This document shows, one piece after another, positions 1 to 64,000 of a stretch of DNA of 64,000 bases. Both the position numbers and the translations under genes were made by a program. The stretch comes from Oleomonas cavernae (lineage in GTDB: Bacteria; Pseudomonadota; Alphaproteobacteria; Zavarziniales; Zavarziniaceae). The DNA lies in NCBI RefSeq assembly GCF_003590945.1, contig NZ_QYUK01000011.1, positions 1,144,001-1,208,000 on the forward strand. Reading direction: 5' to 3'. Below the pieces are notes generated by a model. That model was not told the DNA's origin, ran no database searches, and saw only the letters and a list, made by a program, of their open reading frames with translations. Each line of letters begins with the position of its first letter. Within the stretch, counting starts at the first letter, position 1.

Positions 1-531
1 CTCGGCCACCTTCACGCCGGCTTCCGCCGCCTGCTTGGCGGCGCGGGACCGGGCCAGTTCGGCGATATCGATATCCCGGGCCTGGGCCGAGACCACGCTG
101 GTGCTGGCCAGGGCCTGGGTGCGCCTGGCCTTGGCTTCGGCCAGCACGACGGCGGATTGCGCCTCGGCCACGGCGGCCTGGGCCGACAGCAGGTTGGCCT
201 CGGATTGCTTCACCTTGGCTTCCAGCAGGGCAGTGTCCAGGCGGGCGAGGACCTGGCCGGCCTTGACCTGGTCGTTGTAGTCGGCCAGCAGTTCGACGAT
301 GCGGCCGGTGATTTCGGCACCGACTTCGACCTGGTCGACCGGCTGGATCGTGCCGGTGGCGCTGACCGACACGGTCAAGGTGCCCTGGCTCACGGCCTGG
401 ACCTTGTACGGCGAGGTGGTGCTGTGGGGCCAGAAGATCAGGCCCAAGACGATTACAAGCGCCACGCCACCGACGATCCAGGGCCAGCGGCGGCGACGGG
501 GGGCGCCGATCAAGCCAATGTCATTCGTCAT
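1..531 (-). CDS. MacA/HlyD-type efflux periplasmic adaptor subunit (partial)
   Basis: The gene runs off the left edge; the first 177 codons are present, from an ATG at 531. It encodes the membrane-fusion subunit of a tripartite export system, anchored in the inner membrane with its bulk in the periplasm. After a basic stretch (residues 11-15) there is one membrane helix at about residues 16-34. A barrel-sandwich half follows (GTIQPVDQVEVGAEITGRI), then the motif LARLD and a long alpha-helical hairpin. The hairpin carries Ser-Ala-Arg and Ala-rich heptads as in MacA-type adaptors. MacA would pair with a MacB ABC permease and TolC; HlyD-type adaptors serve type I secretion of RTX proteins. The sequence looks more MacA-like, so a role in exporting the neighbouring RTX protein is only possible. 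It is divergent from that gene. Confidence 0.88.
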   Translation of the reverse strand, partial: MTNDIGLIGAPRRRRWPWIVGGVALVIVLGLIFWPHSTTSPYKVQAVSQGTLTVSVSATGTIQPVDQVEVGAEITGRIVELLADYNDQVKAGQVLARLDTALLEAKVKQSEANLLSAQAAVAEAQSAVVLAEAKARRTQALASTSVVSAQARDIDIAELARSRAAKQAAEAGVKVAE

Positions 532-953
532 TCTCTAGGGCTCCGCTGGGCACGCTGCTCGGACGGGCGCCACCATGGCATGGCATACCGCTCCTGAAAA
601 TACGCGGCGGGCTCGTATTTCCTGCGGTGCTTTGACCGGGGAAGCCGGCGCGGCCGTGGCGGCTGAAATGAATCTGACACTTATGTCATGATGTCATGTT
701 GCAGCGCGGCGCATTTTTCTTTGCGCCGCTTATCTCGCGCTGCGGGATCCGAGTATCGTCCTTGTTAGAGGTATTCCAATTACCGTCAGGTATTTTGTCA
801 CCACAGTGGATGCATACCGGCTGAGGGGGGTTCAGGCGATTTTTTTACGAAACGAGCATGATATAGTTGTGCCGACAAGTAATGGCGTCGGCGGGCTGCG
901 TTCATGAAGCGCGGGGGGAAACCGCCGACCAAAATAATGGTCGGGGGGCCACC
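532..953. other. Divergent intergenic region between adaptor and RTX genes
   Basis: This 422-bp stretch has no credible gene. It is less GC-rich than its surroundings and must hold the promoters for both divergent genes. A tandem 8-base direct repeat (ATGTCATG twice, around 683-699) and two copies of AGGTATT near 769 and 788 are visible and could be regulator sites, but I cannot assign a regulator or a convincing -35/-10 pair. Confidence 0.5.
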
Positions 954-3900
954 ATGGCGATCATCAACGGCACGACAAACGACGACGTCCTGAACGGGAC
1001 GGCGGATCCGGACGAAATCAACGGCCTGGAAGGCAACGACACGCTCGACGGGGCCGGCGGCGCCGACATTCTGCGCGGCGGCCTGGGCAACGACATTTTC
1101 ATCGTCGATGCCGGCGACACGGTTGAGGAGAAAGCCAACCAGGGCACCGACGAGGTCAAGACAGTCCTGGCGACCTTCACCCTGGCCAGCTATCTGGAAA
1201 ACCTGACCTTCACCGGCGCCGGCGCCTTCGCGGGCACCGGCAACAGCGTCGCCAACATCATCTTGGGCGGCACGGGCGCCGACGACCTGCTGGGCAACAG
1301 CGGCAACGACACGCTGGTGGGCGGCAACGGCAATGACGAGTTGAACGGCGGCCGCGGTTCCGACCTGATGCAGGGTGGGGCCGGCGACGATACCTACAGC
1401 GTCGACAGTGCCGGCGATGTGGTCGACGAGGGCGGCGGCAGCGGCACCGACCTGGTGAAGACCACGGCCACCCACACCCTGTCGGCCGGTGTGGAAAACA
1501 TGCTGATGCAGGGCACCGGCTCGATTACCGGTACCGGCAATGACCTTGCCAACACCATGACCGGCAACACGGTCAACAACCGCCTCTATGGCCTGGTCGG
1601 CAATGACACGCTGACCGGCGGCACGGGCGACGACACGCTGGACGGCGGCGACAACGACGACACGCTGAACGGCGGCGGTGACAACGACACCTTGCTGGGT
1701 GGGGCGGGCAACGACTCGCTCGATGGCGCCGCGGGCGACGACGACATGCGCGGCGGGGCGGGCGACGACACCTATTTCGTCGATGCGGCCGGCGACACGG
1801 CGAGTGAGACCGGCGGCAGCGGCACCGACACGGTGCGCAGTTCCCTCGGCTTTACCCTGGCGAGCGGGGTCGAGAACCTGATCATCACCACCAGTGCCGC
1901 GGTCAACGGCACCGGCAATAGCGGGATTAACACGCTGACCGGCGGCTCGGGCGCCAATGTCCTCTCAGGGCTGGGCGGCGACGACACGCTGATCGGCAAT
2001 TCGGGCAACGACACGCTGGACGGCGGCACCGGCGCCGACACCATGCAGGGCGGCTCGGGCAACGACACCTATATCGCCGACAACGCGGGCGACACGGCGG
2101 ACGAGACCGGCGGCGGCGGCTCGGCCGATATCGTCCAGGCCTCGGTCAGCTTCACCTTAGGGACGGCGATCGAGCAATTGACCCTGACCGGGACCATGTT
2201 CATCAACGGCACCGGCAACGACCTCAACAACATCATCATCGGCAACACCGGTAACAATATCCTGTCCGGCAACGAGGGCGTCGACACCCTGACCGGTGGC
2301 GACGGCCACGACACGCTGGACGGGGGCACCGGCAACGACAATATGACGGGCGGCCTGGGCAACGACACTTATGTCGTCGACGCTTCCGATACGATCACCG
2401 AGGCGGCGGCCGAGGGCACCGACACGGTGCGCACCAGCCTGGCCGGGTTCACGCTGGGCACCAATTTCGAGAATCTCGAGTTCACCTTCAACTTCGGCGC
2501 CACCGGCGTCGGCAACGCGGCCAACAACGTCATCACCGGCGGCGACGGCAACGATCAACTGACCGGTGGGGCCGGGCAGGATACGGTCAACGGCGCCGGC
2601 GGCGACGATATCCTGAGCGTCACGGATCCCAGCCACTATGTGGCGGGCGAGGTCTATAACGGCGGCGCCGGCACGGACCGCTTCGATTACAACGGCGGGG
2701 GCGCCGTGCTGGACCTGGCCCTCGCCACCTTCACCGGCATCGAGCAGCTCTCCTCCAATGCCACCGAAACCCAGGCGACGGTTGCCAAGCTGGGCGCCTT
2801 CACCGACACGATCGGCGTCGCGGATGCCCGGCTCACCAATGGCGGCAGCCTCGTCATGGCGACCCAGTCCAGCATGTACCTCAGCACCTTGTACCTGGCC
2901 AACACCGCCACGACGGTCGATGTCAGTGCCTTGACCAATTACGGCTTCACGGCGATCCAGGGCGGCACGGCGGCGGATACGCTGTCGGGCGGCCTCAACG
3001 GCGATTCGCTGCTGGGCAACGGTGGTAACGACACCCTCACCGGCAACGGCGGTTCGGACACCCTCGTCGGCGGCCTGGGCAAGGATACGCTGAACGGTGG
3101 TGACGGCGACGATACGCTGCGCATCGACGATGGGGCGGAAATCGTCGCGGCGGAGGCCTACAACGGCGGTGCCAATTCCGATCTGCTTCATGTTGCGGGT
3201 TTCGTTGCCCTGGTGGACCTGTCGGCGACGGTGATCAGCAACATGGAACAGCTGGTTTCCAATGCCACCGAGACGCGCCTGACCACGGCGCAGTTCGCCG
3301 GCTTCAGTGACTACTTCGCTGCCGGCGAGGTCCGGCTGATGACGGGCGGAACAGCCAATCTGTCCACGGTCTCTGGCGTATCCGCGACTGTCCTGCACCT
3401 TTCGAACGCCGGCAACACGATCGACCTCTCGGGTATCACGATCTATGGCTTCGGCAGCATCCAGGGCGGAACGGCCGGCGATACCGTCATCGGCAACGTG
3501 GTTGCCGATACGGTGGCCGGCAACGACGGCAATGACACGCTGAGCGGCGGCGGCGCCGCGGACTCATTGAACGGCGGCAACGGCGACGACACGTTGAATG
3601 GCGGGGATGTCGGCGACAATCTCACCGGCGGCGCCGGCATGGATACGATCAACGGCGACGACGGGGATGACTATTTCTATGTCAATGCAGCTTCGGAATT
3701 CGTCGCAGGGGAGGTCTACAACGGTGGCGCTGGCGTGGACCAACTTCAGTTCGCAGCTCTTGATCCACTGGTCGACCTGTCGGTTGCGACCGTGAGCGGC
3801 ATGGAGGGGCTCTACTCCAACACGACCGAGCTGCGGATGTCGACCGCGACCTTCACCGGCTTTACCAATTACATCAGTACCTACGAGATCCGCCTGCTCG

Positions 3901-4982
3901 ACGGCGGCACGGCGAACCTGACCGGCCTGGTATACATGGGCATCTCGGTCCTGCATCTTTCGGATGCCGGCAACACACTCAATTACGGCGCCCTGACCAA
4001 TTACTCGGTGGCGGTGCAGGGCGGCAGCGGCAACGATACGGTGACTGGCGGCTACAACAATGATGTGATCCATGGCAACGGCGGCGACGATACGCTGACG
4101 GGTGGTGCCGCCGGCGATCAGCTCTACGGCGAGGCGGGTAACGACACGATCAACGGCGGGGCCGACGGCGACTACATGTCGGGCGGCGCAGGCAACGATA
4201 CTTATTTCGTCGACAGCGGCTTGGACAATGTCGACGACCAGGGCGACGGCACCGACCTGGTCAATACCACGCTGGGCTACACCCTGCCGGTCGACATCGA
4301 GAACCTGACCCTGCTCGGCACCGGCGGGTTCAGCGGCTTCGGCAATGCCCTCAACAACCTGATCATCGGCAACAGCGGGGCCAATTCGCTCTACGGCCTC
4401 GACGGCAACGACATCCTGGACGGCGGCACGGGTAACGACACGCTGCGCGGCGGCCACGGCGACGACATCTACATCCTGGACAATGCGGGCGACGTGGTGA
4501 ACGAGGCGGGGGCCAGCGGCAACGACACGGTCCGCGTCAATTTCGCCAGCTACACCCTCGCCAGCGTGTTCGAGAACCTGGAGTTCCTGACCACGGCGGC
4601 GTCCACCGGCGTGGGCAATGCCTCGGCCAACAAGATCACCGGCAATGCCGGGGCCGACAACCTGTCGGGCCTCAACGGGAACGACACGCTGACCGGCGGC
4701 GGCGGCAACGACACCATGGACGGCGGCCTGGACACCGACAGTTTCGTCTTCGCCGCCGGTTCGGCTGCCGACACCATCAACAATTTCGGCGACGGCCAGG
4801 ACAAGCTCGACGTCGCCGGCTTCGGCTATCACTCGCTGGCCGAACTGACCGGCGGCGGCGGGTCGATCGCGGCCGACGGCGGGGATACGCTGGTGACCTT
4901 CAACGGCAGCGGCGACAGCGTGCGCCTGGTCGGCATTGCCCACACCAATGTGACCGCCGCGGATTTCCTGTTCGCGGCGTGA
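954..4982 (+). CDS. Giant RTX calcium-binding repeat protein, probably type I secreted
   Basis: A 1342-residue protein built almost entirely of glycine/aspartate nonapeptide repeats of the GGxGxDxLx type, which bind calcium and fold outside the cell. I chose the ATG at 954 (MAIINGTTNDDV) because a G-rich ribosome site precedes it; an upstream in-frame start at 867 adds a low-quality leader. Seven copies of a roughly 100-residue module (NDTYxVDxAGD, GTDxV, TLxxxxENLxxTG, GTGN) fill residues 45-545 and 1080-1245. Between them lie three copies of a different module of about 118 residues beginning VAGEVYNGG (near 2630, 3140 and 3696). The C-terminus (DxFxF, then a hydrophobic end FLFAA) resembles an uncleaved type I secretion signal. 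There is no signal peptide and no enzymatic domain, so a surface, adhesive or matrix role is inferred. Confidence 0.9.
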   Translation: MAIINGTTNDDVLNGTADPDEINGLEGNDTLDGAGGADILRGGLGNDIFIVDAGDTVEEKANQGTDEVKTVLATFTLASYLENLTFTGAGAFAGTGNSVANIILGGTGADDLLGNSGNDTLVGGNGNDELNGGRGSDLMQGGAGDDTYSVDSAGDVVDEGGGSGTDLVKTTATHTLSAGVENMLMQGTGSITGTGNDLANTMTGNTVNNRLYGLVGNDTLTGGTGDDTLDGGDNDDTLNGGGDNDTLLGGAGNDSLDGAAGDDDMRGGAGDDTYFVDAAGDTASETGGSGTDTVRSSLGFTLASGVENLIITTSAAVNGTGNSGINTLTGGSGANVLSGLGGDDTLIGNSGNDTLDGGTGADTMQGGSGNDTYIADNAGDTADETGGGGSADIVQASVSFTLGTAIEQLTLTGTMFINGTGNDLNNIIIGNTGNNILSGNEGVDTLTGGDGHDTLDGGTGNDNMTGGLGNDTYVVDASDTITEAAAEGTDTVRTSLAGFTLGTNFENLEFTFNFGATGVGNAANNVITGGDGNDQLTGGAGQDTVNGAGGDDILSVTDPSHYVAGEVYNGGAGTDRFDYNGGGAVLDLALATFTGIEQLSSNATETQATVAKLGAFTDTIGVADARLTNGGSLVMATQSSMYLSTLYLANTATTVDVSALTNYGFTAIQGGTAADTLSGGLNGDSLLGNGGNDTLTGNGGSDTLVGGLGKDTLNGGDGDDTLRIDDGAEIVAAEAYNGGANSDLLHVAGFVALVDLSATVISNMEQLVSNATETRLTTAQFAGFSDYFAAGEVRLMTGGTANLSTVSGVSATVLHLSNAGNTIDLSGITIYGFGSIQGGTAGDTVIGNVVADTVAGNDGNDTLSGGGAADSLNGGNGDDTLNGGDVGDNLTGGAGMDTINGDDGDDYFYVNAASEFVAGEVYNGGAGVDQLQFAALDPLVDLSVATVSGMEGLYSNTTELRMSTATFTGFTNYISTYEIRLLDGGTANLTGLVYMGISVLHLSDAGNTLNYGALTNYSVAVQGGSGNDTVTGGYNNDVIHGNGGDDTLTGGAAGDQLYGEAGNDTINGGADGDYMSGGAGNDTYFVDSGLDNVDDQGDGTDLVNTTLGYTLPVDIENLTLLGTGGFSGFGNALNNLIIGNSGANSLYGLDGNDILDGGTGNDTLRGGHGDDIYILDNAGDVVNEAGASGNDTVRVNFASYTLASVFENLEFLTTAASTGVGNASANKITGNAGADNLSGLNGNDTLTGGGGNDTMDGGLDTDSFVFAAGSAADTINNFGDGQDKLDVAGFGYHSLAELTGGGGSIAADGGDTLVTFNGSGDSVRLVGIAHTNVTAADFLFAA

Positions 4983-5248
4983 ACAGTCCCCCTCGCCATT
5001 TACTCGTGGACGGCGAGTGGACGTCGAACTTCTGGCGGGGGCTCTCAACGCTACTCGACCCTGCTGCAAGAGTTTGAGCGCGCGTTCGCTTTTCCAAGAC
5101 CTATGTCCGGTGTCGCGCCCAGGTTTTAACTTCGGCGCGATCGTGTTTTGTCGAAACCCTTGAAGGTATATTGTTGATCGAGTATTCAATCGATGATTGA
5201 ATGCCCTTGATGATTGCAGTCGTCGTTGCATCGTCGGGGGAACAAGAG

Positions 5249-6310
5249 ATGAGAAAATCGCTGCTTTTAGCGGTAGTGATGGTGCTGGCTTGCGCTGGGG
5301 CCATCAGCGATCTCTTGGCTGCTGAGGCAATCGCACCGCTCCAGCCGACAGCCGCGATCCCGGTCATCGGGAGTTTCCACGGCAAATCCTCGGAAGATGC
5401 GGCAAGAGACATAAGCGGTATCGCCTGTTTGGAGGTCGCCGGACAAGAAAAACGCTGTCTGGTGATCAATGACGAGAACCGCTCGGCACAGTTCGTAACC
5501 CTCGCTGAGGGGAAGCTGGTTGTCGGTAACGAAATTTCCCTGATAGACACCAGCGCACCTGCCGATGCCACGGGCACACCGCCAGCGGATCACGGCTGCA
5601 CTGGCGGTACGAAGAAATTCAAGGATCTGGACGGCGAGGCCGTGGCGGCTTTCGGGACAGACTTCCTCGTCGTGGGCTCACACGGATGCAGCCGCAAGGA
5701 TGTGGAATTTCGAAGCTCCTCTTTTCTCCTTATCCGGGTGTCAGTGGCAAATCCGGCTCATCCGGTAGTGACCGGGCGTACCTATCGGCTTTCCGACGTG
5801 TTGCGGCAAGCACCGGATATCGGTGCGTATTTCGCTAAGCCGTTGGCCGACGGCGGCCTGAACATAGAAGGCTTGGCCGTGGCTGGCGGCACATTGCTCG
5901 TCGGGCTGCGTGCGCCTTCGAGCGACGGCAAGGCCTTCATCGTCAGCGTGCCACCGGATCTGCTTTTCGCCGCGAAGGCGCCAAGCGTCATGCGCCTGCC
6001 GCTGGGGCAGGGGGCGGGAATTCGCGATTTGACGATGTTGCCGGCGGCGGACGGGCGGGGGTTGGTGCTCGCGGGGCCGACGCTGGAACAATCGGACGTT
6101 CCCTATTCGTTGTTTGTCTTCGATCCTCAGACTGGCGCTTCGTCACTACTGGCGACCTTGGCGGATGTAACCGTGGAGGGTCAGAGAGGCAAGGCGGAAG
6201 CTGTCACCGTCCTTGACATGGAGGGTAGTCAGCTTCGGGTGTTGGTCATGTTCGACAGTGTGCCGAACGGCGGCCCACTCGAATATCGCATGACGCTTCC
6301 CAAGCCTTGA
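5249..6310 (+). CDS. DUF3616 family secreted protein
   Basis: A 353-residue exported protein that matches the DUF3616 family, whose function is unknown. Start ATG 5249 gives a good signal peptide (RKSLLLAVVMVLACAGA, cleavage near LLAAEA) after a GGGG ribosome site; an earlier in-frame start at 5201 would bury this signal. The body shows repeated beta-propeller-like blades: DISGIACLE, DLDGEAVA, NIEGLAVAGGTLLVGLR and GKAEAVTVL mark successive blades with the xxEG(L/A)A pattern common in this family. Four conserved cysteines (in CLEVAGQEKRC and HGC) could form disulfides in the periplasm. It is the first gene of a tight unit with the DUF2272 gene and a lysozyme gene, which suggests a joint envelope-related role. 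Confidence 0.78.
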   Translation: MRKSLLLAVVMVLACAGAISDLLAAEAIAPLQPTAAIPVIGSFHGKSSEDAARDISGIACLEVAGQEKRCLVINDENRSAQFVTLAEGKLVVGNEISLIDTSAPADATGTPPADHGCTGGTKKFKDLDGEAVAAFGTDFLVVGSHGCSRKDVEFRSSSFLLIRVSVANPAHPVVTGRTYRLSDVLRQAPDIGAYFAKPLADGGLNIEGLAVAGGTLLVGLRAPSSDGKAFIVSVPPDLLFAAKAPSVMRLPLGQGAGIRDLTMLPAADGRGLVLAGPTLEQSDVPYSLFVFDPQTGASSLLATLADVTVEGQRGKAEAVTVLDMEGSQLRVLVMFDSVPNGGPLEYRMTLPKP

Positions 6311-6360
6311 AGGGGTTTCAGCAGTCAACCGAAATACGAATGCCAGAAACGGGGGAGACC

Positions 6361-7050
6361 ATGGTTGTTACTGAATTCGATCAACGTGCCGCCGCTATTG
6401 CGATGGCGGAGTGGTGGTTCTTTGGCAGCCCGTATGTCGATGGGGAGAGCAGCACGCTGCAAATTCACACGGCGCCCGGCAGCCATGGGGTGCCCGGAGA
6501 TGAATCCAAGGACGGATGGAGGCACCGGACGTGGACCTATATGAAGGTCGGCGTCTACCCGGACAGCGATGGTTGGGAGTCCCAAAAGGCCGAGCCTTGG
6601 TCGGCTGCCTTTATCTCTTTTGTTATGCGGACGGCCGGGGCAAAGAGCCGGTTTCCTTATTCGATGAGCCACAGCACTTACGTCTCGAAGGCGGTGCTCA
6701 ATCGCCTATCGGGAAACACGCAGGACACGATTGTCGCCTACCGTTCGGACGAAATCGTCCCGCTCGTCGGGGATCTCATGTGGCGGGGTCGAAAGTCCGA
6801 AGATCCCGCCCAGGTCGATACATCCGGTTGGGGGTTGGACGACATCGCTGCCTACATAAAGGCCGGCGGCGATTCCTTTCCCTCGCACTGCGACTTGGTG
6901 GTGCGCACCGATCTCCAGGCCAAGCAGATTTATTTGATCGGCGGCAATGTGCGCGATCGCGTGCTGCGCACCCGGGTCACCACTGATGCGAACGGCCTTG
7001 CGAAAGGCGCTGCCCACACGGTCGTGCTCCGAAACAATATCGCCGAATAA
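6361..7050 (+). CDS. DUF2272 family protein, papain-like (CHAP/NlpC-type) fold suspected
   Basis: A 229-residue protein recognisable as DUF2272 by the block EPWSAAFISFVMRTAG (about residues 79-93) followed by FPYSMSHSTYV and the C-terminal SHCDLVV and IYLIGGNV strands. The layout resembles CHAP/NlpC hydrolases, where WCAAF carries the nucleophile, but here the position is Ser81; that substitution is usual in DUF2272 as far as I recall. I chose ATG 6361 because GGGGGAGA lies 3 bases before it; an upstream ATG at 6340 is also in frame. No signal peptide or membrane segment is visible. It follows the DUF3616 gene by 50 bases and precedes a lysozyme gene by 36 bases, so a peptidoglycan-related role is inferred, not shown. 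Confidence 0.78.
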   Translation: MVVTEFDQRAAAIAMAEWWFFGSPYVDGESSTLQIHTAPGSHGVPGDESKDGWRHRTWTYMKVGVYPDSDGWESQKAEPWSAAFISFVMRTAGAKSRFPYSMSHSTYVSKAVLNRLSGNTQDTIVAYRSDEIVPLVGDLMWRGRKSEDPAQVDTSGWGLDDIAAYIKAGGDSFPSHCDLVVRTDLQAKQIYLIGGNVRDRVLRTRVTTDANGLAKGAAHTVVLRNNIAE

Positions 7051-7086
7051 TCACGTCGCGAACAGGATTGATGAGGGGAGGCAAGA

Positions 7087-7545
7087 ATGGCCGATCACAC
7101 TCTTTTCAAACAGAAAGCACCTGGCGTCATGCACAATTTGATGGCGGATTTCGAATTGAATCAGGTTCAGGCGGCCGGCGTGCTCGGCAATATCGGACAC
7201 GAGTGCAATGGCTTTCGCAATCTGCACGAGATCGGGCAGCCAGAAGGAAAAGGCGGCTATGGCTGGGCCCAATGGACAGGTCCGCGTCGCAAGAGTTTTT
7301 TTGCCTGGTGCGACAAGAACGCCTTGGACTGGAAAACCGACTTCGCCAATTACGGCTACCTGAAGCATGAACTTGTACACGAATACAAAAGTACCATTTC
7401 CGCTGTCCTGAAAACCAAAGCTTTGGGGGATGCCGTGGCAGCGTTCGAGAAAAACTTCGAAAAGGCCGGTACGCCAAACTACAAGAGCCGGGAGGCTTGG
7501 GGGCAGGAAGCGCTCGATGCGTTCAATGCCGCGGCCAAGGACTGA
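7087..7545 (+). CDS. Phage-tail-type lysozyme domain protein
   Basis: A 152-residue single-domain protein of the phage tail-tip lysozyme type, a glycoside hydrolase acting on peptidoglycan. The N-terminal helix and GVLGNIGHECNGF (residues 31-43, with Glu39 the likely catalytic acid) are followed by GGYGWAQWTGPRRKSF (57-71), a signature of the family, and by YLKHEL and FEKxFE(K/R)AG near the C-terminus. A strong ribosome site (GAGGGGAGG) precedes the ATG. There is no signal peptide, no tail-protein domain and no phage gene nearby, so it is not part of a visible prophage. Possible roles are a toxin delivered by a contact system, or a domesticated cell-wall enzyme; the DUF2272 and DUF3616 neighbours are consistent with either. 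Confidence 0.82.
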   Translation: MADHTLFKQKAPGVMHNLMADFELNQVQAAGVLGNIGHECNGFRNLHEIGQPEGKGGYGWAQWTGPRRKSFFAWCDKNALDWKTDFANYGYLKHELVHEYKSTISAVLKTKALGDAVAAFEKNFEKAGTPNYKSREAWGQEALDAFNAAAKD

Positions 7546-7612
7546 GCTGCCACCGACGAAACGCGATGGCGGCAGACCAAAGGCTTTGGTTGCCGGTGAC
7601 AGCGCAATGCTG

Positions 7613-7651
7613 GCGGGTCATCCCATGAACATCGTTCATGGGATGACCCGC
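7613..7651. repeat. Perfect 18-bp inverted repeat with 3-base loop (hairpin)
   Basis: Arms 7613-7630 (GCGGGTCATCCCATGAAC) and 7634-7651 pair perfectly around the loop ATC. It lies 68 bases after the lysozyme stop and 70 before the next gene. Without a T-run it is a poor standard terminator but would form a very stable RNA hairpin; it could also be a DNA-binding palindrome. Confidence 0.8.
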
Positions 7652-7720
7652 GCACATATCATTTGCCGATCCCGCCTTGGAGCCTAGCCTGGGGCCAACA
7701 AGCGCCGCGGGAGGTCGGGA

Positions 7721-8548
7721 ATGGGCGAGTCGATGGAAAGCCGACATGTCGATACCGGCCTGGGGCGCCTGCGCCTGCGTCTGGCCGGCAGCGGCCCGGC
7801 CCTGATGTTCTGGCCCAGCCTGCTGATGGACGGCGGCATGTGGCAAGCCCAGGCCGCGCATTTCAGCGACCGCTACCGCGTGATCCTGGTCGATTCGCCG
7901 GGGCACGGCGCCAGCCAGGCCCTGACCCGCCTGTTCAGTTTCGAAGAATGTGCCCGGGCGATCGTCGAGATCCTGGATGCCCTGGGCATCGACCGGGCGC
8001 ACTTCGTCGGCAATTCCTGGGGCGGCATGATCGGCGGCACCTTCGCCGCGACCTATCCTGCCCGCGTCGGCGTGGCGATCCTGATGAACTGCACGGCCTC
8101 GGCCTGCGGCTGGCGCCAGAAGCTCGAGTATTTCCTGCTCACCCGCATCCTGTGGCGGGCGGGCAGGGTGCCGGGCTTCATGGTGGGCCAGGCGGTCGAT
8201 GCCTTCATCGGTCCCACGTCGGCCCGCGAACGGCCGCAGGTGGGCGAGGCGATCCGTGCCGCCGTGGGCCGGGCCAATGCCCGCTCGGTCTATTGGGCGA
8301 TCCGCAGCGTGGTGCCGGCGCGGCCGGACCAGCATGGCTTGATGGCGCGCATCCGCACCCCCGTGCTGGTCGTCGCGGGGGAGGAGGATCGCACCTTTCC
8401 GGTCGCCGAAACGGCCGCGATGGCCAGGTCGATCCCGGGCGCTGAATTCACGGTGATGAAACGCACCGCCCACCTGGCAGGGCTGGAATGCCCGGCCGAA
8501 GTCAACACCCTGATCGACGACTTCCTGGCGCGGCACCATTTGGGTTGA
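7721..8548 (+). CDS. Alpha/beta hydrolase
   Basis: A 275-residue alpha/beta-hydrolase fold protein. The nucleophile elbow is GNSWGG with Ser99, preceded by the strand and oxyanion-region motif VDSPGHGAS (57-65). The acid is probably Asp in VVAGEEDRTFP and the base His in RTAHLAGLE near the C-terminus, so the Ser-Asp-His triad is complete. The GNSWGG elbow and lack of a lid extension resemble 3-oxoadipate enol-lactonase and related esterases, but the substrate cannot be named. The ATG at 7721 follows GGGAGGTCGGGA. The gene stands alone between a strong hairpin upstream and the AT-rich cassette downstream. Confidence 0.85.
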   Translation: MGESMESRHVDTGLGRLRLRLAGSGPALMFWPSLLMDGGMWQAQAAHFSDRYRVILVDSPGHGASQALTRLFSFEECARAIVEILDALGIDRAHFVGNSWGGMIGGTFAATYPARVGVAILMNCTASACGWRQKLEYFLLTRILWRAGRVPGFMVGQAVDAFIGPTSARERPQVGEAIRAAVGRANARSVYWAIRSVVPARPDQHGLMARIRTPVLVVAGEEDRTFPVAETAAMARSIPGAEFTVMKRTAHLAGLECPAEVNTLIDDFLARHHLG

Positions 8549-8681
8549 GATGCGCCCCGAACCGGTTGTCGTGGCCTCATAGGGATCCATGACGGGAACG
8601 GGCAGCGAAGCGGTGCCAACTTTACAGCGCTGTTCACGTAGAAGGTAATTGGGGTGCTGTTTTTCCTTTTTTGAGAATTTC

Positions 8682-9179
8682 TCAATACAATGCGATTAGC
8701 TCGTTTACTGTTATCGCAATAAATAAACCCACAAAAATAAAATTTCCCAGATATGTTGACAAAAGGGCTCTTCTAAACCAGCGCTCTCTATCTATCGTTA
8801 TATTAAAGAAGTTTTTCTTGTAGCACTCAAGGTATTTTATATCTGTTATTCTATCAAATTTCAGGTAAAATATTATACCGCAGCAAAACTCCGCATAAGC
8901 TAGAAATAAAAAACAAAAAAGGCAAAGCAGCATCATAGAAAATGGGTAAGGGAAAGGGGATTGTTGTGTTAGTGGATCAAACTTATCTACTAATCTGAAA
9001 ACCAATAATCCTAAAAATCCAAATATAACGCCATTGAATCTAAGTAATGCGCTTGATTTACTATCGATAATATTCAATCTATCGTATAAATACTTTATGT
9101 TCCATTGCTCATCCTTAAGGAGGAGTAAGGTCTGATAGTGCGCATCTTCATTCTGTAACGTCGCCTCAGGTTTACTCAT
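8682..9179 (-). CDS. Small three-helix membrane protein, effector-like
   Basis: A 165-residue inner-membrane protein with a soluble N-terminal helix region (residues 1-43) and membrane helices at about 44-63, 80-105 and 139-160. The segment LYDRLNIIDSKSSALLRFNG before and into helix 1 resembles the entry to the membrane region in Pycsar-type and SLATT-like effectors, where a D-x-K-x-x-x-LL pattern is common; this is a resemblance only, not a family assignment. The gene is strikingly AT-rich and its start overlaps the stop of the deaminase gene by 4 bases (ATGA), so the two are translationally coupled. Composition and coupling suggest recent joint transfer. An alternative is an uncharacterised transporter accessory protein. 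Confidence 0.75.
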   Translation of the reverse strand: MSKPEATLQNEDAHYQTLLLLKDEQWNIKYLYDRLNIIDSKSSALLRFNGVIFGFLGLLVFRLVDKFDPLTQQSPFPYPFSMMLLCLFCFLFLAYAEFCCGIIFYLKFDRITDIKYLECYKKNFFNITIDRERWFRRALLSTYLGNFIFVGLFIAITVNELIALY

Positions 9180-9631
9180 TGTTCTGCCTTGCTGTCAAAT
9201 TCAAAAGAAAATGGAAGCAAATCGCCAGAGGTGACCTCGTGGCAGCAAAGGTCAGTACCAAAAAACTGCACACGAACATTTTTGCCAAACTCAAGAATGC
9301 GCTGGCGGCAACCACCACAGGGCGTGCAAGGCACATGCTGTGCATCTCCCGCCTCTGCGTAGACGGCCACATCTACAAGCACAAGGTTGCCGCCCTCAGC
9401 AACACGCGCTGCGGCGATGGCGCCAGCTTCAGCGCAGGTCCCTAGTGGATAAGCGATATTCTCCACATTAGTCCCTGTATATATCTTACCTGAAGCTGCC
9501 CGGACCGCAGCCCCCACGCGAAACCTTGAGTAGGGTGCATACGAATTCTTGCATGCGCGTTTTGCGCAGTCAAACAATTCAGAATCGACCGTGGGTGTTG
9601 ATATTCCAGTTTTCTTCGGTTTTGTGGGCAC
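9176..9631 (-). CDS. Cytidine deaminase family protein
   Basis: A 151-residue zinc-dependent nucleoside deaminase of the cytidine deaminase fold. Zinc ligands and acid are in place: Cys67-Ala-Glu69 (TCAEAGAI) and Cys105-Gly-Gly-Cys108 (TPCGGCRQ). The substrate-binding strand FRVGAAV and NVENIAYPLGTCAE are also present. I chose the GTG at 9631 because AGGAGGG stands 6 bases before it and the length then fits the family; an upstream ATG at 9736 would add a low-complexity Arg/Ser/Pro leader encoded by a tandem repeat. Housekeeping Cdd acts in pyrimidine salvage, but this copy is AT-rich and coupled to a membrane protein, so a role in a defence or signalling module is possible. Confidence 0.85.
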   Translation of the reverse strand: MPTKPKKTGISTPTVDSELFDCAKRACKNSYAPYSRFRVGAAVRAASGKIYTGTNVENIAYPLGTCAEAGAIAAARVAEGGNLVLVDVAVYAEAGDAQHVPCTPCGGCRQRILEFGKNVRVQFFGTDLCCHEVTSGDLLPFSFEFDSKAEQ

Positions 9632-9670
9632 TGTTGTCCCTCCTCTGAAACGGATCGACATCATCGAGTA

Positions 9671-9703
9671 GCTTCGAGGGCTTCGAGGGCTTCGAGGGCT
9701 TCG
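9671..9703. repeat. Tandem 9-bp repeat, about 3.7 copies
   Basis: Units of GCTTCGAGG begin at 9671, 9680, 9689 and (partial) 9698. The repeat lies just upstream of the deaminase gene, near its promoter. Copy number could vary by slippage. Confidence 0.85.
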
Positions 9704-9746
9704 CCAGTATCGCCATCTCGTCAGCTTACGTGGCACACAAATCTCC

Positions 9747-9773
9747 GCTCTCTCCGCTTTCAGCGGAGAGAGC
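9747..9773 (-). terminator. Hairpin downstream of icd, candidate terminator
   Basis: A perfect 12-base stem (9747-9758 with 9762-9773, loop of three) begins 12 bases after the icd stop on the minus strand. The following bases (GGAGATTTG) give only a weak T-run, so termination may be partial. It separates icd from the AT-rich cassette transcribed in the same direction. Confidence 0.6.
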
Positions 9774-9784
9774 TACTGTCAGCG

Positions 9785-10999
9785 TTACGCCAGCTTCGTC
9801 TGCAGGTTGACGTCGAGCGTATCCAGGAACGCCTCGGTGGTCAGCCAGGGCTGGTCCTTGGAGATCAGGATCGCGAGATCCTTGGTCATCTTGCCCGACT
9901 CGACGGTCTCGACGCAGACCTCTTCCAGGGCCTGGGAGAAGCGGGCGAGGTCGGCGTTGTCGTCCAGCTTGGCGCGGTGTTTCAGGCCACCGGTCCAGGC
10001 GAAGATCGAGGCGATCGGGTTGGTCGAGGTCGCCTTGCCCTTCTGGTGCTCGCGGTAGTGGCGGGTGACCGTGCCGTGGGCCGCTTCCGCTTCCACGATC
10101 TGGCCGTCCGGCGTCATCAGGACCGAGGTCATCAGGCCCAGCGAGCCGAAGCCCTGGGCGACCGTGTCGGACTGCACGTCGCCGTCGTAGTTCTTGCAGG
10201 CCCAGACATAGCCGCCTTCCCACTTCAACGCCGAGGCCACCATGTCGTCGATCAGGCGATGCTCGTAGACGATGCCGGCGGCGTCGAACTGCGCCTTGAA
10301 TTCGGCGTCGAAGATCTCCTGGAAGATATCCTTGAAGCGGCCGTCATAGGCCTTGAGGATGGTGTTCTTGGTCGACAGGTACACCGGCCACTTGCGCAGC
10401 AGGCCGTAGTTGAGCGAGGCGCGGGCGAAGTCCCTGATCGAGTCGTCGAGGTTGTACATCGCCATGGTGACGCCGCTGCCGGGGAAATCGAACACGTCGT
10501 GCTCGATCACGGTGCCGTCGTCGCCCACGAACTTGATGGTCAGCTTGCCCTTGCCGGGGATCTTGAAATCGGTCGCGCGGTACTGGTCGCCGAAGGCATG
10601 GCGGCCGACCACGATCGGCTTGGTCCAGCCGGGCACCAGGCGGGGCACGTTGGTGCAGATGATCGGCTCGCGGAAGATCACGCCGCCCAGAATGTTGCGG
10701 ATCGTGCCGTTGGGCGACTTCCACATCTTCTTGAGCTTGAATTCCTCGACCCGGGCCTCGTCGGGGGTGATGGTGGCGCACTTGATGCCGACGCCGACCG
10801 CCTTGATCGCATTGGCGGAATCGACGGTCACCTGGTCGTTGGTGGCGTCGCGATGCTCGATGCCGAGGTCGAAATACTGGATGGGCAGGTCGAGGTAGGG
10901 GAGGATCAGCTTCTGCTTGATGAAGGTCCAGATGATCCTGGTCATTTCGTCGCCGTCGAGCTCGACGACCGGATTGGCGACCTTAATCTTCGCGACCAT
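9785..10999 (-). CDS. icd: NADP-dependent isocitrate dehydrogenase
   Basis: A 404-residue enzyme of the dimeric, eukaryote-like NADP-IDH subfamily, which oxidatively decarboxylates isocitrate to 2-oxoglutarate in the TCA cycle. The N-terminus [19 protein letters not shown] and the substrate loop [20 protein letters not shown] (the Ser and Asn that contact isocitrate) are intact. Later blocks [22 protein letters not shown] and [15 protein letters not shown] match the metal- and NADP-binding regions. Start ATG 10999 follows AAGGAACGGG; much longer in-frame extensions upstream have no support. Length is as expected for the family. It is followed by a hairpin at 9747-9773. Confidence 0.97.
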
Positions 11000-11103
11000 G
11001 CTGACCCGTTCCTTAGGTTGTGGGAGTGGATGGGCGGCACCATACACAAGCGATTGGCGGTGATCAGCCCCCCAATCGTCTAAAGTGATGCAGTGCCGCA
11101 AAA

Positions 11104-11691
11104 TTATTCCGCGACCGGCATGGGCGTGGGGCTGTGATCGATGGTGAGGCCCGCCAGCGCCGGCAGGACGGCGGCGACATCGGGCACCACGGTGTAGATG
11201 TCGCGGGTCGCAGGCCGGGCAAAGCCGGTGGCGATGACATGGTCGACCAGGGCCAGGAAGGGCTGCCAATAATCGAGGTAGTCGACCAGCACGATCGGCT
11301 TGGTGTGGAGCTGGAGCTGGGCCCAGGTGGTCATTTCCACCGTCTCGTCCAGGGTGCCCATGCCGCCCGGCAGGACGACGAAGGCTTCCGAACGTTCGAA
11401 CATCAGGCGCTTGCGCTGGTGCATGGTCTCGACCTCGATGGTCTCGGCGATGTCTTCCAGCTTGGCTTCCAGCTTGGTCAGGAAGGTGGGGATGATGCCC
11501 ACCACGCGGCCGCCGTTGTCGCGGCAGGCCCGGGCAATGGTGCCCATCAACCCCAGGGCGCCGCCGCCATAGACCAGTTCGATCCTCTCGGCGGCGAGCA
11601 GGCGGCCGAACCGGGCGGCCGCCTCGACGAAGCGGGGATCCTTGGGCGTGGAGGCACCACAGAACACACAAAGGCTTTTGACCGGTGACAT
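11104..11691 (-). CDS. LOG family phosphoribohydrolase (TIGR00730)
   Basis: A 195-residue Rossmann-like protein of the LOG family. The hallmark PGGMGTLDE (about residues 107-115) and the upstream GGGALGLMG and MHQRK are all present; together they form the nucleotide-5'-monophosphate site. In plants and in characterised bacterial members the enzyme releases free cytokinin bases from riboside monophosphates, but in bacteria it may equally act as a general nucleotide 5'-monophosphate nucleosidase. Older annotations call it lysine decarboxylase, which is wrong for this short form. It lies upstream of icd in the same direction with a 104-base gap and is divergent from the cytochrome c gene. Confidence 0.92.
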
Positions 11692-11792
11692 GATTTTCTC
11701 GGATCCAGAGCGGGCCGGATGGCCCGGGGGGTATGATTGTATTATGTTTTCGCCGGGGCGCGGTAGAAACCCGAACGTTTTGGAGGATTAGC

Positions 11793-12254
11793 ATGGCTTT
11801 GCGTCAGCTTCACGGCCCGCGTTTCGCCCTCGCACTGGGCCTGGTGGCCGGCCTGGCCGGTATCGCGCTCGCGGCGACCCCCGACGAGTTGTATGAAAAG
11901 CGCGAGGCCGGCATGAAGGCAAACGGCGCTGCCTTGAAGGCGCTGGCCGCGGCGGCCAAGGCCGGCACCATCACGCCCGAGGATGTTGCCAAGGCGCAGG
12001 GCCTGGTCGATGTCGCCAATACCCTCCCCGAACTCTTCACCGAAGGCTCGATTACGCCCAAGAGCCGGGCCTTGCCAGAGATCTGGAGCAACAAGGCCGG
12101 CTGGGACGAGAAGCTGACCGCCTTCCAGGCCGCCGCCGACACCGTGCTGGCCTCGGCCAAATCCGGCGACCCCGCCGCCCTGGGTGTCGCGGTCGACAAG
12201 GCCGGCGAGGCCTGCGGCGCCTGCCACAAGATCTTCCGCGGGCCCGAGAAGTAA
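11793..12254 (+). CDS. Class II cytochrome c (c'/c556 type)
   Basis: A 153-residue periplasmic monohaem cytochrome. The signal peptide spans about residues 1-28 ([15 protein letters not shown], cut near AAATPDELY). Four-helix-bundle features follow ([18 protein letters not shown] with the Met/Lys pattern of c556), and the haem site is at the C-terminus, Cys141-Gly-Ala-Cys144-His145, as in cytochromes c' and c556. The ATG at 11793 follows TTGGAGG. The next gene, a dihaem cytochrome, begins only 126 bases downstream and is separated by a palindromic repeat, so the two may be cotranscribed. Likely an electron carrier; partner unknown. Confidence 0.92.
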
Positions 12255-12267
12255 GGCCCGGCCAACT

Positions 12268-12378
12268 TGCGTCCTTCGAGACGGCCCTCCGGGCCTCCTC
12301 AGGATGAGGAAAATCTTTATGGCAAAAGGACTTACCTCATCCTGAGGAGCTGCCGAAGGCGGCGTCTCGAAGGACGCA
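12268..12378. repeat. 111-bp palindromic repeat, copy 1 (REPIN-like family A)
   Basis: The outer arms TGCGTCCTTCGAGACG and CGTCTCGAAGGACGCA pair perfectly, and an inner pair CCTCAGGATGAGG / CTCATCCTGAGG lies inside. A second copy of the same length lies at 50695-50805. The right end stops 2 bases before the start codon of the dihaem cytochrome gene, and its AAGGA provides that gene's ribosome site. Confidence 0.93.
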
Positions 12379-12380
12379 CA

Positions 12381-13265
12381 ATGCTGCTCCAGCGCATCAT
12401 CCGGGCCCTGGCATTGGCCTTTATCGCCGTCGCCGGCCAGCCCGCCATCGCCGACGAAGCGCAGGTCGCCCGCGGCGCCTATCTGGTGCGGGCGGGTGGC
12501 TGCATGGCCTGCCACACGGTGCCCAAGGGCGGCCAGCCCTTTGCCGGCGGGCGGGGCATGGCGACGCCCTTCGGCACCTTCTATACCCCCAACATCACGC
12601 CCGACCCCGACACCGGCATCGGCAAGTGGTCGGACGCGGATTTCCTGCGCGCGCTGCGCGAGGGCGTCTCGCCCGCGGGCGAGCATTATTTCCCGGTCTT
12701 TCCCTACACCTCCTATACCGGCATGACCCGGGCGGACGCTCTGGCGATCAAGGCCTATCTGTTCTCGCTCGCCCCAGTCGCCGCCCCGCGCAAGGCCCAC
12801 GAGGTGGCCTTTCCCTTCTCGTGGCGCGCCTTGCAGGCGGGCTGGAAGCAGATGTTCTTCCGCCCCGGCGAGTTCAGGCCCCGGCCCGGTCAAGGGGAGC
12901 AGGTCAACCGCGGCGCCTATCTGGTGCGGGCACTGGGCCATTGCGGCGAATGCCACACCCCGCGCAGCCCCCTGGGCGGGGCCTTGATCGGCCTCAACCT
13001 AGCCGGGACGGCGGATGGCCCGGACGGCGAGAAAGTGCCCAACATCACGCCCGACCGCGACACCGGCATCGGCACCTGGTCGGCCGAGGACATCGCGGAG
13101 GTGCTGGCCAGCGGGACCATGCCCGATTTCGACAATGTCCAGGGCTCGATGGCGGAGGTGGTCGACGACGGCACCAGCCACCTGACCGACGAAGACCGTC
13201 TTGCAATTGCAACCTATCTTCTCAGCCTGCCCCCGGTAAGGCATGGTAATCCCGTCAGTAACTGA
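12381..13265 (+). CDS. Dihaem cytochrome c
   Basis: A 294-residue periplasmic cytochrome with two class I haem domains. A signal peptide (RIIRALALAFIAVAGQPAIA) ends near residue 24. Haem sites are Cys41-Met-Ala-Cys44-His45 and Cys187-Gly-Glu-Cys190-His191, and each domain has the NITPDxDTGIGxWS(D/E) motif seen in the cytochrome subunits of membrane dehydrogenases for alcohols, gluconate or aldehydes. No dehydrogenase subunit is adjacent, so the electron donor is unknown. The ATG at 12381 directly follows a palindromic repeat that supplies AAGGA. A longer in-frame reading from 12267 would translate the repeat and is unlikely. Confidence 0.92.
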   Translation: MLLQRIIRALALAFIAVAGQPAIADEAQVARGAYLVRAGGCMACHTVPKGGQPFAGGRGMATPFGTFYTPNITPDPDTGIGKWSDADFLRALREGVSPAGEHYFPVFPYTSYTGMTRADALAIKAYLFSLAPVAAPRKAHEVAFPFSWRALQAGWKQMFFRPGEFRPRPGQGEQVNRGAYLVRALGHCGECHTPRSPLGGALIGLNLAGTADGPDGEKVPNITPDRDTGIGTWSAEDIAEVLASGTMPDFDNVQGSMAEVVDDGTSHLTDEDRLAIATYLLSLPPVRHGNPVSN

Positions 13266-13307
13266 TGGGGCTTGGCGTATCGGCCCCGTCGCGGGGGACT
13301 CGAGGCC

Positions 13308-14441
13308 ATGGCGGCGGTTCTGGAACAGCAGCGGGGAAAACGTGTCGCCGTCGGCGGGGGCATCGCCCTGGCCGTCGCCCTTCTCCTGGGCCTGCTGTGG
13401 CATTTTTCGGCCGCCGACAAGGCGCCGCCCGCGCCCGGCCCGCAGGCGGCCGATGCCGGGGCGGCCCCGCCCGCGACCCGCGGCGTCGACGTGCCGCCCG
13501 CCGCCGCCGCGCCGCCCGCGGCAGCCGCCCCCCCGCCCGCGGGAGCGGCGCCCGGCGATGCCGCCGCGCCGGCCCTGGTGCCGCCCACCTTCGACGTCGC
13601 CCGCATCGCCGCCGACGGCACCGCCGTGATGGCCGGCCGGGCGCCTGCCCAGGCCCAGGTCGAGATCCGGGGCAACGGCACCCCCCTGGGCACGTCGGCC
13701 AGCGGGGCCGACGGCTCCTGGGCCATGATGATCGACAAGCCGCTGCCCGAGGGCACGCTCGAACTCTCGCTCGAAGCCAAGCTGCCCGACGGCCGCTCGG
13801 TCCGCTCCGACCAGGTGGTGCTGGTCGACGTGCCGTCGCGGGCCAAGCCGCCGGCGACGGCCGGCACGGGCGAGCCTCCCGTTGCCGTGCTCACCAACCG
13901 CGACCAGGCCGGCGCGGCCGAACCCTCGAAGATTCTCCAGGGGCCGGGCGGCACGCCGGCGAGCGCGCCGCTGCCCACCGGCAGCGCGCCCACCCTGGAC
14001 CTGGTCGAATACGGCGCCGACGGTGCCCCGATCCTGGCCGGCCGGGCCCAGCCCGGCGCCACCATCCGCATCTACCTGGGCGAGCGCCTGATCGCGCAGA
14101 CCACGGCGGGCCCCGACGGCCGATGGCGCGTAACCCCCGACGTAGCCGTCGACCCCGGCCGCTACGCCCTGCGTCTCGACGAGATCGGCGCCGACGGCAA
14201 GGTCATCGCCCGCCGCGAACTGCCCTTCGAACGGGCCACGCCGGAAGCGGTCGCCAGCGCCGGCATCGTCACCGCCCAAACAACCAGCTTCACCGTCCAG
14301 CCCGGCAACAGCCTGTGGCGCATCGCCCGCAACGAGCTGGGGACGGGGACGCGGTACATCGACCTCTACCGGGCGAACGAAGGCCAGATCAAGGACCCGG
14401 ACCTGATCTATCCGGGGCAGGTGCTGGCGTTGCCGCGGTAA
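13308..14441 (+). CDS. LysM domain protein with membrane anchor
   Basis: A 377-residue envelope protein. A single N-terminal membrane helix (about residues 14-32) is followed by a long Pro/Ala-rich linker, then two Ig-like or carboxypeptidase-regulatory-like beta domains, each with (V/I)xAGRAxP and GADGxW motifs. A C-terminal LysM domain (about residues 328-377) begins FTVQPGNSLWRIAR and ends DLIYPGQVLALP, and binds peptidoglycan. Start ATG 13308 follows GAGG; an in-frame ATG at 13272 would place a basic tail first and cannot be excluded. Members of this architecture are common in alphaproteobacteria, with no specific assigned role. It starts 42 bases after the cytochrome gene. Confidence 0.87.
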   Translation: MAAVLEQQRGKRVAVGGGIALAVALLLGLLWHFSAADKAPPAPGPQAADAGAAPPATRGVDVPPAAAAPPAAAAPPPAGAAPGDAAAPALVPPTFDVARIAADGTAVMAGRAPAQAQVEIRGNGTPLGTSASGADGSWAMMIDKPLPEGTLELSLEAKLPDGRSVRSDQVVLVDVPSRAKPPATAGTGEPPVAVLTNRDQAGAAEPSKILQGPGGTPASAPLPTGSAPTLDLVEYGADGAPILAGRAQPGATIRIYLGERLIAQTTAGPDGRWRVTPDVAVDPGRYALRLDEIGADGKVIARRELPFERATPEAVASAGIVTAQTTSFTVQPGNSLWRIARNELGTGTRYIDLYRANEGQIKDPDLIYPGQVLALPR

Positions 14442-14661
14442 AGCCTGGAGATCTTTGCGCGGAAGGCCTTCAGCTTGGCATGAGCGTTGTTCGCCCTTCC
14501 AGCCCTCCAAGTGCCTGTACGGCAGCCACCCCCCTCCAGCCCACCCGTTAAACCAAGGTATAGGCGGCGACCATCTGGCGTACAGTATCCCGCGCGGCGG
14601 TTGGCACTAGACTTGAGGCTGGGCAGCGAACAGCCGCTGCGTGCGACAATGGAGGGGCATC

Positions 14662-15168
14662 ATGTTCGATCCGACCACATTCACGGGCTTTCACACCTGG
14701 GCGAGCCTGATTGCGCTGGCCGTCGGCTTCCTGATGGTCGCGGGCCTGATCCAGCGCCGCGAGACGCCGCTGGCGACCGCCATCTTCCTGGTGAGCGCGA
14801 TCGTGACCAGCGCCACCGGCTTCGGCTTTCCCTTCACGCAGATCCTGCCGTCCCACATCGTGGGCGCGATCTCGCTGATCCTGCTGGCGGCTGCCGTCAT
14901 CGGGCGCTACGGCTTTGGCCTGGCCGGCCCGTGGCGCCGGATCTATGCCGCCTCGATGGTCGCCGCCCAGTATTTCCTGGCCTTCGTCGCCATCGCCCAG
15001 ACCTTTTCCAAGGTGCCGGCGCTCAATCCGGCGGCGCCCACGCCGATCAACCCGACCGACCCGGTCTTCGGCGCGGTGCAGGCCGTGGTGCTGGTGATCT
15101 TCGTGTGGCTGGGCCTGCGCGCGGTGCGGCGGTTCCAGCAGGGGGCGACCTTGCGGCCGGCGCTGTAA
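14662..15168 (+). CDS. Small integral membrane protein
   Basis: A 168-residue hydrophobic protein with about five membrane helices (LIALAVGFLMVAGLI, TAIFLVSAIVTSATGF, IVGAISLILLAAAVIG, ASMVAAQYFLAFVAIAQ, VFGAVQAVVLVIFVWLGL). I do not recognise a named family with certainty; conserved-looking motifs are FHTWASL and LNPAAPTPINPTDPVF between the last helices. ATG 14662 is preceded by GGAGG at a good distance. It is a single-gene unit with 220 bases of non-coding DNA before it and a convergent cupin gene after it. Confidence 0.75.
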   Translation: MFDPTTFTGFHTWASLIALAVGFLMVAGLIQRRETPLATAIFLVSAIVTSATGFGFPFTQILPSHIVGAISLILLAAAVIGRYGFGLAGPWRRIYAASMVAAQYFLAFVAIAQTFSKVPALNPAAPTPINPTDPVFGAVQAVVLVIFVWLGLRAVRRFQQGATLRPAL

Positions 15169-15211
15169 CCGCGCCGACCGCAACGGCCCCCGCCTGAGGC
15201 CTTGTTCTTCC

Positions 15212-15598
15212 TCAGGCCTTCGTCTTCTCGATCATGTGGTCGATGACGTGGCGATGCTCGTGCTGGGGGCTGAACATGATGATCTCGGCATCGGCGTCGA
15301 CCTTCACGTTGTGCCCAGGCGGCCAGTAGAACAGATCGTTCGCGCTGGCCGTCTCCTGCCTGCCGTCCGCGTCGGTGGTGGTAAGCCGGCCGCGCAAGAC
15401 GAAGCCCCAGTGCGGGCACTGGCACAGATCGCCCTCCAGCCCCTGGAACAGGGGCGTGGTATCGACGCCCGCGGCCAGCGTGAAATACTCCGCGCTGATC
15501 CGGCCGTATCCGCTCGCGTCGCCGAAATCCATGCGCTGACGGATCACGGCGCCGGGAATTTCCATCCTCACCTCCACACGGTCTTTCGCTACCAGCAT
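15212..15598 (-). CDS. Cupin domain protein
   Basis: A 128-residue single-domain cupin. The core strand block LCQCPHWGFVLRGRLTTTDADG and the later FYWPPGHNVKVDADAEIIMFSP have the spacing of the two cupin motifs, with His residues that could bind a metal. I chose ATG 15598 (MLVAKDRVEV) since upstream in-frame codons overlap the preceding acyl-CoA dehydrogenase gene. It starts 19 bases after that gene, so the two are very likely one operon. Substrate unknown; small cupins beside flavin enzymes are often accessory or sensing proteins. Confidence 0.8.
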   Translation of the reverse strand: MLVAKDRVEVRMEIPGAVIRQRMDFGDASGYGRISAEYFTLAAGVDTTPLFQGLEGDLCQCPHWGFVLRGRLTTTDADGRQETASANDLFYWPPGHNVKVDADAEIIMFSPQHEHRHVIDHMIEKTKA

Positions 15599-15617
15599 GG
15601 CCGTCTCCTCGTCTGTT

Positions 15618-16775
15618 TCAGAATATCCGGGCGACCGGCTGGCCCAGGGCCATGGCGCCGGCATAGCGGGCCTGGGGCCCGGCCTGCAACGGGTGGAAGC
15701 GGGCGCCCTGGATATCCCGGAACAGCCGCTCGAGCCCGCGGGCACGGTAGAAGCCGGCGCCACCCGCCAGTTCCAGCGCCAGGTCGACGGCCTCGATCGC
15801 ATGCTGGGCCACCAGGGTGCGGCCGATCATGACCTCGTTCACCGTATCCGCCGAGGGGGCGTTGCGCTCCACCACGCGCAGCATCCAGCCATGGGCAAGC
15901 TGGGCGGCGCGCAGGGCGGTATCCATCCGGCCCGCCAGGGCGAGCATGTCTTCCGTCGCCGGCTTCGCCTTGGCGATCTCGATCGCGACCTCGCGGGCGC
16001 GTTCCGCGACGCCTAAGTACACGGCATAGATCAGCGGGAAGGCGATGGTCGAGATGGTCTGGAACAGCGGATGCCATTCGCCGGCCTTGCGGGTCAGGGC
16101 GACGCCCGCGTCGGGCACGAAGAAATCCTCGACCACCACGTCGTTGGAGCCGGTGCCGCGCATGCCCAGCGTCCGCCAGGTGTCGAGCACCCGCACCTCG
16201 GGCGCCTTCATGGGCAGGGCGAAATGGATGACGGAGTCGCCCGCCTCGCCGCGCACCACGGCACCGGTCATCAAGAGGTCGCCGGCCGCGGCGCCGGAGG
16301 TGAAGACCTTCCGTGCCGAGACGCGGTAACCGCCCTCGACCTTGCGGGCCTCGCCCGAACCGCCGATCCAGTCCGAGCCGCCGCTGGACAGAAGGATGAT
16401 CCGCTCGCCCGCCACGCGCTTGAGCAAGGGCTCGACCGCCGCCGCCTTCTGGTGTTGCCAGCGCCAGGCCGGGATCGCCACCTGATGGGTGTGCATCGAA
16501 AAGGCCAGGGCCGTCGAACTGCAGCCGTGGGCCAGCAGGCGCAGCATTTCCGCCAGTTCGGCCACGGTGGCCCCGCCGCCGCCCAGTTCGGCCGGCACGC
16601 CGGCCTCGATCAGGCCCGCCTCCTTCAACAGGGCGTAGTTCTCGGTCACGAAAGTGTCGCCCTCGTCGATGGCGGCCGCCCGGCCTGCCAGGACCGGCAG
16701 CAATGGCTGCACCCGTTCGGCCGGGGTCGGCACCGTGGCGGCGATGATTGTTGAAACCTGTACGGCCTGGCTCAT
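15618..16775 (-). CDS. Acyl-CoA dehydrogenase family flavoprotein
   Basis: A 385-residue FAD enzyme with the three-part acyl-CoA dehydrogenase fold: N-terminal helical domain (ALLKEAGLIEAGVPAELGG), central beta domain (GMRGTGSNDVVVEDFFVP) and C-terminal helical domain. The central signature and the C-terminal region are closer to the DszC/SfnB and hydroxylase-like branch than to classical fatty-acid enzymes, because the catalytic Glu region is not obvious; a flavin monooxygenase role is therefore possible. Start ATG 16775 follows GGAGGGAGC. It forms an operon with the cupin gene and is divergent from an HxlR regulator, with a palindrome between them that suggests direct control. Confidence 0.88.
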   Translation of the reverse strand: MSQAVQVSTIIAATVPTPAERVQPLLPVLAGRAAAIDEGDTFVTENYALLKEAGLIEAGVPAELGGGGATVAELAEMLRLLAHGCSSTALAFSMHTHQVAIPAWRWQHQKAAAVEPLLKRVAGERIILLSSGGSDWIGGSGEARKVEGGYRVSARKVFTSGAAAGDLLMTGAVVRGEAGDSVIHFALPMKAPEVRVLDTWRTLGMRGTGSNDVVVEDFFVPDAGVALTRKAGEWHPLFQTISTIAFPLIYAVYLGVAERAREVAIEIAKAKPATEDMLALAGRMDTALRAAQLAHGWMLRVVERNAPSADTVNEVMIGRTLVAQHAIEAVDLALELAGGAGFYRARGLERLFRDIQGARFHPLQAGPQARYAGAMALGQPVARIF

Positions 16776-16836
16776 GTCTGCTCCCTCCATGCGTGTCATG
16801 ATCGCCGATACAATCCCCGTCGCATCGGCCGGGGTC

Positions 16837-16850
16837 CAGTTCACGAACTG
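16837..16850. promoter_or_regulatory. Palindromic operator candidate between acyl-CoA dehydrogenase and HxlR genes
   Basis: CAGTTC-AC-GAACTG is a perfect palindrome in the 142-base divergent region, extended imperfectly on both sides (CCAGT to ACTGG). Its place suggests it is the site of the adjacent HxlR-type regulator. Confidence 0.55.
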
Positions 16851-16917
16851 TACTGGCGGCGTGTTCCACCCCCGCTTTGCGCGTATGCTGTCCGCCGGCG
16901 TGGTGACGGGGGTGACG

Positions 16918-17610
16918 ATGGACGGCGAAGGCGGCTACGGCCAGTTCTGCCCGGTGGCGATGGCATCGGAAATCCTGTGCTCGCGCTGGACGGTGCTGGT
17001 GGTGCGCGAGCTTCTGTGCGGCACCACCCGATTCAACGACCTGCGGCGCGGCGTGCCGCGCATGTCGCCGACGTTGCTGTCGAAGCGGCTGAAGGAATTG
17101 GAGCGGGCGGGGGTCATCGCCGCGGTGCCCAATGCCAAGGGGGTTGCCGAATATCGCCTGACGCCGGCGGGGGAGGATTTGCGGCCCATCGTCCTGGGCA
17201 TGGGCTTCTGGGGGCAGCGATGGGTGGAATCCCAGCTTTCGCTGAAGAATCTCGATCCCTCGCTGCTGATGTGGGACATGCGCCGCAACCTCAATCCCCA
17301 GCCGTTGCCGCCCCGGCGCTGTACGATTCAGTTTCAGTACCCGGAATTGCCCCAGGCCAAGCGGAATTGGTGGCTGGTGGTCGACGACGGCAAGGTCGAC
17401 CTGTGCGGTTTCGATCCGGGTTTCGACGTCGACCTGCTGGTGACCAGTTCCTTGCGGATCATGACCGCGATCTGGATGGGGATCGCCGTCGCCCGGCGCG
17501 AGATCGAGGATGGCCGGCTGGAATTGGATGGCGATCCGGCGATCGCGGGCGCCATGCAGCGCTGGCTGGGCCTCAGCACCTTCGCCGCCGAACCGCGCCG
17601 GGTTCCATAG
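16918..17610 (+). CDS. HxlR-family winged-helix transcriptional regulator
   Basis: A 230-residue regulator. The N-terminal HxlR-type winged helix includes CPVAMASEILCSRWTVLVVRELLCGTTRFNDLRRG (split here across helices 1-3), then MSPTLLSKRLKELERAGVI as recognition helix, and the wing AEYRLTPAGEDL. The extra C-terminal region of about 110 residues, with paired beta strands (FQYPELPQ, WWLVVDDGKVDLCGFDPGFDVDL), is an SCP2-like or sterol-carrier-type effector domain often fused to HxlR domains. I chose ATG 16918 (MDGEGGYGQFC), because longer versions read through the divergent promoter. It is divergent from the acyl-CoA dehydrogenase-cupin operon, its likely target. Confidence 0.86.
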   Translation: MDGEGGYGQFCPVAMASEILCSRWTVLVVRELLCGTTRFNDLRRGVPRMSPTLLSKRLKELERAGVIAAVPNAKGVAEYRLTPAGEDLRPIVLGMGFWGQRWVESQLSLKNLDPSLLMWDMRRNLNPQPLPPRRCTIQFQYPELPQAKRNWWLVVDDGKVDLCGFDPGFDVDLLVTSSLRIMTAIWMGIAVARREIEDGRLELDGDPAIAGAMQRWLGLSTFAAEPRRVP

Positions 17611-17611
17611 G

Positions 17612-18514
17612 CTAGGCCGCCACCCCGAGATTGCCGGCGGACATCCGTGCGGCCCAGTCGAGGAAGACCCGGACCCGGGGCGATAGCTGCCGGTTCCTTG
17701 GATAGAGCAGGGAGACGGGCACCGACGGCGGCGGACAGGCGGCGAGCAGGGGCACCAGCGTGCCCTGCGCCAGATCCGCTGCCGCGTGAAAACGTGGAAC
17801 CTGAAACAGCCCAAGGCCCAGCCGGGCCACCATCAGGTAGCTTTCGGTGCCGGTCACCGACACCAGGGTCGGCAGGGTCACGCTGCGCAGCGATCCCTCC
17901 ACCATGAATTCCAGCGGTCGCACGGCGCCGGTGGAGAGGGAGCGCAGGCCGATCATCCGGTGGCCTTCCAGGCCGTCAATGTCGCCGGGCAGCCCGAAGC
18001 GTTCGATATAGGCGGGGGCGGCGCAGGTCAACCGGTCCAGGACCCCCACGCGCCGTGCCACCAGGTCGCTGTCGGGCAGCGTGCCCCAGCGCAGGGCGCA
18101 GTCGACGCCCTCGCGGATCACGTCGACCCAGCGTTCACCCTCGCTGATGCTGAGCTCGATCTCCGGGTATTCGGCCAGGAAGGCGGGCAGGCCCGGCAGC
18201 AGGAAATGCCGTGCCAGCGTGCCCTGCACCTCCACCCGCAGCAGGCCCCGGGGCCGCGCGCCGGCAAAGGCACCTTCCGCATCCTCCAGGTCCGCGATCA
18301 GGGACAGGCAGCGCCGGTAGTAGGCCTCGCCGTCCAGCGTCGGGCTGACATGGCGGGTGGTTCGCTGCAGCAGGCGCACGCCCAGGCGCGCCTCCAACTG
18401 CTTCACCGCGTCGGTGACCGTGGAGCGGGGCAGGCCCAGGTCCTGCGCCGCGACGGTGAAGCTGCGCCGTTCGACCACGCGGGTGAAGACGCGCATGGAG
18501 TCGAAGCGGTCCAT
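17612..18514 (-). CDS. LysR-family transcriptional regulator
   Basis: A 300-residue LysR-type regulator: N-terminal winged helix (residues 1-60, MDRFDSMRVFTRVVERRSFT, then LGLPRSTVTDAVKQLEARLG) and a periplasmic-binding-like effector domain from about residue 90 (GLLRVEVQG to FLDWAARM). Its gene ends 2 bases from the HxlR gene (convergent) and is divergent from an SDR gene, with an inverted repeat in the gap. LysR proteins normally control the divergent neighbour, so the two SDR genes and possibly the maleylacetoacetate isomerase gene are the inferred targets. The effector is unknown. Confidence 0.93.
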   Translation of the reverse strand: MDRFDSMRVFTRVVERRSFTVAAQDLGLPRSTVTDAVKQLEARLGVRLLQRTTRHVSPTLDGEAYYRRCLSLIADLEDAEGAFAGARPRGLLRVEVQGTLARHFLLPGLPAFLAEYPEIELSISEGERWVDVIREGVDCALRWGTLPDSDLVARRVGVLDRLTCAAPAYIERFGLPGDIDGLEGHRMIGLRSLSTGAVRPLEFMVEGSLRSVTLPTLVSVTGTESYLMVARLGLGLFQVPRFHAAADLAQGTLVPLLAACPPPSVPVSLLYPRNRQLSPRVRVFLDWAARMSAGNLGVAA

Positions 18515-18528
18515 CTATTATTCGCCTT

Positions 18529-18549
18529 ATCCGGACAGTATTGCCGGAT
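18529..18549. promoter_or_regulatory. Inverted repeat between LysR and SDR genes
   Basis: ATCCGG and CCGGAT are separated by 9 bases (21 bases total) and lie 15 bases upstream of the LysR gene. Position and dyad symmetry fit a LysR-type autoregulatory site. Confidence 0.5.
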
Positions 18550-18637
18550 CATCGCTGATTATGCGGGGCACCGAAAGGGCCATCTTCTCCCCATCGGCAG
18601 CGGACATCTCGCCCGAACGGCCTTCAGGAGAAGAGCG

Positions 18638-19377
18638 ATGAACCAGGACAGCAACAAGGTCGCGATCGTCACCGGCGCCTCGCGCGGCATCGGCGCCGCG
18701 GTGGCGGCACGACTGTCGGCGGACGGCTTCACTACCGTCATCAACTACTCGGGCGATGCCGCTCCGGCCGATGCGCTGGTGCGCAAGATCGAGGCGGCCG
18801 GCGGCCGCGCCCTGAGCGTCAAGGCCGACGTCTCGGACGCCCAGGCGGTCGCCCGCATGTTCGAAGCGGCGCAGACGGCCTTCGGCGGGGTCGACGTGCT
18901 GGTCAACAATGCCGGCATCATGACCCTGGCCAGCATCGCCGAGACCGACGACGCCGCTTTCGACCGGCTGATCGCGATCAACCTGAAGGGCAGTTTCAAC
19001 ACCCTGCGCGAGGCGGCCCGCCGGCTGCGCAACGGCGGCCGGATCATCAATTTCTCGTCCAGCGTCGTCGGCCTGCTGCAGCCCACCTACGGCGTCTATG
19101 CCGGGACCAAGGCGGCGATCGAGGCGATCACCGGCGTGCTGACCAAGGAACTGCGCGGCCGCTCGATCACCGTCAATGCGGTGGCGCCGGGCCCGACCGC
19201 CACCGACCTGTTCCTCAACGGCAAGCCGCCGGAGGTGGTCGACCGTCTGGCCAGGCTGGCCCCCTGGAGCGCCTGGGCGAGCCCGCGGACATCGCCAATG
19301 CCGTCGCCTTCCTGGCCGGCCCGGATGGCGCCTGGGTCAACGGCCAGACCCTGCGCGTGAACGGTGGGATCATCTGA
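18638..19377 (+). pseudogene. Short-chain dehydrogenase/reductase with single-base frameshift near 3' end
   Basis: Residues 1-211 read as a classical SDR: TGASRGIGAAVA cofactor loop, NNAG, the Ser in NFSSSVVGL, and YGVYAGTKAAIEA with catalytic Tyr and Lys. At the run of five C at 19260-19264 the frame breaks; adding one C restores LAPLERLGEPADIANAVAFL, then DGAWVNGQTLRVNGGII and a TGA at 19375-19377, which is the normal C-terminus. As given, the protein ends at 19360 with an unrelated tail. All active-site residues precede the break. Either a sequencing undercall in a homopolymer or a recent mutation explains it. It is divergent from the LysR gene and 50 bases upstream of a second SDR. Confidence 0.88.
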
Positions 19378-19427
19378 TCCCGTAACCTGAAATTCCTTGC
19401 AACCCATCGCGATACAGGAGAGAGATC

Positions 19428-20330
19428 ATGAAACAGGTTATCGTCGTCACCGGCGCCTCCAGCGGCTTTGGCGCGCTTACCGCCCGCGCCCTGGCCCATG
19501 CCGGCCACACCGTCTATGCCACCATGCGCGAGACCGAGGGGCGCAACGCCCCACAGGTCGCCGAGGTGGCACGCTATGCGGCCCAGCATGGCGTCGACCT
19601 GCGCACCGTGGAACTGGACGTCGCCGCCGATGCCTCGGTTAATGCGGGCATCGCCCGGATCATCGCGGACAACGGCCGCCTCGACGTGGTGGTGCACAAC
19701 GCGGGTCACATGTCCTTCGGCCCGGCGGAAGCCTTCACGCCGGAGCAGTTTGCTCAACTCTACGACATCAACGTGCTGAGCACCCAGCGGGTCAACCGCG
19801 CGGCCCTGCCGCAGTTGCGCAAACAGGGCCGGGGATTGGTGGTCTGGGTCTCGTCCAGCAGCACCCGGGGTGGCACGCCGCCCTACCTCTCGCCCTATTT
19901 CGCGGCCAAGGCGGCGATGGACTCGCTCGCCGTCTCCTATGCCAGCGAACTGACCCGCTGGGGCATCGAGACCTCGATCGTGGTGCCCGGCGCCTTCACC
20001 AAGGGCACCAACCACTTCGCCCATTCGGGCGCCCCGGCCGACACGGCGCGGGCCGACGAATACAACGAGGGCCCCTATGCCGGCGTGCCGGACAAGGCGC
20101 TGCAGGGCCTTGCGGCACTCGAGCCCGCCGATGCGGACGTGGCCGAGGTGGCGAAGGCGATCGTCACGGTGGTCGATACGCCGTTCGGCCAGCGGCCGTT
20201 CCGGGTCCACATCGACCCGTCGCAGGACGGCGCCGAGATCGTCAACGGCGTGGCCGACCGGGTGCGCGCGGAAATGTTCCGCCGCATCGGCCTCGAGGAC
20301 CTGCTGAAGCCCCGCATGGTGGTGGCCTAG
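19428..20330 (+). CDS. Short-chain dehydrogenase/reductase
   Basis: A 300-residue SDR. The cofactor loop TGASSGFGALTA (residues 8-19), NAGHMSFG, the catalytic Ser in WVSSSSTRGG and Y-x-x-x-K in PYFAAKAAMD are present; the last reads SPYFAAKAAMDSL, with Tyr and Lys spaced correctly. The long C-terminal extension (about 60 residues more than a core SDR) is typical of the extended or divergent types acting on hydrophobic substrates. Ribosome site AGGAGAGA precedes the ATG. It follows the frameshifted SDR and precedes a GST-type isomerase gene; all three read the same way and are probably under the LysR regulator. Substrate unknown. Confidence 0.9.
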   Translation: MKQVIVVTGASSGFGALTARALAHAGHTVYATMRETEGRNAPQVAEVARYAAQHGVDLRTVELDVAADASVNAGIARIIADNGRLDVVVHNAGHMSFGPAEAFTPEQFAQLYDINVLSTQRVNRAALPQLRKQGRGLVVWVSSSSTRGGTPPYLSPYFAAKAAMDSLAVSYASELTRWGIETSIVVPGAFTKGTNHFAHSGAPADTARADEYNEGPYAGVPDKALQGLAALEPADADVAEVAKAIVTVVDTPFGQRPFRVHIDPSQDGAEIVNGVADRVRAEMFRRIGLEDLLKPRMVVA

Positions 20331-20344
20331 ATCCCCGTTGTCTT

Positions 20345-20374
20345 GGGCCGCGATGTGATCCAGGGTCGCGGCCC
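20345..20374. terminator. Hairpin between SDR and isomerase genes
   Basis: A 9-base perfect stem (GGGCCGCGA with TCGCGGCCC, 12-base loop) starts 14 bases after the SDR stop. No T-run follows, so it may act as a processing or attenuation hairpin rather than a full terminator. Confidence 0.45.
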
Positions 20375-20394
20375 ATGGGCACAGGAGAACTGCC

Positions 20395-21060
20395 ATGACC
20401 GGGACACCGCCCTTCGAGCTCTATGCCTATTGGCGCACCTCGGCGACCTACCGGGTGCGGGTCGCCCTCAATCTCAAGGGCCTTGAGGCGCACGAGCGCA
20501 TCGTCAACCTGGACGCGGGCGAACAGCGCAGCGAGGCCTTCCTCAAGATCAATCCCCTGGGGGCGATCCCGGCCCTGATCGCGCCGGGCCAGCCGCCGCT
20601 GACCCAGTCACTGGCGATCCTCGAATTCCTGGAAGAGACAGCGCCCGAGCCGGCCTTGCTGCCCGCCGATCCCCATGGCCGGGCGCGGGTGCGCTCGATC
20701 GCGGCGATGCTGGCGGCCGATACCCACCCGCTGATCACGCCCAGGGTGCGCAAATACCTGACCACCACCGGCGGCTTCGACGATGCCGCCTGGCGCGCCT
20801 GGCAGATCCAATGGTTCAGCACCGGCCTGCAGGCGGTGGAGCGGCGGCTGGCGGCCGATGCCGCGACCGGCACCTACTGCCACGGCGACACGGTGACGAT
20901 GGCCGACATCTGCCTGTTGAGCATCGTCGTGGTGACCCGCGTCTTCAAGATCGTGGTGCCCGACATTCCCCTGATCGACGGCATCGTCGCGCTCTGCGAG
21001 GCCCAGGCGGCGTTCGCGAAGGCCGATCCGTTCAGGCAGGAAGGGGCGCCCAAGCCCTGA
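20395..21060 (+). CDS. maiA: Maleylacetoacetate isomerase / zeta-class glutathione S-transferase
   Basis: A 221-residue GST. The N-terminal thioredoxin-like domain starts LYAYWRTSATYRVRVALNLKG, the zeta-class active-site segment (usually SSCxxRVR; here TSATYRVR, with Ser12-region residue kept but no Cys). NPLGAIPALI and LTQSLAILEFLEE contact glutathione. The helical C-terminal domain has DxxLLSIVVVTRVF in the usual place. The enzyme would isomerise maleylacetoacetate to fumarylacetoacetate in tyrosine or homogentisate breakdown, or a related maleylpyruvate. No fah or hmgA gene is nearby, so the exact pathway is uncertain; a general GST role is the alternative. Confidence 0.82.
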   Translation: MTGTPPFELYAYWRTSATYRVRVALNLKGLEAHERIVNLDAGEQRSEAFLKINPLGAIPALIAPGQPPLTQSLAILEFLEETAPEPALLPADPHGRARVRSIAAMLAADTHPLITPRVRKYLTTTGGFDDAAWRAWQIQWFSTGLQAVERRLAADAATGTYCHGDTVTMADICLLSIVVVTRVFKIVVPDIPLIDGIVALCEAQAAFAKADPFRQEGAPKP

Positions 21061-21091
21061 AGCCCAGCCGTGACGGCGGCCTGCCAAGCGG

Positions 21092-21394
21092 TCAGACCGC
21101 CTCCTGCTCCTCCGCCGCTTTGGCCTTTTTCTTCGGTGCGGCGGCGGGCTTGGTCCGGGCGCGTTCGGCGGCGCGGACCTTGGCGCGTTCGGCCAGGATG
21201 GTGCTGGCGGCTTCCTTGCGGCGCGCGCGTTCGGCGACGACGGCCGGCAACACTTCGGCAGCCTGGGCCAGCATCTTGCCCTTGTTCTCGGCGATGATAC
21301 GCGTGGTGTTGTCGAACAGGTTCTGCAGCGACTTGTCGTCCATCCCCGGCAGCATTTCGATAATTTTCAACGTCAATGTCCTAACCCGGTCCAA
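21092..21394 (-). CDS. Hypothetical small basic helical protein
   Basis: A 100-residue protein with an N-terminal predicted helical domain (LTLKIIEMLPGMDDKSLQNLFDNTTRII) and a long charged helix rich in Ala, Arg and Lys ending in a flexible Lys/Ala/Pro tail (KPAAAPKKKAKAAEE). No signal peptide or membrane segment. Low-complexity tails like this often bind nucleic acid, but no family is recognised. It is convergent with the maiA gene (32-base gap) and follows the Crp/Fnr gene in direction. Coding is supported by the ordered N-terminus and intact frame. Confidence 0.65.
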   Translation of the reverse strand: MDRVRTLTLKIIEMLPGMDDKSLQNLFDNTTRIIAENKGKMLAQAAEVLPAVVAERARRKEAASTILAERAKVRAAERARTKPAAAPKKKAKAAEEQEAV

Positions 21395-21476
21395 TTGAGG
21401 CGGCGATGCGCCAAGGCGGGAATACTATCACACAAATTGCCAATATTTTCAGCCGCGGGGGAAATCGCCGGAAATA

Positions 21477-22169
21477 TTATCGCCCGACATTGGCCAATCC
21501 GATGGGATCGGCCAGGATGACCGCGCCATATCGTCGCTCGATCAGGCCGGCATCTTCCAGCCGCTTCAGCGCCTTGTTGGCGCTTTGCCGCGACATGCCG
21601 GTGGTCGTCGCCAGGTCCTCCTGGTTGATTTCGACGACCGCCCCGGGGGCCGGCTCCTTCTCGCTTTCGCCGGTCGCCATAATCAGCAACAGCCGGCCGA
21701 TGCGGATGTGGCTGGGCTCGGTCGCCACGTCCTCGAGATAGTGCAGGGCGGTGCGCAGGTGCTGGGACAGGATGATGCCGAAGTTACGCCAATAGCGCGG
21801 CTCGGCCTCGACGATGGCGTTGAAGCCGGCGACCGGCAGATGCAAGATGACGGACGGGTCGAGAGCCAGGGTGCTTTGCCGCCGGGGCAGGCCGTCGAAC
21901 ATGGAAACCTCGCCGAACCAATCCACCGGTTCGGTCACCCAGGTGCCCACCTCGCGGCCGTTGGCCAGGTAGTTGACGAATTTCATCCGGCCCGAGAGCA
22001 GGGCATAGAGGCCGTCGGCCGGATCGCCTATGGTGTAGACGCTTTCGCCCGGCCGCCGTTCGATCACGCGGGCGGCGGCCAGCAGGCGCCGGCGCAGGTC
22101 GGCGGGCTGTTCAGCGAGCCAGCCGCGCTGGCTCAGCAGGCGTTCGGCCCGGCCGATGTCGAAGGGCAA
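21477..22169 (-). CDS. Crp/Fnr-family transcriptional regulator
   Basis: A 230-residue regulator: cyclic-nucleotide-binding-like beta barrel (about residues 35-120, GESVYTIGDPADGLYALLSGRMKFV and WFGEVSMFDGLPRRQST), dimer helix (FGIILSQHLRTALHYLEDVA) and a C-terminal HTH (EDLATTTGMSRQSANKALKRLEDAGLI). There are no N-terminal Fnr-type cysteines, so it is unlikely to hold an iron-sulfur cluster; the barrel could bind a cyclic nucleotide or another ligand. The gene is divergent from the aldolase-HD operon, and a perfect 24-bp palindrome 19 bases upstream of its start is a likely operator for both. Confidence 0.92.
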   Translation of the reverse strand: MPFDIGRAERLLSQRGWLAEQPADLRRRLLAAARVIERRPGESVYTIGDPADGLYALLSGRMKFVNYLANGREVGTWVTEPVDWFGEVSMFDGLPRRQSTLALDPSVILHLPVAGFNAIVEAEPRYWRNFGIILSQHLRTALHYLEDVATEPSHIRIGRLLLIMATGESEKEPAPGAVVEINQEDLATTTGMSRQSANKALKRLEDAGLIERRYGAVILADPIGLANVGR

Positions 22170-22187
22170 GGGCGATGCTCCCGGCGC

Positions 22188-22211
22188 AGAATGTCAACTT
22201 GTTGACATTCT
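22188..22211. promoter_or_regulatory. Perfect 24-bp palindromic operator upstream of Crp/Fnr gene
   Basis: Arms AGAATGTCAAC and GTTGACATTCT flank a TT centre. TGTCAA-N-TTGACA resembles an Fnr/Crp-type half-site pair more than the Crp consensus TGTGA. It sits between the Crp/Fnr gene and the class II aldolase gene, so it is a strong candidate for autoregulation and control of that operon. Confidence 0.75.
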
Positions 22212-22280
22212 AATGGGATGGTCAGGCGTACAAGGTAAATGTGATCACGGACGCACGGCGTCCCTGGCGGGAGGAGTCAT

Positions 22281-23054
22281 ATGTCGACGGTTGCGCTCAA
22301 GAAGACCGGTTCCAGCGTGCGGGACCTGGTCAGCCCCGAGGAATGGCAGGTCCGGGTCGATCTTGCCGCCACCTATCGCCTCGTCGCCCACTATGGCTGG
22401 GACGACCTGATCTTCACCCACATCTCGGCCCGGGTGCCCAATTCGGACCATCACTTCCTGATCAACCCTTACGGCTACATGTTCGAGGAAATCACCGCCT
22501 CGAGCCTGGTGAAGGTCGACCTCGCCGGCCACATCCTTATGGAGACCGAGCACTTCATCAATCCGGCCGGCTACACCATCCATTCGGCCATCCACGGCGC
22601 GCGCGAGGATGCGGGCTGCGTCCTGCACCTGCACACCGATGCCGGGGTCGGCGTCTCGGCCCAGCAGCACGGCCTGCTGCCGATCACCCAGAACGCCATG
22701 TCGCTGGTCGAAGACCTCGCCTATCACGACTACGAGGGCATCGCCCTGAACCTCGACGAGCGCGAGCGTCTGGTCGCCGACATCGGCACCAAGAACATGA
22801 TGCTGCTGCGCAACCACGGCACCCTGGCGGTCGGCCAGGATTGCGCCGAGGCCTTCACCCGCATCTTCTTCCTCGAGCGCGCCTGCGCCCAGCAGGTGGC
22901 GGCACTTGCCGGCGGCAGCGCCTATGTCGACCCGCCGGCCTCGGTGAAGAAGACCACGGCCGAACAGGGCCGCGGCATCGCCGGCATCGCTCACCTGGGT
23001 TGGGGCGGGCTGCTGCGCAAGCTCGACCGCATCGATCCCGGCTTCCGCAACTGA
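22281..23054 (+). CDS. Class II aldolase/adducin family protein
   Basis: A 257-residue cytoplasmic protein of the class II aldolase/adducin fold (fuculose-phosphate aldolase type). The zinc ligands are in HxHxD-like HLHTDAG (near residue 113) and RNHGTLAVG (near 177); GWDDLIFTHISARVP and NPYGYMFEEITASSLVKVD contact phosphate and substrate. The acid/base Glu appears in INPYGYMFEE. Substrates range from sugar phosphates to phosphonates, and cannot be named here. It is followed 12 bases later by an HD-domain gene. The pair, with the divergent Crp/Fnr gene and palindrome, forms one regulated unit. Confidence 0.88.
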   Translation: MSTVALKKTGSSVRDLVSPEEWQVRVDLAATYRLVAHYGWDDLIFTHISARVPNSDHHFLINPYGYMFEEITASSLVKVDLAGHILMETEHFINPAGYTIHSAIHGAREDAGCVLHLHTDAGVGVSAQQHGLLPITQNAMSLVEDLAYHDYEGIALNLDERERLVADIGTKNMMLLRNHGTLAVGQDCAEAFTRIFFLERACAQQVAALAGGSAYVDPPASVKKTTAEQGRGIAGIAHLGWGGLLRKLDRIDPGFRN

Positions 23055-23066
23055 AGGAGCATCGCC

Positions 23067-23660
23067 ATGGCCCATGACGGCGGCATCGAAGCGCCACGCG
23101 CCAAGTTCCACGCGATGGAGCATGGCACCCAGGATGACTGGGCTGCCATCATCACCCACGAACTGCCGTTCCAGGCGGCCCAGGCCGGGCGCCTGCTCGA
23201 CCACCTGAAGCTGCTGAAGGACGAGGCCGGCGGCTTCGCCATCGACCGGCTGGAGCACAGCCTGCAATCGGCGACCATGGCCCACCAGGCCGGCAAGGAC
23301 GAGGAATACGTCGTCTGCGCCCTGTTCCACGACATGGGCGACATGCTGGGCAGCTTCAACCACGCCGATATCGCGGCCGCCGTGCTGAAGCCCTTCGTGT
23401 CCGAGGCCAACCACTGGATGGTCGAGAAACACGGCATCTTCCAGGGTTACTATTTCTTCCACTACCTGGGCCTCGACCGCGACATGCGCGAGAAGTTCCG
23501 GGGCCACCCGCACTTCGAACACACGGCCGAGTTCTGCGCCAAGTTCGACCAGAACTGTTTCGATCCCAGCTTCGAGGCGATGCCGCTCGAAGCCTTCCGC
23601 CCCATGGTGGAACGGGTGATTTCGCGTCCGCGCCGCAGCATCTACATGAAGGGCGACTGA
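23067..23660 (+). CDS. HD-domain protein, phosphohydrolase or PhnZ-like oxygenase
   Basis: A 197-residue HD-fold metalloprotein. The motif H...HD...D is visible as LEHSLQSATMAHQAGKDEEYVVCALFHDMGDMLGS, with the metal-binding His, His-Asp and later His (HHWxxxKHGIFQ, HPHFEHT). The LEH-x-LQ-x-A-T-x-A-x-x-x-G-x-D-E arrangement recalls the mixed-valent di-iron HD oxygenases such as PhnZ/TmpB and MIOX-like proteins more than nucleotide phosphohydrolases. If so it would cleave a C-P or C-C bond using O2. It follows the aldolase gene by 12 bases. This assignment is by motif similarity only; a plain HD phosphohydrolase is the alternative. Confidence 0.72.
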   Translation: MAHDGGIEAPRAKFHAMEHGTQDDWAAIITHELPFQAAQAGRLLDHLKLLKDEAGGFAIDRLEHSLQSATMAHQAGKDEEYVVCALFHDMGDMLGSFNHADIAAAVLKPFVSEANHWMVEKHGIFQGYYFFHYLGLDRDMREKFRGHPHFEHTAEFCAKFDQNCFDPSFEAMPLEAFRPMVERVISRPRRSIYMKGD

Positions 23661-23679
23661 GTACCGCCGCTCCCATGGG

Positions 23680-23711
23680 CCCCGGGCACGGTTCCGCCGT
23701 GTCCGGGGTTT
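23680..23711. terminator. Bidirectional hairpin terminator between convergent genes
   Basis: CCCCGGGCACGG pairs with CCGTGTCCGGGG (one G-T wobble, 5-base loop) and is followed by TTT. It lies between the convergent HD-domain and PPOX genes. Confidence 0.7.
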
Positions 23712-23717
23712 CCGTTA

Positions 23718-24350
23718 TCAGGCCTGGTCCGTGATCGGCTCGCCCTTGACCAGCGACAGCGGCACCACGCCGGCCCAGACCGGCCAGTTCATGTCCTCGG
23801 CATCATCCTTGGGCGGGCCGGACCGGCTCTTGGCCACCGCCTCGGCCAGGGGCAGGGCCAGCACCGTGGTCGCGGCCACTTCCTTGGACGTAACGGGGCG
23901 CAGGTCGTCCCAGCGGCCGCCGTTGGTCAGCTTGTCCGTCAGGCCCTTCAACGCCGCTGCCTTCTCGCCCGGATCGGTGACCAGCACCGCCTCACCGAAC
24001 ACGGTGACCGAGCGGTAGTTCATCGAGTGATGGAAGGCGGAGCGCGCCAGCACCAGGCCGTCGATCAGGGTGACGGTCAGGCACATCGGCACCCCCGTCG
24101 ACAACACCTTCATCATCCGGCTGATGACCGAGCCGTGGACGATCACCTTGTCTCCCAGGCGGGCATAGGCCGTGGGCAACACGAAGGGCTGGCCCCTGTC
24201 GCCGGCGAAGCCGATATGGGCCACCAGCCCCTCGTCCAGGATGGCCGCGACCGAGTTGCGGTCGTAGGCGGCGCGGGCGGGCAGGCGGCGCACCGTGTTG
24301 CGCGGCGTGCGGGGGAAGGTGCTGGTGTCGGTTTCATCGATCAGGGTCAT
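23718..24350 (-). CDS. Pyridoxamine 5'-phosphate oxidase family protein
   Basis: A 210-residue flavin- or F420-type split-barrel protein of the PNPOx-like family. N-terminal RRLPARAAYDRNSVAAILDEGLVAHIGFAGDRGQPFVLPTAYARLGDKVIVHGS contains the flavin-phosphate contacts; LVLARSAFHHSMNYRSVTVFGEA is the second core block. ATG 24350 follows GGAGG. Members typically act as FMN-dependent reductases or storage proteins for small substrates, and this group is often found divergent from a MocR-type aminotransferase regulator, which is the arrangement here (82-base gap). That neighbour may regulate it in response to a PLP vitamer or amine. Confidence 0.85.
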   Translation of the reverse strand: MTLIDETDTSTFPRTPRNTVRRLPARAAYDRNSVAAILDEGLVAHIGFAGDRGQPFVLPTAYARLGDKVIVHGSVISRMMKVLSTGVPMCLTVTLIDGLVLARSAFHHSMNYRSVTVFGEAVLVTDPGEKAAALKGLTDKLTNGGRWDDLRPVTSKEVAATTVLALPLAEAVAKSRSGPPKDDAEDMNWPVWAGVVPLSLVKGEPITDQA

Positions 24351-24431
24351 GGTTGCCTCCTGGCGACCGCCAGCTTGGCCTTGCCGTGGTTCTGCGAAAA
24401 GGTCCAAGATCGGTCGAAACGGGGAACCAAG

Positions 24432-25906
24432 ATGGCGACAGCCCTCATCGACGCGATTGCCGGTTCGCTCGACCGGGACGGGCCTGTGCCCCTGACCCGG
24501 CAGCTTTACGAAGCGCTGCGGGCCGCGATTCTGGCCGGCCGCCTTGCCCCGGGGCCAGGCTGCCGGCCAGCCGGCGCCTGGCCGGGCAACTGGACCTGGG
24601 CCGCAACACCGTGATCGCGGTGTTCGAGCGGCTGGCGGCCGATGGCTTCGTCGAGGCGCGCGGGGCCGCGGGCACCGTCGTGGCGCGCATCGATTCAGCC
24701 CTGCTCTTGCGCCATCGGGCGCAGAAGCCGGCGACCGGCGCCCTGTCCGCCCGCGGGGCGGCCCTGGCCGCGATCGACCGCGGGACCGGCGACAAGTCCG
24801 GGCCTTTCGTGCCGGGGCTGCCGGCGCTCGATCTCTTTCCAGGCGACCTGTGGGCGCGTCTGGTGGCGCGCCGCCTGCGCCAGTCCAGCGCCGCCTTGCT
24901 GGGCTTCGGCCATGCCCAGGGCTGGCCGCCCCTGCGCGAGGCGATCGCCCGGCATCTGGCCGACAGCCGCGGCATCGTCGCCGATCCCGCAACCGTGGTG
25001 ATTACCACCGGCGCGCAGGGCGCCCTGGATTTCGTCGCCCGGCTGCTTTGTGATGTCGGCGATCCCGTGTGGATCGAGGATCCGGGCTATCTCGGCGCGC
25101 GGGGGGCTTTCACCGCCGCCGGCCTGCGCCTGGTGCCGGTGCCGGTGGACGAGGAGGGCTTGCGCGTCGACGACGCGACGGCGCGCGAGGCCCGGCCCCG
25201 GCTGGTCTATGTCACGCCGTCGCACCAGTACCCGACCGGTGTCGCCATGAGCCTGCCGCGCCGCCTCGCCCTGCTGGCCGCGGCGGAAGCGGCTGGCGCC
25301 TGGGTGATCGAGGATGACTACGACAGCGAGTTCCGCTTCGACGGGCCGCCGCTGGCGCCCCTGCACAACCTCGATTCCGGCGGGCGTGTAATTTACATCG
25401 GTACATTGGGCAAGGCGTTGGCGCCGGCCCTGCGCGTCGGCTTTGCCCTGCTGCCGCAGCCGCTGGCCGCCCAGGCGGCGATCGCCCTGCGCCATACCGG
25501 CCAGGCCCCGCCGCCGCTGATCCAGGCGACGCTGGCCGATTTCATCGCCGACGGGCATTTCGCCGCCCACCTGCGCAAGCTCAAGCCGATCTATGCCGAA
25601 CGGCGTGCCGCGCTGATCGAGGCCTGCGGCCGCAGCCTGGGCGGCCTGGGCAGCATCATGCGGGCCGAGGCCGGGATCCAGGTCGCCCTGCGCCTGCACC
25701 GCCTGGACGATCGCGCCGCCGCGGCGGCGGCGGCCGGCGCTGGAATCGTCGCCCCGGCCCTGTCCCGGGCAGCCATCGGCCCGTCCGCCCCCTCGGGCCT
25801 GCAGCTCGGCTTTGCCGCTGTCGACGTCGCGGCAATCGAGGCCGGCGTCGCCCGCCTGGCCGGGGTTCTGCGTGATCTCGACGCCCGGGCGACGCGGCCG
25901 GGGTGA
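24432..25906 (+). pseudogene. MocR/PdxR-type GntR-aminotransferase regulator with frameshift
   Basis: Composite of a GntR winged-helix domain and a class I aminotransferase-like domain that binds PLP. Reading starts at ATG 24432 (MATALIDAIAGSLDRDGPVPL, then TRQLYEALRAAILAGRLAPG) and shifts frame at the run of four G at 24551-24554; restoring one G joins it to ARLPASRRLAGQLDLGRNTVIAV and the rest. The aminotransferase part is complete, with the PLP lysine in IGTLGKALAP and the Arg in LRVGF. As given, only a truncated 61-residue peptide starts from the proper ATG. A missing base in a homopolymer is as likely as true inactivation. It is divergent from the PPOX gene. Confidence 0.85.
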
Positions 25907-26055
25907 CAAGCGGGCGGCAATGTTCCAGCATAGGGGGTGGCAGACCCGCCACAGTCGCGTAATCACGGCAAGTCTAACTATGGCCGCATTCTTGTCGCCG
26001 GATCATCCATGTCATATTTGCTTGGCACCCGATTCGGGTGGGAGGTAACGGCCGA

Positions 26056-26997
26056 ATGCTGCGCCGGGCGCTAGTGCTGACGACCGCATTGGTCGCCGTG
26101 TTTTTTCTGATTCGCTGGGCTTTCGTCGGCGGCGAAGAGTCCGTGGCCGCCAGTAGCGCGCAGACCGGGCCGGTAACCGGCACGACCGTGACGGCGGGGG
26201 CGACGGTGCCCGGCGCCGTCGAGCCGGTAGCCTCGGCGCCGATGCCGCTGGCCGAGGGTCAGCGGCTGCTGGGCCATCGCGCGATCTATGACTTGCATCT
26301 GGGCCGCTCCGAGAACGGCTCGGGCGTGGCCATGGCGGATGGCCGGATGGTCATCGAATTCACCGACACCTGCGACGGCTACTCGCTGAACCAGCGCCTG
26401 CAGATGCGCCTGGGCGACGGCGAGGGCGGGGCGACCGTCACCGATTTCCGCGTCGCCAACTGGGAGGCGACCGACGGCAAGCGCTTCCGCTTCGCCACCC
26501 GGCACATCGTCAACGGCGAAGAGAACGAGGCCTTCGAGGGCAGCGCCCAACTCGGCCCCGACGGCAGCGGCGAGGCCCATTATACCAAGCCGGAAGACAC
26601 GGTGAAGAAGCTGCCCGCCGGGACCTTGTTCCCCTCGATGCACACGATCCAGTTGATCCACGCGGCCCAGGCGTCCAAGCCCATTCTGTCGGGTCAGTTG
26701 TTCGACGGCTCGGGCGAGGAACTGACCTATGACGTGGTCGGTGCCATCGGGCGTTCGGGCTCGGTCACGCCGGTGTCGCTGAAGGGCAAGGGCCTCGACC
26801 TGTTGCGCGACCTGCAGTCCTGGCCGGTGCGCATTGCCTTCTACCCGACCGGCTCGATCGAGGAACTGCCGGAATACGAAGTCGGCTTCCGCCTCTATGC
26901 CAACGGCGTGTCCAGCGACATGCAGCTCGACTACGGCGATTTTTCCATCGAAGCGGTACTGTCCGAGCTCGACGCCCTGCCCAAGCCCGACTGCTGA
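26056..26997 (+). CDS. eipB: EipB family (DUF1849) cell-envelope protein
   Basis: A 313-residue periplasmic protein of the EipB/DUF1849 family, which in Brucella maintains envelope integrity. One N-terminal hydrophobic segment (about residues 5-22, LVLTTALVAVFFLIRWAFV) is an export signal or anchor. Conserved motifs are HRAIYDLHLGRS, DTCDGYSLNQRLQMRL with the Cys of the usual disulfide, TxxFRVANWEATDGKRFRF, and a second Cys at the very C-terminus (LPKPDC), matching the family's internal disulfide pairing. Start ATG 26056 follows GGAGG. It is a single-gene unit, convergent with the kinase gene (1-base gap). Confidence 0.9.
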   Translation: MLRRALVLTTALVAVFFLIRWAFVGGEESVAASSAQTGPVTGTTVTAGATVPGAVEPVASAPMPLAEGQRLLGHRAIYDLHLGRSENGSGVAMADGRMVIEFTDTCDGYSLNQRLQMRLGDGEGGATVTDFRVANWEATDGKRFRFATRHIVNGEENEAFEGSAQLGPDGSGEAHYTKPEDTVKKLPAGTLFPSMHTIQLIHAAQASKPILSGQLFDGSGEELTYDVVGAIGRSGSVTPVSLKGKGLDLLRDLQSWPVRIAFYPTGSIEELPEYEVGFRLYANGVSSDMQLDYGDFSIEAVLSELDALPKPDC

Positions 26998-26998
26998 G

Positions 26999-27898
26999 CT
27001 ACCACAGCCGCGCCGCGCCGCGCACGCCCGAGGAATCTCCGTGGGTGGCGCGGCGGATCGGTGTCACGCATTTATCCGAGAATACGTATGTGTCCAGCAG
27101 CGCCGGCAGCGCCTCGTAGAGGCGGGTGACATTCGACATGCCGCCGCCCAGCACGATGACATGCGGGTCGATGACATTGATGATCACGGCCAGCGCGCGC
27201 GCCAGGCGGTCGACATAGCGCTCGAGGCTCGCCACGGCTGCCGCTTCGCCGGCCAGCGCCGCGGCGACGATCTCCGGCCCCTTCAAGGCCGTGCCGTTCG
27301 TGCGGTTGTGGTCGCTGGCGAAGCCGGTGCCGGAGATGAAGGTCTCCAGGCAGCCGGACTTGCCGCAATAGCAGGGCAGGCCCGGGCGTTCGTCGTCGCG
27401 GGGCCAGGGCAGGGGAATGTGCCCCCATTCCCCGGCCAGGGCATTGGGCCCGGCCAGCAATTGCCCGTTGACCACGATGCCGCCGCCGGTGCCGGTACCC
27501 AGAATTGCCCCGAAGACTGATCGGGCGCCAGCCCCCGCCCCGTCTGTCGCTTCCGACAGGGCGAAGCAGTCGGCGTCGTTGGCCAGGCGCACCGGCCGGC
27601 CGATGGCTGCCGCCAGATCGCCGTTGAAATCGTGGCCGTTCAATTCCGTGGTATTGGCATGTTTGACCGTGCCGCTTAGCGGTGACAGGGCGCCGGGGAT
27701 GCCGATGCCGACCGTGCCGGCCCGGCCCAGGGCGGCATCGGCCGCGTGCACCATGCGGGCCAGATGCTGCACGATCGCCTGGTAGTCGCCGCGCGGGGTC
27801 GGCGCCCGCTGGCGCAGGCGCTCGGCGCCGTCGGCATCGAGCGCCAGGATCTCGGTCTTGGTGCCGCCGAGGTCGATGCCATAGCGCAGGCCCACCAT
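26999..27898 (-). CDS. ROK family sugar kinase
   Basis: A 299-residue ROK-fold ATP-dependent kinase. DLGGTKTEI (residues 9-17) is the phosphate-binding motif, LANDADCFALSEA carries the catalytic Asp, GTGTGGGIVVNG binds ATP, and GEWGH plus CYCGKSGCLETF form the zinc-binding signature of the family. The HxxxExxH-type EWGH and the zinc cluster show it is an active ROK kinase, not a repressor, since there is no N-terminal HTH. Likely substrates are fructose, glucose, N-acetylglucosamine or mannose. It overlaps no neighbour and is followed on the same strand upstream by the HAD and DUF3572 genes with a 3-base gap, so the three form an operon. Confidence 0.92.
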   Translation of the reverse strand: MVGLRYGIDLGGTKTEILALDADGAERLRQRAPTPRGDYQAIVQHLARMVHAADAALGRAGTVGIGIPGALSPLSGTVKHANTTELNGHDFNGDLAAAIGRPVRLANDADCFALSEATDGAGAGARSVFGAILGTGTGGGIVVNGQLLAGPNALAGEWGHIPLPWPRDDERPGLPCYCGKSGCLETFISGTGFASDHNRTNGTALKGPEIVAAALAGEAAAVASLERYVDRLARALAVIINVIDPHVIVLGGGMSNVTRLYEALPALLDTYVFSDKCVTPIRRATHGDSSGVRGAARLW

Positions 27899-27901
27899 GG
27901 T

Positions 27902-28570
27902 TCACCAGCCCATGCTGGTCAGCTCGCGTTCGATCAGGCGACGCGCCTCGTCCCAATCGTCGACGCGGTGGTGGCAGTGTTCGGCCGGGCCGATCAGGCG
28001 GGCAAGCCTGGGATCGGCGACGAAGTGCAGGCGCTGCACATCGGGGGCGACATGGGCGACCGAGGTGTGGTTGTGCGGAATGTCGTCGAGGAAGAACACC
28101 GGCGCCTGCACCCGCTCGGCCATGTGGCGGACGGCGGCACCCTTGGGTCCGACATTGGCGATCACCGGATAGGGCATGCCCGCCAGGGCCAGGGCCTTTT
28201 CCCGCGCCACCTTCGATGAATCGGGCAGGTTGGACAGCACCACGATCTGCGCCCGTTCGGCCAGGGCCGCCAGGGCGGCGGCGGCGCCCGGTACCGGGGT
28301 CATGGTTTCGGTGCGTTCCCGGAAGAAGCCGTCGAGCAGGGCCTTGGCCACCTCGACCGGGGCCATCTCCTCGGTCTCGCTGACCTTGATGTTGCCGACC
28401 AGGGCGAAGGAGGAGAGATCCAGGTAGTGGCCGTTATCCTCGAGATAGGCCTCGAAGCCCTCGAGGAACAGGAACAGCACCTCGTCGGCATCGGTGACCA
28501 CCAGCGGGCGGCCCGCCACCAGGGTGAGCTGGTCGAGCTGGGGGCGGACATTGACATGAATTTCGGGCAT
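27902..28570 (-). CDS. HAD-like hydrolase
   Basis: A 222-residue haloacid dehalogenase-type protein. DADEV (residues 27-31; first motif DxD) carries the nucleophile and acid, LSNLPDSSK is motif II with Ser/Thr-equivalent, and FFLDDIPHN is the motif IV Asp pair. A helical cap (residues 35-90) lies between motifs I and II. ATG 28570 overlaps the stop of the DUF3572 gene (TGATG), which indicates translational coupling; a GTG at 28573 is also possible. Substrate unknown. The kinase gene follows after 3 bases. Confidence 0.82.
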   Translation of the reverse strand: MPEIHVNVRPQLDQLTLVAGRPLVVTDADEVLFLFLEGFEAYLEDNGHYLDLSSFALVGNIKVSETEEMAPVEVAKALLDGFFRERTETMTPVPGAAAALAALAERAQIVVLSNLPDSSKVAREKALALAGMPYPVIANVGPKGAAVRHMAERVQAPVFFLDDIPHNHTSVAHVAPDVQRLHFVADPRLARLIGPAEHCHHRVDDWDEARRLIERELTSMGW

Positions 28571-28857
28571 CACAGGGCTCCACGGTCGCCGGGGCTGCCG
28601 CCCGGCAAGGCATAACGGGCGCGCAGCGCCTCGTCCGGCGCAAGGCCGGCGGCGGCGGCAAAGGCCAGGACGCGCGCCTCGTCCCCGAGCAGGAAATCCA
28701 GGACACCGCCGAGAGTTGCGGGGTCGCCGGCGGCACGACGCAGATCATCGCCATTCATGCCCGATTCGCCCAAAAAGCGGTGCAGCAGATCCTCATGGGT
28801 TGCCAAATGGGCAAGGGCCATCAGGCCGATCGTTTCCGCGCGTTCCCGTTTCATCAT
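28570..28857 (-). CDS. DUF3572 family protein
   Basis: A 95-residue alphaproteobacterial protein of unknown function. Family features are AETIGLMALAHLATHEDLLHRFLGESG, then GDDLRRAAGDPATLGGVLDFLLGDEARVLAFAAAAG. It is a compact helical protein without membrane segments. In other alphaproteobacteria this gene commonly lies next to pleD, divergent, as it does here (pleD starts at 29005). It heads the operon with the HAD and kinase genes. Confidence 0.85.
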   Translation of the reverse strand: MMKRERAETIGLMALAHLATHEDLLHRFLGESGMNGDDLRRAAGDPATLGGVLDFLLGDEARVLAFAAAAGLAPDEALRARYALPGGSPGDRGAL

Positions 28858-29004
28858 TTCCTACTATTAACCAGTCTTGCCTATTCGATTCGTCGCCGAG
28901 TTACTGTAAGCCAAGGGGCCAGGGGGGCGACCGGTCCTGGTATTATCCCGACAACTGCAAAATCCCCCGGGCGCGGGATCGACGGAAGGCTACACGAGGC
29001 GGCG

Positions 29005-30369
29005 ATGACAGCGAAAGTGCTCGTGGTCGACGACGTCTACGTCATCCGCAAGGTCCTGGAAGCCAAGCTGATCTCGGAATATTTCGAGGTCATCCTGGCG
29101 GGCAGCGGCCAAGAGGCCCTGGACAAGGCGATAAACGAGAACCCGGACATCGTCCTGCTCGACGTGATGATGCCGGACCTGGACGGCTTCGAGGTTTGCC
29201 GGCGGCTGAAGGCCGATCCGCGTACCGCTCATATCCCCGTGGTGATGGTAACCGGCCTCGATCACCCGTCGGATCGGATCACCGGGCTGGAGGCGGGGGC
29301 CGACGATTTCCTGACCAAGCCGGCCAATGATGTCGCCCTGTTCGCCCGGGTGCGCAACCTGGTTCGCCTCAAGACCATGTTCGACGAATTGCGCGTGCGT
29401 GAATCGACCAGCCTGGCCCTGGGCCTTGCCCCCAGCGATCCGGCCCTCGATGCCGCCCGGCAGCTCGACGCCGCGATCCTGGTCATCGAGGACGACCCGC
29501 AAAGCGTCGACCAGATCGCCAAGGCCCTGCGCCAGCAGCGCGGCCTGGTGGTGCTGAGCGATATCGATGCCGCCCCCGCCACCATCAACGGGCGGGAATG
29601 GGACCTGGTGATCGTCAGCCTGACCTTGGAGGCGACCGACGGCCTGCGCCTGTGTGCCCTGATGCGCTCGTCCGAGCGGTTGCGCCAGACGCCGGTGCTG
29701 GTGCTGTCGCGTAGCGGCGACAACCGCTCGCTGCTCAAGGCCTTCGAACTGGGCGTGAACGACTATGTCACCAAGCCGGTCGACCGGGCCGAGATCCTGG
29801 CGCGGGTGAATTCGCAGCTTCGCCGCAAGCGGTTCCAGGACCGGCTGCGCGAAACCATGATCCTGTCGGTCGAGATGGCGGTGATCGATCCGCTGACCGG
29901 CCTGCACAATCGCCGCTATCTCGACGGTCACCTGGCCCAGCGGGTGAGCCAGGCCCAGCTCCAGCATCGCCCGCTGACCGCCGTGCTGCTGGACATCGAT
30001 CATTTCAAGGCGGTCAACGATACCTACGGCCATGCCGGCGGCGACGTCGTCCTCAAGCAGATCGCCCAGCGGATTCGCCTGAATGTCCGGGGCGTCGACA
30101 TCGTCGCGCGCATCGGCGGCGAGGAATTCGTGGTCATCATGCCCGAGGTCGACCTGGAGGAGGCCACCTTGATCGCGCAGCGCCTGTTGCGGATCACGGC
30201 GCGCGAGCCCTTCAGCGTGACGGACGCGGTCGAATTGACCGTGACCACCAGCGCCGGCATCGCCCAGCTTCAATATGCCGAGGATGCCGCCGGCCTCCTG
30301 CGCCGGGCTGACGCCGCCCTCTACCGCGCCAAGGCGGAGGGCCGCAACCGGGTGGTCGCGGCCGGCTAG
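29005..30369 (+). CDS. pleD: PleD diguanylate cyclase response regulator
   Basis: A 454-residue response regulator that makes cyclic di-GMP, a switch for motility and cell development. Domains: receiver 1 (residues 1-120, phosphoacceptor Asp53, Lys105), receiver 2 (about 155-270, degenerate because Ser replaces the acceptor Asp in LVIVSLTLEA), and GGDEF (290-454). The catalytic GGEEF is at 371-375 and the inhibitory I-site Arg362-x-x-Asp365 is five residues before it, so product inhibition is expected. Start ATG 29005 follows GAGG; a longer in-frame reading from 28780 would overlap the divergent gene. The winged-helix gene follows after 13 bases. Confidence 0.96.
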   Translation: MTAKVLVVDDVYVIRKVLEAKLISEYFEVILAGSGQEALDKAINENPDIVLLDVMMPDLDGFEVCRRLKADPRTAHIPVVMVTGLDHPSDRITGLEAGADDFLTKPANDVALFARVRNLVRLKTMFDELRVRESTSLALGLAPSDPALDAARQLDAAILVIEDDPQSVDQIAKALRQQRGLVVLSDIDAAPATINGREWDLVIVSLTLEATDGLRLCALMRSSERLRQTPVLVLSRSGDNRSLLKAFELGVNDYVTKPVDRAEILARVNSQLRRKRFQDRLRETMILSVEMAVIDPLTGLHNRRYLDGHLAQRVSQAQLQHRPLTAVLLDIDHFKAVNDTYGHAGGDVVLKQIAQRIRLNVRGVDIVARIGGEEFVVIMPEVDLEEATLIAQRLLRITAREPFSVTDAVELTVTTSAGIAQLQYAEDAAGLLRRADAALYRAKAEGRNRVVAAG

Positions 30370-30382
30370 GGCGCGCTTGGCG

Positions 30383-30757
30383 ATGAGCGACGGCGCGGCG
30401 ACCCTTGCCGATCTGGCCATCGATGGCCGGCAGAACGAGGACATTCGCCGCCTGCTCGATGTCCTGGATCTGATCGCCACTGAGCGATTGCGTTTGCACG
30501 GCGGCGACGAGCAGGGGGCGGTGATGCGCCTGCTGATGCGCCGCCTGATCGACGGCGATGCCGCCGGCCTGCCGCTGCTGCGCCTGGCCAAGGAGACGGG
30601 GATCCCGCGCGAAACCCTGCGCCGCAAGCTGGGGCCGCTGCTGAACAAGCGTTTCCTGGTGCAGGACGAGGCAGGGCGCTACCGGATCGGCAAGGCCTAT
30701 GTCGTCGCCAGTTTCGCCTCCCGCCAGGCCGTGCTGGCGGCCTTGGCAACGCTCTAA
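30383..30757 (+). CDS. Winged-helix domain protein
   Basis: A 124-residue small protein. N-terminal helices (LADLAIDGRQNEDIRRLLDVLDLIATERLRLHG) precede a MarR/GntR-like winged helix: LPLLRLAKETGIPRETLRRKLGPLLNKRFLVQDEAGRYRIG, where RETLRRKLGPL is the recognition helix and the Gly/Tyr strand is the wing. There is no effector domain. It starts 13 bases after the pleD stop, so it is probably cotranscribed and could act downstream of the c-di-GMP signal. No named family. Confidence 0.72.
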   Translation: MSDGAATLADLAIDGRQNEDIRRLLDVLDLIATERLRLHGGDEQGAVMRLLMRRLIDGDAAGLPLLRLAKETGIPRETLRRKLGPLLNKRFLVQDEAGRYRIGKAYVVASFASRQAVLAALATL

Positions 30758-30856
30758 CTCCCTGCCCAAAGCCGGTTTTTTCCCGTCGGGATTGGGCGCA
30801 GTATCGCGCCTGAACGAGGCGTCTTGCGCAACGCCTCGTCGTTGGGGGAGGGGACA

Positions 30857-31579
30857 ATGGCGGGAAAGTTGTTTTTGCTGCTTCCCGAATTCAGGGGGAT
30901 CGCCGCCCAGACGATCGCCGGAATGTGGGGGATCAGCACGCAGGACCAGAAAGAGATCAGCACCCTAGACGACATGGCCGCGGAAATCGGCAAGCACAAG
31001 GCGCTCGACGAGTTGGTCATCTTCGTACACGGCACGGGCGGCGGCATGATGCTCGACGATGCCAGCTACGGCCTGACCGAGGCGGCGGTGGCCAAGGCGC
31101 TGACCAAGCAGAAGACGGTGGTCAAGAACATCCGCTTCGAAGGTTGCTGGATGGGGGAAAACCCGGCCGACATGGTGGTCTTCGGGCAGCTTTTCGGGGC
31201 CAAGACCATCTCGGGCTTCACCTGGGCCTGCTGGACCAACGAGGTGACCGTGACCATCCCCAAGGGGATCTCGGCCAGCGACCTCGCCAAGTTTCTGCAG
31301 AAGCAGAACATGGAGAAATGGCTGATGCCCGGGACCCCCACCATCCCGGTGCTGGCCTCGATGGCCAAGGGGGGCGACGTCAAGAAGACGCTGCCCATGA
31401 TGTGGTACCAGTACTCGCTCGACATGAAGCCGCCCTATGTCGACAACAATTTCGCCAAGCTGGGCCGGCACACCTATGGCGCACGGGGCGACGTGGCGAA
31501 TGTCAGCGTCGCGGCCAAGAGCGCGAAAAACAGCACGGCGCCGTCGCCGCCCTTCGAATACGTGACCGTGACCTTGTGA
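30857..31579 (+). CDS. Uncharacterised protein with caspase-like His/Cys dyad
   Basis: A 240-residue protein with no signal peptide or membrane segment. Two blocks have the spacing and flanking hydrophobic strands of a clan CD (caspase/CHAT-type) cysteine peptidase: ELVIFVHGTGGGMML with His58 and IRFEGCWMGENPADM with Cys97, followed by a further strand KTISGFTWACW. The usual strand order (strand-HG, helix, strand-xxC) is met. I cannot confirm the family, and the same pattern occurs in DUF4347-like and some non-peptidase folds. Start ATG 30857 follows GGGGGAGGGG. Neighbours are the winged-helix gene upstream and an alkyl sulfatase downstream, which give no hint of a shared pathway. Confidence 0.6.
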   Translation: MAGKLFLLLPEFRGIAAQTIAGMWGISTQDQKEISTLDDMAAEIGKHKALDELVIFVHGTGGGMMLDDASYGLTEAAVAKALTKQKTVVKNIRFEGCWMGENPADMVVFGQLFGAKTISGFTWACWTNEVTVTIPKGISASDLAKFLQKQNMEKWLMPGTPTIPVLASMAKGGDVKKTLPMMWYQYSLDMKPPYVDNNFAKLGRHTYGARGDVANVSVAAKSAKNSTAPSPPFEYVTVTL

Positions 31580-31685
31580 TCGGGCCGGGCGGCCCCTGTG
31601 CCCAGATCGGGCATTGCCGGTCGTCCGGCAATCCTGGATGGTCTGCCTCAACGATCCCCAGCAACGGGGACGAGAGGAGACTGCC

Positions 31686-33659
31686 ATGGGCTGGCCAAGA
31701 CAAGCATTGCGGATGATCGGGGCATTCGGCCTCCTGGCGGCGGCGATCGGGCCGGCCCTGGCGGAGGATCCGCAGGGTGCCAAGCCGGCATCGGCCTATA
31801 CCCTCGATGCCAACAGGCAGTTCCTCGCGACACTGCCCCTGGACGACCGACAGGAGATCGAATTCGCGCAGCGCGGTTTCATCGCGGCGCCCGAGGAGAA
31901 GGTGGTGAAGACCGCCGAAGGCAAGGTGGTGTGGGATTTCACCGCCTATGATTTCCTCAAAGGCGACGCCCCCGACACGGTCAATCCCAGCCTGTGGCGC
32001 CATTCCCAGAACATGGCCCACTACGGCCTGTTCAAGGTCGCCGATCACATCTATCAGGTGCGCGGCTTCGATATTTCCAACATCACCTTCCTGGAAGGCA
32101 AGACCGGCTGGATCGTCATCGATCCGCTGATCTCGACCGAGGTGGCCAAGGCCGCCTACGACCTGGTGAGCAAGCACTTGGGGGCCAGGCCCATTCATGC
32201 GGTGATCATCACCCACAGCCACGCCGATCATTACGGCGGCATTCGCGGCATCGTCGCGCAGGCCGATGTCGACGCCGGCAAGGTGAAGGTGATCGCGCCC
32301 GAGGGCTTCCTCGAGCATGCGGTCAGCGAAAATGTCATCGCCGGCAATGCCATGGGCCGGCGCGCCAGCTACATGTTCGGCAACTTCCTGCCGCGCAACG
32401 CCCAGGGGCAGGTCAGCGCGGGCATCGGCCCGGCGCTGTCGGCCGGCACGGTGACCATGATCGCGCCCACCGACACGATCACCCGGACCGGCCAGCGCAT
32501 GGTAATCGACGGCGTCACGGTCGAATTCCAGATGACCCCGGGGACCGAGGCCCCGGCCGAGATGAATATCTTCCTGCCCGACTGGAAAGCCCTGTGCCTG
32601 GCCGAGAACGCCAACGCCTCGATGCACAACGTCCTGACCCTGCGTGGCGCCCTGGTGCGTGATGCCAAGGCCTGGGCCGATTACCTGGGCGAGGCCTTGC
32701 GCCTGTACGGCGACAAGACCGACGTGGTGTTCACCAGCCATTTCTGGCCGCGCTGGGGCCAGGCGGAAATTGTCGACTACCTCGAAAAGCACCGTGACGC
32801 CTATCGCTATCTCCACGACCAGGCGGTACGCCTGATGAACGAGGGCTTCACCGGCGAGGAGATCGCCGAACAGATCGCCCTGCCGCCGGTGCTGGCCAAC
32901 GAATGGTACAATCATGGTTACTACGGCACCATGCGCCACAATGCCAAGGCGGTCTATCAGCGCTACATGGGCTGGTACGACGGCAATCCCTCGTCGCTGA
33001 ACCCGCTGCCGCCCGCCGAGGTGGCCAAGCGCTATGTCGAGGCGATGGGCGGGGCGGATGCCGTGCTGGCCAAAGGCCAGGCGGCCTTCGATTCGGGCGA
33101 TTATCGCTGGGCGGCGGAATTGCTCAAGCACCTGGTCTTTGCCGGCCCGGACAATGCCAAGGCCCGCAACCTGCTGGCCGACACCTATGAGCAGATGGCC
33201 TACCAGGCGGAGAGCGCGCCCTGGCGCAATATCTACCTGTCAGGTGCCCTGGAACTGCGCACCGGCCAGCGCCACGGCGCCGCGGCCGCCGGCAGTCTCG
33301 ACACGATCAAGGCGATGGACAGCGGCCTGATCTTCGACCTGATGGCCGTGCGCCTGGACCCGGCCAAGGCCGATGGCAAGAGCCTGACCGTGAATCTGGT
33401 CTTCACCGACCGCGACGAGAAGCACACGATCACGGTCGAGAACAATGTCCTCAATCACGAGGCGGGGGCCGCGGCGACGCCCGGCGCCACGCTGACCGGC
33501 AAGCGCGCCGCCTTCCTGATGGTCATCGCCGGTATGGCCAGGCTGCCCGACATCGTCGCTACCGGCGCGATCAAGGTGGAGGGCGATGCCAAGGCCTTCG
33601 AGACCCTGGTCAGCCTGACCACGGCCCCGGCACCCGACTTCGCGATCGTAACGCCTTGA
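31686..33659 (+). CDS. Alkyl sulfatase (SDS hydrolase) of the metallo-beta-lactamase fold
   Basis: A 657-residue secreted sulfatase. A signal peptide (residues 1-26) precedes a metallo-beta-lactamase domain with THSHADHYGG (His177, His179, Asp181, His182), the metal site. The block TPGTEAPAEMNIFLPDWKALCLAEN and the dimerisation region LADTYEQMAYQAESAPWRNIYLSGALELR are characteristic of the SdsA1/BDS1 family. A C-terminal SCP2-like domain (about residues 530-657) closes it, matching the family. It hydrolyses primary alkyl sulfates to the alcohol and sulfate in the periplasm. ATG 31686 follows GAGGAGA. The gene is monocistronic and followed by palindromic repeats. Confidence 0.94.
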   Translation: MGWPRQALRMIGAFGLLAAAIGPALAEDPQGAKPASAYTLDANRQFLATLPLDDRQEIEFAQRGFIAAPEEKVVKTAEGKVVWDFTAYDFLKGDAPDTVNPSLWRHSQNMAHYGLFKVADHIYQVRGFDISNITFLEGKTGWIVIDPLISTEVAKAAYDLVSKHLGARPIHAVIITHSHADHYGGIRGIVAQADVDAGKVKVIAPEGFLEHAVSENVIAGNAMGRRASYMFGNFLPRNAQGQVSAGIGPALSAGTVTMIAPTDTITRTGQRMVIDGVTVEFQMTPGTEAPAEMNIFLPDWKALCLAENANASMHNVLTLRGALVRDAKAWADYLGEALRLYGDKTDVVFTSHFWPRWGQAEIVDYLEKHRDAYRYLHDQAVRLMNEGFTGEEIAEQIALPPVLANEWYNHGYYGTMRHNAKAVYQRYMGWYDGNPSSLNPLPPAEVAKRYVEAMGGADAVLAKGQAAFDSGDYRWAAELLKHLVFAGPDNAKARNLLADTYEQMAYQAESAPWRNIYLSGALELRTGQRHGAAAAGSLDTIKAMDSGLIFDLMAVRLDPAKADGKSLTVNLVFTDRDEKHTITVENNVLNHEAGAAATPGATLTGKRAAFLMVIAGMARLPDIVATGAIKVEGDAKAFETLVSLTTAPAPDFAIVTP

Positions 33660-33669
33660 GTCGTACAAA

Positions 33670-33757
33670 CCACCGTCATTCCGGCGAAGGCCGGAATCCA
33701 TTGGGCCGTCTCGTGTTACCCCAGGATGGATTCCGGCCTTCGCCGGAATGACGGTGG
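33670..33757. repeat. REPIN-like inverted repeat with perfect 32-bp arms (family B)
   Basis: Arms 33670-33701 and 33726-33757 are exact reverse complements around a 24-base spacer; each arm is itself a short palindrome of the ATTCCGG-CGAAGG-CCGGAAT kind. The same unit appears in the pair that encloses the GIY-YIG gene at 39382-39852. Confidence 0.93.
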
Positions 33758-33779
33758 AGCAAACGGCGCGTTCACCTCC

Positions 33780-33812
33780 GCTGTCATCCCGGATCAAGTC
33801 CGGGATGACAGC
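33780..33812. repeat. Single REP palindrome
   Basis: GCTGTCATCCCGGA and its reverse complement, with a 5-base centre, form one hairpin 22 bases right of the family B repeat. The core (GTCATCCCGG) matches the inner half of the repeats at 39425-39453 and 39781-39809. Confidence 0.85.
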
Positions 33813-33838
33813 CTGGGGATGGGGCGATGGATCAGTCC

Positions 33839-35338
33839 TCAGCGGATCGTGATCCAGGTGCTTTTGAGTTGGGTGTATTTCTCCATGGCGTGGAGCGAGC
33901 GGTCGCGGCCGAAGCCGGACTGCTTGAAGCCGCCGAAGGGCACCGTGATATCGTCCTCGTCCCAGCCGTTGATCCACACCAGGCCTGAGCGTAAGCGCCG
34001 GGCCGCCTTCAGGGCCTGGTCGATATCCTTGGTCCAGATCGCCGCGGCCAGGCCGTAGATCGTGTCGTTGCCGATCCTGATGGCTTCTTCCAGGCCGTTG
34101 AAGGTGATCGTGGACAGGACGGGGCCGAAGATCTCCTCCTGGGCGATGCGGGCCTTGGGGCTGACCTTGTCGAACACCGTGGGCTCGACATAGAAGCCGC
34201 CGCTCGCCTGGCGGGTGCGCTTGCCGCCCAGGCGTACCACGGCGCCGTCGTCCTTGCCCTTTTCGATATAGTCGAGCACGCGCTCCATCTGTTTCTGATC
34301 GACCATGGCGCCCATCTTCGTTGCCGGGTCCAGCGGGTTGCCCGGCTGGATCGTGGCGGCAACCTTGGCCAGCTTGTCGAGGAAGGCGTCCTTGATCGGC
34401 TCTTCCACCAGCAGGCGGGAGCCGGCGGTGCAGACCTCGCCCTGGTTATAGAAGATGCCCCAGGCGGCCTTGGTCGCGGCCAGGTCGAGGTCGCCGCAAT
34501 CGGCCATGACGATGTGCGGGGATTTGCCGCCGCATTCCAGGCTCACCGTCTTCATGTTCGAGCGGCCGGCATATTCCAGGAAGAATTTCCCCACCTGGGT
34601 CGACCCGGTGAAGGTCACCGCGTCGACATCCATGTGCAGGCCCAGGGCGGCGCCGGCCGTCTCGCCGAAGCCCGGCACGACATTGAGCACGCCGTCGGGC
34701 AGCCCGGCCTCCGACGCCAGCTCGGCCAGGCGCAGGGCGGTCAGCGGGCTTTGCTCGGCCGGTTTCAGCACCACGCAATTGCCGGTGGCGAGCGCCGGGC
34801 CCAGTTTCCAGCAGGTCATCAGCAGGGGGAAGTTCCACGGCACCACGGCGGCGACCACGCCGATCGGCTCGCGCGTCACCAGGCCCAGGGCATTGGGGGC
34901 GGTGGGGGCGATCTCGTCATAGACCTTGTCGATCGCCTCGGCATACCACTGGATGGTATTGGCCGAGGAGGGCACGTCGACCGCGGTCGAATCCCCGATC
35001 GGCTTGCCCATGTCCAGGGTCTCGAGCAGGGCCAGTTCGTCGCCGTGGCGGCGCATCAGCTCGGCGAGCTTCAGCAGGACCTTCTTGCGCAGCTTGGGCG
35101 CCGCGCGCGACCAGGCGCCGGCCTCGAAGGCCTTGCGGGCCGCTGCGACGGCGACATCGACGTCGCTAGCGTCGCATTCGGCGACCTGGGTCAGCAGGCC
35201 GCCGTCAATGGGCGAGATGCGGGGAAAGGTCTTGCCCGAAAGGGCGGGCACGAAGCGGCCGTCGATGAAGGCCAGGTGGCGATAGTCGAGCGCCTTGGCG
35301 CGGGCTTCCCATTGGTCGAGCGACAGGGCAGCAGCCAT
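33839..35338 (-). CDS. Aldehyde dehydrogenase (PuuC-like, class 1/2)
   Basis: A 499-residue NAD(P)-dependent aldehyde dehydrogenase. VVAAVVPWNFPLLMTCWKLGPALATGN is the cofactor strand, VTFTGSTQVGK the nicotinamide contact, LECGGKSPH the general-base Glu, and NQGEVCTAGSRLLVEE the catalytic Cys. Length and motifs fit gamma-glutamyl-gamma-aminobutyraldehyde or 5-guanidinobutyraldehyde dehydrogenases used in polyamine breakdown, but broad-specificity enzymes look the same. ATG 35338 follows GGGAGG; a TTG at 35344 also precedes it. The hairpin 26 bases upstream is the likely end of the rpmG transcript or an attenuator. Repeats lie downstream. Confidence 0.94.
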   Translation of the reverse strand: MAAALSLDQWEARAKALDYRHLAFIDGRFVPALSGKTFPRISPIDGGLLTQVAECDASDVDVAVAAARKAFEAGAWSRAAPKLRKKVLLKLAELMRRHGDELALLETLDMGKPIGDSTAVDVPSSANTIQWYAEAIDKVYDEIAPTAPNALGLVTREPIGVVAAVVPWNFPLLMTCWKLGPALATGNCVVLKPAEQSPLTALRLAELASEAGLPDGVLNVVPGFGETAGAALGLHMDVDAVTFTGSTQVGKFFLEYAGRSNMKTVSLECGGKSPHIVMADCGDLDLAATKAAWGIFYNQGEVCTAGSRLLVEEPIKDAFLDKLAKVAATIQPGNPLDPATKMGAMVDQKQMERVLDYIEKGKDDGAVVRLGGKRTRQASGGFYVEPTVFDKVSPKARIAQEEIFGPVLSTITFNGLEEAIRIGNDTIYGLAAAIWTKDIDQALKAARRLRSGLVWINGWDEDDITVPFGGFKQSGFGRDRSLHAMEKYTQLKSTWITIR

Positions 35339-35363
35339 TTTCAACCTCCCGGGGGCGCGAAAA

Positions 35364-35398
35364 CGTCAATGGCGGCACCTTACGGGCCGCCATTGACG
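35364..35398 (-). terminator. Strong hairpin between rpmG and aldehyde dehydrogenase genes
   Basis: A perfect 13-base stem (CGTCAATGGCGGC with GCCGCCATTGACG) and 9-base loop. It is followed on the minus strand by TTTTCGCG, a short T-run, so it is likely the terminator of the rpmG transcript. Confidence 0.7.
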
Positions 35399-35475
35399 CT
35401 CACAAGCGGGAGGGATGCAGGGCAGGGACGCGGTCTTTGCGGTCCCCTGCCGGGCAGTCTCTAGGGCTTAAGCCC

Positions 35476-35643
35476 TTACTTGATCTTGGTTTCCTTGAAC
35501 TCGACATGCTTGCGCACGACCGGGTCGTACTTCTTGAACGACAGCTTCTCGGTCTTGGTGCGGGGGTTCTTCTTGGTGACGTAGAAGTACCCGGTATCGG
35601 CAGTGCTGATGAGCTTGATCTTCAGCGTGGTGGGCTTCGCCAT
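35476..35643 (-). CDS. rpmG: 50S ribosomal protein L33
   Basis: A 55-residue ribosomal protein, too short for most gene calls. It reads [18 protein letters not shown], then [37 protein letters not shown], an intact L33 with no zinc-binding Cys pairs (the C-minus form). ATG 35643 follows TTGGAG. It is a component of the large ribosomal subunit near the E-site. Its neighbourhood with the MFS, NUDIX and rnr-topA genes is the normal alphaproteobacterial order. Confidence 0.96.
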
Positions 35644-35752
35644 GACAGACTCCAACAGGCGCGCCGGTGGCCCGCCTCGAAAAAATGAACCGCGAACATA
35701 CTCAAGGCCGCGGCCTTGTCAAGATTCGTAGGCTTGCCGGCAGCAGATGACC

Positions 35753-36076
35753 TCAGGCCAGGACCTGCAAGCCGTGCTTGCGCACGATGCTCAGCAGCTT
35801 GAGCGCCATGCCGCTGGGGCGTTTGGCGCCTGTTTCCCACTTCTCCACCGTGCTTTCACTGGTGTTGAGGTAGCGCGCAAACACCGGCTGGCTGACGTGG
35901 TTGCTCTCGCGGAGTTGCTTGATCTGCTGGGGCGCGAAGGGCGCGGGCGCAGTGAGGCAAGAGGCATCGAAGTCCCGCATGGTGGCCTTTTCGATGGCCC
36001 CCACCTTTAGCAGCGCCGAAGCCGAGATGTGAACCGCCTCGAAGGCATCGCTCTTAAACTTGCGCTTCGTTGTCAT
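35753..36076 (-). CDS. XRE-type antitoxin, orphan (toxin truncated)
   Basis: A 107-residue HTH protein: a short N-terminal region, then a XRE domain (APQQIKQLRESNHVSQPVFARYLNTSESTVEKWETGAKRPSGMALKLL, shown here in pieces: helix 2 VSQPVFARYL and helix 3 ESTVEKWE). It matches antitoxins of the RelE/HigB2-NadT type, in which the XRE gene follows the toxin gene and overlaps it. Here only the last 26 codons of the toxin remain in front, overlapping its start by 23 bases. It probably now acts as a lone DNA-binding protein or is decaying. It lies between rpmG and the MFS gene. Confidence 0.85.
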   Translation of the reverse strand: MTTKRKFKSDAFEAVHISASALLKVGAIEKATMRDFDASCLTAPAPFAPQQIKQLRESNHVSQPVFARYLNTSESTVEKWETGAKRPSGMALKLLSIVRKHGLQVLA

Positions 36077-36134
36077 GGCATATCTCCGTGAAGTGTCCGT
36101 TCTTCACCAATTGATCGATTTGCTGATCGGTCAG
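36054..36134 (-). pseudogene. Truncated RelE/HigB2-type toxin, C-terminal relic
   Basis: The reading frame LTDQQIDQLVKNGHFTEICH plus DNEAQV ends at 36054 and overlaps the antitoxin start, as a toxin tail does in this TA type. Upstream it merges with the end of the MFS gene (stop at 36131), so the N-terminal and catalytic parts are missing. The deletion seems to have fused the TA locus to the MFS gene. Confidence 0.8.
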
Positions 36135-37309
36135 CCTTCCCGGGCGCGGCGCCGCAGGGCGTAGGCGATGAAGGCGGCGCAGCCCAGGCCCATGACGATG
36201 GGCAGGCCCTGGCCGGGTGCCAAATCGAGGGCGGAGCCGCCCAGCGGCGGCCCGGTCATCGAGCCGATGCCGTAGAAGATGATGTAGACCGCGTTGGCGG
36301 TGGCGAGGTCGGAGCCGCCGAAGCGCTGGCCCAGCAGGGCGAGGCCCACGGTATAGAGGCCCATCAGGGCGCCGCCCAGCACGAACAGGGCCGGCCCCAG
36401 CCAGGCCGTGCCGACCAGTAGCGGCATGGCCCCGGCGCCGACCACGCCGGCGGCGGCGCAGCCGACCAGGACGATGCGGCGGTCCATCTTGTCGGCCAGC
36501 CAGCCGATGGGGATCTGCAGGGCGACGTTGCCGGCGCCGATCCACATCATCAGTTGCGCGGCGCTGAGGGCGTCGAGGCCGTTCTGCACGCCCCAGACCG
36601 GCAGCAGGGTCAAGATCCCCGCCTCGATGGCGCCGAACAGCAGCACGCCGACCACGGCGGTGGGCGCCGAGCGGGCGATGTCGATCAGGCGGGCCTCGCC
36701 TTCGTCGTGGAACGGCGGCAGGTCGCCGCGGGCGAGCGCCAGGGGCAAGGCCGCGGCCAGGGTGATCGCGGCCGCCGCGGCGAAGGGGGCGATCCCCTGG
36801 ACGCCGGTCAGCATCAGCAGCGCCGGCCCGGCGGTATAGCCGATGGCAAGGGCCGAGGCATAGAATCCCATCACCCGGCCGCGGCGGGACTCGCCGGCCA
36901 GATAGCTGATCCAGGCCTCCGAGCCGATGAACAGGCCGGTGACCGCGGCCCCCAGGATGAAGCGCAGGGCAAACCAGACCCAGAGCGAGGGCAGCAGCGG
37001 GAACAGGACGATGCTGACCGCGGTCAGGGTGGTGCAGCCGATCAGGAAGGGCAGCACGCCCAGGCGGCGCATCAGGCGCGGCACGAGGGGGGCCAGGCTG
37101 ATCGTTGCCACGCCGGTGACCGCGGCATTGGCCCCGATCAGCCAGCCCGGGGTGCCCTGGGCCTCCAGCAGCAGGCCCAGCAAGGGCATCGACAGGCTGT
37201 AGGTCAGCCCGACGGTCGAGATGCAGGCGATGATGCCGAACAGGCTGGCCACCGGGGCGGCGCCCCGGTCGCGGCCTTCCAGGGCGGGTTTGTCCAGGGT
37301 GCCGGTCAT
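36131..37309 (-). CDS. MFS transporter
   Basis: A 392-residue 12-helix major facilitator. Helices are regular, with the MFS loop motif between helices 2 and 3 (PRLMRRLGVLPFLIG) and again after helix 8 (IGWLADKMDRRIVLVG), and RGRVMGFYASALAIGYTAGP in the C-half. The pattern resembles the YcaD/quinolone-type group of unknown substrate. ATG 37309 overlaps the stop of the NUDIX gene (ATGA at 37306-37309). The three NUDIX/MFS genes are transcribed together. The 3' end is fused to a relic of a toxin gene, which may have altered the last codons; the final residues RRRAREG look natural. Confidence 0.9.
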   Translation of the reverse strand: MTGTLDKPALEGRDRGAAPVASLFGIIACISTVGLTYSLSMPLLGLLLEAQGTPGWLIGANAAVTGVATISLAPLVPRLMRRLGVLPFLIGCTTLTAVSIVLFPLLPSLWVWFALRFILGAAVTGLFIGSEAWISYLAGESRRGRVMGFYASALAIGYTAGPALLMLTGVQGIAPFAAAAAITLAAALPLALARGDLPPFHDEGEARLIDIARSAPTAVVGVLLFGAIEAGILTLLPVWGVQNGLDALSAAQLMMWIGAGNVALQIPIGWLADKMDRRIVLVGCAAAGVVGAGAMPLLVGTAWLGPALFVLGGALMGLYTVGLALLGQRFGGSDLATANAVYIIFYGIGSMTGPPLGGSALDLAPGQGLPIVMGLGCAAFIAYALRRRAREG

Positions 37310-37818
37310 GGCCGCGTCACCCGGGCCACGCCGCGCCGATAGGTCAGCAGCAGGGGGCGGCGTTGCTCGCCGGCCAGGCGGGCCACGGCCTCGTCCAGCA
37401 TCAGTTCCGTCACATCCATCAGGGGCAGGCGCCGGGCCTGCACCAGGGGCAGCCAAGCCAGTTCGATGAACTCGCCGTTGGTGACCAGGGCGGTATCATG
37501 GGCCGGGGCAGGGGCCAGAAAGAAGCGGGCATCGAAGCGGATCGGGCTGCCGTTGGGCGTGATCGCCCGGCCCAGGGGGACCAGCGCCTCGGCGGCGATG
37601 CGCAGGCCGGTTTCCTCGCGTGTCTCGCGCACCGCCGCCTGGGCGAAGCGGTCGTGCGCGCTCCTGCCGTCGACGGGATCCACCCGGCCGCCGGGAAACA
37701 CCCAGGCATCGGGAGCGAAGCGGCTTTGCGCGGGGCGCCGGCCCATCAGGACATGGCCGCGGGCATCGGTCACCACCAGGCTGGCGGCCGGCCGGGGGCG
37801 AAGGGGCCTAGCGGTCAT
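37306..37818 (-). CDS. NUDIX hydrolase
   Basis: A 170-residue NUDIX protein. The NUDIX box reads GGRVDPVDG, then AAVRETREETGL with the Arg-Glu and Glu-Glu pair in place, and PDAWVFPGG before it. Such enzymes hydrolyse nucleoside diphosphate derivatives; the family here is the ADP-ribose or CoA-type group, as it lacks specific motifs for MutT. It overlaps the preceding NUDIX gene by 11 bases and the next gene by 4. ATG 37818; an extended start at 37851 is not needed. Confidence 0.9.
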   Translation of the reverse strand: MTARPLRPRPAASLVVTDARGHVLMGRRPAQSRFAPDAWVFPGGRVDPVDGRSAHDRFAQAAVRETREETGLRIAAEALVPLGRAITPNGSPIRFDARFFLAPAPAHDTALVTNGEFIELAWLPLVQARRLPLMDVTELMLDEAVARLAGEQRRPLLLTYRRGVARVTRP

Positions 37819-38521
37819 AGTCGATGACGTGCTTGCCGTGGCGCTGGGCAAAGGCCGGGATGCGGTCGTCCTCGCCGTTCAACTGCTTCTCGATCACGTC
37901 GAGGATCACACCGGTGATGCGCGGCAGGTCCAGCTTGCGGGCATCCTTAAGCGGCACCCAGGCGACTTCGGTCAACTCGGGCGAAGGCCTCGCCTCGCCC
38001 TGGGCCGCCTGCGCCGGGGCGATGAAGAAGCGGGCATGGAAGCGCATGGACCGATAGGGCGGGGTGATGGCCCTGGCGGCATAGTCGAGCGCATCGAGCG
38101 CCGGGATCAGGCCGGCCCGCCGGAAGGCGGCGAAGGGGCCGGTGGCGGACAGGCGGGCGGCGCGGGGATCGGCCACGCCGATCATCAGGCCGGTCTCCTC
38201 GAAAGTTTCGCGGACGGCGGCGACGGCGAGGCCATGGACCCGGCGCGGCGGTGCCGCTAGGCCCAGCAGGGCGGCAACCTCGGCCCGCAGGCCTTGGGCT
38301 GGCACATAGAGGTCGCCGCGGTCGAGCCTGCCGCCGGGGAACACCCAGTTGCCCGGCATGAAGCGATGGCCTTCGTGGCGCCGCCCCATCAGCACCTCGA
38401 TGCCGCCGGCGGCGCGGCGGTGCAGGATCAAGGTGGCGGCATCGCGCGGCCGGACGGCGCGCTTCAGGCCATGGCGTTCCTTAGGGAGGGGCGGGGCAAA
38501 ATGCTGGGTCTTCGTGGTCAT
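37808..38521 (-). CDS. NUDIX hydrolase
   Basis: A 237-residue NUDIX protein. The box begins FPGGRLDRGDL, and a spacer of about 30 residues separates it from AVRETFEETGLMIG. The order NUDIX-box, extra C-terminal region with a long helix, is like the larger NUDT-type CoA or peroxisomal hydrolases. It is homologous to its neighbour (same WVFPGGR and RxxRFF(L/I)AP motifs), so tandem duplication is likely. ATG 38521. The two genes and the MFS gene form a tightly overlapping operon. Confidence 0.88.
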   Translation of the reverse strand: MTTKTQHFAPPLPKERHGLKRAVRPRDAATLILHRRAAGGIEVLMGRRHEGHRFMPGNWVFPGGRLDRGDLYVPAQGLRAEVAALLGLAAPPRRVHGLAVAAVRETFEETGLMIGVADPRAARLSATGPFAAFRRAGLIPALDALDYAARAITPPYRSMRFHARFFIAPAQAAQGEARPSPELTEVAWVPLKDARKLDLPRITGVILDVIEKQLNGEDDRIPAFAQRHGKHVIDYDR

Positions 38522-38547
38522 ACCGACATGGTGCCTGCCGGCGCTGC

Positions 38548-39321
38548 TCAGGGGAAGCGTCGCGGGCGCAGGGCGGTAAAGCGCCAATCGGGGGTCTCGA
38601 GCGGCGCCCCGGGTTCGAGCCGGTACCAGGCTGAATCGCCGCCTGGATTGCGCACGATGTGGAAGGATTGCGCCGGCATGTAACTTTGGCCGAGCAGGGC
38701 GGCATAGCGTCCCTGCCCATCCTGTGCCAGGTCCACCACCAGCATGGCGTGGCCGGGGCTGCCGGCCTCGATCACCACGTCGCCGCCTTGCAGGCCGCCT
38801 TCGACCGGCCGCGACAGGCGCTCCAGCGAAATGGTCCCGGCATAGGTCATGACGATGGCGAGCCAGGCGCGGAACGCGGCCTCGTCGCCGCCGCGCGGCG
38901 CGACACTCTTCCAGGTCACGCCGGCGCCCTTGGGCACCGGTCGCTTGCCGGCGAGATAGGCCGAATAGGGCAAGCGGTCGCCGCTGGTGAAGGGGAAATC
39001 CAGCGCCGCCATGTTGCCGTGGTCGCGCGCCCAGGTGGCGCGCAGGCGGATGATGGCATCGGCGCATTGCTGCAGGTTGGCGCCGATCAGGTCCATCTGC
39101 GCCACCGCGGCGATGCTCTGCGCCGGCCGGACCGTGATGCCACGGTCGGTGACCACCGGCGTGCCGTCGGGTGCCAGGGGCAGGCTGCGCAGGAACGCCC
39201 CGAAACTGTCCGGCGCCACCGCGACGCGGGTGAAACCGGGGGGCGGCGTGAAACTGTCCCCGACGGTTCGGGCAGATGCCGGTGAAGCGAGCAGGAAGAG
39301 GAGGATGAAGACCCAGCGCAT
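38548..39321 (-). CDS. DUF4846 family secreted protein
   Basis: A 257-residue exported protein of DUF4846. Signal peptide MRWVFILLFLLASPASA. Family motifs: PPGFTRVAVAPDSFGAFLRSLPL, LQQCADAIIRLRATW, FPFTSGDRLPYSAYL, GTISLERL, and GDVVIEAGSPGHAMLVVDLA followed by LLGQSYMPAQSFHIV. The GHA(M/V)xVVD block resembles a papain/NlpC-type His region, suggesting an amidase or peptidase fold, but no function is established. Start ATG 39321 gives a clean signal; an earlier ATG at 39345 is possible. It lies 26 bases upstream of the NUDIX operon on the same strand, and 3' to the GIY-YIG repeat unit. Confidence 0.85.
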   Translation of the reverse strand: MRWVFILLFLLASPASARTVGDSFTPPPGFTRVAVAPDSFGAFLRSLPLAPDGTPVVTDRGITVRPAQSIAAVAQMDLIGANLQQCADAIIRLRATWARDHGNMAALDFPFTSGDRLPYSAYLAGKRPVPKGAGVTWKSVAPRGGDEAAFRAWLAIVMTYAGTISLERLSRPVEGGLQGGDVVIEAGSPGHAMLVVDLAQDGQGRYAALLGQSYMPAQSFHIVRNPGGDSAWYRLEPGAPLETPDWRFTALRPRRFP

Positions 39322-39381
39322 GCCGTGAGCGTCGCGCGGGATCATGGCCGAAGCAGGGCGGCTGACACCCCGCTGCCCCGA

Positions 39382-39453
39382 CCATGGATTCCGGCCTTCG
39401 CCGGAATGACGATACTACTATAGGCTGTCATCCCGGCGAAGGCCGGGATCCAT
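39382..39453. repeat. Left 72-bp inverted repeat of GIY-YIG cassette
   Basis: Two hairpins: CATGGATTCCGGCCTTCGCC-type at the outside and GTCATCCCGGCGAAGGCCGG at the inside, ending ATCCAT. Its reverse complement recurs at 39781-39852. Confidence 0.95.
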
Positions 39454-39476
39454 GGGAATGGCAGCGGGATACCTCA

Positions 39477-39764
39477 ATGGCTGGCTGGGTCTACATCCTG
39501 GCGTCGAAACACTACGGCACGCTTTATACCGGCGTGACGAGTGACCTCGTCGGGCGGGCCTACACCCATCGGGCCAAGATCGTGAAAGGCTTCACCACGC
39601 GCTATCAGATCGGCCTGCTGGTCTGGTTCGAAGGCCATGACACGATCGAGACCGCGATCGTGCGCGAGAAGCAGATCAAGGAATGGCGCCGCGACTGGAA
39701 GGTCCGGCTCATCGAAGAGAGCAACCCCGGCTGGCTGGACCTTTACGACACGATCTGTCGATAG
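39477..39764 (+). CDS. Single-domain GIY-YIG endonuclease
   Basis: A 95-residue nuclease of the GIY-YIG/UvrC N-terminal fold, with nothing else attached. Motifs in order: WVYILAS (the GIY equivalent, Tyr6), GTLYTGVTSDLVGRAYTHR (YIG equivalent Tyr17, catalytic Arg27), and AIVREKQIKEW (catalytic metal-binding Glu64). The family is known as the UPF0213/YhbQ-like group. ATG 39477 follows GGGAATGGCAGCGGGATACC, a weak site; the frame is open from within the left repeat but those residues are repeat-encoded. The gene is enclosed by the paired REPIN repeats, an arrangement seen for REP-associated proteins, so it may act on such palindromes. That is inferred. Confidence 0.9.
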   Translation: MAGWVYILASKHYGTLYTGVTSDLVGRAYTHRAKIVKGFTTRYQIGLLVWFEGHDTIETAIVREKQIKEWRRDWKVRLIEESNPGWLDLYDTICR

Positions 39765-39780
39765 CTCGCGCTGCCCCTGA

Positions 39781-39852
39781 ATGGATCCCGGCCTTCGCCG
39801 GGATGACAGCCTATAGTAGTACCGTCATTCCGGCGAAGGCCGGAATCCATGG
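39781..39852. repeat. Right 72-bp inverted repeat of GIY-YIG cassette
   Basis: Near-exact reverse complement of 39382-39453 (one mismatch). It begins 16 bases after the GIY-YIG stop and ends ATCCATGG. Confidence 0.95.
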
Positions 39853-39870
39853 TGGGGACAGGGGCGATGC

Positions 39871-40323
39871 TTACAGACCGGCAGTGCGGATCTTCGGCTC
39901 GGGCACCGGCTCGTCATCCTCGGCGCCGAAGCCGTGCATGCGGTAGGCCCACTGCACCCCGATCAGGGCACCCTTGATCCGCGGCAGGAGCAGCAAGGAG
40001 AGGATCAGGCACAGCGGCAGCCACAGGGCGGCGTGGATCCAGAGCGCCGGGGCATAGGTCTGCTCCACCAGCAGCAGCGCCGGCACCACGATATGGGCGA
40101 CGATGGTGATGGTGAAATAGGGTGGGGCATCGTCGGCCCGATGCAGATCCAGGGCCTCGTTGCAGACGGGGCAATGGGCGTTCACCTTCAGGTACTTGCC
40201 GTAAAGCCGGCCTTCGCCGCAATGGGGGCAGCGCTCCTTGAAACCCAGCCAGGCCGCACGCTTGGGCGCGCGGGGTTCGGGCGCCGGCGGGGCGGCGCTC
40301 TCCGTCTTGATCTCGATCGGCAT
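39871..40323 (-). CDS. DUF983 family protein
   Basis: A 150-residue membrane protein with an N-terminal zinc-ribbon-like part (CPHCGEGRLYGKYLKVNAHCPVCNEALDLH in pieces: CPHC and CPVC) and two transmembrane helices (TITIVAHIVVPALLLVEQTY and IHAALWLPLCLILSLLLLP) joined by a short loop. DUF983 proteins are found next to rnr and NUDIX genes in alphaproteobacteria, as here. Function unknown. Start ATG 40323; a GTG at 40326 is possible. Confidence 0.88.
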   Translation of the reverse strand: MPIEIKTESAAPPAPEPRAPKRAAWLGFKERCPHCGEGRLYGKYLKVNAHCPVCNEALDLHRADDAPPYFTITIVAHIVVPALLLVEQTYAPALWIHAALWLPLCLILSLLLLPRIKGALIGVQWAYRMHGFGAEDDEPVPEPKIRTAGL

Positions 40324-40350
40324 CACAGCATCTCCAAAACCGGGCCGGCC

Positions 40351-41747
40351 CTAGACCGCATCCAGCAGCACCGCCGGCGACTGCGACAGCGCGCCGACCA
40401 CGATCCTCAGGGCCTGGCGCAGGTGGTCGCGCGCCGGCGCCGCCCCAACGACAGGCGCACGGCCGCGCCGGCACCGCCCATTTCGACGGCGAAGGCCTCG
40501 CCGGCCACCGCGGCCAGCCCGTGCCGCCGGGCATGGCCGGCGAATTCCCCGCCCGTCCAGGCCGGGGGCAGCGACAGCCACAGGTGATGGCCTTGGGCGT
40601 GGGCCGCGACCAGATCGGCGGGCAGGATATCGCAGGCGATCTGCTGGCGCGCCATGCTTTCCCGTCGCACCGCGGCGACGATCGCCTGGGCGGCGCCGCT
40701 GCCGATCCAGCTCGACGCGGTGGCGGCCAGGATCGGCGCCGTCATCAGCGCCGTCGCCCGCTGCCCCGCCGCCAGCCGCACCGCGTCGCCGGCCTCGGGC
40801 GTCAGCACATAGGCAACGCGCAAGGCCGGGGTCAGGCATTTCGACAAGGTGGCGACGTGATAGGTCAATTCCGGGGCATAGGCCGCCAGCGGCTTGGGCG
40901 CCTGGCTCGGCAGGAAGCCGTAGGCATCGTCCTCGAAGATCAGGATGCCATGGCGCCGGGCGATTGCCGCGACCTGCGCGCGCCGCGCGGCCGACAGGGT
41001 CGCCGTGGTCGGGTTGTGGATCGTCGGCACGCAGTAGAGCGCCTTGGGCTTGCCGTCTTTGCAGGCGGCCTCGAAGGCGTCGGGCGTCAGCCCTTCGCCG
41101 TCCATCGCCAGCCCTTGCAGGCGCACCCCGACATGGGCCGCCAATGCCCGTATCCCGGGATAGGTCAGGCATTCGGTCAGCAGGGTGTCGCCCGGCTTCA
41201 GCAAGGTGGTCAGCAGGACCATCAGCGCCACCTGGGCGCCCGGGCAGACCACGATCCGCTGCGGCGTCGCGTCGAGTTCCCGCAGGCGCAGCCAGGCGGC
41301 ACCGGCGGCGCGATCCTCCTCGTCGCCGGCGCTGGGCCGGTACGAAAGCAGGGCGTGAAAATCGGGACGCCGCCCGAGTTCGGCCAGGGTATCCGACAGG
41401 CGTTCGCGCAGGTGCGCGTCATCGGGCGCCGGCGGCAGGTTCATGCTGATGTCGACGGCGGCGCTTCGCGTGGGCGTGCCGCGGCTGGCCGCACGGACGA
41501 AGGTGCCGCGCCCGGGGGCGGCATCGATCAGGCCGCGCCGGCGCGCCTCGTTATAGGCCCGCGTCACCGTGGTCAGGTCGACAGCCAGGGCCTCGGCCAG
41601 GACCCGGTGCGGCGGCAGCCGCTGGCCGGGCGCCAGGCGGCCCGCCGCAATGTCGTCCGCCATCGCGTCGGCAATGCCGAGGTAGATCGGACCGGCGGTT
41701 TGCTTCACGCCCGCGGGGTGCCAGGGGCCTGTTTCATTCGATGCCAT
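40351..41747 (-). pseudogene. MocR-type GntR-aminotransferase regulator with 3' frameshift
   Basis: GntR winged helix (residues 20-90, GIADAMADDIAAGRLAPGQ, VDLTTVTRAYNEARRRGLI) then a class I aminotransferase-like domain with PLP Lys in VATLSKCLTPALRVAYV. Near the end the frame breaks at the run CCCC 40443-40446: the given frame ends at 40407 (LSLGRRRRATTCARP), while inserting one base restores LSLGAAPARDHLRQALRIVV and ends at 40351. Only the last 30 residues are affected. A dropped base in a G-run is a plausible sequencing error, but inactivation cannot be excluded. It is divergent from a small membrane protein gene, its probable target. Confidence 0.86.
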
Positions 41748-41778
41748 GGCTGCGACTCTTCAACCCATACACTCGGCA

Positions 41779-41813
41779 CCATACATGACCTATATTGTCT
41801 GTGCAATGTATGG
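41779..41813. promoter_or_regulatory. Inverted repeat operator candidate for MocR regulator
   Basis: CCATACAT and ATGTATGG, separated by 19 bases, lie in the divergent region. A second CTGTATGG follows at about 41827. ATACAT-type boxes are typical of MocR sites. Confidence 0.5.
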
Positions 41814-41843
41814 ATATCGATAATATCTGTATGGAGGACAATG

Positions 41844-42065
41844 ATGAAGTGGATTGGCATGTTTTCGGCCGCCTGCACCGGCATGATGCTGGCCGTGCTG
41901 TTCATCCTGTGGGCCTTCAACGATTTCGAGGCGCTGGGTGTCGGCGGCCACGGCCTCGTCGCCCTGATCCTCGGCGTGGTGGTCACCACCGGCCTGGGCA
42001 TCGGCCTGATGGCCCTGGTCTTCCACAGCGACAGGTCCGACCACGACGAAGTGGTGGGGCACTGA
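41844..42065 (+). CDS. Small two-helix membrane protein
   Basis: A 73-residue membrane protein with helices at about residues 3-24 (IGMFSAACTGMMLAVLFILWAF) and 37-58 (LVALILGVVVTTGLGIGLMALVF) and a His/Asp-rich C-terminal tail (HSDRSDHDEVVGH) that might bind metal. ATG 41844 is six bases after GGAGG; ATG 41841 is just upstream. It is divergent from the MocR gene and the only nearby target of that regulator. Family unknown. Confidence 0.75.
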   Translation: MKWIGMFSAACTGMMLAVLFILWAFNDFEALGVGGHGLVALILGVVVTTGLGIGLMALVFHSDRSDHDEVVGH

Positions 42066-42078
42066 TTACAAAAATCGG

Positions 42079-42165
42079 CGTCATCCCGGCCTTGAGCCGG
42101 GATCTTGTGACGCTTGGATGCCGAGAACATTGGTCCTGAGGTCCCGGCTCAAGGCCGGGATGACG
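42079..42165. repeat. REPIN-like inverted repeat (family C), copy 1
   Basis: CGTCATCCCGGC-TTGAGCCGGGAT and a matching inverted half form an 87-bp pair between convergent genes, so it can also act as a terminator. Related copies are at 57083-57180 and 61852-61950. Confidence 0.85.
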
Positions 42166-42178
42166 AAACCAAGCGTAG

Positions 42179-44467
42179 TCAGCGCTTCGATGGTTTCCGT
42201 GATTCCGGGCGTCCCGATGGCCGGCGGCCGGGGACCGGGCGGCGGGAGCCGCGCCGCTCGCGCGGCGCTGGGGTGCCCTCGTCGTCGTCATCATCGCCGG
42301 CGCGGGCGATGGTGAAGACCAGGCCGCCGGTGATCGGCGTCGCCTCGCGCAGGGTGACCTTCACCGTGTCACCCAGGGTGTAGCGCTGGTGGGTGCGGCT
42401 GCCGACCAGGGCATGGGCGGCCTCGTCGTGGCGGAAGAAGTCGGTGCCCAGGGACGAGATCGGGATCAGGCCGCTGGCGCCGCTGTCTTCGAGCGAGATA
42501 AATAAGCCGAAGCGGGTGACGCCGGAAATCCGCGCGGTGAAGCGGGCGCCCACCCGGTCGGCCATGTAGGCGGCGAGGTAGCGGTCGGTCGATTCGCGTT
42601 CCGCCGCCATGGCCCGGCGTTCCGTCGTCGAGATGTGCTGGCCGATGTCCTCGAACTGCGGCCCCTCGTCGTCCGACAGGCCGCCGTCGCCCAGCTTGCC
42701 GCCCTTGATCAGGGCGCGGTGGACCAGGATGTCGGCATAGCGGCGGATGGGCGAGGTGAAATGAGCATAGCGCCGCAGGGTCAGGCCGAAGTGGCCGATA
42801 TTCTCCGGCGAATAGATCGCCTGGGCCTGGCTGCGCAGGACAATCTCGGAGACCGCCCGCGCATGGGGGCCGTCCTTGGTGCGGGCCAGGATGCCGTTGA
42901 ACTGCTTGGGTTTCAGCACCTGGCCCTTGGTCAGCTTGATGCCGATCGTCCCCAGGAACTCGCGCAGCGCTTCCAGCTTGGCCGCCGAGGGCTGGTCGTG
43001 GATGCGGTACATGCAGGGCTGGCGCTTGGCCTCCAGCTCCTCGGCCGCGGCGACATTGGCGAGGATCATGAATTCCTCGATCACGCGGTGGGCATCCAGG
43101 CGCTGACGGGGCTCGATCGCCAGCACCTTGCCCTCGGGGCTGAGCTTGATCACCCGTTCGGGCGCGTCGATGTCCAGGGGTTCGCGCTTCTCCCTCGCGA
43201 TCATGACCGCTTTCCAGGCCGCCCACAGCGGTTTCAGCACCGGTTCCAGCAGGCCGCCGGTGATCTCGTCGGTGCGGCCGTCGATGGCATCCTGGGCCTG
43301 GGCATAGTGGACGCCGGCAATGATGCGGATCAGGGCGCGGGTGAAGCGGTGGCGGATCTTGTTGCCTTCGGAGTCGAGCCACAGGTGCAGCGCCAGGGCC
43401 GCCCGGTCATGGCCTTCGATCAGCGAGCACAGGTCGGTCGACAGTTCCTCGGGCAGCATCGGCACGACCCGGTCGGGGAAATAGGCCGAGTTGCCGCGAT
43501 CCTTGGCCGCGCTGTCGAGGGCCGAGCCGGGGCGGACGTAGTGGGCGACGTCGGCGATCGCCACGATCACATGGTGACCGCCGGGGTTCTTCGGGTCCTC
43601 GTCGGGCTCGGCATAGACCGCGTCGTCATGGTCGCGGGCATCGGCCGGGTCGATGGTGATCAGGGGCAGGGGGCGCAGGTCCTCCCGCTTGCCCAGGGCC
43701 ACCGGCTTGGCCTTCTTGGCTTCCTTGATCGCTTCGGGCGCGAAGGCGACGGGAATGCCGTGGCCATGGATGGCGATCAGGCTGATCGCCTTGGGCGCGT
43801 TCATGTCGCCCAAGCGCTCACGCACCCGCACCTTGGGCAGGCCCAGGAGCCGGCCGGGCAGGGTTTCGGCCGAGACCAGCTCGTCCGCCTTGGCGCCGTT
43901 CAGATCAGCGGGATCGATGCGGAAATCGCTCTTGGCGCGGCGATCGGTGGGCACCAGGCGGGCCTCGCCCGACTGTTCGATGCGCACCACGCCCAGCACC
44001 CGCTCGGCCTCGCGGCTCAGCGCCCGGATGATCTGGGCGAAGTAGCGCGGATGGCCCAGGTGATTCTCGCCCTTTTCGATCCTGGCCAGCACCCGGTCGC
44101 CGACGCCCGGCGCCGGACCCGGATGCTTGCCCGGTATCACATCGATCTCAGGGACCGCCAAGCCTTCCGGCCATTGCACGGGGCGGGCCAGCAACTCGCC
44201 GTCGACGGGCGCGGCGATCACCTCGATCACGGTGATCGAAGGCAGGGCACCGGCGGACACCAGGCCCTTGCGCCGCTCGCGGGCGACCAGGCCCTGGTCG
44301 GCCATTTCGGCCAGCAGGCGTTTGAGTTCGATCCGGGCATCGCCGGTGATGCCGAAGGCCCGTGCGATCTCCCGCTTGCCGGCCTTGCCGGGGTGATCGG
44401 CAAGGAACTTCGCGATTTCCTCTTTCGAGGGCAGGAACCCGCCGGGTGGCTTGGGGCGCTTGGCCAC
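42179..44467 (-). CDS. rnr: Ribonuclease R
   Basis: A 762-residue 3'-5' exoribonuclease. Domain order: helix-turn-helix region (residues 1-90), cold-shock domains, RNB catalytic domain, and C-terminal S1 domain. The RNB acids lie in LITIDPADARDHDDAVYA, and YFPDRVVPMLPEELSTDLCSL is characteristic. FTSPIRRYADILVHR is the catalytic loop. The start is a GTG at 44467, five bases beyond the topA stop, since upstream in-frame codons belong to the topA coding region. The tail (DDDDDEGTPAPRERRGSRRPVPG) is acidic then basic. It works in rRNA and mRNA decay. Operon topA-rnr with dprA. Confidence 0.94.
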   Translation of the reverse strand: MAKRPKPPGGFLPSKEEIAKFLADHPGKAGKREIARAFGITGDARIELKRLLAEMADQGLVARERRKGLVSAGALPSITVIEVIAAPVDGELLARPVQWPEGLAVPEIDVIPGKHPGPAPGVGDRVLARIEKGENHLGHPRYFAQIIRALSREAERVLGVVRIEQSGEARLVPTDRRAKSDFRIDPADLNGAKADELVSAETLPGRLLGLPKVRVRERLGDMNAPKAISLIAIHGHGIPVAFAPEAIKEAKKAKPVALGKREDLRPLPLITIDPADARDHDDAVYAEPDEDPKNPGGHHVIVAIADVAHYVRPGSALDSAAKDRGNSAYFPDRVVPMLPEELSTDLCSLIEGHDRAALALHLWLDSEGNKIRHRFTRALIRIIAGVHYAQAQDAIDGRTDEITGGLLEPVLKPLWAAWKAVMIAREKREPLDIDAPERVIKLSPEGKVLAIEPRQRLDAHRVIEEFMILANVAAAEELEAKRQPCMYRIHDQPSAAKLEALREFLGTIGIKLTKGQVLKPKQFNGILARTKDGPHARAVSEIVLRSQAQAIYSPENIGHFGLTLRRYAHFTSPIRRYADILVHRALIKGGKLGDGGLSDDEGPQFEDIGQHISTTERRAMAAERESTDRYLAAYMADRVGARFTARISGVTRFGLFISLEDSGASGLIPISSLGTDFFRHDEAAHALVGSRTHQRYTLGDTVKVTLREATPITGGLVFTIARAGDDDDDEGTPAPRERRGSRRPVPGRRPSGRPESRKPSKR

Positions 44468-44472
44468 GCCCC

Positions 44473-47133
44473 TCAGCCCGCCTTTGCCTTTTTCGGTGCC
44501 GCGGCTTTCTTGGGTGCCGCCTTCTTCGGCGCGGCCTTCTTGGCCGGTGCCTTTTTGGTTTCGGCCGCCGCGGCCTTGCTCGCCGGTGCCGCCTTGGCCG
44601 CCGTCTTGCGCGCGGGCTTCTTGCCCCCGCCCTTGGCCGCCTTGGCCGCCAGCAGGGCCAGGGCCTCGTCGACGCTGACACCCTGCGGGTCGTGGCCCTT
44701 GGGCAGGGTGGCATAGATGCCGTTCCACGAGACGTAGGGCCCGAAGCGGCCGTCCAGGATATTCACCGGCTTGCCATCCTCCGGGTGGGCGCCCAGGGCC
44801 TTCAGCGGTTCCGACGACTTGCGGTTGCCGCGCTTGGGCGGCTCCACCAGGATCGAGACCGCGCGGTTGAGGCCGATGCTGAACACCTCTTCCGAGGTTG
44901 GCAGGTTCACATAGCGCCCGTCGTGCAGGATATAGGGGCCATAGCGGCCGATGCCGGCCTGGATGACCTTGCCCGATTCCGGGTGCGGTCCGACGTCGCG
45001 CGGCAGGGCCAGCAAGGCGATCGCCTTTTCCAGGTCGACGGCCTCCGGCCCCATGTCCTTGGGCAGGCTGGCGCGCTTGGGCTTCTCGCCGTCGCCCAAT
45101 TGCACGTAAGGCCCGAAGCGGCCCGAGCGCAGCGAGACCTTCTCGCCGCTCTGGGGATCGTCGCCCAGCATCTTGATGCCGTCTTCGCCGATCGCGGCCT
45201 TCTGGCCATTGTCGTTGGCGACGCCGAACTGACGGGTGAAGCGGCATTCGGGATAGTTGGAGCAGCCGATGAAGGCGCCGAACTTGCCCAGCTTCAGCGA
45301 CAGGCGGCCGTTGCCGCAGGACGGGCAGGCGCGCGGGTCGCGGCCCTCCGCATTCTCCGGATACAGGTGCGGGCCCAGCAGCGTGTCCAGCGCCTCGATC
45401 ACTTCCGCGAACTTCAGTTCCTTGGTGCCGTCGATCGCGGTGATGAAATCGTTCCAGAAATCGCGCAGCACCTGCTTCCAGGGCAGCTTGCCTTCCGAGA
45501 CCTCGTCGAGCTGTTCCTCGAGATTGGCGGTGAAGTCGTATTCGACGTATTTGGCAAAGAAGCTCTCGAGGAAGGCGGTGACCAGGCGGCCCTTGTCCTC
45601 GGGGATGAAGCGGTTCTTGTCCATGACGACATAGGCGCGGTCGCGCAGCGTCGTCAGGATCGAGGCATAGGTGGAAGGCCGACCGATGCCCAGTTCTTCC
45701 AGCTTCTTGACCAGGCTGGCCTCGGAATAGCGCGGCGGCGGCTCAGTGAAGTGCTGGGCGATGGTGACCGGGCCGCGGCGCAGGCCTTCGTCCTTCATCA
45801 GCTTGGGCAGGCGGCCGTCCTCGTCGTCATCCTTCGAGCGGTCGTCCTCGCCTTCCTGGTACAGCGCCAGGAAGCCATCGAACAGGATGACCGAGCCGGT
45901 GGCCCGCAGGATCACGTTGCGATCGCGCGAGGCGACGTCGACCGTGGTGCGTTCGATCCGGGCACTGTTCATCTGGCTGGCGAGCGCCCGCTTCCAGATC
46001 AGCTCGTAGAGCCGGCGCTGGTCGGGGTCGAGCCGGCGCATGGCATCGGGCACGCGGGCGAAGTCGGTCGGGCGGATCGCCTCGTGGGCTTCCTGGGCGT
46101 TGCGCGCCTTGGCCTTGTAGAGGCGCGGGGTGTCGGGCACGTAGCCGCCGCCGAACTGGTGCTGGATCAGGCGGCGGGCGCCTTCGATGGCCTCGTTGGC
46201 CATGGAGACGCCGTCGGTCCGCATATAGGTGATCAGGCCGACGGTTTCGCCGTCGACATCGATGCCTTCATAGAGGCGCTGGGCCAGTTGCATCGTCCGC
46301 TGGGCCGAAAAGCCGAGCTTGCGCGCCGCCTCCTGCTGCAGGGTCGAGGTGGTGAAGGGTGGGGCCGGGTTGCGCAGGCCGGGCTTCGATTCGACTGATT
46401 CGACATGGAAATCGCGGCGCTCGATCGCGGCCTTGGCCGCTTCCGCCTGCTCGGTATTGCCGATGTCGAACTTGTCGAGTTTCTTGCCGTCGAGATGGGT
46501 CAGGCGGGCCGAGAAATGGCTGCCGTCGCCGGCGGCGAACTGGCCCAGGACCGACCAGTATTCCCGGGTCTTGAAACGCTCGATCTCCAACTCGCGGTCG
46601 CAGATCAGGCGCAAGGCGACCGACTGGACCCGCCCGGCGGAGCGGGCACCGGGCAGCTTGCGCCACAGCACCGGGCTCAGGGTGAAGCCCACCAGATAGT
46701 CGAGCGCGCGGCGGGCGAGGTAGGCATCGATCAGTTCCTGGTCCAGCTTGCGCGGCGCCTTCATGGCGCTCGTCACCGCCGACTTGGTGATCTCGTTGAA
46801 GGTAACCCGCCCGACTTCAACGCCCTTTAGCGCCTTTTTCTCATTCAGAATCTCAAGAACGTGCCAACTGATAGCCTCGCCTTCGCGATCCGGGTCGGTG
46901 GCGAGGTAGAGGCGGTCGGCGCCCTTGCAGGCCTTGGCGATGTCGGTGATGCGTTTCTTGGCGTCGCCGTCGATTTCCCAGTCCATGGCGAAATCTTCGG
47001 TCGGACGGACCGAACCATCCTTGGGTGGCAGATCGCGGACATGACCAAAGCTCGCAAGCACGGTGTAGCCGGGCCCGAGATACTTGTTGATGGTCTTGGC
47101 CTTCGCCGGCGACTCGACGATGACGACGTTCAT
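44473..47133 (-). CDS. topA: DNA topoisomerase I
   Basis: An 886-residue type IA topoisomerase. The Toprim domain starts VVIVESPAKAKTINKYLG; catalytic Tyr303 is in GLITYMRTDG. One zinc ribbon remains (CPSCGNGRLSLKLGKFGAFIGC), followed by topoisomerase C-terminal repeats (RFGPYVQLG, RYGPYILHDG, RFGPYVSWNG) and a Lys/Ala-rich tail of about 70 residues. It relaxes negative supercoils. ATG 47133. It lies between dprA and rnr in the normal order; the 5-base gap to rnr implies cotranscription. Confidence 0.97.
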   Translation of the reverse strand: MNVVIVESPAKAKTINKYLGPGYTVLASFGHVRDLPPKDGSVRPTEDFAMDWEIDGDAKKRITDIAKACKGADRLYLATDPDREGEAISWHVLEILNEKKALKGVEVGRVTFNEITKSAVTSAMKAPRKLDQELIDAYLARRALDYLVGFTLSPVLWRKLPGARSAGRVQSVALRLICDRELEIERFKTREYWSVLGQFAAGDGSHFSARLTHLDGKKLDKFDIGNTEQAEAAKAAIERRDFHVESVESKPGLRNPAPPFTTSTLQQEAARKLGFSAQRTMQLAQRLYEGIDVDGETVGLITYMRTDGVSMANEAIEGARRLIQHQFGGGYVPDTPRLYKAKARNAQEAHEAIRPTDFARVPDAMRRLDPDQRRLYELIWKRALASQMNSARIERTTVDVASRDRNVILRATGSVILFDGFLALYQEGEDDRSKDDDEDGRLPKLMKDEGLRRGPVTIAQHFTEPPPRYSEASLVKKLEELGIGRPSTYASILTTLRDRAYVVMDKNRFIPEDKGRLVTAFLESFFAKYVEYDFTANLEEQLDEVSEGKLPWKQVLRDFWNDFITAIDGTKELKFAEVIEALDTLLGPHLYPENAEGRDPRACPSCGNGRLSLKLGKFGAFIGCSNYPECRFTRQFGVANDNGQKAAIGEDGIKMLGDDPQSGEKVSLRSGRFGPYVQLGDGEKPKRASLPKDMGPEAVDLEKAIALLALPRDVGPHPESGKVIQAGIGRYGPYILHDGRYVNLPTSEEVFSIGLNRAVSILVEPPKRGNRKSSEPLKALGAHPEDGKPVNILDGRFGPYVSWNGIYATLPKGHDPQGVSVDEALALLAAKAAKGGGKKPARKTAAKAAPASKAAAAETKKAPAKKAAPKKAAPKKAAAPKKAKAG

Positions 47134-47168
47134 GAATCCCCAATGCGAAGGAGCAAAGCGACTAAAGC

Positions 47169-48293
47169 TCAGGCCAACGAAACCCGGCCACCAGCGTGGC
47201 GGATCAGTCTTCCAGCCAATTCGAGTTCCAGCAAAATGGTGAAAAGGATAGGGGGTGTCAATTCGGCTTGCCTGAGCATCTCATCCACGCCAACCGGCAC
47301 GGGAGACAGAAGCTCCAGCACCCGCGCCCGGTGGCGATCGATTTCCGCCTCGCCCGTTGAGGCCGGCGGACCGCCCATATAGGGGGCTTCGGGCGGTTCG
47401 CAAAGTGGTCTTTCGATCATGGGGCCGATCGCGTCGATGACATCGGCCGCGGATTCGACCAGCCGGGCCCCCTGGCGGATCAGGTCGTTGGTACCCCGGG
47501 CGCGGGGATCGAGCGGGCTGCCCGGCACCGCCATGACCTCGCGGCCCTGCTCCAGAGCGAAGCGGGCGGTGATCAGGCTGCCCGACTTCATCGCCGCCTC
47601 GACCACCACGGTGCCCAGCCCCAGGCCGGATATCAGCCGGTTGCGGCGGGGAAAATGCCGCGCCTGGGGCACGGTCCCCGGCGGCATTTCCGCAATGATC
47701 AGGCCGGATTTGCCGATTTTCGCCTGCAAGGCTGCATGTTCGGGCGGGTAGACCACATCCACCCCGCCGGCGACCACCGCGATGGTGCCGGTCTCCAGGG
47801 TCGCCGTGTGGGCGGTGCCGTCGATGCCGCGGGCGAGGCCCGAGACCACGACCACACCTTCGCGCCCCAGTTCGGCGGCGATTTCGCGGGCCAGGCGCTG
47901 GCCGGCGGCGGAGGCGTTGCGGGCGCCGACCATGGCGACGGCCGGCCGGGTGGTGAGGCCGAGAGTACCCTTGGCGAAGATGACCGGCGGGGCCGCCTCG
48001 ATCGCGGCCAGCAGCCGGGGATAGGTCGGTGTGCCCTTGACCAGCAGGCGGGCGCCGGCCTTCTCCGCCGCCGCCAATTCCCGCTCCGCCTCCGCCCGGC
48101 TGGGAATACGCAGGTCGCGCCGCCCGCCCTTGCGGGCCAGGTCGGGCAGGGCATCGAGCGCCGCGCCGGCGCCGCCATAGAGGTCGATCAGGTGGTCGAA
48201 GGCGACCGGTCCGACCGTCTCGGTGCGGATCAGCCGGACACGATCGAGTATCTCGCCACGCGAAAGCTGGGGGTGGATCACGCCGCCGTCCAT
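47169..48293 (-). CDS. dprA: DNA processing protein DprA
   Basis: A 374-residue DNA-protection protein for natural transformation that loads RecA on incoming single strands. The Rossmann-like core shows VAMVGARNASAAGQ and VVSGLARGIDGTAHTATL, then VVAGGVDVVYPPEH, FPRRNRLISGLGLGTVVVEAAMKSGSLITARFALEQGREVMAVPGSP (core motifs visible in pieces). The C-terminal winged-helix part (VLELLSPVPVGVDEMLRQAEL) is retained. I chose ATG 48293 (MDGGVIHPQL). It lies upstream of topA, its usual place; the VapC gene ends 44 bases before it. Confidence 0.94.
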   Translation of the reverse strand: MDGGVIHPQLSRGEILDRVRLIRTETVGPVAFDHLIDLYGGAGAALDALPDLARKGGRRDLRIPSRAEAERELAAAEKAGARLLVKGTPTYPRLLAAIEAAPPVIFAKGTLGLTTRPAVAMVGARNASAAGQRLAREIAAELGREGVVVVSGLARGIDGTAHTATLETGTIAVVAGGVDVVYPPEHAALQAKIGKSGLIIAEMPPGTVPQARHFPRRNRLISGLGLGTVVVEAAMKSGSLITARFALEQGREVMAVPGSPLDPRARGTNDLIRQGARLVESAADVIDAIGPMIERPLCEPPEAPYMGGPPASTGEAEIDRHRARVLELLSPVPVGVDEMLRQAELTPPILFTILLELELAGRLIRHAGGRVSLA

Positions 48294-48336
48294 TCTCAGG
48301 GTTGTGGGCGATAGTGCCCACACCCGCGGGAAGCGC

Positions 48337-48792
48337 TCAAGGGGACAAGTGAGGCAATGCCTCAAAAGGATCCGCGACCGATACGCCCAACACCGAAAAG
48401 TGCCGGCGGTTGCTGGTCAGCACGGTCAAATCATGCCGGAGCGCAATCGCGGCGATGGTGATGTCGGCAAAGCCGGGATGATTGCCGGCTGCAAGCGCTG
48501 CTTCGGATTTTCGCCCGGCAATACGGGCGCTCTGCGCATCGAACGGCAGGATGCGATCGGCGTAACTGACCAACAGGCTGTCGAGCCATGCCTCGAGCGA
48601 CGAGGCCCGCGCGACAGCCCCGGCGCGGTGCAGCTTGGCGATGCCTTGCTCGATTTCGGCGATCGCCGTGGCGGGGATGAAGAGCAGGTCCGATTGCTGA
48701 AGCAGCCAGCCTGCCAGTCCTGAGGGAACGGGCGGGCGTCCGGGCACCAGCGCCGAGATCACGCTGGTATCCAGCAGATAGCCGACCGTCAA
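48337..48792 (-). CDS. vapC: VapC-type PIN-domain toxin
   Basis: A 151-residue PIN-domain RNase toxin. The acidic residues are Asp8 (YLLDTSVISAL), Glu near EIEQGIAKL, and Asp in GFADITIAAIA, forming the metal site. Its start overlaps the antitoxin stop by 4 bases (ATGA), so translation is coupled. It would cleave tRNA or mRNA when the antitoxin is lost. The cassette is inserted between dprA and the nitronate monooxygenase gene, in an otherwise conserved block. Confidence 0.93.
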   Translation of the reverse strand: MTVGYLLDTSVISALVPGRPPVPSGLAGWLLQQSDLLFIPATAIAEIEQGIAKLHRAGAVARASSLEAWLDSLLVSYADRILPFDAQSARIAGRKSEAALAAGNHPGFADITIAAIALRHDLTVLTSNRRHFSVLGVSVADPFEALPHLSP

Positions 48793-49031
48793 AGATCGAT
48801 ATCCCGCATCGGCGAGGGGTCTCGCTCGATATCGATGGCTTCGGGCATGCCCAACAGAAATTCGGCAAGACTCGGCCGATCAACGGGATAAATGCGCCTG
48901 GCATCGGCGACCGGCACGACAACCGCCGCCGGACGGCCGTGCTTGGTGATGGTGGTGGGGTGACCGTTTTCCGCCGCCTCGATCACCGCCGATAAGGTGG
49001 CCTTAGCCTCACGCAGTTGCAGTGATTTCAT
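48789..49031 (-). CDS. Phd/YefM-type antitoxin
   Basis: An 80-residue antitoxin. The Phd/YefM N-terminal DNA-binding part reads SLQLREAKATLSAVIEAAENGHPTTITKHGRPAAVVVP, and the C-terminal region (PVDRPSLAEFLLGMP) would wrap the toxin. It precedes and overlaps the PIN-domain toxin gene. A perfect 18-bp palindrome 14 bases upstream is the likely autoregulatory operator. Confidence 0.92.
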   Translation of the reverse strand: MKSLQLREAKATLSAVIEAAENGHPTTITKHGRPAAVVVPVADARRIYPVDRPSLAEFLLGMPEAIDIERDPSPMRDIDL

Positions 49032-49044
49032 CGCAGCCTCCTAG

Positions 49045-49062
49045 GTGACTACATGTAGTCAC
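49045..49062. promoter_or_regulatory. Perfect 18-bp palindrome, TA operator
   Basis: GTGACTACATGTAGTCAC, just upstream of the antitoxin gene. Typical Phd-type autoregulation site. Confidence 0.85.
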
Positions 49063-49146
49063 TATGAGGCTTGTGCCGGCTGAAATCAACTTTGCGATTT
49101 CATTGACCCGATATAAAATGAATTAAATTCAATAAGGAAACCCAGA

Positions 49147-50097
49147 ATGCCGATACCCGATCTGTTCCGCGGCCGGCTGGCGCTGCCGGTGATCGGGGCG
49201 CCGATGTTTCTGGTGTCGTTTCCGCCCCTGGTCACCGCCCTGTGCAAGGCGGGAGTGGTGGGGACGTTTCCGCATGTGAATGCGCGCCAGCCCGAAATAC
49301 TCGACCGCTGGCTGGGGGAAATCGCGGCCGAACTCGAAGGCCACCCGGGCGCAGCGCCCTTCGGCATCAATCTGGTGGTCCACGCCACCAACCCGCGCTT
49401 TGCCACCGATCTCGAGGTCGTGTGCCGGCACAAGGTGCCCTTCGTGCTCACCTCGCTGGGCCATCCGGGCAAGGTGGTGGAGGCGGTGCACGGTTATGGC
49501 GGCATCGTCTTCTGCGACGTCGTCAGTGCCGGCCATGCCCGCAAGGCCATCGCCTCGGGCGTCGACGGCCTGATCTGTGTCGGGGCGGGGGCGGGCGGCC
49601 ACGCCTCGGTGCAGAGCCAGTTTTCCCTGGTGCGGGAGATCCGCGAATTCTGGGATGGCTGCCTGGTCCTGGGTGGCGCGATCAATGACGGCCATCAGGT
49701 CCGCGCAGCCGAGGCGCTGGGCGCCGACCTCTCCTATGTCGGCACCCGCTTCCTGGCCTCGGCCGAGTCGGATGCCGTCGAGGATTACAAGCAGATGATC
49801 GTCGCCTCGGGCGTCGACGACCTGGTCTATACCGATCGGCTGTCGGGCGTGGGCTGCAACTTCCTGCGTCCCTCGCTGGACCGCCATGGGATCGACCCGG
49901 CGACCCTGCCGCCCAAGCGGCCCGACCTGTCCAGCCTGGTGGATACTGAGGCCAAGGTCTGGCGCGACCTGTGGACCGCCGGTCATGGCGTGGCGACCAT
50001 TCACGACGTACCGACCGTGGCTGAAATCGTGGCGCGGATGGCGGTGGAGTACGACCAGGCCTGCCGCTTGCCCGTTAGTGCCGCCCGTCGAGGTTGA
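49147..50097 (+). CDS. Nitronate monooxygenase
   Basis: A 316-residue FMN-dependent TIM-barrel enzyme. FMN contacts are seen in VIGAPMFLVSFPPL, VGAGAGGHAS and LVLGGAINDG; HARKAIASGVDGLIC leads to the phosphate loop. It oxidises nitronates such as propionate-3-nitronate, or, in some members, acts as an enoyl-type reductase. It is the first gene of a two-gene unit; the isomerase start overlaps its stop by one base. It lies just after the VapBC operator, between dprA and plsY. Confidence 0.9.
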   Translation: MPIPDLFRGRLALPVIGAPMFLVSFPPLVTALCKAGVVGTFPHVNARQPEILDRWLGEIAAELEGHPGAAPFGINLVVHATNPRFATDLEVVCRHKVPFVLTSLGHPGKVVEAVHGYGGIVFCDVVSAGHARKAIASGVDGLICVGAGAGGHASVQSQFSLVREIREFWDGCLVLGGAINDGHQVRAAEALGADLSYVGTRFLASAESDAVEDYKQMIVASGVDDLVYTDRLSGVGCNFLRPSLDRHGIDPATLPPKRPDLSSLVDTEAKVWRDLWTAGHGVATIHDVPTVAEIVARMAVEYDQACRLPVSAARRG

Positions 50098-50678
50098 TGA
50101 TGAGCAAGGCCCCGATCGAATTTTTCTTCGACTTCGCTTCGCCCTACGCCTACTTCGCGGCGCAGGGGTTGGAGGAGATCGCGGCCCGCCACGGACGTAC
50201 GGTACGCTGGCGGCCCATCCTGTTGTGGACGGTGCTGCGCAGTTTAGGCCTGCCGCCACCGATGGAGAGCAAGGCCAAGGGCGACTACATGCGCCTGGAT
50301 ATGGACCGCTCGGCGCGCTTCCACGGGCGGCGCTTTCGCTTCCCCACGAATTTTCCGACCTCGGCTCATCTCCCGGCGCGCGCCTTCTATTGGCTGGAAG
50401 CGCAGGATCCCGAAGCGGCGAAGGCATTCGCCCGCAAGGCGTTCACGGCCTTCTTCGTGGATGACATCGATTTCAAGGATGCTGCCGCTGTTGCGGGGAT
50501 TGGCGTTGATGAAACGGCGTTGAAGGACGAGGCTGCCACCCAGGCGCTGCGTGCCGCAGGCCTGGAAGCGGAAAGCCGCGGCGTCTACGGCTCGCCCTTC
50601 ATCTTCGTCGACGGCGAACCCTTCTTCGGCGCCGACAGATTGCCACAGATCGAGTGGCGGCTGGCGACTGCGCCATAG
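50097..50678 (+). CDS. 2-hydroxychromene-2-carboxylate isomerase family (DsbA-like, GST-kappa)
   Basis: A 193-residue thioredoxin-like protein of the GST kappa/NahD family. The N-terminal FFFDFASPYAYFA carries the catalytic Ser and replaces the CxxC of DsbA. GVYGSPFIFVDGEPFFGADRLPQIEW closes the fold. It isomerises 2-hydroxychromene-2-carboxylate to trans-o-hydroxybenzylidene pyruvate in naphthalene breakdown, but many genomes carry relatives without that pathway. Start ATG 50097 overlaps the monooxygenase stop; ATG 50100 is equally possible. It is followed by a 111-bp palindromic repeat. Confidence 0.88.
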   Translation: MMSKAPIEFFFDFASPYAYFAAQGLEEIAARHGRTVRWRPILLWTVLRSLGLPPPMESKAKGDYMRLDMDRSARFHGRRFRFPTNFPTSAHLPARAFYWLEAQDPEAAKAFARKAFTAFFVDDIDFKDAAAVAGIGVDETALKDEAATQALRAAGLEAESRGVYGSPFIFVDGEPFFGADRLPQIEWRLATAP

Positions 50679-50694
50679 GCCGGCATCAGCGCCG

Positions 50695-50805
50695 TGCGTC
50701 CTTCGAGACGGCCCTTCGGGCCTCCTCAGGATGAGGAAAATTATTGTGGCACAAAAACTTGCCTCATCCTGAGAAGCCACCAAAGGTGGCGTCTCGAAGG
50801 ACGCA
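50695..50805. repeat. 111-bp palindromic repeat, copy 2 (family A)
   Basis: Same length and arms as 12268-12378 (outer TGCGTCCTTCGAGACG and inner CCTCAGGATGAGG). The centre differs, with AATTATTGTGG instead of AATCTTTATGG. It lies between convergent genes and can act as a bidirectional terminator. Confidence 0.93.
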
Positions 50806-50825
50806 CAGGGCAGATCCAGGGCTGA

Positions 50826-51443
50826 CTATTCCTTCTTGCCCCCGATCCGCGGTTCCGTCCCGGCGAGCAGGCGTTCGATGTTGGGGCGGTGGCGGATGAA
50901 GATCAGCACGGCGCAGAACAGGGCCAGCAGGGCGCGGTCGGTATCCGCCAGGAACAGGGCATAGGCCGGGGCCAGGCCGGCGGCGACCAGGGCCGAGAGC
51001 GAGGATATGCGCATCACCGCGGCGACCAGGGCCCAGGTGGCACAGCAGGCCAGACCGACCGGCCAGGCAATGGCGATCATGGTGCCGAGGAAGGTGGCAA
51101 CGCCCTTGCCGCCCTTGAAGCCCAGCCACACGGGGAAGCAATGGCCCAGGAAGGCCGCGCCGCCGGCGATCACCGCCAGGATCGGCGCATCGAACAGCCA
51201 ATAGGCCAGGAGCACGGCGACGGCGCCCTTGCCGCCGTCGAGCAGCAGGGTGGCCAGGGCCAGCGGCCGGTTGCCGGTGCGCAGGACATTGGTGGCGCCG
51301 ATATTGCCCGAGCCGATCTGGCGGATATCGCCCAGGCCGGCAAGCCGTGTCAGCACCAGGCCGAAGGGGATGGACCCCAGCAGATAGCCGCCGACGGCCA
51401 CCAGGATCAGGGTGAGGACGGCCGCGCCGGCAAGGTCTTCCAT
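50826..51443 (-). CDS. plsY: Acyl-phosphate glycerol-3-phosphate acyltransferase PlsY
   Basis: A 205-residue five-helix membrane acyltransferase that starts phospholipid synthesis from acyl-phosphate. The conserved motifs are [10 protein letters not shown] (phosphate binding), GGKGA near helix 3 and [12 protein letters not shown]. Short C-terminal tail [11 protein letters not shown]. It lies after pyrC on the same strand (20-base gap), the conserved order in alphaproteobacteria, where dprA usually follows directly; here the isomerase, monooxygenase and TA genes intervene. Confidence 0.95.
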
Positions 51444-51463
51444 TCTTTACGTCGTTCCCTCGG

Positions 51464-52798
51464 TCAGGAGCCCGGCCTTTCGTCGAAGACCTTGAGGCCA
51501 TCCACCACGGTCATTGCGACCTTGCCTGTCAAGGGCAAGCCTTCATAGGGCGTATTCTTGGATTTGCCCTTGAGCTTGTCGACATCGACGCGCCAGGGCT
51601 TGTCGGGGTCGAACAGCATCAGGTCGGCCTTGGCGCCCGCCTTGAGCTGCCCGCGGGAGCTCAGGCCCAGCAGGCGGGCCGGGGCCGCGGTCATCTTGGC
51701 CAGCACCTGGTTGAGGCTCAGCCCGTGATCGTGATGCAGGGTCAGCGCCACGGCCAGCATGGTCTCCAGCCCCGCGGCGCCGAAGGCGGCTTGCGCGAAG
51801 GGCAGGCGCTTGGATTCCACATCCTGGGGCAGGTGGGCGGAGACGATCACATCGATGGTGCCGTCCTTGATCCCCTCGATGACGGCGCGGCGGTCATCCT
51901 CGGTGCGCAGGGGCGGCGAGACCTTGGCGAAGGTGCGGTAGTCGTTCACCGCGTTTTCGTTCAAGGCGAAATAGTGCGAGGCGGTGCCGCAGGTAACCTT
52001 CAAGCCCCGGGCCTTGGCCGCGCGGATGACCTCCAGGGTCTCCTGCGCCGTGACCTGCGAGACGTGATAGCGCGCACCAGTCAAGGCCACCAGGCGCACA
52101 TCGCGTTCCACCACCATCGCCTCGGCCGCCACCGGAATGCCGGCCAGGCCCAGCCTCGTGGCGACATCCCCCTCGTTCATCACGCCGTCGCGCGACAGCG
52201 AGGGATCCTGGGCGTGCTGGATCACCAGCTTGCCGAACAGGGTGGAGTAGGACAGGGCGCGGCGCATCACCCGGGCCGAGGCGACGGTACGGTCGCCATC
52301 GGTGAAGGCGACGGCGCCGGCCTCGACCAGCAGGCCCATCTCGGCCATTTCCTCGCCTTTCAGGCCCTTGGTGATGGCGGCCATGGGCTGAACCCGGACG
52401 AGGCTGTTCTCGCGCGCCCGGCGCTCGACATATTCGACGATCGCGGGTTCGTCGATCGCGGGATCGGTATTGGGCAGGCAGATCAGGGTGGTGATGCCGC
52501 CGGCCGCCGCGGCCGCGCTGGCGCTGGCGAAGCTTTCCTTGTGCTCGGCACCCGGCTCGCCCACGAAGGCATGCATGTCGATCAGTCCGGGACTGAGGCA
52601 CAGGCCGCCGCAATCCACGATCTCGACGCCGGACGGGACGCCATCGGCGAACAGGCGCGGCCCCAGATCGGCAATCTGATCGCCCACGGTCAGCAGGGCG
52701 CCCAGGGTGTCGAGGCCGGAAGCAGGATCGAGCAGGCGGGCGTTGAGATAGGCGACGAGCTTGCCCTTTTCGGCGCCCGGGTTGGCGGGACGCTTCAC
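51464..52798 (-). CDS. Dihydroorotase-like protein PyrC', metal ligands missing
   Basis: A 444-residue amidohydrolase-fold protein encoded with pyrB. The normal DxHxHLREPG metal motif is [18 protein letters not shown]: the second His is replaced by Phe, and the usual DHAPH is [11 protein letters not shown]. Many alphaproteobacteria and pseudomonads have this inactive form (PyrC'), which assembles with aspartate carbamoyltransferase and supports its structure, with the true dihydroorotase encoded elsewhere. Its start overlaps the pyrB stop by 4 bases, consistent with a complex of the two proteins. Pyrimidine biosynthesis. Confidence 0.9.
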
Positions 52799-53760
52799 GA
52801 CGCCTCTCCCTGTACGTTCGGCAGGTGGCGGGTGAGGGCTTCCAGGCAGGCCATGCGCACGGCGACACCCATCTCGACCTGCTCGCGGATGACCGAGCGG
52901 TTGATGTCGTCGGCCACCAGGCTGTCGATCTCCACGCCGCGGTTCATGGGTCCTGGATGCATGATCAGGGCATCGGGCTTGGCCAGGGCCAGCTTGGCCT
53001 GATCGAGGCCGTAGAGGTGGAAATATTCCTTCAGCGAGGGCACATAGGCGCCCTGCATCCGCTCCATCTGCAGGCGTAGCATCATGACGATGTCGACGTC
53101 CTTCAGGCCGCGGGCCATGTCGTGATGGACCTCGACGCCCAGTTCCTCGACCGCGCGGGGCATCAGGGTGGGCGGGCCGATCACGCGCACCCGCGCGCCC
53201 ATCGTATTCAGCAAATGGATGTTCGAGCGGGCGACGCGCGAATGCAGGATATCGCCGCAGATCGCCACCACCTGGCCCTCCAGCCGGCCGCGGCGGCGGC
53301 GGATGGTGAGGGCATCGAGCAGGGCCTGGGTCGGGTGCTCGTGGGCGCCGTCGCCGGCATTGATCACGGCGCAGCCGACCTTTTGCGAGAGCAGGTGCAC
53401 GGCGCCCGAATCCTGGTGGCGCACCACCAGCACGTCCGGGTGCATGGCGTTCAGGGTCATGGCCGTGTCGATCAGGGTCTCGCCCTTGGAGACCGACGAG
53501 CGTTGAACCGCCATGTTGATGACGTCGGCGCCCAGGCGCTTGCCCGCCAGCTCGAACGAGGTCGAGGTGCGGGTCGAGGATTCGAAGAACAGGTTGATCT
53601 GGGTGCGCCCGCGCAGGGTCGACTTCTTCTTGTCGATCTGGCGGTTCTGCTCGACGTAGGAGTCGGCCAGATCCAGCAGATAGGTGATGGCCGGGGGCGA
53701 AAGCCCCTCGATGCCAAGCAGGTGGCGGTGCGGGTAGCCCGTGCTCATGGAGTCGCTCAT
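52795..53760 (-). CDS. pyrB: Aspartate carbamoyltransferase catalytic subunit
   Basis: A 321-residue transcarbamylase. The carbamoyl-phosphate loop is [25 protein letters not shown] and [16 protein letters not shown] bind aspartate and phosphate, and [19 protein letters not shown] covers the 240s loop. It makes carbamoyl aspartate, the first committed step of pyrimidine synthesis. ATG 53760 (MSDSM) is used; ATG 53748 is an alternative. Cotranscribed with pyrC' and downstream of ruvX. Confidence 0.96.
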
Positions 53761-53786
53761 CGGGCTCGTTCTATAAGGGTCGCCGG

Positions 53787-54269
53787 TCACGGCCGCAAGG
53801 ACTGCCGCCGCGAACTCGCCGCATCGAGGAAGCCCTGGAGGATGTAGCTGGCGGCCAGCTTGTCGACCAGTTCGGCGCGCCTGGCCCGGGTCATGTCGGC
53901 ATCGATCATCATGCGGGTGACCGCGGCCGTCGACAGCCGCTCGTCCCAATAGGCCAGGGCCATGTCGCGGCGCTTGAGGAATTCGGTCGCGAAGGCGCGG
54001 GTCGCCTGCACCCGCGGGCCGGTGGTGCCGTCCATGTTCATGGGCAGGCCCAGCACCAGGCCCGCCACGGCGTGGCTGTCGATCAGGGCGAACAGCCGTT
54101 CGATATCCACGGTGAACTTCACCCGCCGGATGGTCTCCAGCGGGCTCGCCACCGTGCGCGAGGTGTCGGACAGGGCGAGGCCAATGGTCTTGGTCCCCAG
54201 ATCGATGCCGATCACACGGGCGGCACGGGGCAGGGCGGCTTCAAAATTATCGAAATCGAGCAGGGGCAT
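53787..54269 (-). CDS. ruvX: RuvX/YqgF Holliday junction resolvase-like
   Basis: A 160-residue RNase H-fold nuclease. The acidic residues are in [28 protein letters not shown] (motif III) and WDERLSTAA (Asp-Glu). It is 26 bases upstream of pyrB. In other bacteria this protein helps pre-16S rRNA processing and was once called a resolvase. It heads the pyrB operon here. Confidence 0.93.
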
Positions 54270-54292
54270 TCGGACTCGTTGTCTGTCTGAAA

Positions 54293-54395
54293 GCCCCCTC
54301 CGCCCTTGGGGGGAGGGGGTTGGGGGAGGTGGGCCGCACCGACCGGCGGTGTTCCCCTCCTCACCCTAACCCTCTCCTTAAGGCGGAGGAGAGGG
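54293..54395. repeat. GC-rich inverted repeat (family D) before the Tat small-protein gene
   Basis: CCCCCTCC pairs with GGAGGGGG at 54294-54320, and CCCTCTCC with GGAGAGGG at about 54370-54395. The two palindromes with 50 bases between look like a REPIN but only one copy is in the window. Confidence 0.6.
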
Positions 54396-54466
54396 AATTT
54401 GACTTGGGAAGCGGCAGGCGTATCGTCGCGTCGCTGAGGGCACAGCGCTTTCAAGGTAGTTTCCCC

Positions 54467-54730
54467 ATGACACTCAGTCGGCGCGTTTTCCTGTTCGGCT
54501 CCGCCTCGGTCCCCGCCCTGGCCCTGACCGCCGGTTCGGCGCGGGCTTGGTCGACCCAGGATGTCGGGCCGACCGAGCAGTCCTTGATGGCGGCGCGCTG
54601 CACGCCGGCGCCCCACGACAACGCTCATCTGCAAAAGGCCCTGGACCTGCTGGGCCAGGCCGGCGTGCCGATTCCGCTGACCACGGCCCAGGCCTGCCCG
54701 CTCTGCGGCTGCACGATCCAGCCGGGTTGA
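54467..54730 (+). CDS. Small Tat-signal protein with C-terminal CPxCGC motif
   Basis: An 87-residue exported protein. The N-terminus LSRRVFLFGSASVPALALTAGSARA has twin Arg and a hydrophobic core, a plausible Tat signal. The mature part is about 62 residues and ends AQACPLCGCTIQPG, with Cys in a CxxCxC arrangement that could bind a metal or cluster. No known family. The start at 54467 is favoured by the signal. A near copy of its last 14 codons lies at 57023-57067. Confidence 0.7.
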   Translation: MTLSRRVFLFGSASVPALALTAGSARAWSTQDVGPTEQSLMAARCTPAPHDNAHLQKALDLLGQAGVPIPLTTAQACPLCGCTIQPG

Positions 54731-55075
54731 TCATCTATCTTTGAGCAGCCGCCTGGGCGCCTTCAGGCGCCAGGCGACTTCGAGGCGGCGGGCCAGTTCG
54801 GCGTCGGTGATCCTGGCGGCGCGGACCAGGATGGCGGCCCAGCCCTTATAGTGGTCGGTCTCGAAGTAGATCTCGGGCGCTGCCTCGATCAGCAGTTCCT
54901 TCTCCTCGAGCGGGCACATCAGCACCAGCGTCTCGGCGTCTTTCACCCGCATGAAGCCCTTGCCGCCTACCTTCAGGGCGGGCGTGCCGTACCAGGTGCT
55001 CTCCTCGACTTGCCGCAGGCCGGCGGCCGCCTTGCGGGCTTTGGCGAAAGCGGGCGAGAGGTCAGGTGCCGTCAT
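54731..55075 (-). CDS. MmcQ/YjbR family protein
   Basis: A 114-residue protein of the MmcQ/YjbR DNA-binding-like fold. Conserved blocks are EESTWYGTPALKVGGKGFMRVKDAETLVLMCPLEEKELLI and FETDHYKGWAAILVRA, then LARRLEVAWRLKAPRRLL. No enzymatic residues are known. Its stop is just beyond the end of the small-protein gene, in convergent orientation. Confidence 0.88.
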   Translation of the reverse strand: MTAPDLSPAFAKARKAAAGLRQVEESTWYGTPALKVGGKGFMRVKDAETLVLMCPLEEKELLIEAAPEIYFETDHYKGWAAILVRAARITDAELARRLEVAWRLKAPRRLLKDR

Positions 55076-55158
55076 GAGCGGAGGCTAGGGCAAAGCCCGC
55101 CGTATGTCATCCTGGCTGCCGCGACTGCCTGTGTTTCCGGGGCGGGCCAGAGGACGGG

Positions 55159-56532
55159 TCAGGTCAATCCCCAAGCGGCTTGCCATGCCGCAAAGTCGGA
55201 TGGGCGTATACGGTAACGGGCGAAGTTTCCCTCGTGCAGCCCGACAATCTCGCGCTCCGCAAGGTCGCGAAACCGTTCCCGATCGGCTTCACCGATATGC
55301 TGCCCGATCCATGATGTAATGTGGGCGGCGGCGGCCTTGCGACCCATGTGGGCGCGCACGACCTCACCGACGATTTCTTGCAGCGCCGCCCGGTAGCGCA
55401 GCCGGAACGGATCGGGTTCGCCCAGCGATTGGCGCACGGCGGCGTAGCGTGCCGCCGAGCGTTCATAAGCCCAGATGAACAGGTCCTTGAGCAGATCGAC
55501 ACGGCGCAGTTCGTACACGCCGAGAATGGCGTCGGTATAGGCTTGCCTCGGCACGTCGGTGAAGGAGAGTGGCGCCAGATTGCGCTTGACGAGCGGGATG
55601 TTCGCCGCAAGGCGCGACACGCGCTTGTTCACATCATCGAAGGGTTGCAGGTAGGGAAGCTGCACCATGACGAAGAAAGCCTGTTCGAACGGATCGCCGA
55701 TGGCAGCCAGGGTGGCCAAAGCCTGATCGAAGCATTCCTCGATGACCGAGGGGGCTTCGAGCGGATGGAAAACCGACTTTTCGATGCCGACGGCGATACG
55801 CCGCAGGCGCCCGGCCGCTGCTTCGTCGGCTAGCAGGTTGTTGGCGAGGATCGCGTGGAGGTTGAGGATCGTATAGCGATTGAACCCGATGTCCTCGGCG
55901 GCGTTCACCAGGAATTCGATAGCGCCCTTGTGGTTCAGGATCATCTGCGCTTCGAGCCGTTCCTTGCCCTCGGCTTCCTCGCCGAAGTCGATCAGCCGTC
56001 TGGTGTCGAGCAGTGAATAGGTGTTGCCCTCGAGGCGGCTCGAGTTCCAGGACAGGTCGATCAGCAGGCGATTGAGGATTTGCTTCGCATATGTACCGGC
56101 GGGCTGGTCGCCGGTTTCCACGGCGCCGATCTTCGACAGATGCGCCCGCTCCCCGTCATCGAGATAGGTGCTTGCGTTCGGGTGGTAGGCATCGAGGAAT
56201 CTCCGATCGTAGCCGACCGGCTTGCGGCGTTCGACCGGCTGGCGGACATAGGCCAACACCTCCTTGCCGCCGCCGGACAGCGGAATTGCCGCGTCCGCCG
56301 CCGGTGGGACAGCCTGCGCCCCGCCGGGCAGGTAATATTTCGCCCAGCGGCGCTCTCCCTTGCGGACAAGCCGCCCGTTTTCGGTCAGGGAGCGAAGGTG
56401 GCGTTGAAGCGTGCGGGAGGGGATCTCCGCCGCGAGCGTCGCCGCGATCTGGCCGAGCGAGGCGCCGCCCGGGTGGCTGCGGATCACGGCTTCGATCGCG
56501 GACAGTTCCTCTGCCGGCAATGGTTTGGCCAT
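55159..56532 (-). CDS. Fic-family protein with winged helix, catalytic His replaced by Gln
   Basis: A 457-residue protein. N-terminal winged helix (residues 5-70, GASLGQIAATLAAEIPSRTLQRHLRSLTENGRLVRKG) is followed by a Fic N-terminal segment and the Fic core. The inhibitory motif S-S-R-L-E-G-N is at 164-170, as in class II Fic proteins. The Fic motif reads QPFDDVNKR at 296-304, so the usual catalytic His is Gln; LAANIPLVKRNLAPLSFTDVP follows. I recall a subgroup with this same YLQPFEDVNKR motif, so the change is probably a group feature, not a fresh mutation. AMPylation activity is doubtful. ATG 56532 follows AAGGAGC. A cluster of repeated sites lies just upstream. Confidence 0.88.
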   Translation of the reverse strand: MAKPLPAEELSAIEAVIRSHPGGASLGQIAATLAAEIPSRTLQRHLRSLTENGRLVRKGERRWAKYYLPGGAQAVPPAADAAIPLSGGGKEVLAYVRQPVERRKPVGYDRRFLDAYHPNASTYLDDGERAHLSKIGAVETGDQPAGTYAKQILNRLLIDLSWNSSRLEGNTYSLLDTRRLIDFGEEAEGKERLEAQMILNHKGAIEFLVNAAEDIGFNRYTILNLHAILANNLLADEAAAGRLRRIAVGIEKSVFHPLEAPSVIEECFDQALATLAAIGDPFEQAFFVMVQLPYLQPFDDVNKRVSRLAANIPLVKRNLAPLSFTDVPRQAYTDAILGVYELRRVDLLKDLFIWAYERSAARYAAVRQSLGEPDPFRLRYRAALQEIVGEVVRAHMGRKAAAAHITSWIGQHIGEADRERFRDLAEREIVGLHEGNFARYRIRPSDFAAWQAAWGLT

Positions 56533-56546
56533 TCTTGCTCCTTCAC

Positions 56547-56637
56547 GGCGCATAGGCTGCATGCGCCATTAAAGCGGGTTTATGCGCCGTTATCAACTCT
56601 AAGCGCCATGATATGGCGCATATTCGGGCTATGCGCC
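56547..56637. promoter_or_regulatory. Array of six ATGCGCC-type sites upstream of Fic gene
   Basis: ATGCGCC or its complement occurs at 56547, 56561, 56582, 56603, 56613 and 56631; intervals of 21 bases separate 56561, 56582 and 56603. The pair at 56603-56619 forms GCGCCAT-GAT-ATGGCGC. The spacing of two helical turns and the winged helix in the Fic protein suggest an autoregulatory operator. Confidence 0.75.
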
Positions 56638-56703
56638 AAATGGGCGTTTTTTTAGGTGTCCTGGCAAGTACCCCATCCGGCGAATGCCGTCCTGGCGCCT
56701 CGG

Positions 56704-56746
56704 TTTACGGTAAACCCACATTTGCGGTAATGTGGGTTTCCGTAAA
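56704..56746. promoter_or_regulatory. Large inverted repeat, operator of antitoxin-like gene
   Basis: TTTACGG-T-AAACCCACATT pairs with AATGTGGGTTT-CCGTAAA (a single unpaired base) around a 6-base centre. It ends 17 bases upstream of the antitoxin-like gene at 56763. Confidence 0.75.
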
Positions 56747-56762
56747 TCGTGAGGCCACTGCC

Positions 56763-57017
56763 ATGAGCCGCTTGACCATCGACATTACCGAACAGCAGCA
56801 CCAGAGCCTGAAGGCCTTGGCCGCGTTGCAGGGCAAGACGATCAGGCAATATGCGATCGAGCGGCTGTTTCCCGCCTACGCAGGCGAGGAGGCGGCGTGG
56901 CGGGAACTGCAAACGCTACTCGGCCAACGGATTGCCGAAGGCCTGTCGGGCGGCACGTCCAGCAGAAGCATCGACGCCATCGTCGATGAGGAGTTGGGGC
57001 AGGACGGCGACGCTTGA
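56763..57017 (+). CDS. Orphan ribbon-helix-helix antitoxin-like protein
   Basis: An 84-residue protein with an N-terminal CopG/ParD-type ribbon-helix-helix (MSRLTIDITEQQHQSLKALAALQGKTIRQYAIERL in pieces: strand RLTIDI, helix QHQSLKALAAL, helix IRQYAIERLF) and an acidic C-terminus that could bind a toxin. ATG 56763 is used. No toxin gene follows: after its stop there is only a short cysteine-motif tail and then a repeat. It is therefore an orphan antitoxin or an independent regulator. A large inverted repeat upstream suits autoregulation. Confidence 0.8.
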   Translation: MSRLTIDITEQQHQSLKALAALQGKTIRQYAIERLFPAYAGEEAAWRELQTLLGQRIAEGLSGGTSSRSIDAIVDEELGQDGDA

Positions 57018-57067
57018 GCGCCGCGCAGGCCTGTCCCATCTGCGGCTGCACCATCCAGCCGGGCTGA
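57014..57067 (+). other. 17-codon reading frame repeating the CPxCGC tail
   Basis: A TTG at 57014 overlaps the antitoxin stop. The frame reads LSAAQACPICGCTIQPG and stops at 57065-57067. Its last 15 codons, including the stop (57023-57067), match the end of the 54467-54730 gene at 39 of 45 bases, and five of the six differences are silent. It may be a gene remnant or a very small protein; no start is proven. Confidence 0.55.
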
Positions 57068-57082
57068 CCGCACCCCTCACAA

Positions 57083-57180
57083 GTCGTCCCGGCCTTGAGT
57101 CGGGACCTTTCTCCGGTCCAGACGCTGGGAACGCTGGCCGGAAGATTCCGGGTCGCCGCCCGGTCTGCGCCGGGATGACG
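57083..57180. repeat. REPIN-like inverted repeat (family C), copy 2
   Basis: GTCGTCCCGGCCTTGAGTCGGGACC and a distal half ending CGCCGGGATGACG form the pair, with a spacer like CCAGACGCTGGGAACGCTGG, as in the copies at 42079 and 61852. The inner halves are less matched. Confidence 0.75.
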
Positions 57181-57354
57181 GCGGGTTTCGAGCCTGTGGC
57201 GAGCCTGGATTTTTCGCCTGTCGCGTGATCGTCGGCACTGGCATGCCGTTATTTGGCACGTCGCTGCTGCACAGGATGGATCGCCGGTTGCCATTCCGTG
57301 TGGAGGCCGACATGGTGCGAGACAGGGTAGCATCGCAGGTCATCGGGGGCGTTG

Positions 57355-57690
57355 ATGTCGGGGATGAGGTCGAACTTGTTTGCGTCCGATCGACGTCTGC
57401 AAGCCTGTCTGGTCGATCATGCGGCCCATGTAACGCCGGGGTGCGAGGGGTTCTTCGTCGCCCTGGTTCAATACGCCTTGGTGCTTCTCGACGGCGCCAG
57501 GATCGATGGGCGCGAGATGCAGGCCATGACCTATGGCCCAACGACGGCACGCGCCGTTCTCACCTACAAGACCAGACGAAATATCGTGAACCACAGTTAT
57601 CAGCAATCGGCAGATGACATCGTGGGCAAGATGACAATCGCCGCCTTGGATCGTGAAATGGCGACCTACGAGCGCATGGCGCGGCGTTAA
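57355..57690 (+). CDS. Peptidoglycan-binding-like small protein
   Basis: A 111-residue protein. The pattern RRLQACLVDHAAHVTPGCEGFFVALVQYALVLLDGARIDGREMQAMTYGPTTARAVLTYKTRRNI resembles the PG_binding_1 helical fold (L-Q-x-x-L, then D-G-x-x-G-x-x-T-x-x-A-V-x-x-Y), but the repeats are longer than usual. No signal peptide. ATG 57355 follows a G-rich stretch; ATG 57364 is an alternative. The hydrolase-like gene follows after 16 bases, so the two are one operon. Function is not known. Confidence 0.65.
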   Translation: MSGMRSNLFASDRRLQACLVDHAAHVTPGCEGFFVALVQYALVLLDGARIDGREMQAMTYGPTTARAVLTYKTRRNIVNHSYQQSADDIVGKMTIAALDREMATYERMARR

Positions 57691-57706
57691 GCAGGGCGTC
57701 AAGATC

Positions 57707-58519
57707 ATGACATCATTTGTGGACTTCAGTATCGGATTTACCGGGGCGCACGACCCATACCTCAGTTCGGTAAGAGCGCCGATAGATGATCCCACAGCGC
57801 AATTGGCCGTAGATGGCAGCGGACATCCGGGCGGGAGCAGGGTGTTGGTTCGATATTGCACCGGTTCCAGCAACGCGAGCGATAGCGGCGACTGTGCCTG
57901 GATGGCCGACGACATCATCAAATTCATCAAAGCGGCTCAGGCCAAGCACAGCGCCAAGGCAGGCGCCATTTGTCTGATGGGCTATAGTTCGGGATGTTTT
58001 GTGGCGCTCGCCGTCGCGGCCAAGCTCAAGGCCTCCGGCTTCGGCCGTCTTGCCTACATCGGCCTCGGCGACCTGCCCATATTTCCCCTTGGCCGCCAGC
58101 CGGCGGTCGCGAATGGAGTCGGCCAGGTCATCCCCCGTAACGACCCGAGTTTCGTCTTGCCAGGAGGCGGCAAACCAGAGGTTATGAAGTTTCCCGTCGA
58201 TGCCGTCATCCTCAAAAACTACTACCAGACGGCTGGAAACGGTCCGATCAAGCCATTTGCAAGAAAGCCGAATGGCACAAGGGGCTGGTGGTGGGCCTCG
58301 GGAATGCTGTACGGCGAGGTCCACGGGATGATTCTTGAGTGGGACAATGTCAGGGCAGAGGTGTTGGCGGGTATTGACAAGCTGAGCCACTTCGGTCCGT
58401 TGGCACGTTTGGCTTTAGCCGACCAGTGCCATATTCAATTCTGCAAAGGATACTGCCCGGGGCAATTTCGAACCGATGCGACGGCGGCGATGCTGGACTA
58501 CATCAGGGCGAACCCATAG
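57707..58519 (+). CDS. Alpha/beta-hydrolase-like protein with GYSSG elbow
   Basis: A 270-residue protein. AGAICLMGYSSGCFVALAVAAKL (around residues 85-107) has a strand, the elbow Gly92-Tyr-Ser94-Ser-Gly96, and a helix, as in esterases and lipases. The N-terminal DFSIGFTGAHDPYLSS and the C-terminal LYGEVHGMILEWDNV region could supply the remaining triad (His in GEVHGM). No signal peptide is visible. Several cysteines occur (CTGSSNASDSGDC, QFCKGYC). It follows the peptidoglycan-binding-like gene, suggesting a shared envelope target; no closer family is recognised. Confidence 0.65.
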   Translation: MTSFVDFSIGFTGAHDPYLSSVRAPIDDPTAQLAVDGSGHPGGSRVLVRYCTGSSNASDSGDCAWMADDIIKFIKAAQAKHSAKAGAICLMGYSSGCFVALAVAAKLKASGFGRLAYIGLGDLPIFPLGRQPAVANGVGQVIPRNDPSFVLPGGGKPEVMKFPVDAVILKNYYQTAGNGPIKPFARKPNGTRGWWWASGMLYGEVHGMILEWDNVRAEVLAGIDKLSHFGPLARLALADQCHIQFCKGYCPGQFRTDATAAMLDYIRANP

Positions 58520-58607
58520 CTTCGCCGGCGCCTGTTTCCCGTGCGCCTTGCCATCGGGCACCCCACATTGCTAGGTTCCGCCCCTGCATTTTTCGGGAAT
58601 TCAAGAA

Positions 58608-58895
58608 ATGTCGGTCGATCCCGCCACCGTAAAGAAGATTGCGCATCTGGCGCGCCTGCGTGTCGACGAGGCCGACCTGCCGGCCCTGGCGGCCGAGGTG
58701 AACGGTATCCTGGGCTTTGTCGAGCAACTCCAGGCCGTCGACGTTTCGGGCGTCGAGCCCATGACCAGTGTCGTCCATGTGAAGCTGCCGCGCCGCGCCG
58801 ACGTGATCACCGATGGCGGTGACCCGGAAGTGGTGCTGGCCAATGCCCCCAACCGGCTGGAAAGCTTCTTTACCGTGCCGAAGGTGGTCGAGTGA
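58608..58895 (+). CDS. gatC: Aspartyl/glutamyl-tRNA amidotransferase subunit C
   Basis: A 95-residue subunit of Gat[47 protein letters not shown] is the family signature (two helices), and the C-terminus [23 protein letters not shown] is standard. It stabilises GatA in the heterotrimer that converts Glu-tRNA-Gln or Asp-tRNA-Asn to the amide. ATG 58608; the stop overlaps the gatA start (TGATG). Confidence 0.96.
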
Positions 58896-60376
58896 TGGCG
58901 TCGGATCTGACCAAGCTTACCCTGGCCGCGGCCCGCGATGGGCTGCGTGCCCGCGACTTCTCCGCCGTCGAACTGGCCAAGGCCCAGGTCGCGGCGATCG
59001 AGGGCGCGCGCGTCCTCAATGCCTATATTACCGAGACCGCCGACCTGGCCCTGGCCCAGGCCGAGGCCGCCGACGTGCGCCTGGGCCGCGGCGAGGCGCG
59101 GCCGCTGGAAGGCCTGGCGCTGGGCATCAAGGACCTGTTCTGTACCAAGGGCGTGCTGACCACCGCCGGCTCCCACATTCTGGACGGTTTTAAGCCGACC
59201 TATGAATCCTCCGTCACCGCCAATCTGTGGCGCGACGGGGCGACTTTGCTGGGCAAGCTGAACATGGATGAATTCGCCATGGGCTCGTCCAACGAGACCT
59301 CCTATCACGGCGGCGTGATCAACCCCTGGCGCCGGGCGGGCGACAATGCCCCGCTGGTGCCCGGCGGCTCGTCGGGCGGTTCGGCCGCCGCGGTCGCGGC
59401 GGACCTGTGCCTGGCCGCGACCGGTACCGACACCGGCGGTTCGATCCGCCAGCCGGCGGCTTTCACGGGCATTGTCGGGATCAAGCCGACCTATGGCCGC
59501 TGCTCGCGCTTCGGCATCGTCGCCTTCGCCTCGTCGCTGGACCAGGCCGGGCCGATGACCAAGACGGTGCGCGATGCCGCCATCATGCTGAAATCCATGG
59601 CCGGTCACGACCCCAAGGATTCGACCAGCGTGCCGGTGGACGTGCCCGATTACGAGGCGGCGCTGACCGGCGACCTGCGCGGCAAACGCATCGGTGTGCC
59701 TAAGGAATACCGGGTCGACGGCATGCCCCAGGAGATCGAGGCGCTGTGGGCCAAGGGCCTGGACTGGCTGCGCGATGCCGGTGCCGAAATCGTCGAGGTC
59801 TCGCTGCCCCACACGAAATACGCCCTGCCGGCCTATTACATCGTGGCCCCGGCCGAGGCCTCGTCCAACCTCGCCCGCTACGACGGCGTGCGTTTCGGCC
59901 TGCGCGTGCCGGGCAAGGACCTGACCCAGATGTACGAGAACACGCGGGCCGAGGGTTTCGGCAAGGAAGTGCGCCGGCGCATCCTGATCGGCACCTATGT
60001 CCTCTCGGCCGGCTACTACGATGCCTATTACACGCGGGCGCAGCGCCTGCGCAGCCTGATCGCGCGGGATTTCGAGCGGGCCTTCGAGACGGTCGACGCC
60101 ATCGTCGGCCCGACCACCCCCTCGGCCGCCTTCGCCACGGGCGAGAATGCCGACGATCCGGTCGCCATGTACCTGAACGACGTCTTCACCGTCACCGCCA
60201 ACTTGGCCGGCCTGCCGGCCATGTCGGTGCCGGCCGGCCTGTCGGGCGACGGCCTGCCGCTGGGCCTGCAGGTGATCGGCAAGGCCTTCGACGAGCCCGG
60301 CGTGCTCAATGTCGGTTACGCGCTGGAACGGGCGGCGAATTTCACCGCCAAACCCGCCGCCTGGTGGAGGGCCTGA
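58895..60376 (+). CDS. gatA: Aspartyl/glutamyl-tRNA amidotransferase subunit A
   Basis: A 493-residue amidase-signature enzyme that makes ammonia from glutamine for tRNA amidation. The catalytic Ser-cisSer-Lys triad is visible: Lys79 (LGIKDLF), Ser159 ([11 protein letters not shown]) and Ser183 ([10 protein letters not shown]). Its start codon at 58895 overlaps the gatC stop. The C-terminal part keeps the expected [23 protein letters not shown]. It presupposes misacylated tRNA, so the genome probably lacks GlnRS or AsnRS. Confidence 0.97.
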
Positions 60377-60379
60377 GCC

Positions 60380-61834
<1,455 letters not shown>

Positions 61835-62196
61835 ATGCCTGTTTGAGAATTCGTCATCCCGGCCGAAGAGCCGGGATCTCATGACGCGTAAGTACCGGAA
61901 ACGCTGGTCCAAAGATCCCGGATCTGCGCTGCGCTCCGTCCGGGATGACGAGAAATGGACGTTTCAAATCGGGCTCCAAGCGCGCCCGTGCTCTCGGCAG
62001 CGCATGGCTGACCGGCGCCCTCTATTACCTCTTGTGGATAATTGTCTTTCCCCGCATTCTCCCTCCGTTCACGTTTCGACGTGGGGCGACTTGTGCCGAC
62101 GCTCTGTCCTCGGCCCCGATCCCTTCCCGACATTGAAATATGTTCCGTCCTGCGGATCCCCGCGGGATGACTGACGACACTGAAAGACTAATCGAC
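61835..62196. other. Gap holding REPIN family C copy and the cold-shock gene leader
   Basis: Of this 362-bp stretch, 61852-61950 is a palindromic repeat. The rest (about 61951-62196) has no reading frame that is convincing; its length and position suggest the promoter and a long 5' leader of the cold-shock gene, as is usual for cspA-type genes. Confidence 0.6.
61852..61950. repeat. REPIN-like inverted repeat (family C), copy 3
   Basis: CGTCATCCCGGCCGAAGAGC opens and CCGGGATGACG closes a pair with the spacer ACCGGAAACGCTGGTCC, similar to the spacers at 42079 and 57083. Confidence 0.85.
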
Positions 62197-62403
62197 ATGA
62201 CGACCGGCACCGTTAAGTGGTTCAATTCCGTGAAGGGCTTCGGCTTTATCGTTCCCGACGACGGCTCGAAGGATGTCTTCGTGCATATCTCGGCGGTTGA
62301 GCGTTCGACGCTCGGCAACCTTCAGGAAGGCCAGAAGATCAGCTTCGAGCTCGAGAAGGGCAAGCAGGGCAAGGTCTCGGCGGTAAACCTCCAGGCCGCC
62401 TGA
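62197..62403 (+). CDS. cspA: Cold-shock protein
   Basis: A 68-residue cold-shock domain protein, an RNA chaperone. RNP1 is [11 protein letters not shown] and RNP2 is VFVHISAV; both aromatic sets are intact. The start at 62197 gives the usual [17 protein letters not shown]. Single gene with a strong terminator downstream at 62424-62455. The long upstream leader suggests temperature-dependent translation control, typical of this family. Confidence 0.96.
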
Positions 62404-62423
62404 GCCCTCAGGGCTCGCGCTTC

Positions 62424-62455
62424 AAAACCCCGCGACGGCGACGTCGCGGGGTTTT
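62424..62455 (+). terminator. Intrinsic terminator of cold-shock gene
   Basis: Stem AAAACCCCGCGAC / GTCGCGGGGTTTT, 6-base loop, T-run at the 3' side, 21 bases after the cold-shock stop. Confidence 0.93.
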
Positions 62456-62544
62456 GTTTGGCTGCTCTGCGACAGGCGCTGTCGCCTCGACCGGCCTCCA
62501 CGGCTATCGTGTGGCCGGCGACCGATTGGACAGAAAGCCCGCTG

Positions 62545-62976
62545 ATGACCCGTCCTGTTTTCGAAGCGCGGACCGATGACGAGGTCCGTGCCCTGTTTCC
62601 CGTCGTGGTGCAGTTGCGCCAGCACCTGACCGGCCCGGAAGACCTCGCCACGCGGGTCTCGGGCATGCGCGCCGGCGGTTTCCGCCTGGTCTGGACGGCG
62701 GACGAGGCCGGGGTGCCGGTGGCGGTCGCCGGGTTCCGGGTTTACGAGACGCTCTATGCCGGGCTGAAGCTCTATGTCGACGATCTGGTGACCACCGAGG
62801 CCCGGCGTGGCAAGGGCGACGGCACGGTCTTGATGGCCTGGCTGGTGGCAGAGGCCAGGCGCCTGGGGTGCAGCGAACTGGACCTCGATTCCGGGGTGCA
62901 GCGGGCAGGGGCCCATGCCTTCTACTTCGCCCGCGGCATGCACGTGTCGAGCTTCCACTTCCGGCTGAAAGTCTAG
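62545..62976 (+). CDS. GNAT family N-acetyltransferase
   Basis: A 143-residue acetyltransferase. Motif A reads YVDDLVTTEARRGKGDGTVLMAWLVAEA, with the acetyl-CoA loop RRGKGDG; the strand VAGFRVYETL and the C-terminal HAFYFARGMHVSSFHF complete the fold. ATG 62545 is chosen because an upstream in-frame start falls in the terminator of the previous gene. Substrate unknown. It lies before tRNA-Ser. Confidence 0.88.
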   Translation: MTRPVFEARTDDEVRALFPVVVQLRQHLTGPEDLATRVSGMRAGGFRLVWTADEAGVPVAVAGFRVYETLYAGLKLYVDDLVTTEARRGKGDGTVLMAWLVAEARRLGCSELDLDSGVQRAGAHAFYFARGMHVSSFHFRLKV

Positions 62977-63028
62977 CGCCCCACCTCGTTGACTTCACCG
63001 AACGGGGCAGCTAAACAAGGCGCCTTGC

Positions 63029-63121
63029 GGAGTCGTGGCCGAGCGGCTGAAGGCGGCGGTTTGCTAAACCGTTATAGGGGGTAAACCCCTATCGAGGGTT
63101 CGAATCCCTCCGACTCCGCCA
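63029..63121 (+). tRNA. tRNA-Ser (GCU)
   Basis: A 93-base class II tRNA with the encoded CCA (119-121). Acceptor stem GGAGTCG pairs with CGACTCC; the anticodon GCT is at 63063-63065 in the loop TTGCTAA; the long variable arm (TATAGGGGG-TAA-ACCCCTAT) and T arm GAGGG-TTCGAAT-CCCTC are clear. It decodes AGC and AGU. No integrase gene lies within the window, but the genes downstream look accessory. Confidence 0.97.
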
Positions 63122-63201
63122 GATTTCCCGCCTTTTACAGTGTTCCTGGCCTGTGTTCGGCACCAGCGTGGTCCGACTGCGCTGTTGCCCGCATACCGGT
63201 C

Positions 63202-63501
63202 TTAGCCGTGAGCCGCCGTTTCCGTGTGGTGCAGCCAAGGAACGCAGCAAAAGGCCTCATTGGTTGCCGTTTCGACTGAGTCATAGATCCCGCAATAGGG
63301 TCCAGGTGGTCCCCATGCTTCTCCCGACCCCTCGCCAGCCGCGACAATTGGGCTGTCAGGGTCGTTGGTCTTCGCCGATGCCAGCCACTGCCTTCGGTAT
63401 GAAAAGGCGCCGTCCGGTCGCTGTACGATAAGGACGCTTTGCTCCCCATCCGGGCTCACGATGACAGTCAGGATGCGGTCGTCCTGGGTTCGATTGTTCA
63501 T
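63202..63501 (-). CDS. Hypothetical protein
   Basis: A 99-residue small protein with ILTVIVSPDGEQSVLIVQRPDGAFSYRRQWLA and a conserved-looking C-terminal block GPPGPYCGIYDSVETATNEAFCCVPWL. I have seen this 'GIY(D/E)S(A/V)E' ending in hypothetical proteins of alphaproteobacteria but cannot name a family. ATG 63501 is used; ATG 63537 is an alternative. It lies alone between tRNA-Ser and higBA. Confidence 0.6.
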   Translation of the reverse strand: MNNRTQDDRILTVIVSPDGEQSVLIVQRPDGAFSYRRQWLASAKTNDPDSPIVAAGEGSGEAWGPPGPYCGIYDSVETATNEAFCCVPWLHHTETAAHG

Positions 63502-63646
63502 GCCGTAACCTGGGTCTGTCAGCCTGAAAAGCTGCATGATTGGCGCCACGCATGGTGGTGTGTGGCGTCCACACATGTTGCCACGGTAAACCCAATGCAG
63601 CCTCCTCGCATAATTGCTACCCGCCGGCGTAGCGCGGGTTCGGGCC

Positions 63647-63689
63647 GTAAGGTGATGCTTTACACCAATCTCGTAAGGTAATACCTTAC
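63647..63689. promoter_or_regulatory. Two GTAAGGT palindromes, operator of higBA
   Basis: GTAAGGT-AAT-ACCTTAC is perfect at 63673-63689, and GTAAGGT-GAT-GCTTTAC at 63647-63663 is imperfect, 26 bases upstream. They precede the higB start by 4 bases and 30 bases and are typical for HigA autoregulation. Confidence 0.85.
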
Positions 63690-63693
63690 ATTC

Positions 63694-63966
63694 ATGATCA
63701 AGTCGTTTCGATCAAAACCCCTCGAAGCCTTTTGGGCCAAGGGAGTCGGCAGGAAGCTGCCGGTCCAAAACCACGCCCGGCTACGGCGCCTGTTGTTCGC
63801 CTTGGACGCCGCGACGAGGCCTGAGGATATGAACCTGCCTGGCATGAACTTTCACGCCCTTCAGCCCATCCCGAGCCGCTGGTCGGTATGGGTGACCGGC
63901 AATTACCGGCTCACCTGGGCTTGGGACGGCGGCGCCATCGATGTCGACATAGAGGACTATCACTGA
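63694..63966 (+). CDS. higB: HigB-type RelE-family toxin
   Basis: A 90-residue mRNA interferase toxin. Family motifs: FWAKGVGRKLP, HARLRRLLFALDAATRPEDMNLPG and FHALQP-x-x-SRWSVWVTGNYRLTW (visible as SRWSVWVTGNYRLT). Conserved in the killer proteins of the plasmid-maintenance type. The stop overlaps the higA start (TGATG at 63964). It is transcribed from the operator just upstream. Confidence 0.93.
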   Translation: MIKSFRSKPLEAFWAKGVGRKLPVQNHARLRRLLFALDAATRPEDMNLPGMNFHALQPIPSRWSVWVTGNYRLTWAWDGGAIDVDIEDYH

Positions 63967-64000
63967 TGACCACGAACCTTGCCCCGATGCACCCTGGCGA
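63966..64000 (+). CDS. higA: HigA antitoxin (partial)
   Basis: The first 11 codons, MTTNLAPMHPG, are at the right edge. This is the standard start of HigA-type XRE antitoxins (MHPGE then VLREE). It overlaps higB by one base. The rest lies outside the window. Confidence 0.85.
   Translation, partial: MTTNLAPMHPG

What the first reader, a model, noticed from the sequence alone, without database searches (positions are those of the whole stretch)
57014..57067. Repeated CPxCGC tail at the end of an antitoxin gene, with a start overlapping the stop
A 45-base piece is 39/45 identical to the end of the Tat-signal small-protein gene at 54686-54730, and five of six changes are silent, so it has been under coding selection. 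It starts with a TTG overlapping the antitoxin stop. Either the small protein was duplicated and nearly deleted, or a 17-residue cysteine peptide is made.
Basis: seen in the sequence. Interest (0 to 1): 0.5.

Follow-up and report, generated by a model that had tools for sequence, protein, structure and literature searches.

The report
Scar where toxin gene was lost
The short cysteine-coding stretch behind the antitoxin gene is most likely the leftover end of another gene, joined on where the partner toxin gene used to begin, and probably not a working tiny gene.

Summary
In detail: 54686-54730 and 57023-57067 match at 39 of 45 bases, with 5 of 6 changes silent. The TTG overlapping the antitoxin stop has a simple origin. 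The antitoxin is a ParD (PF09386). In 10 of 13 plasmid relatives fetched, parD ends in the same TTGA, and that TTG starts the toxin gene parE. In the window no parE is left; within about 12 bases of its start codon the frame continues as the last codons of a second, diverged copy of the Tat-signal gene. In three congeners that gene lies directly upstream of gatC; here 3.8 kb of mostly acquired genes lie between. The tail differs from the local copy (6/45) about as much as the Zavarzinia marina orthologue does (5/45), so the divergence can predate the truncation. Best reading: an illegitimate-recombination scar leaving an orphan antitoxin and a 17-codon chimeric frame. An exact motif search of 385 genomes of the class found no separate small frame other than this one. 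A functional peptide is unlikely (about 0.06). The parent family lies beside zinc-homeostasis genes in 6 of 10 genomes outside the genus, a better lead than the scar.

The parts
54467..54730 (+). full Tat-signal small-protein gene (87 aa, CPLCGC end), parent family of the tail
   Evidence: found in 4 of 5 other genomes of the genus at 59-63% identity; upstream of gatC in three of them
54731..55075 (-). YjbR-family gene whose stop codon abuts the stop of the Tat-signal gene
   Evidence: PF04237, E 7e-12; no match in six other genomes of the family
55159..56562 (-). Fic-family gene with a helix-turn-helix match at its start
   Evidence: PF02661, E 5e-9; no match in six other genomes of the family; plasmid relatives at up to 75% DNA identity
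56711..56738 (.). inverted repeat with 11-nt arms before parD, probable ParD operator
   Evidence: 11-nt perfect arms, loop of 6; 0 of 1000 shuffles reach it
56763..57017 (+). orphan parD antitoxin gene, full length, no parE behind it
   Evidence: PF09386, E 3e-31; 84 aa as in plasmid relatives
57014..57016 (+). TTG: former parE start codon, overlapping the parD stop
   Evidence: same TTGA overlap in 10 of 13 fetched relatives
57015..57067 (+). joint and 3' tail of a second, diverged Tat-signal gene; with the TTG a 17-codon chimeric frame
   Evidence: 53-nt repeat; 86.8% to the Z. marina orthologue over 53 nt
57083..57185 (.). dispersed repeat beginning 15 nt after the tail's stop
   Evidence: 16 further partial copies in the genome, 40 of 168 candidates scored
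58567..58607 (+). conserved gatC leader, where similarity to the congeners resumes
   Evidence: 80-84% to three congeners from 58567

Best explanation
The tail is a recombination scar, not a gene. Ancestrally the Tat-signal gene lay next to gatC. DNA carrying YjbR, Fic and a plasmid-type parD-parE pair came to lie at this spot. parE was cut off at or just after its start codon and joined to the last ~14-17 codons of a second, diverged allele of the Tat-signal gene. The TTG is the old parE start. parE begins TTG ACC or TTG AGC and Tat-signal genes at that point read CTG ACC, so a crossover at the shared TGACC keeps the Tat frame, and the open 17 codons need no selection. Likely route (inferred, about 0.5): homology-facilitated illegitimate recombination, in which incoming DNA from a related bacterium pairs with the resident gene on one side and joins by microhomology inside it on the other, leaving the displaced gene end as the tail. 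Shown: the repeat, the silent pattern, the parE start position in relatives, the missing parE, the accessory status of YjbR, Fic and the hydrolase-like gene. Inferred: order of events, donor, which allele is native, the microhomology itself.
For: TTGA overlap with ParE reading on from the TTG in 10 of 13 fetched relatives, annotated as parE start in seven of those ten. No ParE match below E 0.06 in the window. Tat-signal gene next to gatC in three congeners; YjbR, Fic and the hydrolase-like gene without match in six other genomes of the family; Fic and ParD relatives on plasmids. Tail as diverged as a congeneric orthologue, sharing Thr83 only with the local copy. parE starts and Tat-signal genes share TGACC in the same frame. 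Toxin loss has parallels: parE is broken in two of the ten relatives (L055, L056). HFIR joints mostly show 3-10 bp of microhomology (PMC3240628, passage).
Against: No strain with the state before the event was found. HFIR usually also deletes a similar length of resident DNA (PMC3240628, passage), and no such loss was shown here. The tail keeps frame, stop and all three Cys codons, and its differences from the local copy are mostly silent, as selection would also give. No tail-specific damage is seen in 45 nt.
Confidence: 0.82

Rival explanations
1. Same scar by another route: the Tat-signal gene was first duplicated in the genome, both copies diverged under selection, accessory DNA landed between them, and a deletion ran from the parE start to about codon 71 of the second copy.
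For: Tail and local gene alone share Thr83, as paralogues would. A dispersed repeat of this genome follows 15 nt after the tail's stop, fitting a resident gene end.
Against: No genome of the genus with the gene shows two copies. More steps are needed. Confidence is for this route within the remnant reading, not in addition to it.
Confidence: 0.3
2. The 17-codon frame is a working micropeptide: translated by coupling to parD from the old parE start, it makes a cysteine peptide that binds metal or another partner.
For: Frame, stop and CPxCGC kept; 5 of 6 changes silent. parD keeps an inverted repeat in its leader, so the operon is probably expressed. AGGA lies 9 nt before the TTG.
Against: The start is the family's parE start. 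The frame lacks the export signal and most of the parent protein. No other such frame in 385 genomes by exact motif. The silent pattern can predate the truncation.
Confidence: 0.06
3. The repeats are attachment sites: a small element (YjbR-Fic-ParD) integrated by site-specific recombination at the 3' end of the Tat-signal gene and restored that end from its previous host.
For: Direct repeats of a gene's 3' end flank 2.3 kb of acquired genes, and silent differences would suit a gene end brought from another host.
Against: The right repeat begins at the start of a lost parE, not at an element's own end. None of the six proteins of the stretch that were scanned matches an integrase.
Confidence: 0.06

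Closest known systems
ParDE toxin-antitoxin module, plasmid type (ParD PF09386; RK2 type by recall)
   Same: ParD is full length, keeps an inverted repeat in its leader and the TTGA overlap at which parE starts
   Different: parE is absent; a foreign gene end stands in its place
Orphan antitoxins from degraded TA systems (review PMC7354431, passages seen)
   Same: antitoxin kept, toxin lost
   Different: here the joint is visible and shows what the toxin gene was joined to
Displaced 3' gene ends, as in Vibrio T6SS immunity arrays (PMC5361080, passages seen)
   Same: insertion beside a homologous anchor proposed to push older gene ends downstream
   Different: other genes (small secreted protein, YjbR-Fic-ParD); a single instance; route only inferred

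Membership tests
ParDE toxin-antitoxin module | ParD antitoxin with PF09386 domain | tested here: met
   E 3.2e-31, 108 bits against cut-off 27.3
ParDE toxin-antitoxin module | parE toxin gene directly behind parD | tested here: not met
   no ParE match below E 0.06 in the window; nearest ParE-like gene of the genome is on another contig, 35% identical
Orphan antitoxin | intact antitoxin without its toxin | tested here: met
   84-aa ParD as in relatives; parE absent. Activity not tested
Homology-facilitated illegitimate recombination product | 3-10 bp microhomology at the illegitimate joint | tested here: inconclusive
   parE starts and Tat-signal genes share TGACC, but the parental sequences are unknown
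Homology-facilitated illegitimate recombination product | homologous exchange on the other side | not testable with these tools
   needs the donor or sister strains
Site-specific integrative element | integrase gene inside the stretch | tested here: not met
   six proteins of 54467-58519 scanned, none matches an integrase
Functional small-protein gene | conservation as a separate frame in other genomes | tested here: not met
   exact motif search: 5 places in 385 genomes, four full genes and this tail
Functional small-protein gene | translation of the frame | not testable with these tools
   needs ribosome profiling or a tag

The most novel reading that the evidence does not exclude
An autoregulated antitoxin operon has swapped its toxin for a 17-residue CPxCGC peptide: the old parE start now drives, by translational coupling, a new cysteine micropeptide cut from a secreted, possibly zinc-handling protein.
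Probability: 0.05. Interest if true: 0.6.

Novelty: new member of a known kind. Interest (0 to 1): 0.17.

Why it matters
It shows that a start codon overlapping a stop, followed by a coding-looking tail, can arise where a toxin gene was lost, a pattern that small-gene searches could take for a micropeptide. As biology it is ordinary: an orphan antitoxin and a gene remnant. The parent protein family, found beside zinc regulators and transporters in several genera, is the better lead for further work.

Tried and rejected
Attachment-site model: considered first because the repeats flank the acquired genes; set aside when the right joint turned out to lie at the parE start.

Neutral decay of a recent local duplicate: set aside, because 5 of 6 changes are silent (P about 0.003-0.004 under equal rates).

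ParE remnants: tblastn of ten frames of 90 or more residues against 54731-58607 gave nothing below E 0.10, and against the whole window nothing below 0.06. Nine of the ten were ParE frames; the L080 frame was out of frame and is not ParE; L055 and L056 were dropped as too short.

Origin of the cargo: ParD has no match in the phage collection. With 54600-57300 as query no plasmid record covers 80%; the listed rows match the Fic gene, and 119 of 134 records were not listed. PADLOC gives Fic-type matches only, to the Fic protein.

Named-genome scans: the single protein found no relative; the alignment found three congener loci, the same contigs, by length, as G001, G004 and G005.

Papers: listings only; passages of three papers; none read whole. 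I make no claim that anything is absent from print.

Not done: the unassigned frame 57352-57690 was not sought in the congeners; no structure was predicted; the four other distant loci were not scanned for neighbours' families.

Full report
OBSERVATION. The repeat is confirmed: 54678-54730 and 57015-57067, 83% over 53 nt, 39/45 over the last 45 nt with five silent codons and one Leu/Ile. The core occurs twice in the window and in none of 100 shuffles.

SETTING. The full gene (54467-54730) codes for a small protein with a twin-arginine-like start and a CPLCGC end. Four of the five other genomes of the genus have it, at 59-63% identity; the fifth, G003, is 74% complete. In G001 (Z. marina), G004 (Z. 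aquatilis) and G005 it lies directly upstream of gatC; in G002 no gatC was found in the 19.9 kb taken. In the window 3.8 kb lie between: YjbR, Fic, ParD, the tail, an unassigned frame and a hydrolase-like gene. YjbR, Fic and the hydrolase-like gene have no match in the six other genomes of the family, two of which (G003, G005) are about 75% complete; ParD has one 43% match, in G001. ParD has relatives on 115 plasmid records, and the Fic gene matches plasmids at up to 75% DNA identity, so the stretch is probably acquired. Similarity to three congeners resumes at 58567, in the gatC leader.

WHAT THE TTG IS. The antitoxin is a ParD (PF09386). I fetched 13 of the 115 plasmid records. In 10 the parD (81-84 residues) ends in TTGA and the frame from that TTG is ParE; in 8 of these it is open for 103 residues or more, and in two (L055, L056) parE is broken. 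Of the other three, one (L079, 43% identical) has ATGA, one (L080, 42%) has no overlap, and one (L074) has a parD broken by a stop. L076 and L078, both Rhizobium etli, are nearly the same at the joint, so the ten are not all independent. Annotators place parE at exactly this base in seven of the ten. The window's parD has the same length (84) and ends GCTTGA like five or more of them. ParE itself was not found in the window, and the nearest ParE-like gene of the genome is on another contig at 35% identity.

THE JOINT. From 57014 the sequence reads TTGAGCGCCGCGCAGG. A parE relative (L061) reads TTGACCGCCCCC; Tat-signal genes read CTGACCACGGCCCAGG (window) and CTGACCGTCGCCCAGG (Z. marina). The crossover lies within about 12 bases, where both families share TGACC in the same frame. 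The in-frame product follows from that alignment and needs no selection. The window itself has TGAGC there and the parental sequences are unknown, so the microhomology is plausible, not proven.

AGE AND SOURCE OF THE TAIL. Over 45 nt the tail differs from the local gene by 6, from Z. marina by 5, from G002 by 6, from G004 by 11 and from G005 by 14; the local gene differs from Z. marina by 5 and from G002 by 5. Tail and local gene alone share Thr83. So the tail comes from an allele or paralogue that evolved as a coding gene and was truncated later; this accounts for the silent pattern without selection on the 17 codons. It must be said that 45 nt cannot exclude such selection: tail to local gene shows 5 silent and 1 replaced codon, local gene to Z. 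marina 1 silent and 2 replaced. A dispersed repeat of the genome begins 15 nt after the tail's stop; it does not settle which allele is native.

ROUTE. In homology-facilitated illegitimate recombination one end of incoming DNA recombines by homology and the other joins illegitimately, mostly at 3-10 bp of microhomology (PMC3240628, passage). That would give full gene, foreign genes, truncated parE and displaced gene end together. The same source says a resident deletion of similar size is usual; none was shown here. A comparable displacement was proposed for Vibrio T6SS modules (PMC5361080, passages). The route is inferred; duplication with later deletion is the main alternative.

FUNCTION. 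parD keeps an inverted repeat with 11-nt arms in its leader (0 of 1000 shuffles), so the orphan antitoxin may still be expressed and self-regulated, and could blunt incoming ParE toxins (anti-addiction, inferred; discussed for orphan antitoxins in PMC7354431, passages). The 17-codon frame may be translated at some level by coupling, but it lacks the export signal, and the exact motif search of 385 genomes found no other separate frame (a diverged one would be missed).

THE PARENT FAMILY. An HMM of five genus sequences found 10 genomes outside the genus among 385 of the class at E up to 1e-4. In 6 of these 10, four of eight genera, the gene lies beside a zinc-type gene by best NCBIfam match: Zur-like in G034, G357 (with a CobW-type GTPase) and G280; AztC-like in G170 and G343; ZitB-like in G188. 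These equivalog matches are below their curated cut-offs; only the CDF superfamily model for G188 is above its own. The other four were looked at by eye only. A role in periplasmic zinc handling is a reasonable guess for the parent protein, not a result.

Noticed in passing
54467-54730; L031, L045, L046, L048, L049, L050: Distant relatives of the Tat-signal small protein lie beside zinc-type genes (Zur-like, AztC-like, CobW-type GTPase, ZitB-like) in 6 of 10 genomes outside the genus; the family is named by neither Pfam nor NCBIfam here.
   Followed up: partly
51464-54269; L028 12624-15422: pyrC-pyrB-ruvX is inverted relative to the Tat-signal gene and gatC when compared with Z. marina, where ruvX, pyrB, pyrC, the small gene and gatC all run on one strand.
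   Followed up: no
L055, L056: Two plasmid relatives keep parD but have a broken parE frame, independent cases of toxin loss.
   Followed up: no
57083-57185: Dispersed repeat with 16 further partial copies in this genome (40 of 168 candidates scored).
   Followed up: partly
56711-56738: Inverted repeat AAACCCACAT...ATGTGGGTTT before parD; a shorter CCCACAT...ATGTGGG stands before parD in L056 and L057, a likely ParD operator.
   Followed up: partly
57352-57690: Open frame of 112 aa behind the tail without a Pfam or NCBIfam match.
   Followed up: no
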